A stretch of 16,064 nt of DNA, from NCBI GenBank assembly GCA_023132135.1, contig JAGLYR010000087.1:1-16064 (forward strand), read 5' to 3'. This document shows, piece after piece, positions 1 to 16,064 of this stretch (the first letter of the stretch is position 1; every line of letters starts with the position of its first letter). Source of the stretch: Candidatus Eiseniibacteriota bacterium. GTDB lineage: Bacteria > Arandabacterota > Arandabacteria > JAGLYR01. Below the pieces are notes generated by a model. That model saw only the letters and a list, made by a program, of their open reading frames with translations, had not been told where the DNA came from and did no database searches. The position numbers were made by a program, and so were the translations under genes.

Positions 1-16
1 CCTGCGACACTCGCAG
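1..16 (-). terminator. Possible hairpin downstream of dnaK
   Basis: Bases 2-7 (CTGCGA) and 11-16 (TCGCAG) form a perfect 6-bp stem with a 3-base loop, 24 bp past the dnaK stop codon. On the minus strand this could be the stem of an intrinsic terminator, but any T-run would lie beyond the window edge, so the call is weak. Confidence 0.3.
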
Positions 17-39
17 CAGGGATTCATGAATAATCCAGG

Positions 40-1953
40 CTAATCGACGACTTCGAAGTCAGCGTCTACAGCTTCCTTCTCTTCTCTCTTTCCCGCCTGT
101 GCTTCGGCGCCCGGGGGTGCCTGTTCGCCCCCCTCTTCTCCGCCGGCACCAGCTCCTGCCTGCGAGTACATTGCTTGTGCTGCCTGGTGCCACACCTGCG
201 TGAGCGCCTCGGTGGCCGCCTTGATGCGGTTCGTATCGGAAGTCTTGAGCGCTTCCTTCACCTCGTCAACTGCCTTGCCCACCGTTTCCCTGGTCTGGGC
301 GTCCACCTTGTCCCCCAGCTCATTGAGCTGCTTCTCGGTCTGGTAGACAGTCTGATCCGCCTGGTTTCTTGCCTCCGCAACCTCTTTCTGGACTCGGTCC
401 TCTTCCGCGTTGGCCTCGGCATCCTTGACCATCTTCCCGATGTCCTGCTCGCTGAGTCCACTGGAAGCCTGGATCTTGATGGACTGTTCCTTGCCCGTCG
501 CCTTGTCCTTGGCGGACACCTGAAGAATACCGTTGGCGTCGATGTCGAAACTCACATCCACCTGTGGGATTCCGCGTGGTGCCATAGGAAGCCCCGTCAG
601 CTGGAACCGGCCGATCGTCTTGTTCCCGATGGCCATCGGACGCTCACCCTGGAGAACGTGGATATCCACCGTCGTCTGGCTATCCTGCGCTGTCGAGAAC
701 ACCTGGCCTTTCGAAGTCGGAATCGTCGTGTTCCTCTCAATGAGCCTCGTCATCACCCCACCCAGCGTCTCGATTCCCAGGGACAGAGGCGTGACGTCCA
801 GAAGTAGAACGTCCTGGACGTCTCCGGCGAGCACGGCCCCCTGGATCGCGGCGCCAACGGCAACGACCTCATCCGGATTCACACCCTTGTTCGGGTCCCT
901 GCCGAAGATGTTCCTGACGGTCTCCTGAACCTTGGGGATGCGTGTGCATCCTCCAACGAGGATGACCTCGTCGATATCCGAGGCCTGCAGCCCCGCATCC
1001 GCCAACGCTTTCTTGCAGGGCTCGACAGTGCGCTCGATCAGGCTGTCCACAAGCTGCTCGAACTTGGCGCGGGCAAGGTTAATGACCAGGTGCTTCGGTC
1101 CGTTGGCGTCGGCCGTAACGAACGGGAGATTGATACTGGTCTCCATCGTGGTCGAGAGTTCGCACTTCGCCTTCTCCGCAGCCTCCCTCAACCGCTGCAG
1201 CGCCATGGCATCCTTGGAGAGGTCAATTCCCTCCTGGCTCTTGAACTCCGCGACCATCCATTCGATGATTCGCTGGTCAAAGTCGTCGCCGCCAAGGTGG
1301 GTATCGCCATTGGTGGATTTCACCTCGAAGACGCCATCTCCAATATCGAGAATCGAGATGTCGAACGTTCCTCCACCCAGATCGTAGACGGCTATCTTTT
1401 CATTCTTCTTCTTGTCGAGACCGTAAGCCAGCGACGCGGCAGTGGGCTCGTTGATGATCCGCTTCACGTCCAGGCCCGCAATCCGGCCCGCATCCTTGGT
1501 CGCCTGCCGCTGGGAATCATTGAAGTATGCCGGTACGGTGACAACGGCCTCCGTCACCTTCTCGCCGAGATAATCCTCCGCTGTCTGGCGCATCTTCTGC
1601 AGCACCATCGCGGAAATCTCAGGCGGAGGCAGTTCCTTGTCCGCAGCCTTGACGATGACGCTTCCGGAACTGGACCGGCCCACCTCGTACGCCACGGTCC
1701 GCATTTCGCTCCCGACCTCGTCGTAGCCCCTGCCCATGAACCGCTTGATCGAGTAGATGGTGTTCTTCGGATTCGTGACCGCCTGTCGCTTGGCCACCTG
1801 CCCCACCAGCCGCTGTTCATCCTTCGCAAAGGCAACTATGGACGGGGTTGTCCTGTTTCCCTCCTGATTGGCGATGACCACGGGCTTGCCGCCCTCCATC
1901 ACCGCCACACAGGAATTCGTAGTCCCCAAATCAATCCCTATGACCTTGCCCAT
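40..1953 (-). CDS. dnaK: Molecular chaperone DnaK (Hsp70)
   Basis: This is a cytosolic ATP-dependent chaperone that binds and releases exposed hydrophobic segments of client proteins, normally with DnaJ and GrpE. The 637-residue product has the full Hsp70 layout. The phosphate-1 loop [10 protein letters not shown] lies near residues 6-15, phosphate-2 DLGGGTFD near 190, the adenosine motif VGGCTRIP near 335, and the interdomain linker [12 protein letters not shown] near 385. A substrate-binding domain, helical lid and Gly/Glu/Ala-rich tail ending in EVVD follow. I chose the ATG at 1953 because the protein then begins [10 protein letters not shown] as the family does, and an AGGGAGGG ribosome-binding site sits 7 nt upstream; an in-frame extension to 2004 is not family-like. 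It lies 190 bp downstream of hsp20 on the same strand, making a small heat-shock pair. No grpE or dnaJ is in the window, and no CIRCE (HrcA) operator is visible upstream. Identification is secure. Confidence 0.98.
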
Positions 1954-2079
1954 CCTGTATCCCTCCCTGATTTTCCGAGCCTCAAGCATGATCTCACAGA
2001 TCACCCGGCAGTATGTACAATGAATCCGGGTTCTGTCGACCAGAGAATTGACATACCAAACCAGAAATCGCGCGCTATG

Positions 2080-2114
2080 CCCTCGTCCCCGGCCATTTCC
2101 ACCGGGGACAAGGG
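2080..2114 (-). promoter_or_regulatory. Strong hairpin in the hsp20-dnaK intergenic region
   Basis: Bases 2080-2092 and 2102-2114 are inverted repeats (13 positions, 12 exact). In the minus-strand RNA the one mismatch becomes a U-G wobble, giving a 13-bp stem rich in G-C pairs with a 9-base loop. A second hairpin (2112-2116 with 2121-2125, 4-base loop) shares bases 2112-2114, so the two cannot both form completely. No T-run follows, so it does not look like a standard intrinsic terminator. It could stabilise the hsp20 message end, attenuate read-through into dnaK, or be an unrelated repeat. The structure is seen directly; its role is inferred. Confidence 0.5.
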
Positions 2115-2143
2115 CTCAGCAGCCCGCGCTTGTGCGACCGCAG

Positions 2144-2584
2144 CTACTTGATCTCTACCGGAATCTGCTTCAGCTCCGGCGCTTCGATCTTCGGCAGGAC
2201 AACACTGAGAATGCCGTCCTTGTACTCCGCTTCCACATCGTCCGCCTTGACCCCCTCGGGGAGAGCAAAGCGTCTCTCGAACCGCCCGTACCGTCCCTCG
2301 ATTCGCCGGTACTTCCCGTTCTGGTCCTCACCTTCCCACTTCCGCTCACCCCGGAGAACCAACTCGCCGTCGTCGAACACGACTTGGATATCCTCCTTCT
2401 TCATCCCCGGCAGCTCCGCTTTGAGCTCATACGCGCTGTCCTTCTCTGCCACGTCCACACACGGCATCCAGGCACGGTCCTCAGAGGAACCCACGCCCCG
2501 CCCCGACTGGAACATGTCGTCGAAGAATCGATCGAATTCGTCACTATGAGCCAATCCGAACCTCGGTCTCCATCTCACCAGCAT
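2144..2584 (-). CDS. Small heat shock protein, Hsp20/alpha-crystallin family
   Basis: This is an ATP-independent holdase expected to form cytosolic oligomers and keep unfolding proteins soluble for refolding by DnaK. The 146-residue product has a short N-terminal region with aromatic and acidic residues (1-38). An alpha-crystallin domain follows from about residue 40 to 133, including ELPGMKKEDI near 57-66 and the conserved GILSV strand at 124-128. The C-terminal I-P-V anchoring motif is at 141-143. Length is typical for bacterial class A sHsps. I chose the ATG at 2584 because an AGGAGGTG ribosome-binding site ends 6 nt upstream; the longer in-frame reading to 2632 would start inside the probable promoter. 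Pairing with downstream dnaK fits a joint stress response. The family call is secure; a specific symbol (hsp20, ibpA, hspA) is not justified from sequence alone. Confidence 0.95.
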   Translation of the reverse strand: MLVRWRPRFGLAHSDEFDRFFDDMFQSGRGVGSSEDRAWMPCVDVAEKDSAYELKAELPGMKKEDIQVVFDDGELVLRGERKWEGEDQNGKYRRIEGRYGRFERRFALPEGVKADDVEAEYKDGILSVVLPKIEAPELKQIPVEIK

Positions 2585-2602
2585 CTCAAACACCTCCTGA
2601 TT

Positions 2603-2632
2603 AGTATGACGATTGCCAACAGAACTTGTCAA
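2603..2632 (-). promoter_or_regulatory. Putative sigma-70-type promoter for hsp20
   Basis: On the minus strand a perfect TTGACA (2632-2627) is followed after 18 bp by CATACT (2608-2603), a 4-of-6 match to TATAAT. A start about 7 nt further would fall near 2596, at the edge of the ribosome-binding site, giving an unusually short leader of about 12 nt. An alternative -10-like TACAAT lies at 2714-2709 without a convincing -35. No CIRCE, HAIR or clear sigma-32 consensus was seen. Confidence 0.4.
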
Positions 2633-2876
2633 TGACCGATCTCACCCATACTCCTAAGCATCTTGCGTGCCAAAACGATCGTGCGCAGGCAACCGGGCAA
2701 ACATCCGGATTGTATCCTATTGAGTCACAACATAGTAGGGCATTTCCGCCAGAGATCTTTTCCATCAATATGGCCGGGTGTCTCCGAATGACATTCTCCC
2801 ATGCCTGCCACAATAGCAGTACTGCTGCGACGGAATGGCACATATCATGCCAGTTCGGCAGTCATTCTGTCTATCG

Positions 2877-2946
2877 CCAAGGAAAAGGGCATGAGAACAA
2901 GTCCCTAGTGCGTAGTCCCTAGTACCTGGTCCAAGGAAAAGGGCAT
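2877..2946. repeat. Nested short direct repeats
   Basis: CCAAGGAAAAGGGCAT occurs exactly twice, at 2877-2892 and 2931-2946. Between the copies AGTCCCTAGT occurs twice with a 14-bp period (2900-2909, 2914-2923). Neither pair belongs to a gene. The arrangement looks like duplication around a small inserted repeat, though no transposase or clear terminal inverted repeats are present. Confidence 0.7.
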
Positions 2947-2972
2947 TGGAGGGGTTGAAACCCCCGGAGGGG

Positions 2973-3000
2973 AAAAAGGGCGACCCGCCGGGTCCGCCCC
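2973..3000 (-). terminator. Probable intrinsic terminator after the acyl-CoA synthetase gene
   Basis: Read on the minus strand, this site forms a GC-rich stem (GGGCG pairs with CGCCC, then ACCC pairs with GGGT across a one-base bulge, 3-base loop) followed directly by TTTTT. It lies about 80 nt past the synthetase stop codon and fits a rho-independent terminator for the gcv-to-synthetase unit. Its GGCGGACCCGGCGGGTCGCC-like core resembles a GC-rich dispersed repeat that I associate with many uncultured bacterial genomes, so it may be a repeat that also works as a terminator. Confidence 0.55.
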
Positions 3001-3005
3001 TACGG

Positions 3006-3045
3006 GTCACTCTGTCACACCGTCACCTCGTCACCCTGTCACGCA
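3006..3045. repeat. Five-unit 8-bp tandem repeat GTCACNNN
   Basis: GTCAC begins at 3006, 3014, 3022, 3030 and 3038, exactly every 8 bp, with three variable bases after each (TCT, ACC, CTC, CCT, GCA). On the minus strand it reads as successive GTGAC units. It lies between the synthetase stop codon and the terminator-like hairpin. The strict period with a fixed 5-bp core and variable 3-bp remainder is seen directly; its function is unknown. Confidence 0.8.
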
Positions 3046-3079
3046 CTCGCCACGTCGCCGTTTAGTCAGCAGTTCCTGG

Positions 3080-5221
3080 TTACTCCGGAGCTTCGATGCG
3101 GATTCTGGCATCGACCACTCGCGAGTACGACGGGTCATGGCATGCCATGAAAGGATTGATATCCAGCTCGGCGATCTCCTGGAAATCCATCACCATCTGG
3201 GACACTCGGTGGAGTACTTCGACAACCAGCGGAAGATCCACGCCTTGTTCGCCCCGAACCCCCTTGAGCAGCGGAAGTCCCTTGACCGACTCCACCATCT
3301 CCCAGGCGTCGACATCCGTGACAGGAACAGGTCGGAAGACAACGTCCTTGAAAACCTCGACGTAACGCCCCCCCAACCCGAACATGAGAAGGGGGCCAAA
3401 GAGCGGATCCGAGCTCATTCCAATGATGACCTCCTGCCCGCGAGTGGTCATCTCCTGGACAACAAAGCCCTCCAGCTCCGACAGCAGGCCGTGGGACTCG
3501 AGATTCTCTCCGATCTGCTTCACGGCCGCCGACACGTCATCTTCGCTTCGAAGATCCAGCGCCACGGCTCCCACATCCGACTTGTGCACGATGCCACGGC
3601 CGGCGGCCTTCACCGCGACGGGGAACCCGAGACTGCGGGCCAGTGCGCCTGTGTCCCCGGCTTCACGGGCCTGCCCCATGCGACACGTTGGAATCCCGTA
3701 GGCCTTCAGCAGATCGAACACATCGCCCATCATCAGGAAACCTCCGCCGTCCTTCTTCGCTGCCGCCATGATCTCGGCCGACCTTTCCCGATCCACATCG
3801 AAAACCGGGACCACTCCTTCCGGGCGCCTTCGGAGCTGGCTGTACTTGCAGAGGTCGAAGCACGTACGGGCCGCAGGTTCCGGGAAGAAGAACAGCGGCG
3901 GATGATCCGGCAACTTCTCCTGCAGCTGTTCGTAGAATTCCTCCAGAGCCATGAAGACTCCAACTACGGGTTTCTTGTGACGGCGCGTCACTTCCGTGAC
4001 CGCTGTTGCCACATCCGTGGGATTGATCATTGTGGGCGGCACGAAAATGACCATCACAATATCCACTTCCGGATCCTGAAGAACCAGCTCCAGGCAGACA
4101 CGGTAGGTCTGGTGGTTCGCACTGGCGATCATGTCCACCGGATTGAGAACGCTTGCTTCCGCTGGAAGGATTTTCGACAGCTGCTTGCTGGTCTCATCTG
4201 TCAGCCGGGCCATTTCCAGCCCATACTCCTCGCACGCATCCGTCGCAAGAATAGCCGGCCCCCCCGCATTGGTCAGAATGCAGATCCGATTCCCGTCCGG
4301 CAGCGGACAGCGTGTGAATGCCTGGATAGTGTTGAACATCTCCTCGATCGAGCGGGCTCGCAGGACGCCACATTGATTCAGCAGAGCATCGATGGCAACG
4401 TCCCTTCCTGCAAGGGCCCCCGTGTGCGATGAGGCTGCTCTGGCGCCGGCCTCGGACCTGCCGGACTTGACCACTACCAGGGGTTTCTTGCGAGCAATCC
4501 TTCGAGCCAACACCGTGAATACGCGGGGATCCCCAAAGGACTCCAGATACAGGGCAATCACCCGAGTTCCGGGGTCATCTTCCCAGTAGGCCAGGAGATC
4601 GTTGCCCGCAATGTCCGCCTTGTTCCCCACCGAGGCGAAGAAGGAAAACCCTATGTTCATCTCCCGAGCCACGTTCAGAATCGCCACTCCCAGAGCACCG
4701 GACTGGGACATGAAGGCCACATCACCCGGTGGCGGATGCGTTGGTGAGAAAGTGGCATGGAGCGCGATTTCGGGATCGGCATTGAACACGCCCATGCAGT
4801 TGGGGCCGATCATGGACATGCCGTAACTCCGAACCTGCTCCAGGAGCCTCTGTTCCCTCTCAATCCCTTCGCCTCCGACCTCCTTGAAACCGGCACTGAT
4901 GACCACCAATCCCCCGACCCCCTTCTCCCCACACTCATCCACAACTCCGGGGACCTTATCCTTGGGGACCACGATTATGGCCAGATCCACTGGATCCGGG
5001 ACGTCCAGCACCGACGGATAGCATTTGAAGGAGTGAATGGCCTCGGCGAAGGGGTTAATCGGAAACAGCTTCCCGCTGAAACCGAAGGTGACGAGATTGT
5101 CCAGAATCTGGTACCCAATCGAGCCTGTACCTCTCGATGCGCCGATCACAGCCACCGAGGATGGCTTGAAAATCACGTCGAGCCGTTTGGATCCGTTCCC
5201 TTCACCATTCTGGCTACTCAT
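3080..5221 (-). CDS. NDP(ADP)-forming acyl-CoA synthetase, fused alpha-beta
   Basis: The likely reaction is acyl-CoA + ADP + phosphate to acid + CoA + ATP, conserving the thioester energy at the end of a fermentation; the reverse, acid-activating direction is also possible. The 713-residue protein begins with a Rossmann CoA-binding domain (VAVIGASRGTGSIG, residues 23-36). Succinyl-CoA-ligase-like domains follow, with SQSGALG at 172-178 and SSHTGALAG around 264-272, whose His266 matches the phosphohistidine of the acetate-CoA ligase (ADP-forming) alpha subunit. An ATP-grasp beta part covers roughly 500-710 and includes VHKSDVGAV near 543, containing the second phosphotransfer histidine. Alpha and beta are separate proteins in some archaea and fused here. 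The ATG at 5221 has a GAGGAG site 5 nt upstream and lies 16 bp after the preceding stop, so it is probably co-transcribed. Substrate (acetyl, propionyl or branched acyl) cannot be read from sequence; a protein-acetyltransferase role is unlikely because no GNAT domain is present. Confidence 0.92.
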   Translation of the reverse strand: MSSQNGEGNGSKRLDVIFKPSSVAVIGASRGTGSIGYQILDNLVTFGFSGKLFPINPFAEAIHSFKCYPSVLDVPDPVDLAIIVVPKDKVPGVVDECGEKGVGGLVVISAGFKEVGGEGIEREQRLLEQVRSYGMSMIGPNCMGVFNADPEIALHATFSPTHPPPGDVAFMSQSGALGVAILNVAREMNIGFSFFASVGNKADIAGNDLLAYWEDDPGTRVIALYLESFGDPRVFTVLARRIARKKPLVVVKSGRSEAGARAASSHTGALAGRDVAIDALLNQCGVLRARSIEEMFNTIQAFTRCPLPDGNRICILTNAGGPAILATDACEEYGLEMARLTDETSKQLSKILPAEASVLNPVDMIASANHQTYRVCLELVLQDPEVDIVMVIFVPPTMINPTDVATAVTEVTRRHKKPVVGVFMALEEFYEQLQEKLPDHPPLFFFPEPAARTCFDLCKYSQLRRRPEGVVPVFDVDRERSAEIMAAAKKDGGGFLMMGDVFDLLKAYGIPTCRMGQAREAGDTGALARSLGFPVAVKAAGRGIVHKSDVGAVALDLRSEDDVSAAVKQIGENLESHGLLSELEGFVVQEMTTRGQEVIIGMSSDPLFGPLLMFGLGGRYVEVFKDVVFRPVPVTDVDAWEMVESVKGLPLLKGVRGEQGVDLPLVVEVLHRVSQMVMDFQEIAELDINPFMACHDPSYSRVVDARIRIEAPE

Positions 5222-5237
5222 CGCATCTCCTCTTCAC

Positions 5238-6356
5238 CTAGCCTGACTCGATGTTGCTTCTGGGTACCAGAGCCCGGCTGCCGTCATCGAAGGTCAGCTC
5301 TACAACCCGGACCCTCGCCTCCGTTTCGATCTGAACCGGGCTGCGGGGAAGCGCTGTCACCGTCCCCACCCGTCCGAGGAAAGGTACCCTGGCACCGCGG
5401 ACACGGGTCCCGATCTTCAGGGAGATACCCATCGCACGGACGGATTCCCCGCCCTCTCCCGGCCGCTCGGACGAGATCACAACCTCCGGCCGAATCACAC
5501 CCGCCCGGATCTGGGTTTTCCCGTTGAGGGACGCCCTGCAACCATTCTTCGACTCCAGGAGCCTGAACGTCCTCTCGGCCATCGGCACATCTCCGAAGCC
5601 CTCGGTGACGACAAGGGTCGTGGTCACAGCCTCTCCACCGGTAATGGCGCTCCCCAGGTCATACCCCAGAAGATCCCGAAGGTCGGAATCGGTGATGCTC
5701 CCCACGACAAGCCCCCGCACTCCCAGATACGCAGCGCGCTCAATGCAACCCGGCATAAGACCGCGACCAGCGACGATCACCTGTCCCCGGTGCGATTCGT
5801 CCAGTCTGCCCGGATCCAGCCGTTCATCGGGACCCGGCCCCACGATGGCCAGATTGCCCCACACCTCTCCCCCAACTCCGAAAATCCCCTGAACCAATGT
5901 TGCCCGCGCCTCTATCTCCGCTCCCTCGCCGGGAAACACATCGACGATCTCTCCGTCCAGGTACGCCGCCACTTCCACCTGGATGGGTACTCCCCGGATC
6001 ACAACCTGCCCGGTCACCGTGGAGATCGATTCCACATGCCCCGAGACCGGTGAGGTGCATTTGGACCTGAACAGGCCCCAAAAACCGGACGACCGGCCCA
6101 GAATCTCTCCCCCCGTGACAGCATCGCCTTCCCTCTTCAGGAGTGCCCGCTCGATGGCCTCCGGCGCGATCCCCAAGAGAGCCGCTACATTTACGACCCG
6201 GGCAACACCCGGCAGCTCCGCCCGCGCAAGAACCGTGTCTCTCTCCACGCTCTGGTTCTTCCTGACCAGCACGGTCCCCTTTACGGGTAGCCGCCGTTGG
6301 CGGCGGAGCCGCACCCCCTCGGCAACTGTCAGGCCCTGCGTGTAAGTCTCAGCCAT
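5238..6356 (-). CDS. Uncharacterised MutL-adjacent protein with barrel-sandwich and KOW-like segments
   Basis: I cannot name this 372-residue protein. No signal peptide or membrane segment is visible, so it is probably cytosolic. The N-terminal third contains two segments like halves of a lipoyl/barrel-sandwich fold: LPVKGTVLVRKNQSV (23-37) and SPVSGHVESISTVTGQVVI (102-120), the second with no lipoyl lysine. Then come GIFGVGGEVWG (157-167), an alpha/beta stretch GLVVGSITDSDL (215-226), EGFGDVPM (252-259), NGKTQIRAGVIRPEVVI (278-294) and a C-terminal KOW/SH3-like barrel (315-370). The glycine-rich motifs look like conserved family positions rather than random sequence. I chose the ATG at 6356, which overlaps the mutL stop by 8 bp and has AGGA just upstream; a frame extension to 6434 would run deep into mutL. 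Translational coupling to mutL suggests a partner or adaptor in the same process. RnfC-like or biotin-carrier-like roles were considered but lack cofactor motifs. Confidence 0.85.
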   Translation of the reverse strand: MAETYTQGLTVAEGVRLRRQRRLPVKGTVLVRKNQSVERDTVLARAELPGVARVVNVAALLGIAPEAIERALLKREGDAVTGGEILGRSSGFWGLFRSKCTSPVSGHVESISTVTGQVVIRGVPIQVEVAAYLDGEIVDVFPGEGAEIEARATLVQGIFGVGGEVWGNLAIVGPGPDERLDPGRLDESHRGQVIVAGRGLMPGCIERAAYLGVRGLVVGSITDSDLRDLLGYDLGSAITGGEAVTTTLVVTEGFGDVPMAERTFRLLESKNGCRASLNGKTQIRAGVIRPEVVISSERPGEGGESVRAMGISLKIGTRVRGARVPFLGRVGTVTALPRSPVQIETEARVRVVELTFDDGSRALVPRSNIESG

Positions 6357-8157
6357 CGTGTTCCTGCATCCCTGCCCTGTGGTCCTGTCGCTGCGGGAAC
6401 AGATCCAGGCTCTCTTCCCAACACCGCTGGGCACTCCGTCTCATTTCAGGATCGTCAGGCAGGTCCAGGGGCCGGCCTCTCGCGTCGATGATGATCCCGA
6501 CGCGCCCGCCCCGCACCTCCAGGGTCATCGCCCGCCCCGCACCCGCACCCACGTCAAACCCGCTCGCCGGCTCCACCATCATCCTGCAGGTCTCCCCGGG
6601 ACCCAAGGGAAGAACCGCCATGTCTCCGAAGTTCACCTCGACGCGCGCCAGACCATCCAGGGAAACGCGCAGGCACGTTCTACCGAAGCGCCCTTTTCCC
6701 ACGGGAGCCACACACGCGCCCAGCAGAACCATGCAGTCGCGCCGGAACACATCCAGGGCAATCTCCGGTTCCAGCTCCGCCAGGATTCCCAGATGCGGCA
6801 TCATGAAAACACTGTCCACAGCCAGCTCCGTGATTCCCTTGGGCTGAAGTGCATCAATCATCATGGCGGCGGCCTGGCTCCGCCTCGGCGCATGGGAAAG
6901 AACTCCCCCGCTACCCATAATCAGATCCACCGACGCCATGTCCAGGAGTCCCTCGCCCGAGGCCCGCTGCTCGAAGACATCGGAGATGGTCCGTTCGAGG
7001 CGCGCTCCTTTGAGTCCCGAGGCCAGCCGCACGTGTTCCCCCAGAGCTCCGCTGAGCGCTTCCCTGGCCACAGCCTGCTCCAGGCGCAAGTCCTCCAGTG
7101 TCTGGGGTATGGTGGTAGGCCGGATCATCTTGTTCCGGATTCCGTCCCTCATCCGGCCCTCCTCCATCTCGATGGAGAGCCACCGACGGATATTCCCGGC
7201 CCCGACTGTGGCCATCACATTCGCCATCGAGTAGCTCATCCCGAGGTTGGCCGAAACCGTCCTGTTGTAGACCCCGTCGACCACCGAGAACACGTCTGTA
7301 GTGGCCCCACCAATATCCACGCCGACGATGTTGGACCGCGTGACCTCGGCCAGCGTTCGCATGAGAGATCCAACAGCCGCCGGGGTGGGCATCACCGGAG
7401 CGCCGGCCCACTCGACCAGCGTTGGATAGCCGGGTGCATGGGCCATCACATGCTCTTCGAACAGGGATTGGATCGCTTCCCGGGCCGGTCCCAGGTTCTC
7501 TTCCTCCATTGTGGGCCGGATGTTGGCCACGGTGGAAAAGCGGGTTCGCCCACCCAAGCGCTCACGCACAAGATCCCGGGCATCCCGGTTACCAGCGTAG
7601 ATCAGAGGCAGACGGGTACTCTGTCCGAGGCGCTCCTGTGGATCTGCGGCCGCCAGCGTCTCAGCCAACTCAACCACGTGCGCAACAGTTCCCCCATCAA
7701 TCCCGCCCGAGAGAAGAATCATATCCGGTCGCAGATCCCGGAGTCTCCCAATGCGCTCGTGGACCGAACGGCCATCGTTGAGTGCCAGAGCATCCATGAC
7801 AATGGCCCCCGCACCCAGTGCGGCCCGCTCGGCGGATTCCGCCGTCATCGTCTGAACAACCCCCGCCACCACCATCTGGAGCCCACCCCCGGCACTGGAT
7901 GTCGAGAGGAAAAGATCCACCCCCACATCTCCCCGCCGCGGTGTCACGATCCTGCCATCTTCAACCAGAGTCCAGCCGACTATGGATTCCAGATCAGCAA
8001 TCGCTCCCAGCACACCCCGCGTGACGTCCTCGTGGGGCGCTTCCACAGTAGTCGGCGCCTCCCCCCGCGCCTGGAGCCGGCCGCCATCATCGTCGCTCAC
8101 GATGAGAATGGCCTTCGTGGTAGTCGACCCGCAGTCGGTAATCAGAATCCGTTTCAT
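6349..8157 (-). CDS. GlmL/MutL-family ATPase (B12 mutase accessory protein)
   Basis: Members of the MutL family (unrelated to the mismatch-repair MutL) accompany adenosylcobalamin-dependent glutamate mutase and are thought to maintain or reactivate such enzymes using ATP. The 602-residue product has the ASKHA (actin/Hsp70) ATPase motifs: phosphate-1 TDCGSTTTKA (residues 7-16), phosphate-2 VDIGGATTDV near 280, and the adenosine-type MGSGGVLSH near 415. The N-terminal MKRILITDCG fits the family start, so I prefer the ATG at 8157; another ATG six codons upstream (8175) cannot be excluded, and neither has a clear ribosome-binding site. It begins 37 bp after the 84-residue gene, and its stop overlaps the next start by 8 bp. 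No glutamate mutase (GlmS/GlmE), ornithine or lysine aminomutase lies in the window, so the client enzyme is unknown. Family assignment is firm; glmL as a functional name is not. Confidence 0.88.
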   Translation of the reverse strand: MKRILITDCGSTTTKAILIVSDDDGGRLQARGEAPTTVEAPHEDVTRGVLGAIADLESIVGWTLVEDGRIVTPRRGDVGVDLFLSTSSAGGGLQMVVAGVVQTMTAESAERAALGAGAIVMDALALNDGRSVHERIGRLRDLRPDMILLSGGIDGGTVAHVVELAETLAAADPQERLGQSTRLPLIYAGNRDARDLVRERLGGRTRFSTVANIRPTMEEENLGPAREAIQSLFEEHVMAHAPGYPTLVEWAGAPVMPTPAAVGSLMRTLAEVTRSNIVGVDIGGATTDVFSVVDGVYNRTVSANLGMSYSMANVMATVGAGNIRRWLSIEMEEGRMRDGIRNKMIRPTTIPQTLEDLRLEQAVAREALSGALGEHVRLASGLKGARLERTISDVFEQRASGEGLLDMASVDLIMGSGGVLSHAPRRSQAAAMMIDALQPKGITELAVDSVFMMPHLGILAELEPEIALDVFRRDCMVLLGACVAPVGKGRFGRTCLRVSLDGLARVEVNFGDMAVLPLGPGETCRMMVEPASGFDVGAGAGRAMTLEVRGGRVGIIIDARGRPLDLPDDPEMRRSAQRCWEESLDLFPQRQDHRAGMQEHDG

Positions 8158-8194
8158 CCGAAACCCGAGCCCCATGGTTAGTGAGAAACGCAGG

Positions 8195-8449
8195 CTAGTC
8201 TTGCTTTCTCTCCATTTCTTCGATCCGCTGTATCAACTTCTCCCAGTTCTCCCGCGAGGCCATTCGCTCGACAAACCGATCGTAGCGCTCCGGATCCACC
8301 AGAAGATGCGCAACCGGGCCCCAGAAAAGGAACATCTGGGACCCGACGAACGCAAGGGGCTTGCAGATCTCCAGCAGGAACACCGCCGGGACGGACAATC
8401 CCCACCGGACCACTCTCCTGGCCAGAAGGTTGTCTAGGTCTTCTTCCAT
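8195..8449 (-). CDS. Small membrane-associated protein, unknown function
   Basis: I do not recognise a named family. The 84-residue product has a short charged N-terminus ([14 protein letters not shown]), then one long hydrophobic stretch (residues 16-51) including [20 protein letters not shown]. That stretch could be one membrane helix or a hairpin broken at the central KP. A charged amphipathic C-terminal helix (52-84, with [14 protein letters not shown]) could be a coiled coil or interaction helix. It is likely real because it overlaps the gcvPB end by 16 bp, sits 37 bp before mutL, and has the composition of a tail-anchored or single-pass protein. The ATG at 8449 is the only sensible start; its ribosome-binding site is weak. 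It may recruit an operon product to the membrane, but this is speculation. Confidence 0.75.
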
Positions 8450-9882
8450 CGAAGATCCAGCTGGCGCGCTGCCTTCGCTTCGTCGACCCTGCGGATGGGT
8501 GTGCGAGTCGGCGCAGCCTTCACGGCATCGGGCTCGGTATCAACCTCTTCGGCAATCTTCTCCATCGTCTCAATGAACGCGTCCAGGGTCTCCTTCGACT
8601 CAGTCTCGGTCGGCTCGATCATGAGCGCCTCTTCCACGACCAGGGGGAAGTACATCGTCGGCGCGTGAAACCCGTAGTCGAGAAGCCGCTTGGCAATATC
8701 AAGAGCGCGCACGCCCTTGGCCTTCTGCCTGCGCGCCGAGAGAACGAATTCATGCTGACACACTCTCTGATAGGGAAGATCGTAGGTCCCTTCCAGGGCC
8801 CGCATCGCGTAGTTGGCGTTGAGAATGGCTGCGGCACTGACCTCCCGGACTCCCTCCGGCCCCATCCCCCTCAGGTAGGCGTATGCCTTGACCATCACGA
8901 GGAAGTTCCCATACCAGGTGTGTAGACGGCCGACCGACTTGGGGAAATCCTCCTCCAACCGGTATCCGTCGTCACCTTTGACAATCCGGGGGACGGGCAG
9001 GAAAGGTTCCAGATCCTCGACAACGGCGACGGGACCGGATCCCGGTCCTCCACCCCCGTGGGGTGTGGAGAAGGTCTTGTGCAGGTTGAGATGCATCGCG
9101 TCCATTCCCAGATCTCCGGGCCGGACGATGCCCATGAGCGCGTTCATGTTGGCGCCGTCCATGTAGACCTTCCCGCCGACATCGTGGACCATCTCGGCAA
9201 CACGCACGATCTGCCGCTCGAACAGCCCCAACGTGTTTGGATTGGTTACCATCAGCGCCGCGACGTCTTCATCCAGAACCTTCGCCAGACCATCCAGATC
9301 AATCTCTCCCCCGGAAGTCGACGGAACCGTTTGCGGCTCGAAGCCGGACAGAACCACGGAAGCAGGGTTTGTCCCGTGGGCCGTGTCGGGCACGAGCACC
9401 TTTGTTGGCTGCCTCCCCCGGCTCTCGTGAAATGCCCGGATCACCAGCAGCCCCAGCAGTTCACCCTGCGCTCCTGCCGCCGGTTGCATGCAGACGGCCT
9501 TCATGCCCGTTATCTCGCACAGAATCCTCTCAAGATCGTAGATCAGTCCCAGGCTGCCCTGGCACAGGGACTCCGGCACCAGAGGGTGCAGCGACGCGAA
9601 CCCCGGAAGGGATGCTGCAACTTCATTCACCTTGGGATTGTACTTCATCGTGCAGGAACCCAACGGATAGAATCCCTTGTCCACGTGATGATTCAGAGTC
9701 GAGAGGCGCACAAAGTGCCGGACCAGAGCCTGCTCGCTGACCTCGGGCAGAGCAGCCGCCTCCTTGCGTCGGCAGGACCCGGGAATCAGATTGTCCAGAG
9801 GTTCCCCCGGCACATCCAGATCCGGAACCAGCCCACCGCCACGCCCTGGTGACGAAAGATCAAAGATCGTTGGTTCAACCAT
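8434..9882 (-). CDS. gcvPB: Glycine dehydrogenase (decarboxylating) subunit 2
   Basis: This is the PLP-bearing half of the two-subunit P-protein, which decarboxylates glycine and passes aminomethyl to the lipoyl arm of GcvH. The 482-residue product carries the PLP-lysine motif [18 protein letters not shown]; Lys269 is the expected Schiff-base lysine. Other family motifs are [13 protein letters not shown] near 72-84, GAQGE near 137-141, [10 protein letters not shown] near 166-175 and MDGANMNA near 241-248. I chose the ATG at 9882, preceded by GAGGAAGG and 8 bp beyond the gcvPA stop; a TTG at 9894 would give four more residues and a 4-bp overlap. The C-terminal tail beyond the catalytic core is basic and overlaps the next gene by 16 bp. 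Length and gene order (PA then PB) match split P-proteins of many anaerobes and thermophiles. Identification is secure. Confidence 0.97.
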
Positions 9883-9890
9883 ATCCTTCC

Positions 9891-11252
9891 TCAACCGGTT
9901 GAGCTCTCCAGCTGACGAGCTGCACTGTCCATGATTTCAACCCAGTGGTCGATTTCCTCGCGGGTTCGCTTCTCGGTCACCGCCACGAGCAGGCAATCCT
10001 CGAGTTCCGGGTAGCCGTCCCCAAGGGGCACGCCACCCAGGATGTCCTTCTCCCGAAGGTGCTTCAGGATCCGCCCCACGTTGCCGGAACAGCGCACAAC
10101 GAATTCCTTGAAGAACGGCTCCGGGAATCGCAAAGAGAAACCGGGGATCTCGCAGATTCTCCCGGCGGCATAGTGACTCTTCTGGACGCAGAGTTCCCCG
10201 ACCTGCCGGAACCCATCCTTGCCAAGTGCCGAGAGGTACACCGTAGCGGCCAAGGCCAGTAGAGCCTGGTTCGTGCAGATGTTGGAGGTGGCCTTCTCCC
10301 GGCGGATGTGCTGCTCCCTGGTCTGCAGCGTCATGACATAGCACGTATTCCCATCCGTGTCCTCCGTGCGGCCGACGACCCTTCCGGGCATTTGCCGGAG
10401 AAAGCGGTCCCTGCAGGCGAAGAACCCGAGCAGGGGCCCCCCGAAGGCCATCGGACTCCCAAGGCTCTGGCCCTCTCCCACGGCAATATCCGCCCCCAGT
10501 TCACCCGGAGAGGCCAGGATCGAAAGGGAAATCGGATCGCACGAGACCAGGGCGAGCATGCCGGCTTCGTGGGCGCGCTCGGCCAGGGCCTCCACAGGTT
10601 CCACGACCCCGAAGAAGTTGGGGTTCTGGACAATCATGCACGCGGCGTCCGGTGTGCCCGCGACGGCGTCCAAATCGGTCCGCCCTCCGCTGATCGGTAG
10701 CGTCACCACTTCCATCCGGCCACCGCGGGCGTATGACCGGAGGACCGCCATGTGGCTGGGGTGAATCGCTTCCGAAACGAGGACCCGTTTCCTTCGCGTG
10801 ACCCTTACTGCCGTCAGCGCTGCCTCTGCAACAGCCGAGGCTCCGTCGTACATGGAGGCATTGGCGACGTCCATCCCTGTGAGCTCGCAAATGAGGGACT
10901 GGAACTCGTAGGTACTCTGGAGGGTTCCCTGGCTCACCTCTGCCTGGTACGGGGTGTAGGCCGTTGCGAACTCCGGCCGCGCCGCCACCCACGGAACCAC
11001 CGCAGGGATGAAGTGATCGTAGACTCCCCCGCCAAGGAAAGAGAGTATTTTCCCGGGATCCACATTGTCGTTGGCCGCTGCCGTCAGAAGCTCCACGACC
11101 TCGAGCTCCGAAAGCCTGGCTGGAATACCCAGTGGCCGGGTCAGGACCTTCTCACGGGGAAGCTCTTTCCACAGATCCTCCACCCGCGAAACCCTCAATC
11201 GGTCCAGCATTTCAGCACGATCGTTTTCCGAATGTTGAACGTAGCGGCTCAT
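9891..11252 (-). CDS. gcvPA: Glycine dehydrogenase (decarboxylating) subunit 1
   Basis: This is the non-PLP-lysine half of the split P-protein, which forms a heterotetramer with GcvPB in the cytosol. The 453-residue product has the family features [20 protein letters not shown] (around 98-117, near the active-site entrance), [11 protein letters not shown] (around 135-145), an aminotransferase-like fold, MVQNPNFFG-type sequence (IVQNPNFFG), and [20 protein letters not shown] near the C-terminal third. It lacks the HKTF lysine motif, as expected for subunit 1. The ATG at 11252 overlaps the gcvH stop by 4 bp (ATGA), typical of translational coupling, and the stop lies 8 bp before the preferred gcvPB start. 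No frameshift or missing segment is visible. Identification is secure. Confidence 0.97.
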
Positions 11253-11638
11253 GGCGATTCCGTCTCAACAAGTTTCTCGTAGTCTTCCGCCGACATCAGT
11301 TTTTCCAGTTCCTCCGGCTTGCCTGTCTCAACGACGATCATCCAGCCTTCGCCGTACGGCGAGCTGTTGACCAGCTCCGGGCTGTCGGTGATCGCAGAGT
11401 TGATCTCCTTGACCACGCCGGATACAGGTGCGAACAGATCGCTCACCGCCTTGACCGCCTCTATGGACCCGAAGGGCTCCGCCGCAGTCACCTCGGCGCC
11501 CACCTCAGGCAGTTCCACATACACGATGTCTCCCAGCTGACCCTGGGCGTAGTCCGTGATTCCAATCCTGGCCATCCGCCCGTCTACCGCTACCCACTCG
11601 TGCTCCTTGGTGTACTCGAGCTCCTTCGGTACGTTCAT
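11249..11638 (-). CDS. gcvH: Glycine cleavage system H protein
   Basis: This is the lipoyl carrier of the glycine cleavage system, shuttling aminomethyl between P and T proteins and electrons to lipoamide dehydrogenase. The 129-residue product has the start KEHEWVAVDG (11-20), GITDYAQGQLGDIVYVELP (26-44) and the lipoylation motif GSIEAVKAVSD, with Lys63 as the attachment site; a C-terminal GEGWMIVV strand follows near 100. Length is normal for the family (about 125-130). The ATG at 11638 has GGAGGG 4-5 nt upstream. The gene follows gcvT after 100 bp, a gap occupied by a dispersed repeat, and overlaps gcvPA by 4 bp. Lipoylation enzymes (LipA/LipB or LplA) and the L-protein are not in this window. 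Identification is secure. Confidence 0.98.
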   Translation of the reverse strand: MNVPKELEYTKEHEWVAVDGRMARIGITDYAQGQLGDIVYVELPEVGAEVTAAEPFGSIEAVKAVSDLFAPVSGVVKEINSAITDSPELVNSSPYGEGWMIVVETGKPEELEKLMSAEDYEKLVETESP

Positions 11639-11673
11639 GTTCCCTCCAGAAAATGCCTGTCCCTGAAACCCTT

Positions 11674-11720
11674 CCCTCTTCGTGTCCTTCGTGCCCTTTG
11701 TGGTTCAGGCTTTTGCGCGC
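11674..11720 (-). repeat. Dispersed 47-bp repeat, copy 1 (gcvT-gcvH gap)
   Basis: On the minus strand this reads as CAC GAA GGG CAC GAA GGA-type units and matches the copy at 15828-15874 in 45 of 47 positions, both with a flanking GCGCGC and G-rich stretch. It begins 18 bp after the gcvT stop. Translated, it gives the LNHEGHEGHEE-like low-complexity peptide that I recognise as a frequent spurious translation in draft genomes of uncultured bacteria. Confidence 0.85.
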
Positions 11721-11738
11721 CCTCGCCCTCTCGCAGCT

Positions 11739-12854
11739 CTACTTCCGCGAGCCTTGCTTGTAGAAAGGTCCACGGACGATGGTCGCCCCGATTCCGGATT
11801 TTCCCTCGGCCTGAATCATAAGTTCCTGCCCCACGGAAGAGGCTCCCTTGTCCACGTATCCCATCCCGATTCCTTTTCCCGTGGACGGCCCGAAGGAACC
11901 ACTGGTCACCCGCCCCACTTCGCTGCCGTTGACGAGGAGGAGATGTCCGGGTCTGGGAATCCCCCGCCCTTCCACCTCGAATCCCACCAGCTTGCGCTTC
12001 AGCCCTTCGGCCTTCTGCTGTGCCAGCGCACCTTTGCCGATGAAGTCGTCCTTGTCAAGTTTGACAGCCCAACCAAGACTTGCCTCGAGAGGCGTCGTCG
12101 TCTTGTCGATGTCATTCCCGTAGAGGCAGTACCGGACCTCGAGCCTGAGCGTATCCCGGGCTCCCAGCCCGACCGGCTCGATGTCCAGGGGCCTTCCCGC
12201 CTCCATGAGAGCATCCCAGACAGCGGGACCGTCATCCCAATCGAGGTAGACTTCGAACCCATCCTCCCCCGTATACCCGGTTCGCGAAACCAGGCACTTG
12301 ACACCGGCCACCTCCGCACGGCACCACCTGTAGAATCCAAGATCGCGGAAGGGCCCGGTCCCTACTTCCGTAATCACATCTTCTGCTTTCGGACCCTGAA
12401 GAGCAACGAGCGTCGTATTCCTGCTATTGTTAACCAGTTCCGCATCCGGCGCCATATGCTCCCGAATCCACTCGAAATCCTTCGCCTCGTTGGCCGCGTT
12501 GACCACAAGAAGGAAACCGTCCTCCAGACGATAGACCAGCAGGTCATCTACGATCCCGCCGTCCTCGTAGCACATGGCGGAGTAGAGAACGTCGCCCACC
12601 TTCAGATTGCCGGCGTCGTTGGTTATCCACCGGTTCACCACCTTCGCCGCACCCCGTCCCCTGACTTCGAACTCTCCCATGTGGGAGACATCAAACAGCC
12701 CGACAGTCGACCTCACCCGCCGGTGCTCTTCCATGATACTCCGGTACTGAACGGGCATCCACCATCCGGCGAAGGGAACCATTCGGCCGCCCGCTTCCAC
12801 GTGTTTGTCGTAGAGAGCAGTCTTGCGGGTTTTTCCTTCCGCTGTTTCAGTCAA
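11739..12854 (-). CDS. gcvT: Aminomethyltransferase (glycine cleavage T protein)
   Basis: This enzyme releases ammonia from the aminomethyl-lipoyl group on GcvH and forms 5,10-methylene-tetrahydrofolate. The 371-residue product starts TETAEGKTRKTALYDKHVEAG and carries MVPFAGWWMPVQY, GLFDVSHMGEFEV, DGGIVDDLLVYR (with the conserved Asp of the active site) and the C-terminal barrel motif GRVTSGSFGPSTGKGIGMGYV (positions near 325-345, glycine-rich). I assign a TTG start at 12854, because it gives the family's N-terminus and has GGAAGGGG 7 nt upstream, while no in-frame ATG lies between uvrA and the conserved core. A longer in-frame reading to 13007 overlaps uvrA and translates the intergenic repeat (LNHEEHE), so it is rejected. 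No glycine riboswitch fits in the 59-bp gap after uvrA. First gene of the inferred operon; identification is secure, the start reasonably so. Confidence 0.95.
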   Translation of the reverse strand: MTETAEGKTRKTALYDKHVEAGGRMVPFAGWWMPVQYRSIMEEHRRVRSTVGLFDVSHMGEFEVRGRGAAKVVNRWITNDAGNLKVGDVLYSAMCYEDGGIVDDLLVYRLEDGFLLVVNAANEAKDFEWIREHMAPDAELVNNSRNTTLVALQGPKAEDVITEVGTGPFRDLGFYRWCRAEVAGVKCLVSRTGYTGEDGFEVYLDWDDGPAVWDALMEAGRPLDIEPVGLGARDTLRLEVRYCLYGNDIDKTTTPLEASLGWAVKLDKDDFIGKGALAQQKAEGLKRKLVGFEVEGRGIPRPGHLLLVNGSEVGRVTSGSFGPSTGKGIGMGYVDKGASSVGQELMIQAEGKSGIGATIVRGPFYKQGSRK

Positions 12855-12896
12855 ACCGTAGCCCCTTCCCGCCGCAGATCTCGCAGATGGTCCTCG

Positions 12897-12922
12897 TTCG
12901 TGCTCTTCGTGGTTCAATCTTT
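12897..12922 (-). repeat. Dispersed repeat, copy 2 (shortened, overlapping the uvrA stop)
   Basis: This 26-bp core matches the 15828-15874 copy with two mismatches. It overlaps the last codons of uvrA: the uvrA TGA (12916-12914) is the TGA inside the repeat's TTGAACCACGAAG-like core. The remainder fills the 59-bp gap before gcvT. Confidence 0.8.
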
Positions 12923-15760
12923 CTTCAATACCTCCGCCAGCACCCGTCCCGTGTGGGACTCCCCGACACGCGAAACCTCTTCGGGCGTGCCTGCGGCCAC
13001 GACCCATCCCCCGTCGTCACCCCCCTCGGGCCCAAGGTCAATAATGTAGTCCGCCGTCTTGATCACGTCAAGGTTGTGTTCAATCACGACCACCGTATTG
13101 CCCATCTCCACGAGACCATCCAGGACAGAGAGCAGCAGCCTCGTGTCTTCGAAATGAAGACCCGTCGTTGGCTCATCCAGGATGTACAGGGTTCGCCCCG
13201 TGGAACGTTTTGAAAGCTCGGCGGCGAGTTTGACCCGCTGGGCCTCTCCTCCGGAGAGGGTCGTCGCTGACTGTCCCAAGCGGAGATATCCGAGACCCAC
13301 TCTCTCGAGAGTCTCGAGCTTCGGCCGCACCGTCGGGATGTTCCTGAGAAACGCCAAGGCCTCGCTGATGGTCATCTCCAGCACATCCGCGATGTTCTTT
13401 CCCTTGAAGGCCACCTCCAGAGTCTCCCGATTGTACCGTCGGCCTTTGCATACGTCGCACCTCACATACACGTCCGGCAGGAAATGCATTTCGATGCGCA
13501 TCACGCCATCGCCACCACAGATCTCACACCGGCCGCCCTTCACATTAAAGCTGAACCGGCCCCGTTTGTACCCACGGATCCTGGCCTCGGGAAGCGTTGA
13601 GTAGAGGTCCCGAATCGCGGTAAAGGCGCCAGTGTAGGTCGCCGCGTTCGAGCGTGGTGTACGGCCGATGGGAGACTGGTTAATCTCGATCACCTTGTCG
13701 ATGTGGGAGAGCCCCTCGATGCCGCCATGCTTGCCGGGGACTTCCCTGGAGCGGTAGAACAACCTCGACAGAGCTCGATACAGGATATCGTGGACCAGCG
13801 TGCTCTTGCCGGATCCGGACACCCCCGTCACGCAGATGAAGGTCCCCATGGGAAAACCCACGTCGATGGCTTTCAGGTTGTGTTCCTCCGCTGCCTTCAC
13901 CGTCAGCTGCTTGCCGTTTCCCTTCCGCCGGGCCGAACGGATTGGAATCTGCTTCCGCCCGCTCAGGTACGCGCCCGTCAGGGACTCGGGGACAGCTTCC
14001 AGATCCGCCGGAGTTCCACTGGCCACCACGCGCCCCCCCATCCGCCCCGCCCCAGGCCCCAGATCCAGGACCCAATCGGACTCCAGAATCGTATCCCGAT
14101 CATGCTCCACCACGAGCACCGAGTTTCCCTGATCGCGAAGTCGCTTCAGCGTGCGCAGCAACCGGTGGTTGTCGCGGTGGTGAAGCCCGATACTGGGCTC
14201 ATCCAGGATGTACAGAACTCCCACCAGCGACGCGCCGATCTGCGTGGCGAGACGGATCCTCTGTGCCTCGCCGCCCGAGAGCGTGCCGGCCTGTCGATCC
14301 AGGGTCAGGTACTCCAGACCCACGTCGCTGAGGAACGCCAGCCGGTCGTTGATTTCCTTCAGGATCTGGGAGGCAATCTTCCGGTCCCGGGACGGGAGAT
14401 CCAGATCATCGAAAAACCCACGGCAGCCTTTCACTGTCCGCTGGGTCAGCTCGCTGATGTTGAGATTGCCCAACCGGACGGCGAGGCTCTCGGGGCGGAG
14501 TCTGGCGCCGCCACATCCCGGACACGGCATTTCATTCATGAAACCGTGTATCCACTGCCGCACGGCCTCGGACTGAGTCTCGCAGTACCGCCGCTGCAGC
14601 CATGGGACCATTCCCTCCCATCGCAGGGACCTCTTCCGCCGCCGCTTGACCAGTTGAGCTTGCTGTTTCTCGTCCGGCCCGTAGAGCACCAGGTTCCTAG
14701 CCTTTGCCGGGAGGTTTCGGAAGGGCCGGTCGGGATCGATACTGAAGTCCTGCTTCAGGGCTTTCAGCTTCCTGCCGGCCCAGTCACCGAGGCCCGATTT
14801 GCCCAGGGGTATCGCGCCTTCCCGCAGCGACAGCGCCGGATCCGTGACAACCAGGCTCGGGTCGATCTCGAAACAGTCCCCCAGACCCTTGCACTCGGGG
14901 CATGCCCCGTACGGACTGTTGAAAGAAAAGGCCCGGGGCGAGAGTTCTTCCACACTGATTCCGCAATCCGCACAGGCCATCGTCTGGCTGAAGATGACAT
15001 CCCGCTCACCGCCCACTTCGACGATGACAATCCCGCCGCCCACACCGATGGCCGTTTCCATCGAATCACTCAGGCGTTTCTCGATTCCGGGGCCCACCAC
15101 AAGCCGATCCACCACAACTTCGATGTCGTGCTTCCTGGTTTTCTTCAGCCCGATGGGGAAATCCAGATCGTGGGTGTCTCCATCAATCCTCACGCGGACG
15201 TATCCATCCCGGGATGCCCGCTCCAGCACGGCCCTGTGCTCCCCCTTTCGCCCGCGGACCAGGGGAGCCAGAACCCGGATGCGGGTACCCTTCGGAAGAC
15301 CCAGCACGTGCGACACCATTTGCCCCACACTCTGGCGCGAGATCGGCTTGCCGCATCGGTAGCAATGAGGGATGCCGACACGGGCGAACAACAGCCGGAG
15401 GTAATCGTATATCTCCGTGACTGTCCCAACAGTGGACCGGGGGTTTCCGCTGGCTGTGCGCTGCTCGATGGAGATGGCAGGCGAGAGCCCCTCGATGTGG
15501 TCCACATCGGGCTTTTCCATCTGACCCAGGAACTGACGAGCGTATGCAGAGAGGGATTCCACGTAGCGGCGCTGTCCCTCGGCGTACAACGTGTCGAAAG
15601 CGAGGGACGACTTGCCCGACCCGCTAAGACCCGTGATCACGACCAGCTTGTCGCGAGGGATCTCCACCGTTATGGACTTGAGGTTGTGCACCCGGGCGCC
15701 CTCGATCCGTATCACGTTTCCAGTGGCCGAGGCCGTCCCAACACCCGATTTCCGATTCAC
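12914..15760 (-). CDS. uvrA: Excinuclease ABC subunit A (UvrA)
   Basis: UvrA is the damage-sensing ABC ATPase of nucleotide excision repair; its dimer loads UvrB at lesions. The 948-residue product has two ABC ATPase modules. The first Walker A is GLSGSGKS (44-51) with signature [12 protein letters not shown] near 493; the second is GVSGSGKS near 648 with signature [12 protein letters not shown] near 836, each followed by a LDEP Walker B. The C-terminal zinc finger CEIC-X19-CDVC lies near 743-768, with further CxxC pairs near 133 and 265. Length is normal. The start shown is a GTG at 15760 lying in a 14-bp-period repeat; a second GTG at 15715 gives [15 protein letters not shown], which fits the usual UvrA N-terminus better, so the first 15 residues are doubtful. 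The 3' end overlaps a dispersed repeat. The gene precedes gcvT by 59 bp and could be co-transcribed, but it has no functional link to glycine cleavage. Confidence 0.97.
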
Positions 15761-15771
15761 GATTTCCGATT
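15746..15771. repeat. Short tandem repeat at the uvrA start
   Basis: CGATTTCCGATT occurs at 15746-15757 and 15760-15771, a 14-bp period. On the minus strand it reads AATCGGAAATCG twice, and the annotated GTG start of uvrA sits between the two copies. The repeat therefore supplies either the leader or the first codons of uvrA. Confidence 0.75.
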
Positions 15772-15827
15772 TCCTGCGGTCACGTTCCGCAAACTCTCAC
15801 CCGCTCATTTCGCAGACCACACACTTG

Positions 15828-15874
15828 CCCTCTTCGTGTCCTTCGTGCCCTTCGTGGTTCAAGCTTTTGCGCGC
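15828..15874 (-). repeat. Dispersed 47-bp repeat, copy 3 (TPR gene-uvrA gap)
   Basis: This copy matches 11674-11720 at 45 of 47 positions and shares its core with 12897-12922. It begins 24 bp after the stop codon of the TPR-like gene, in the same orientation relative to transcription as the other two copies. The rest of the 138-bp gap (15761-15898) holds a G-rich stretch on the minus strand and no promoter that I could identify with confidence. Confidence 0.85.
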
Positions 15875-15898
15875 TCTCGCGCCCTCTCCCCCTCGCCA

Positions 15899-16063
15899 TC
15901 ACTCTCCCTGATCCTGGGCGGGCCCCAGGGCCTGCAGCTCCTCGCGCGCCATCACGGTCCATTGAGACTCCATCTCGCAACGCTCGACTACGCGTTGATA
16001 GACTGCGCGGGCCTGATCCGGTTTTCCGGTCCGCGTGTACAGTTCCGCGGCGCGGAGATCCGC
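15899..16063 (-). CDS. TPR-like protein, C-terminal fragment (cut by window edge)
   Basis: Only the last 54 residues are present, in a frame that stays open to the window edge and ends with TGA at 15901-15899. The segment AAELYTRTGKPDQARAVYQ, followed by RVVERC, has the helix-turn-helix spacing of a tetratricopeptide repeat: small residues at the helix contacts, a GKPDQA turn, then AxxxYxxxV. An acidic, Gln-rich tail (EELQALGPAQDQGE) ends the protein. TPR proteins act as scaffolds for protein-protein contact, and many in bacteria are periplasmic or outer-membrane associated, but nothing here shows the location or the partner. The ATG frame overlapping this site on the same strand (15780-15980) is Arg-rich and low-complexity, and I reject it as coding. 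The start, length and other domains lie outside the window. Confidence 0.65.
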   Translation of the reverse strand, partial: ADLRAAELYTRTGKPDQARAVYQRVVERCEMESQWTVMAREELQALGPAQDQGE

Positions 16064-16064
16064 C

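Follow-up and report, generated by a model that had tools for sequence, protein, structure and literature searches.

The 372-residue protein encoded next to mutL in the window, the 16,064-nucleotide stretch of DNA analyzed here, probably serves not a B12 enzyme but a widespread membrane machine, as its cytosolic adaptor. The protein is designated X, and its conserved neighbors sm, TM217, P284 and TM249. The partnership of X with a MutL-type ATPase is well supported, and from the gene set, its co-occurrence across genomes, gene fusions, domain folds, ATPase motifs and copy numbers, all of which are read from sequence, we infer a mechanism in which X is the adaptor of a MutL ATPase module shared between membrane cassettes as their energizer (probability about 0.4). 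Conservation of the seven-gene set extends across about a dozen phyla, with Nitrospira and the anammox Brocadiales among the carriers, and X is present in roughly a quarter of the genomes sampled. These findings extend the reach of the MutL ATPase family beyond B12 mutases and provide a concrete set of partners that makes the role of long MutL ATPases directly testable.

The X gene and its family

X is a real gene. It starts with ATG, comprises 372 codons and a stop codon and lies on the minus strand (Table 1), the plus strand of the same interval being non-coding. Its start codon (6356-6354) lies within the end of mutL, the stop codon of which occupies 6351-6349, and the 8-bp overlap between both genes described in an earlier note on this DNA is thereby confirmed. 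A longer open reading frame of 398 residues, starting at an upstream GTG, was rejected as the X gene because homologues start at the ATG (MAxxYTPGL).

The window copy of X matches no Pfam model at a threshold of 0.001 and no NCBIfam model at all. The earlier note could not match its motifs to any enzyme it could name. A scan of the species-genome collection with this single protein yielded no match, and an alignment-based scan identified 559 candidate stretches encoding an X relative. The best 80 named loci among these 559 include some labeled as Zixibacteria, Eisenbacteria, Fermentibacteria, Latescibacteria, Poribacteria, Stahlbacteria/WOR-3 and Hydrothermae, as well as Nitrospirota, Planctomycetota (Brocadiales), Armatimonadetes, CSSED10-310, Bdellovibrionales and Bacillota. 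One locus (L069) lies on a contig titled Candidatus Puniceispirillum, a label that probably arose from an error in binning or naming. X was found in 19 of 60 genomes in a first sample and in 101 of 386 in a larger one, the 101 positive genomes covering 63 families as counted from their family labels. Within an alignment of 68 sequences, homologues share 42-50% identity with the window copy, and 49 positions are invariant.

Table 1. Features of the X locus in the window (positions are those of the whole stretch).
Feature	Position	Strand	Evidence
X, 372-aa three-domain protein of an unnamed family	5238-6356	minus	ORF, homologues, alignment, model
X residues 9-130, barrel-sandwich hybrid domain of RnfC/NqrA N-terminal type	5967-6332	minus	profile and fold
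X residues 131-300, swivelling beta/beta/alpha domain with three glycine-rich motifs	5457-5966	minus	fold and invariant residues
X residues 312-372, KOW/SH3-like domain	5241-5423	minus	fold
Long-type MutL ASKHA ATPase, 608 aa	6349-8175	minus	PF13941, 1.3e-119, residues 10-481
sm, small protein of the conserved cluster, motif PAxxFLExxKPLxFxGSQ	8195-8449	minus	homologues at 54 loci

Domain architecture of X

Profile searches and structure prediction assigned X as a whole to no characterized family and yielded an AlphaFold2 model with three domains (pLDDT 86.1, pTM 0.70; input, the 68-sequence alignment). The earlier note had described a barrel-sandwich-like N-terminus and a KOW/SH3-like C-terminus, both of which stand, and had missed the swivelling beta/beta/alpha domain that lies between them (residues 153-296). 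At the sequence level, the barrel-sandwich domain is detected as RnfC_N in 18 of the 68 relatives (best E 4.9e-8), the window copy falling below the threshold, and one relative matches TIGR01945 (rnfC) at 3.4e-5. At the level of fold, this domain superposes on NqrA (Z 7.8, 2.1 Å over 64 residues, 30% identity) and the C-terminal domain on the KOW domains of NusG/Spt5 (Z about 8, rmsd 1-2 Å). The comparison method often gives Z 7 to 8 for unrelated pairs, and the barrel-sandwich assignment therefore rests mainly on the sequence matches. Matches obtained by Foldseek with the whole X model were dominated by the KOW domain.

The fold of the middle domain resembles those of UPF0107 AF_0055 (Z 9.9, 2.5 Å, 111 residues), the swivelling domain of PEP-utilizing enzymes (Z 9.7) and RraA (1j3l; Z 9.1, 132 residues, 4.3 Å). 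At the sequence level, a PDB profile search gave RraA an E value of only 0.035, and the domain has no Pfam match. X 153-296 shares a swivelling fold with RraA, the UPF0107/aconitase-X small subunit and PEP-utilizing enzymes (Z 8-10), but identity to these proteins is only 15-17% and the GIFGxGGE, TEGFG and TQIRAGxIRPE motifs are specific to X. The three glycine-rich motifs that the earlier note had singled out as apparently conserved (GIFGVGGE, EGFGDVPM and TQIRAGVIRPE) occur exactly in X, and no other stretches of the family are as well conserved. The residues invariant in all 68 homologues include Q156, G157, I158, G160, E164 and G167 in and next to the first motif, T251, E252, G253, F254 and M259 in and next to the second, and T281, Q282, I283, R284, A285, G286, R289, P290 and E291 in the third.

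Co-occurrence and gene order

The genomic distribution of X indicates that it is very probably a dedicated partner of a MutL-type ATPase, as the earlier note had suspected. MutL is present in 100 of the 101 X genomes in the 386-genome sample, and in 75 of these 101 it lies within 2.5 kb of X on the same strand, so that a survey of gene neighbors finds X mostly linked to MutL, with about a quarter of X genes not adjoining it; 14 further genes fuse domains of the two proteins. MutL occurs without X in 13 genomes of the same sample, which include carriers of the short GlmL/Or-4 type. The association extends to DUF6754, which is encoded in 101 of 101 genomes with X versus 5 of 285 without it, and in 19 of 19 versus 0 of 16 in an earlier genome set. 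The Fisher p-values for the 386-genome sample (1e-76 and 1e-87) are descriptive only, since the sampled genomes are related and independence is overstated.

Clustering of the open reading frames around X revealed a common order, sm-MutL-X-DUF6754-TM217-P284-TM249, in which sm usually lies directly upstream of MutL. At the 41 loci where the sequence extends 6 kb or more in both directions from X, MutL is found nearby in 29 cases, sm in 28 and the complete set of four membrane genes in 26. This order is maintained in Zixibacteria, Eisenbacteria, Fermentibacteria, Latescibacteria, Nitrospirota, Brocadiales and others. The cluster is rearranged and still linked at three loci (L036, L074 and L080), and at another (L085) the membrane genes are found on the opposite strand at a distance of 3 kb. 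Profile-profile comparison of all the cluster proteins detected no homology between them.

The genome from which the window derives carries a complete four-gene membrane cassette together on another contig (C302, locus L122), and the membrane partners were consequently invisible to the earlier note. The position that the cassette holds in related genomes is occupied in the window by a gene for an ADP-forming acyl-CoA synthetase (3080-5221), which lies 16 bp downstream of X and may be co-transcribed with it. Upstream of sm lie genes that, from their translations, we take to be gcvPB, gcvPA, gcvH, gcvT and uvrA. Glycine cleavage genes (8434-13007) thus adjoin the MutL-X cluster in the window, as they do at L021, L064, L104 and L113, and downstream of TM249 there is often a gene for a lipoate-protein ligase; the proximity of glycine cleavage and ligase genes is likely lineage-linked.

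A few genomes depart from this pattern. One (G014) encodes X and three copies of DUF6754 without MutL, and the six neighbors of its X gene include no evident ATPase that could replace it; two others (G094 and G280) encode a long MutL without X. These genomes are mostly metagenome bins, in which such single absences may be gaps. A one-contig genome (G065) carries DUF6754 without X or MutL and is a real exception unless both proteins have diverged too far to be detected.

The membrane cassette

Judged by patterns of hydropathy and charge, TM217 and TM249 would span the membrane several times, and P284 would have a soluble domain, seemingly outside, between two transmembrane helices. For DUF6754 (PF20539) the same patterns predict an N-terminal signal or transmembrane segment, an outer part that differs in size between proteins, a transmembrane helix, a cytosolic domain and a further transmembrane helix. 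A model of DUF6754 (pLDDT 89.3) shows a Rossmann-like domain between two transmembrane helices, and its fold matches, which include Sir2, SIS and RCK (Z 9-12), are generic. Long DUF6754 proteins of about 905-970 residues carry N-terminal extensions at L029 (6627-9434), L033, L079, L101, L108 and L109; the extension at L029 appears FN3-like by eye.

We know of no function for DUF6754. The open-access literature, to which our search was confined, yielded no paper naming DUF6754 or PF13941, and the titles and abstracts of open-access work on MutL, GlmL and ASKHA proteins mention nothing of the X cluster. Among the profile libraries used, none names X or any of its membrane partners except DUF6754. 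PADLOC returned no match for X, MutL or the four partners, and an anti-phage defense system was rejected on this basis.

The cassette is frequently present in several copies. Counted by eye, 53 of the 101 X genomes have at least two DUF6754 matches, and complete extra cassettes occur. Genomes often carry 2-6 membrane cassettes versus a usually single stand-alone X/MutL pair; X itself is single in nearly all genomes, one (G319) having two stand-alone copies. Genes next to the extra cassettes are of mixed metabolic kinds, among them M28 peptidase, transketolase, debranching enzyme and sulfatase, and reveal no pattern and no substrate. In a Zixibacteria bin, three tandem DUF6754-TM217 units follow a single MutL-X pair (L059, 11500-21000), and P284 and TM249 complete two of these units. 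The cassette of rumen bacterium RGIG7520 contains four P284-like genes (L089, 13058-18099), which suggests an expansion of the presumed outer domain. At eight Nitrospirota loci (L057, L068, L073, L081, L082, L086, L093 and L116) a further gene follows the cassette, and its product in L116 matches AmmeMemoRadiSam system protein B (6e-38).

A proposed role for the MutL-X module

The nucleotide-binding motifs of the window MutL are intact, with DCGSTTTK (residue 14), DIGGATTD (287) and GSGG (421) representing the phosphate and adenosine motifs. Their invariance across the aligned MutLs makes it likely that the X-linked MutL is an ATPase. We tentatively propose that X, the long MutL, sm, DUF6754, TM217, P284 and TM249 constitute a previously undescribed trans-membrane machine, in which one ASKHA (actin-fold) ATPase and its adaptor would power several interchangeable complexes. 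X would be the cytosolic adaptor of this distinct, long-type ATPase, and the two proteins would bind each other and dock as a module on an inner-membrane complex formed by DUF6754, TM217, P284 and TM249, with the membrane-anchored, Rossmann-like cytosolic domain of DUF6754 as the putative docking site. The KOW and barrel-sandwich domains of X could provide docking surfaces, and its swivelling domain could transmit to the membrane proteins the nucleotide-driven movements by which MutL opens and closes, so that the module would energize or remodel the complex in an ATP-driven manner. The single X/MutL pair in genomes with often 2-6 cassettes suggests that one pair probably serves several of them in turn.

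A possible parallel is found in group II ECF transporters, where a shared energizing module serves several membrane partners. The logic of one cytosolic ATPase module with several membrane partners may be alike, but the MutL ATPase belongs to the ASKHA rather than the ABC type, each cassette is a full four-gene set, and sharing is deduced here from copy number only.

The nearest rival to the energizer reading, which we consider somewhat unlikely even though the present data fit both, is that MutL-X is a chaperone for assembly or quality control of the membrane complex and does not power transport. Like the reactivase of diol dehydratase, it would use ATP to release or exchange a subunit or cofactor of its client complex. 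MutL belongs to the ASKHA superfamily of reactivases and activators, and a single pair attending to several cassettes would fit such a chaperone equally well. The large subunit of the reactivase also contains a swivelling beta/beta/alpha domain, as X does; this fold is common, however, and no cofactor enzyme needing repair was recognized among the membrane proteins.

MutL-X fusions and a possible regulatory use

In 14 genes (L038, L039 and L157-L168) the MutL body is fused to the barrel-sandwich and swivelling domains of X, most of them with two barrel-sandwich copies and all without the KOW domain; those at L038 and L039 run off the ends of their contigs. Fusion of the two bodies provides strong indirect evidence that MutL and X touch each other. 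The fused genes lie away from membrane cassettes, among mixed neighbors from which no function could be read, which suggests that the fused module has another, possibly regulatory, use and that MutL-X is also able to function in the absence of the membrane complex. Two fusions from the same family (L158, 8878-11925, and L159, 2-3106) have an Xre-type helix-turn-helix preceding the MutL-BSH-BSH-swivel arrangement, identified by a Pfam match in L159 and by a near-identical start in L158, and these could possibly be ATPase-regulated repressors.

The helix-turn-helix in these paralogues, together with the resemblance of DUF6754 to ligand-binding Rossmann domains such as SIS and RCK, would be consistent with MutL-X being a sensory or regulatory module that reports an internal signal to the membrane complex or, when fused, to DNA. 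We regard this as improbable, given that the helix-turn-helix is confined to two related fusions of one family, that stand-alone X has no effector domain, and that the fold matches of DUF6754 are generic.

Comparison with RnfC and NqrA

X and RnfC/NqrA have N-terminal barrel-sandwich domains that are related by profile and fold, and the relationship of the X domain to RnfC_N/NQRA_N and Biotin_lipoyl, along with lplA and gcvH genes nearby in several lineages, might point to a role in electron transfer, as in RnfC/NqrA, or as a biotinyl/lipoyl-type carrier. Such a role is very improbable. No cysteine or lysine is invariant among the 68 X sequences, which therefore offer neither 4Fe-4S ligands nor a swinging-arm lysine, and none of the membrane proteins has a match to an Rnf or Nqr subunit. 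Unlike RnfC and NqrA, X lacks a whole-protein match (22.6 bits versus a cut-off of 245.95) and follows its barrel-sandwich domain with swivelling and then KOW domains. An Rnf/Nqr redox subunit was rejected on the missing cysteine, and a biotinyl/lipoyl carrier because no lysine occurs at any invariant or nearly invariant position.

Two clades of MutL and their association with B12 mutases

The earlier note had suggested that X might hold a B12 enzyme or its cofactor as an adaptor of MutL, a notion in keeping with the annotation of named MutL-family members as accessory to B12-dependent glutamate and ornithine mutases, and with the location of these mutase genes next to short MutLs. The genomic data leave this the least probable of the readings considered, and the role was rejected on neighborhood and co-occurrence. 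Of 60 X genomes tested, 1 scored above the cut-off for glutamate mutase E and 4 for the OAM/lysine-5,6-aminomutase (KamD) domain, with neither matched in the window's own genome (G000); these two were the B12 enzymes that the search covered. No B12 enzyme was recognized in the conserved neighborhood of X, where the real conserved partners are the four membrane proteins, DUF6754 among them.

The distribution of the mutases follows a division within MutL. The best-scoring models for the window MutL are those of B12-mutase accessory proteins, yet it falls far below the GlmL and Or-4 equivalog cut-offs (220.7 versus 475 and 212.9 versus 600 bits), and X-linked MutLs are about 605 residues long versus 440-505 for the GlmL/Or-4 type. 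A quick maximum-likelihood tree, with some long branches and a careful search still unfinished, places 38 long MutLs on one side of a branch with support of 98 and groups 12 short MutLs at 100; the window MutL falls in the X-linked long clade and the fused MutL-X genes lie beside the long MutLs. Glutamate mutase E is present in 4 of 9 tested genomes that have MutL without X, next to the short MutL. The sole tested X genome with both mutases (G126) encodes separate short MutLs adjoining them, and another X genome (G263) likewise has separate short MutLs. The mutases thus sit by short, X-less MutLs, which assigns the B12 role to the short clade and leaves nothing tying X to it. The X-linked MutL shares its ASKHA family and nucleotide motifs with GlmL and Or-4 MutL (PF13941, NF040745, NF040744), but it is longer, forms its own clade and is accompanied by X and the membrane cassette, usually without a B12 mutase.
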